DNA from: Anaerolineae bacterium
Lineage (GTDB): Bacteria > Chloroflexota > Anaerolineae > SSC4 > Amarolineaceae
Length of the DNA stretch: 5,127 nt
Direction of reading: 5' to 3'
NCBI GenBank assembly: GCA_013693795.1
Contig: CP059258.1
Location: 1,719,513-1,724,639, forward strand
Positions 1 through 5,127 of this stretch are shown here, one piece after another (position 1 is the stretch's first letter; every line of letters begins with the position of its first letter). A program made the position numbers and the translations under genes. Below the pieces are notes generated by a model. That model was given only the letters and a program-made list of their open reading frames with translations. It was not told where the DNA came from and searched no databases.

Positions 1-1
1 G

Positions 2-151
2 TTTACCGTCAGCAAATCCGGGTTGGCGACGTTGGTGCGTTATATCCAAAATCAACGCATCCACCACCAAAAACAGGATTTTCAAGCGGAGTATCTCGAT
101 TTCCTGAAAAGGCACGGGGTCGAATACGACGAACGCTACTTGTGGGGGTAA
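2..151 (+). CDS. IS200/IS605-like Y1 (HUH) transposase, C-terminal fragment; probable REP-associated transposase
   Basis: The reading frame enters from the left edge and gives 49 residues before TAA at 149-151. It ends in the tail typical of IS200-like single-strand transposases (HHxKxxF, then a Phe/Leu-rich helix, then YDERYLWG). The segment VRYIQNQ contains Y-x-x-x-Q. In characterised Y1 enzymes such as TnpA of IS608, the Tyr of this helix is the nucleophile that attaches to the 5' end of cut single-stranded DNA, and the Gln helps bind the metal. Here Tyr is at codon 41-43 and Gln at 53-55. The HUH motif lies upstream, outside the window, so activity cannot be judged. No break is visible in the part seen. 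Family members of this type often sit beside REP-like palindromes that they are thought to process, and a hairpin array starts only 7 bp after this stop. Whether it is a REP-associated (RAYT) enzyme or a self-mobile IS200 transposase cannot be decided from the tail. Confidence 0.88.
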   Translation, partial: FTVSKSGLATLVRYIQNQRIHHQKQDFQAEYLDFLKRHGVEYDERYLWG

Positions 152-155
152 CCTC

Positions 156-458
156 AACCGTCCCTACGGGACGGGCGTGTATCCCACGCGGCATGGGCTA
201 AAATCGGGCGTCCCTACGGGACGGGCGTGTATCCCGGCATGGGCTAAAGTCGGGCGTCTCTACGGGACGCGATCTCGCGTCGCACCTTCCGCCCCGACGG
301 CGTTCAACATTCGCCATCGACCGCACCGCGCCCCGTAGGGGCGCATGAATTTAGCCCCGATGCACGTACGCGTTCTCACGCGTCCCGTAGGGACGCCTGA
401 ATTGCGCATCGAGGCACGCGCATTCTCGCGCCCCGTCGAGACGTTCGCCCCTAGAATC
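156..458. repeat. Compound repeat unit 1 (303 bp)
   Basis: This is the first compound unit. TAC hairpins lie at 158-174, 209-223 and 254-270; the last has one arm mismatch (GCGTCTC). GTA hairpins lie at 328-344 (GCGCCCC/GGGGCGC) and 380-396 (GCGTCCC/GGGACGC). Degenerate copies lie near 290-302 and 428-443. It is about 48 bp longer than the next six units because it carries one extra short TAC monomer at its left end. Confidence 0.85.
158..174 (+). repeat. First array hairpin (TAC orientation), 7 bp after transposase stop
   Basis: CCGTCCC-TAC-GGGACGG is a perfect 7-bp stem with a 3-nt loop. It is preceded by TCAACCG, the same left flank found before the later long units, so the array homology starts at about 154. 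It lies so close to the transposase stop codon that it would be the 3' hairpin of that mRNA. No T-run follows, so it is not a canonical intrinsic terminator. Confidence 0.85.
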
Positions 459-1991
459 AACCGTCCCTACGGGACGGGCGTGTATCCTACGCGGCATGGG
501 CTAAAATCGGGCGTCCCTACGGGACGCGATCTCGCGTCGCACCTTCCGCCCCGACGGCGCGTTCAACATTCGCCATCGACCGCACCGCGCCCCGTAGGGG
601 CGCATGAATTAGCCTCGATACACGTACGCGTTCTCCGCGTCCCGTAGGGACGCCTGAATTGCGCATCGAGGCACGCATTCTCGCACCCCGTCGAGACGTT
701 CGATCCTAGAGTCAACCGTCCCTACGGGACGGGCGTGTATCCTACGCGGCATGGGCTAAAATCAGGCGTCCCTACGGGACGCGATCTCGCGTCGCACCTT
801 CCGCCCCGACGGCGCGTTCAACATTCGCCATCGACCGCACCGCGCCCCGTAGGGGCGCATGAATTTAGCCTCGATACACGTACGCGTTCTCCGCGTCCCG
901 TAGGGACGCCTGAATTGCGCATCGAGGCACGCATTCTCGCGCCCCGTCGAGACGTTCGATCCTAGAGTCAACCGTCCCTACGGGACGGGCGTGTATCCTA
1001 CGCGGCATGGGCTAAAATCAGGCGTCCCTACGGGACGCGATCTCGCGTCGCACCTTCCGCCCCGACGGCGTTCAACATTCGCCATCGACCGCACCGCGCC
1101 CCGTAGGGGCGCATGAATTAGCCCCGATGTGCGTACGCGTTCTCCGCGTCCCGTAGGGACGCCTGAATTGCGCATCGAGGCGCGCATTCTCGCGCCCCGT
1201 CGAGACGTTCGATCCTAGAGTCAACCGTCCCTACGGGACGGGCGTGTATCCTACGCGGCATGGGCTAAAATCAGGCGTCCCTACGGGACGCGATCTCGCG
1301 CCGCACCTTCCGCCCCGACGGCGCGTTCAACATTCGCCATCGACCGCACCGCGCCCCGTAGGGGCGCATGAATTTAGCCCCGATGCACGTGCGCGTTCTC
1401 CGCGTCCCGTAGGGACGCCTGAATTGCGCATCGCGGCACGCATTCTCGCGCCCCGTCGAGACGTTCGGTCCTAGAATCAACCGTTCCTACGGGACGGGCG
1501 TGTATCCCACGCGGCATGGGCTAAAATCGGGCGTCCCTACGGGACGCGATCTCGCGTCGCACCTTCCGCCCCGACGGCGCGTTCAACATTCGCCATCGAC
1601 CGCACCGCGCCCCGTAGGGGCACATGAATTTAGCCCCGATGTACGTACGCGTTCTCACGCGTCCCGTAGGGACACCTGAATTGCGCATCGAGGCGCGCAT
1701 TCTCGCGCCCCGTCGAGACGTTCGCCCCTAGAATCAACCGTCCCTACGGGACGGGCGTGTATCCCACGCGGCATGGGCTAAAATCGGGCGTCCCTACGGG
1801 GCGCGATCTCGCGTCGCACCTTCCGCCCCGACGGCGCGTTCAACATTCGCCATCGACCGCACCGCGCCCCGTAGGGGCGCATGAATTTAGCCTCGATGTA
1901 CGTACGCGCTTCGCGTCCCGTAGGGACGCCTGAATTGCGCATCGAGGCACGCGCATTCTCGCGCCGCGTCGAGACGTTCGATCCTAGAGTC
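459..1991. repeat. Six tandem ~255 bp BIME-like units
   Basis: Six units begin at 459, 714, 970, 1223, 1479 and 1736, with lengths 255, 256, 253, 256, 257 and 256 bp. Each runs: TAC hairpin (CCG class), CGTGTATC...GGCTAAAATC, TAC hairpin (GCG class), degenerate centre, GTA hairpin (GCGCCCC class), ATGAATTTAGCC...TACGCGTTCTC, GTA hairpin (GCGTCCC class), TGAATTGCGCATCGAGG, degenerate hairpin, CTAGARTCAA. TAC starts: 461, 511, 716, 766, 972, 1022, 1225, 1275, 1481, 1531, 1738, 1788. GTA starts: 587, 637, 842, 893, 1096, 1146, 1351, 1402, 1607, 1659, 1864, 1913. Single arm mismatches are seen in the copies at 1481, 1607, 1659 and 1788. The units differ by scattered substitutions and small indels, so they are older or less homogenised than the 207 bp block further on. 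Confidence 0.9.
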
Positions 1992-2362
1992 AACCGTCCC
2001 TACGGGACGGGCGCGTATCCCACGCGGCATGGGCTAAAATCGGGCGCCCCTACGGGACGGGCGCGTATCCTACGTGGCATGGGCTAAAATCGGGCGTCCC
2101 TATGGGACGCGATCTCGCGCCATACATTCCAACCTGTTGGGGCGTTCGGTCCTAAAATCGGGCGTCCCTACGGGACGCGATCTCGCGTCGCACCTTCCGC
2201 CCCGACGGCGCGTTCAACATTCGCCATCGACCGCACCGCGCCCCGTAGGGGCGCATGAATTAGCCTCGATGCACGTGCGCGTTCTCGCGTCCCGTAGGGA
2301 CGCCTGAATTGCGCATCGAGGCGCGCATTCTCGCGCCCGTCGAGACGTTCGGTCCTAGAGTC
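1992..2362. repeat. Variant compound unit (371 bp) with inserted short units
   Basis: This is a ~255 bp unit enlarged by extra monomers. TAC hairpins lie at 1994-2010, 2045-2059 (one mismatch), 2094-2110 (the loop is TAT, the only loop change I found) and 2162-2178. GTA hairpins lie at 2238-2254 and 2287-2303. Between 2111 and 2160 there is a degenerate element containing CAACCTGTTGGGGCGTTCGG. It recurs at about 2450-2470, and related forms occur at 2961-2980 and 3146-3165. Confidence 0.82.
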
Positions 2363-2482
2363 AACCGTCCCTACGGGACGGGCGTGTATCCCGTGCGGCA
2401 TGGGCTAAAATCGGGCGTCCCTACGGGACGCGATCTCGCGCCATACATTACAACCTGTTGGGGCGTTCGGTCCTAAATCGGG
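2363..2482. repeat. Transition segment of two TAC monomers plus degenerate hairpin
   Basis: It contains TAC hairpins at 2365-2381 and 2415-2431, then a degenerate CCTGTTGGGGCGTTCGG element. It links the long-unit zone to the short-monomer zone. The GTA-oriented half of the long unit is missing here. Confidence 0.78.
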
Positions 2483-2924
2483 CGTCCCTACGGGACGGGC
2501 GTGTATCCTACGCGGCATGGGCTAAAATCGGGCGTCCCTACGGGACGGGCGTGTATCCCGCGGCATGGGCTAAAATCAGGCGTCCCTACGGGACGGGCGT
2601 GTATCCTACGCGGCATGGGCTAAAATCGGGCGTCCCTACGGGACGGGCGTGTATCCGCGGCATGGGCTAAAATCAGGCGTCCCTACGGGACGGGCGTGTA
2701 TCCCACGCGGCATGGGCTAAAATCGGGCGTCCCTACGGGACGGGCGTGTATCCTACGCGGCATGGGCTAAAATCGGGCGTCCCTACGGGACGGGCGTGTA
2801 TCCGCGGCATGGGCTAAAATCAGGCGTCCCTACGGGACGGGCGTGTATCCCACGCGGCATGGGCTAAAATCGGGCGTCCCTACGGGACGGGCGTGTATCC
2901 TACGCGGCATGGGCTAAAGTCGGG
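2483..2924. repeat. Short-monomer run (nine 47-50 bp units) with exact 147 bp duplication
   Basis: Nine head-to-tail monomers start at 2483, 2533, 2581, 2631, 2678, 2728, 2778, 2825 and 2875. All are in TAC orientation, each being CGTCCCTACGGGACG followed by GGCGTGTATC, a variable CTACG/CACG/deleted segment, CGGCATGGGCTAAAATC and GGG or AGG. Three variants of 50, 47 and 50 bp form a higher-order unit of 147 bp. I read 2581-2727 and 2728-2874 as identical. The monomers before and after carry the same order in part, so multi-monomer blocks were duplicated, as in satellite DNA. Confidence 0.88.
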
Positions 2925-3174
2925 CGTCCCTACGGGACGCGATTTCGCGCCATGCGTTCCGTCCTGTCGGGGTGTTCGGTCCTAGAGTCAACCGTCCCTA
3001 CGGGACGTGCGCGTATCCTACGTGGCATGGGCTAAAATCGGGCGTCCCTACGGGACGCGATCCACGCCGTACATTCCGCCGCGTCGGGACGTTCGTCCCT
3101 AAAGTCGGGCGTCCCTACGGGACGCGATTTCGCGCCACGCGTTCCGTCCTGTCGGGGTGTTCGGTCCTAGAGTC
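2924..3174. repeat. Divergent transition zone
   Basis: TAC hairpins lie at 2924-2940, 2992-3008 (last arm base mutated), 3042-3058 and 3109-3125. They alternate with degenerate elements such as CCTGTCGGGGTGTTCGG and CCGCGTCGGGACGTTCG. The segment starting at 2941 (GATTTCGCGCCATGCGTTCC) recurs from about 3126 with one visible change. This shows a further direct duplication at a 185 bp spacing. Confidence 0.78.
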
Positions 3175-3794
3175 AACCGTCCCTACGGGACGGGCGCGTA
3201 TCCCACGGCATGGGCTAAAGTCGGGCGTCCCTACGGGGCGCGATCTCGCGTTATGCCTTCCGCTCCGACGGAACGTTCAACATTCGCCATCGACCGCACC
3301 GCGCCCCGTAGGGGCGCATGAATTTCGCCTCGGTGTGCACACCCATTCTCGCGCCCCGTCGAGACGTTCGGTCCTAGAGTCAACCGTCCCTACGGGACGG
3401 GCGCGTATCCCACGGCATGGGCTAAAGTCGGGCGTCCCTACGGGACGCGATCTCGCGTTATGCCTTCCGCTCCGACGGAACGTTCAACATTCGCCATCGA
3501 CCGCACCGCGCCCCGTAGGGGCGCATGAATTTCGCCTCGGTGTGCACACCCATTCTCGCGCCCGTCGAGACGTTCGGTCCTAGAGTCAACCGTCCCTACG
3601 GGACGGGCGCGTATCCCACGGCATGGGCTAAAGTCGGGCGTCCCTACGGGACGCGATCTCGCGTTATGCCTTCCGCTCCGACGGAACGTTCAACATTCGC
3701 CATCGACCGCACCGCGCCCCGTAGGGGCGCATGAATTTCGCCTCGGTGTGCACACCCATTCTCGCGCCCCGTCGAGACGTTCGGTCCTAGAGTC
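3175..3794. repeat. Three near-identical 207 bp tandem units
   Basis: Units start at 3175, 3382 and 3588 (207, 206 and 207 bp). By eye they differ at two places only: an A to G change at 3238 in copy 1, and a missing C near 3560 in copy 2. Each has two TAC hairpins (3177 and 3225; 3384 and 3432; 3590 and 3638) but only one GTA hairpin (3301, 3508, 3714). The second GTA hairpin of the 255 bp units is replaced by a 12-bp perfect palindrome, GGTGTGCACACC, at 3332-3343, 3539-3550 and 3745-3756. The near identity indicates the most recent amplification in the window. Because 207 is a multiple of three, a repeated 69-residue translation runs through the block. I treat that as an accident. Confidence 0.9.
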
Positions 3795-4009
3795 AACCGT
3801 CCCTACGGGACGGGCGCGTATCCTACGCGGCATGGGCTAAAATTGGGCGTCCCTACGGGACGGGCGTATCCTACGCGGCATGGGCTAAAATCGGGCGTCC
3901 CTACGGGACGGGCGTGTATCCTACGCGGCATGGGCTAAAATCGGGCGTCCCTACGGGACGGGCGTATCCTACGTGGCATGGGCTAAAATCGGGCGTCCCT
4001 ACGGGACGC
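3795..4009. repeat. Second short-monomer run (48/50 bp alternating)
   Basis: TAC hairpins at 3797, 3848, 3896, 3946 and 3993 are separated by alternating 50 and 48 bp monomers. The 48 bp type has GGCGTATCC where the 50 bp type has GGCGTGTATCC. This gives a two-monomer higher-order period of about 98 bp, distinct from the three-monomer period at 2581-2874. Confidence 0.84.
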
Positions 4010-4230
4010 GATCCACGCCGTACATTCCGCCGCGTCGGGACGTTCGACATTCGCTATCGACCGCACCGCGCCCCGTAGGGGCGCATGAATTTAGCCCCGA
4101 CGTACGTACGCGTTCTCCGCGTCCCGTAGGGACGCCTGAATTGAGATCCGCGCGTGCACGTTCTCGCGTCCCGTAGGGACGCCTGAATTGGCCGAGACGC
4201 ACGCGTTCTCGCGCGTCCCGTAGGGACGCG
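4010..4230. repeat. Terminal block of four consecutive GTA-oriented hairpins
   Basis: After a degenerate element (about 4028-4044), GTA hairpins lie at 4068-4084, 4119-4135, 4166-4182 and 4212-4230, with centres 51, 47 and 47 bp apart. This is the only place with more than two GTA copies in a row. The array therefore opens in one orientation and closes in the other. The final copy is CGCGTCCC-GTA-GGGACGCG, with an 8-bp arm. Homology stops abruptly after it. Confidence 0.86.
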
Positions 4231-4247
4231 TGACATTCACCGTCTGC

Positions 4248-4275
4248 TTGCCTAACGGCCAACCGCGGGTATACT
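4248..4275 (+). promoter_or_regulatory. Putative sigma70-type promoter
   Basis: TTGCCT (4248-4253) and TATACT (4270-4275) are separated by 16 bp and resemble TTGACA and TATAAT. A start near 4282 would give a leader of about 20 nt ahead of ATG 4303. It lies 17 bp after the last array hairpin, in the first unique sequence. The assignment rests on motif match and position only. Confidence 0.55.
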
Positions 4276-4288
4276 CCGAACGCGTGAC

Positions 4289-4293
4289 GGAGA
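4289..4293 (+). promoter_or_regulatory. Ribosome binding site GGAGA deciding the start at ATG 4303
   Basis: GGAGA lies 9 nt before ATG 4303. The longer downstream frame has its first usable codon at GTG 4325, with no purine-rich site ahead of it. Translation therefore most likely begins at 4303, in a frame that stops at TGA 4345 unless one base is corrected. Confidence 0.6.
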
Positions 4294-4302
4294 AAGATAA
4301 CC

Positions 4303-4656
4303 ATGACCTTCAGAACCAGCCACCGTGCGGTATGGTTGGATCTGTGAATACTGGGAGCAGGGGTGGGAAGGCGATTTCTGGCGCATCTTCCAGGATGCCC
4401 GTTTCTGCACCAGCCGCCTGGCCGGCTGGCGGCCGGAGGGCATCGTACGCCTGGCCGATGGTCAGCGCCTGACGATCCTTGCCGACGATGACGCCGTGCT
4501 CTGGACGGGCCGTTTGCTGGCCCGAAAGATCGGGCGCTGCCAACGCCTGCCAACCCAGCCGTGGCAGCCCGCCTGGCATCCACTCGATGTCTCCGCCGAA
4601 ACCTGGGCGCACTGGTTCGGCGCCCATCCCCGTTGCGCGCCAGCCTGCAGGAATGA
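4303..4656 (+). pseudogene. Small Trp-rich protein of unknown function, two compensating frameshifts
   Basis: The frame from ATG 4303 (good RBS) reads 14 codons ending VWLDL, then TGA at 4345-4347. The +1 frame continues as EYWEQGWEGDFWRIFQDARF and stays open past 4625. Dropping one base at 4344 or 4345 joins them as VWLDLEYWEQGW. At 4628-4631 there is a run of four C. Adding one C returns to the first frame and gives HPPLRASLQE with TGA at 4654-4656. Without it the frame runs on into an unlikely tail to 4702. The repaired product would be 117 residues with about ten Trp, a hydrophilic middle (RLADGQRLTILADDDAVLW) and no signal peptide or membrane segment. I do not recognise the family. The shifts may be sequencing errors, since one is in a homopolymer, or true inactivation. 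A programmed shift is less likely. Codon use is otherwise that of a real GC-rich gene. Confidence 0.62.
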
Positions 4657-4938
4657 AGCGCCGCTCGGGCCGACGTGTGCCGTGATTTCACCCTATTCTT
4701 AAATCGGTAGCTGCTCAGCCAGCCGTTCAGAAACCGGGTTTTTTCGTGCGAGTGTCGTCAACCCGGCCGACCTCCAGCGCGGTGGTCTCGGCCATCAGCC
4801 CTGCCCGCGCTACCGGCCCAGTAGTTGGCCGCCGGCGTCTCATCACGCCTATCACACCAGGTCCCTGCACTTCCTGAACGCGCCTGTGTCATTCTGGCAG
4901 CGAAAGGGCAACCCTCTTGGATAACGGCCAGAGCCGAC
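4657..4938. other. Intergenic region between convergent genes, no supported gene
   Basis: This 282 bp stretch shows no convincing gene on either strand and no copies of the array hairpin. It holds AGAAACCGGGTTTTTT (4730-4744 region), of a kind I associate with intergenic repeats in some Chloroflexota. It also holds GTCATTCTGGCAGCGAAAGG (about 4887-4907), faintly like a common bacterial interspersed repeat beginning GTCATTCTGAGCG. Both resemblances are from memory. A minus-strand micro-ORF (4727-4843) ending EVGRVDDTRTKKPGF crosses the first motif. Confidence 0.5.
4723..4744 (+). terminator. Weak candidate intrinsic terminator for the 4303 gene
   Basis: CCGTT (4723-4727) pairs with AACCGG (4732-4737, one bulged C) around the loop CAGA. 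It is followed by G and six T (4739-4744). It lies about 67 bp after the repaired stop at 4656. The stem is short and imperfect, so support is modest. Confidence 0.35.
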
Positions 4939-4985
4939 GCTGTGCTGTCCGGCCGGCGCTCCCTGCACCGGCCGGACAGCACAGC
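4939..4985 (-). terminator. Perfect 18-bp inverted repeat, 3' hairpin of the convergent gene
   Basis: GCTGTGCTGTCCGGCCGG (4939-4956) is exactly complementary to 4968-4985, with an 11-nt loop between. It starts 5 bp beyond the stop codon of the minus-strand gene at 4991, which is the position of a transcript-end hairpin. Neither side has a T-run, so it is not a classic Rho-independent terminator. It could be a U-less terminator, an mRNA 3'-end stabiliser, or a bidirectional block between the two converging genes. It is unrelated in sequence to the array hairpins. Confidence 0.6.
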
Positions 4986-4990
4986 CATCG

Positions 4991-5127
4991 CTACGGCGTT
5001 GCCGCGGCCGCGGCGTAGAGTGCATCGTCGGGCGCCAGGGCGGCGGCGCGGGCGACATCACGCTTCACCCGCGGGTCGGCCGGGTCGGCCAGGTAACGGC
5101 CCCAGGCGCGTATGAAGTAGGCCGGGG
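4991..5127 (-). CDS. C-terminal fragment of an Ala-rich protein, possibly TPR-like
   Basis: The minus strand is open from the right edge for 44 full codons to TAG at 4991-4993 (first complete codon at 5123-5125). The peptide includes YFIRAWGRYLADPADPRV, then KRDVARAAALAPDDALYAAA and a short Ala-Thr-Pro end. The pattern of an aromatic helix, a DPADPR turn, then a small-residue helix with APDDALY resembles the last helices of TPR-type proteins, where such tails are common. One half-repeat is too little for a firm assignment. Codon use (G or C at nearly all third positions) and the hairpin just past the stop support a real gene. Its start, promoter and function lie outside the window. It converges on the small gene at 4303. 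Confidence 0.66.
   Translation of the reverse strand, partial: PAYFIRAWGRYLADPADPRVKRDVARAAALAPDDALYAAAAATP

Follow-up and report, generated by a model that had tools for sequence, protein, structure and literature searches.

A kilobase hairpin array beside a single-copy IS200-like transposase gene in an Anaerolineae genome: a probable transposase-associated repeat family

The window (the whole analysed stretch of 5,127 nucleotides from an Anaerolineae bacterium) carries the 3' end of a Y1 transposase gene followed directly by 4.07 kb of small hairpins. We consider it probable that this array is a repeat family amplified by, or for, the IS200-like transposase whose single-copy gene lies next to it; this enzyme is predicted to bind and cut the hairpins and to spread copies that lack the gene. 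The enzyme likely recognises and spreads the repeats, because a single gene is accompanied by 463 hairpins in its genome and its relatives in many phyla are bracketed by matching hairpins. The most likely reading is a system of the REPIN/RAYT kind built on an enzyme of the IS200 class, with heavy amplification in this genome; binding, cutting and mobility are inferred.

The transposase gene and the hairpin array

The following features were identified in the window:

2..151, + strand: 3' end of a subclass 1.2 Y1 transposase gene, 49 codons and stop (Pfam Y1_Tnp, 106 bits; NCBIfam transpos_IS200, 82 bits)
154..157, + strand: foot TCAA between the stop codon and the array, directly before the first hairpin, a worn form of the conserved TTCA foot
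158..4230, no strand assigned: hairpin array, 4.07 kb, with 39 TAC-oriented and 23 GTA-oriented perfect hairpins
158..174, + strand: first hairpin (hp1), CCGTCCC-TAC-GGGACGG, starting 6 bp past the stop codon
2475..2939, + strand: about nine 50-bp head-to-tail units (period 50, 9.5 copies, 94% matches)
4212..4230, - strand: last hairpin, CGCGTCCC-GTA-GGGACGCG (hairpin scan)

The complete gene (L036:7212-7664) encodes a protein of 150 amino acids, the last 49 residues of which lie in the window frame 2-151 (+). The sequence-only reading had placed here a Y1 tail with a YxxxQ motif, ending at 151 and followed directly by the array; the motif is present as YIQNQ, the stop codon is at 149-151 and the array follows as described. 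The motifs DHVH, WQ and YIQNQRIHH match those by which subclass 1.2 is defined (DH[IV]H, WQ, Y---Q--HH) in the available text of Quentin 2018, and the length and single copy fit the median of 148 aa and low genomic copy number given there. The Y---NP motif carried by class 2 enzymes (RAYT or TnpA_REP; same text) is absent from this protein, which has YIQNQ instead. The best Foldseek matches of the transposase fold are the TnpA of ISDra2, IS608 and IS200, indicating an IS200-class fold, whereas 4er8 was matched only at E 5.6e-3. Since Y---Q--HH replaces Y---NP and the nearest folds are those of IS200-class TnpA, the enzyme falls outside the RAYTs in their strict, classical sense. The RAYT-repeat pair proposed earlier survives as a transposase-repeat pair with heavy local amplification, without the RAYT identity. 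Only one Y1 gene above the Pfam cut-off was identified in the genome (plus one weak partial match, 21.5 bits), which is scored 77% complete, so that a second enzyme could be absent from the assembly.

The array contains 62 perfect hairpins (stem of at least 5 bp, loop of 3 nt), 39 with a TAC loop and 23 with a GTA loop, and the earlier count of about 68 is fair once imperfect hairpins are counted too. Of the bare cores, CCCTACGGG occurs 42 times and CCCGTAGGG 23 times, and hairpins with any loop number 65 in the array, compared with 2-9 in 20 mononucleotide shuffles. Spacer types give rise to periods of 50, 68, 207 and 256 bp, among others; the 50-bp unit at 2475..2939 consists of hp1, a small hairpin (GCGTG-TATCC-CACGC or variants) and a GGCATGGGCTAAAATCGGG foot. 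Folding of four pieces as single-stranded DNA gave z values of -3.4 (the first hairpin at 158..174 with the small hairpin after it), 0.4, -10.0 and -0.1; the second and fourth pieces, cut regardless of unit borders, fold no better than shuffles. Long frames within the array track the repeats and were not accepted as genes, and an Rfam search returned nothing above gathering scores.

Exact hairpins number 463 in the genome, in about 16 arrays, compared with two matches to the reversed pattern. Immediately upstream of the transposase gene, and outside the window, about a dozen hairpins form an inverted array (L036:6584-7195), and the genome has some 15 further arrays. The second hairpin kind (hp2) is degenerate in this genome. 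With a view to a replichore bias of array orientation, GC skew was followed through 39 sampled stretches and the loci of 15 arrays, and it showed no clear switch.

Hairpins beside related genes

A pattern-free scan around the gene at 80 related loci found hairpin densities of 12.3 and 12.7 per kb up to 150 bp from the gene and of 0.83 and 0.82 per kb at 4-10 kb, a 15-fold difference. The gene is bracketed by hairpins at nearly all of these loci, matching hairpins flank it in unrelated phyla, and hairpins were found near the gene in 29 more distant relatives as well. The scan replaced an enrichment test of CCCTACGGG against the loop-changed CCCATCGGG/CCCGATGGG (62 near and 19 far versus 42 near and 9 far, 80 loci), which was discarded because the loop-changed "control" is itself a hairpin of other genomes. 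In its available text, the earlier survey (Quentin 2018) gives subclass 1.2 without REPs, places it mostly in Cyanobacteria and Bacteroidetes, and does not find this transposase-hairpin partnership. Here the gene is frequent in Acidobacteriota, Verrucomicrobiota and Planctomycetota, and the described lack of REP or IS-end hairpins beside it is contradicted (12 versus 0.8 per kb).

Copies of hp1 lie within 120 bp of the gene downstream at 64 of 81 loci, upstream at 61 and on both sides at 51. In most cases the nearest copies on the two sides of the gene point towards each other, and their inner foot is TCA or TTCA. The gene-side foot is TTCA in 61 of 125 cases and NTCA in 86, compared with 4 and 7 of the 125 outer feet. 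For hp2 the foot is on the other strand: TAG in 167 of 192 copies, compared with 1 of 192 at the opposite foot. The sequence-only reading had instead proposed a recognition layout with GTAG straddling loop and stem. This is literally so in CCC-GTA-GGG, but the loop varies among relatives while the TTCA (hp1) and TAG (hp2) feet are conserved, which rules out GTAG in the loop as a guide. A GTAG within a hairpin loop can thus mimic a RAYT guide.

The stem type of hp1 changes only four times on a quick enzyme tree of 81 rows, versus 20.2 times in shuffles (none of 500 as low), and loop length changes 11 times. In one genome, gene-less symmetric elements have the same arms and most of the outer ends of the gene-bearing copy; shuffled rows in this arm alignment, a weak control, pair up along short segments of variable length (4-41 matching positions). 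Inverted flanking hairpins that recur many times in the genome without the gene, a trait of RAYTs, are present.

These observations bear on an explanation that we regard as unlikely, in which the gene and its flanking hairpins make up a normal insertion sequence of the IS200 type, one end of which was duplicated by slippage into the array, with the enzyme uninvolved. The NCBIfam name transpos_IS200, the nearest folds (ISDra2 and IS608 TnpA), arrays that differ in length at fixed places between two close genomes, and the many TnpA matches (up to 29) in some other genomes would all suit it. It does not account well for 463 hairpins in about 16 arrays for one gene, for dispersed gene-less elements with the same arms, or for a stem type that tracks the enzyme, and the same hairpin occurs inverted on both sides of the gene, unlike the distinct one-strand left and right ends of IS608 and other IS200/IS605 elements. 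Likewise, a self-mobile IS200, which had been named (with ends that lack this hairpin) as a finding that would overturn the earlier proposal, is unsupported in this genome, given one Y1 gene above the cut-off and inverted flanking hairpins.

Co-occurrence of hairpins and enzyme across genomes

Among 199 genomes of the same class (this genome and 198 others), GTCCCTACGGGAC occurs 467 times in this genome, 9 and 5 times in the next two and 0-3 times in the others, and the best TnpA elsewhere is 38% identical. This genome alone has both the close TnpA and hundreds of hairpins, in line with the pairing proposed earlier. A second comparison covered 195 genomes around another carrier, with a threshold of at least three guide-plus-hairpin matches. 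Of the 108 genomes that have a close TnpA, 50 reached the threshold, as did 9 of the 87 that lack one (odds ratio 7.5); 58 of the 108 fell below it, and one of the nine has 47 matches. Six of these nine were checked, and an intact, distant Y1 gene was identified in one only. Hairpins are thus commoner with the enzyme, as the earlier proposal would have it, and the co-occurrence is an association with exceptions. The pattern TTCANNCGTCSCN{3,4}GSGAC has 992 matches in 51 carrier genomes (reversed control, 5). Seven of the 51 lack a match. One of these is G199, which carries the closest relative identified (83% identity) and in which the hairpin feet are TCAGG and CCAATC.

In two close genomes the arrays lie at the same places and differ in length; therefore no recent jump is seen. 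A search for an empty insertion site in five pairs of 20-kb stretches from two close genomes found only shared arrays of differing length and no insertion site; what looked like an additional array in G365 turned out to belong to a shared array with an interruption of about 8.6 kb.

Fixed positions, together with the nine genomes that retain hairpins without a close enzyme, would be expected if the arrays were host sequence that serves some other purpose (in transcription termination, chromosome organisation or protein binding), that grew by recombination and in which the gene happened to land. We judge this slightly less plausible again than an ordinary insertion sequence, because the gene has matching hairpins at its sides in phyla that are unrelated, and because the agreement between stem type and enzyme clade would have to be coincidence. 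Least credible of all is that a RAYT elsewhere (class 2 of Quentin 2018) is the true partner, hp2 being a canonical REP and the subclass 1.2 gene a passenger in the element. REPs that belong to class 2 enzymes are characterised by a GTAG foot, and GTAG lies directly at the foot of 69 of 192 hp2 copies. The majority of hp2 copies, however, have ATAG, TTAG or another foot, hairpins bracket the gene at almost every one of the 80 loci, the stem type of hp1 tracks the tree of subclass 1.2, and this genome, rich in the composite element, has the subclass 1.2 gene, no other Y1 gene above the cut-off (beyond the weak partial match) and, within its 77% completeness, no class 2 gene.

Proposed mechanism and comparison with known systems

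Returning to the amplified repeat family of the neighbouring transposase, we predict that the enzyme binds the hairpins as single-stranded DNA and cuts beside them, with the HuH pair and Tyr115 probably doing the cutting. The TTCA and TAG feet may serve as guides that choose the cut site. Guides have this role in IS608, and probably in REP too. Gene-less copies would have been moved or multiplied in trans, much as is thought for RAYT enzymes with REP, and single elements could have become kilobase arrays by slippage, by unequal recombination or by further insertions next to older copies. Binding and cutting of the hairpin as single-stranded DNA are known for relatives (PMC8266576, available text).

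Whether IS200-class transposases became REP-spreading a second time, independently of the RAYTs, seems to us an even call; this would be a Y---Q--HH branch with private hairpin families, a new two-guide layout on opposite strands (TTCA and TAG), members in many phyla and kilobase arrays. Among the entries listed by a literature search, none mentions this hairpin or ties subclass 1.2 to repeats; an hp2-like GTAG family may already be catalogued in published figures or supplements. If the proposed partnership is real, the link of small palindromic repeats to domesticated transposases would extend beyond the RAYT branch, an enzyme group left without a role by the 2018 survey would have a likely one, and TTCA and TAG feet on opposite strands would add a recognition layout. 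The forms at hand, with single symmetric elements at one end and 4-kb arrays at the other, would offer a natural series for asking how such enzymes copy repeats.

The GTAG- and CGTC-tagged REPs (Di Nocera 2013, available text) are similarly tagged short palindromes that form large clusters in some species. Some of the GTAG families may coincide in part with those hp2 copies whose foot is GTAG; identity with the CGTC-tagged REPs was set aside because CGTC lies here in the stem and is not an unpaired tag. The enzyme resembles subclass 1.2 TnpA in its motifs (DHVH, WQ, Y---Q--HH), length of 150 and low copy number, and differs in being hairpin-associated, where the available text of Quentin 2018 reports no REP. 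Like IS200/IS605 elements (IS608, ISDra2; subclass 1.1), the system has a short Y1 enzyme with YxxxQ, alike in class and in fold, together with hairpins beside the gene and guide-like feet 5' of the hairpins. Unlike those elements, it combines a single gene with many gene-less hairpins, its ends are inverted repeats of each other, and the genome has one copy of the gene and no near-identical others. As in RAYT (TnpA_REP) systems with REP, BIME and REPIN (class 2 in the available text of Quentin 2018), a low-copy Y1 enzyme lies between inverted hairpins, there are many gene-less symmetric copies with a variable centre, and a tetranucleotide stands at the hairpin foot (in hp2 often GTAG). The differences from RAYTs are Y---Q--HH in place of Y---NP, a fold nearest IS200-class TnpA (4er8 at E 5.6e-3), the combination of two hairpin kinds with feet on opposite strands, one of them TTCA, and the growth of the repeats into kilobase arrays.

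The transposase gene and its arrays

A Y1 transposase gene ends directly before the hairpin array, with a gap of 6 bp, which bears out the junction described in the sequence-only reading, where about 68 hairpins had been counted. With perfect stems of at least 5 bp there are 62 (the loop is TAC in 39 and GTA in 23), and with any loop 65, against 2-9 in 20 mononucleotide shuffles. Periods of 46-50, 68, 207 and 256 bp, among others, were identified with Tandem Repeats Finder. Upstream hairpins have the opposite orientation; thus, the gene is flanked by two inverted arrays.

Features of the window and of L036, the stretch holding the gene with its surroundings
Window, left end: last 49 codons of the Y1 transposase gene (full frame L036:7212-7664, 150 aa; a single masked base, in codon 101)
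Window 158-4230: hairpin array, starting 6 bp past the transposase stop codon
Window 4325-4702, + strand: frame of 125 aa after the array, no Pfam match
L036:5032-6552: BNR-repeat protein, upstream of the transposase gene
L036:6584-7195, outside the window: upstream array of about a dozen hairpins, opposite orientation, ending ~17 bp before the start codon

The window spans positions 1,719,513-1,724,639 of its source genome, a single contig of 4.69 Mb with a completeness score of 77%. This genome contains 463 copies of CGTCCCTACGGGACG, whereas the reversed control has 2. The copies are grouped into about 16 arrays, the shortest a few hundred bp and the longest 4.5 kb. The genome encodes one Y1 gene above the Pfam cut-off (a second, partial match scores 21.5 bits; the cut-off is 23). 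The heavy local amplification proposed earlier is supported. In a set of 199 genomes (this one plus 198 from its class, 135 genera), this genome has 467 copies of GTCCCTACGGGAC, the two that follow have 9 and 5, and all others have 0-3; outside this genome, the best TnpA match is 38% identical.

In this genome, 11 of the 15 array loci (L037, L039, L041-L047, L049, L050) have a ~165-bp repeat with ends CTACAACCGTACTT and AAGTACGGTTGTAG that borders and intersperses the arrays; it was not found in the window's own array. Two solo copies occur in 39 sampled stretches (L213:8358-8514, L221:13369-13532). This repeat appears to be a second element of MITE-like type.

Hairpins beside related genes

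Of 302 confirmed places with related genes, the best 80 were scanned for hairpins of any sequence (stems of at least 6 with four or more G or C, loops of 3-5). The scan gave 12.3 hairpins per kb upstream and 12.7 downstream within 150 bp of the gene, 5.8 and 5.4 at 150-300 bp, and 0.83 and 0.82 at 4-10 kb. At two of the 80 loci (L114, L124) it gave no hairpin out to 450 bp.

There are two recurrent kinds. The first (hp1), CGTC(C/G)C-loop-G(G/C)GACG, adjoins the gene: counting our own locus, it lies within 120 bp downstream at 64 of 81 loci, upstream at 61 and on both sides at 51. Its gene-side foot, read outwards from the gene, is TTCA in 61 of 125 copies and NTCA in 86, and the outer foot is so in 4 and 7, which indicates that the two hp1 copies are mostly inverted. 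The second (hp2), which 59 of the 80 loci have no farther than 1.2 kb away, has a stem of 6-11 bp, the loop TTCA or TTTA (188 of 192 copies) and a 5' foot TAG in 167 of 192 (GTAG 69, ATAG 44, TTAG 30; the other foot is TAG once in 192). Read along one strand, the composite is hp2-CTA-NNN-TTCA-NNC-hp1, an order that survives in worn form in the window, with CTAAATTCATGC, CTAAAATCGGGC and CTAGAGTCAACC ahead of its hairpins. Thus, GTAG across loop and stem, previously read as a recognition layout, is incidental: the hp1 loop varies (TAC 31, GAT 16 and TGAC 16 of 125, and others), and it is the TTCA and TAG feet that recur.

The 50-bp unit also holds a small second hairpin, GCGTG-TATCC-CACGC (window units near 175-190), like GCGGGC-ATCCT-GCCCGC in Acidobacteriota-side arrays (L169:8060-9250). 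This is perhaps a third conserved hairpin.

TTCA-hp1 was not found within 170 bp of 29 more distant relatives of the same class (26 of them spelling Y..Q..HH exactly). These have hairpins nonetheless, at 8.7 and 8.2 per kb in the nearest 150 bp versus 1.0 and 0.8 at 600-1500 bp. The hairpins beside the distant Y..Q..HH transposases (L132-L160) are inverted and of quite other sequence (e.g., aacccgcNNNgcgggtt at L136 and agccccNNNggggct at L157), and may be particular to each lineage.

Spread of the hairpins with and without the enzyme

The hp1 stem type, CGTCCC or CGTCGC at 70 loci with four other types excluded, was mapped onto a quick tree of 81 transposases that has good support for 16 of its 78 inner branches. 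It requires 4 changes, compared with 20.2 for shuffled labels (0 of 500 shuffles as low). Acidobacteriota, Verrucomicrobiota, Planctomycetota and Thermodesulfobacteriota (phyla as in the records) each include both types, so host phylum alone does not account for the pattern.

Among 51 carrier genomes (our own and those of 50 of the 80 loci), TTCANNCGTCSCN{3,4}GSGAC has 992 matches, against 5 in the reversed control, with at least one in 44. None was found in the other seven, including G199, the home of the closest relative among the best 80 of 302 places, whose hairpins have other feet. TnpA matches number 1 to 13 per carrier genome, and 29 in one case.

Around the carrier G203 we compared 195 genomes, counting TnpA as present at E <= 1e-35. 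Of 108 genomes with TnpA, 50 have at least three matches to hp1 with its TTCA foot; of the 87 that lack it, 9 do (odds ratio 7.5, Fisher 2.5e-8). At least ten matches are present in 18 versus 5 (p 0.02), both tests being uncorrected for kinship. This points to an association with the enzyme, with nine exceptions that lack a close TnpA. Six of these were examined for Y1: G256 and G275 gave no Y1 match, G252 has short fragments, G262 has matches interrupted by stops, G260 has an intact but distant gene, and G384, with 47 hairpin matches, has a weak, partial one. The exceptions may be due to loss, to gaps in the assemblies or to a different enzyme; the repeats of G384 may be orphans, unless its assembly is incomplete.

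Ten symmetric elements without a gene were also examined in G203, ordered TAG-hp2, ~22 nt, hp1, TGAA, a 4-15-nt centre, TTCA, hp1, ~22 nt, hp2-CTA. The arms of eight match those of the gene-bearing locus L056 at 57-65 of 68-75 aligned positions; the other two, a second family with a different hp2, match at 49-54 of 66-72. In an alignment of 17 arms (16 gene-less and one gene-bearing), conservation extends to ~120 nt from TTCA, beyond a further hairpin, to the outer end ATTTATGCACAGGCTTCA. Fourteen of the 16 gene-less arms carry TGCACA, as does the downstream arm of the gene-bearing element, whose upstream arm has TGTACA. These shared arms place the transposase inside a kind of element that elsewhere lacks the gene. 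Within the outer ends of the gene-less elements (L179-L187 and L056, G203) lies TTATGCACA, which we take to resemble a DnaA box.

Arrays may grow via the enzyme or via slippage and recombination. G365 and G369 have arrays at the same places, between flanks 93-97% identical, with hairpin numbers in the compared stretches of 12 and 6 (one array), 19 and 23, 27 and 29, 6 and 4, and 13 and 16. About 8.6 kb between array copies in G365 (L228:874-9484) is absent from G369 (L229), as if arrays promoted insertion or loss of DNA by recombination.

Enzyme class and relation to RAYT systems

The protein matches Pfam Y1_Tnp and NCBIfam transpos_IS200, and its nearest named relative among the best 80 of 302 places is from a Litorilinea MAG (83% identity), which makes a Chloroflexota source probable. 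The motifs DHVH, WQ and YIQNQRIHH match subclass 1.2 of Quentin et al. 2018 (PMC6006769), where it is described as low-copy and ~148 aa long, with no REP and an unknown role. For an AlphaFold model (mean pLDDT 80, weak past residue 120), the closest structures are of the IS200 class, ISDra2 and IS608 among them (29 chains, E 8e-8 to 2e-5); the REP-bound TnpA 4er8 follows at rank thirty (E 5.6e-3).

Single-stranded hairpins are reported to be the substrate of IS200/IS605 and REP enzymes, with the cut site set, or probably set, by tetranucleotides 5' of the hairpin (PMC8266576). By analogy, TTCA and TAG would be the likely guides here. The hp2 loop on the TTCA-foot strand reads TGAA, the complement of TTCA, and may be its cut-site partner.

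No description of this enzyme-hairpin partnership was found in the literature searched, most subscription journals being outside its reach. Of the RAYT-repeat pair proposed earlier, the partnership is supported and the enzyme's identity is not: it differs from RAYTs by motif (YIQNQRIHH), by its IS200-class fold and by the TTCA foot of hp1. This is most likely a RAYT-like partnership on an IS200-class enzyme, which by analogy would work as a REP-RAYT system does, and the transposase inside an otherwise gene-less element mirrors the relation of RAYTs to REPINs.
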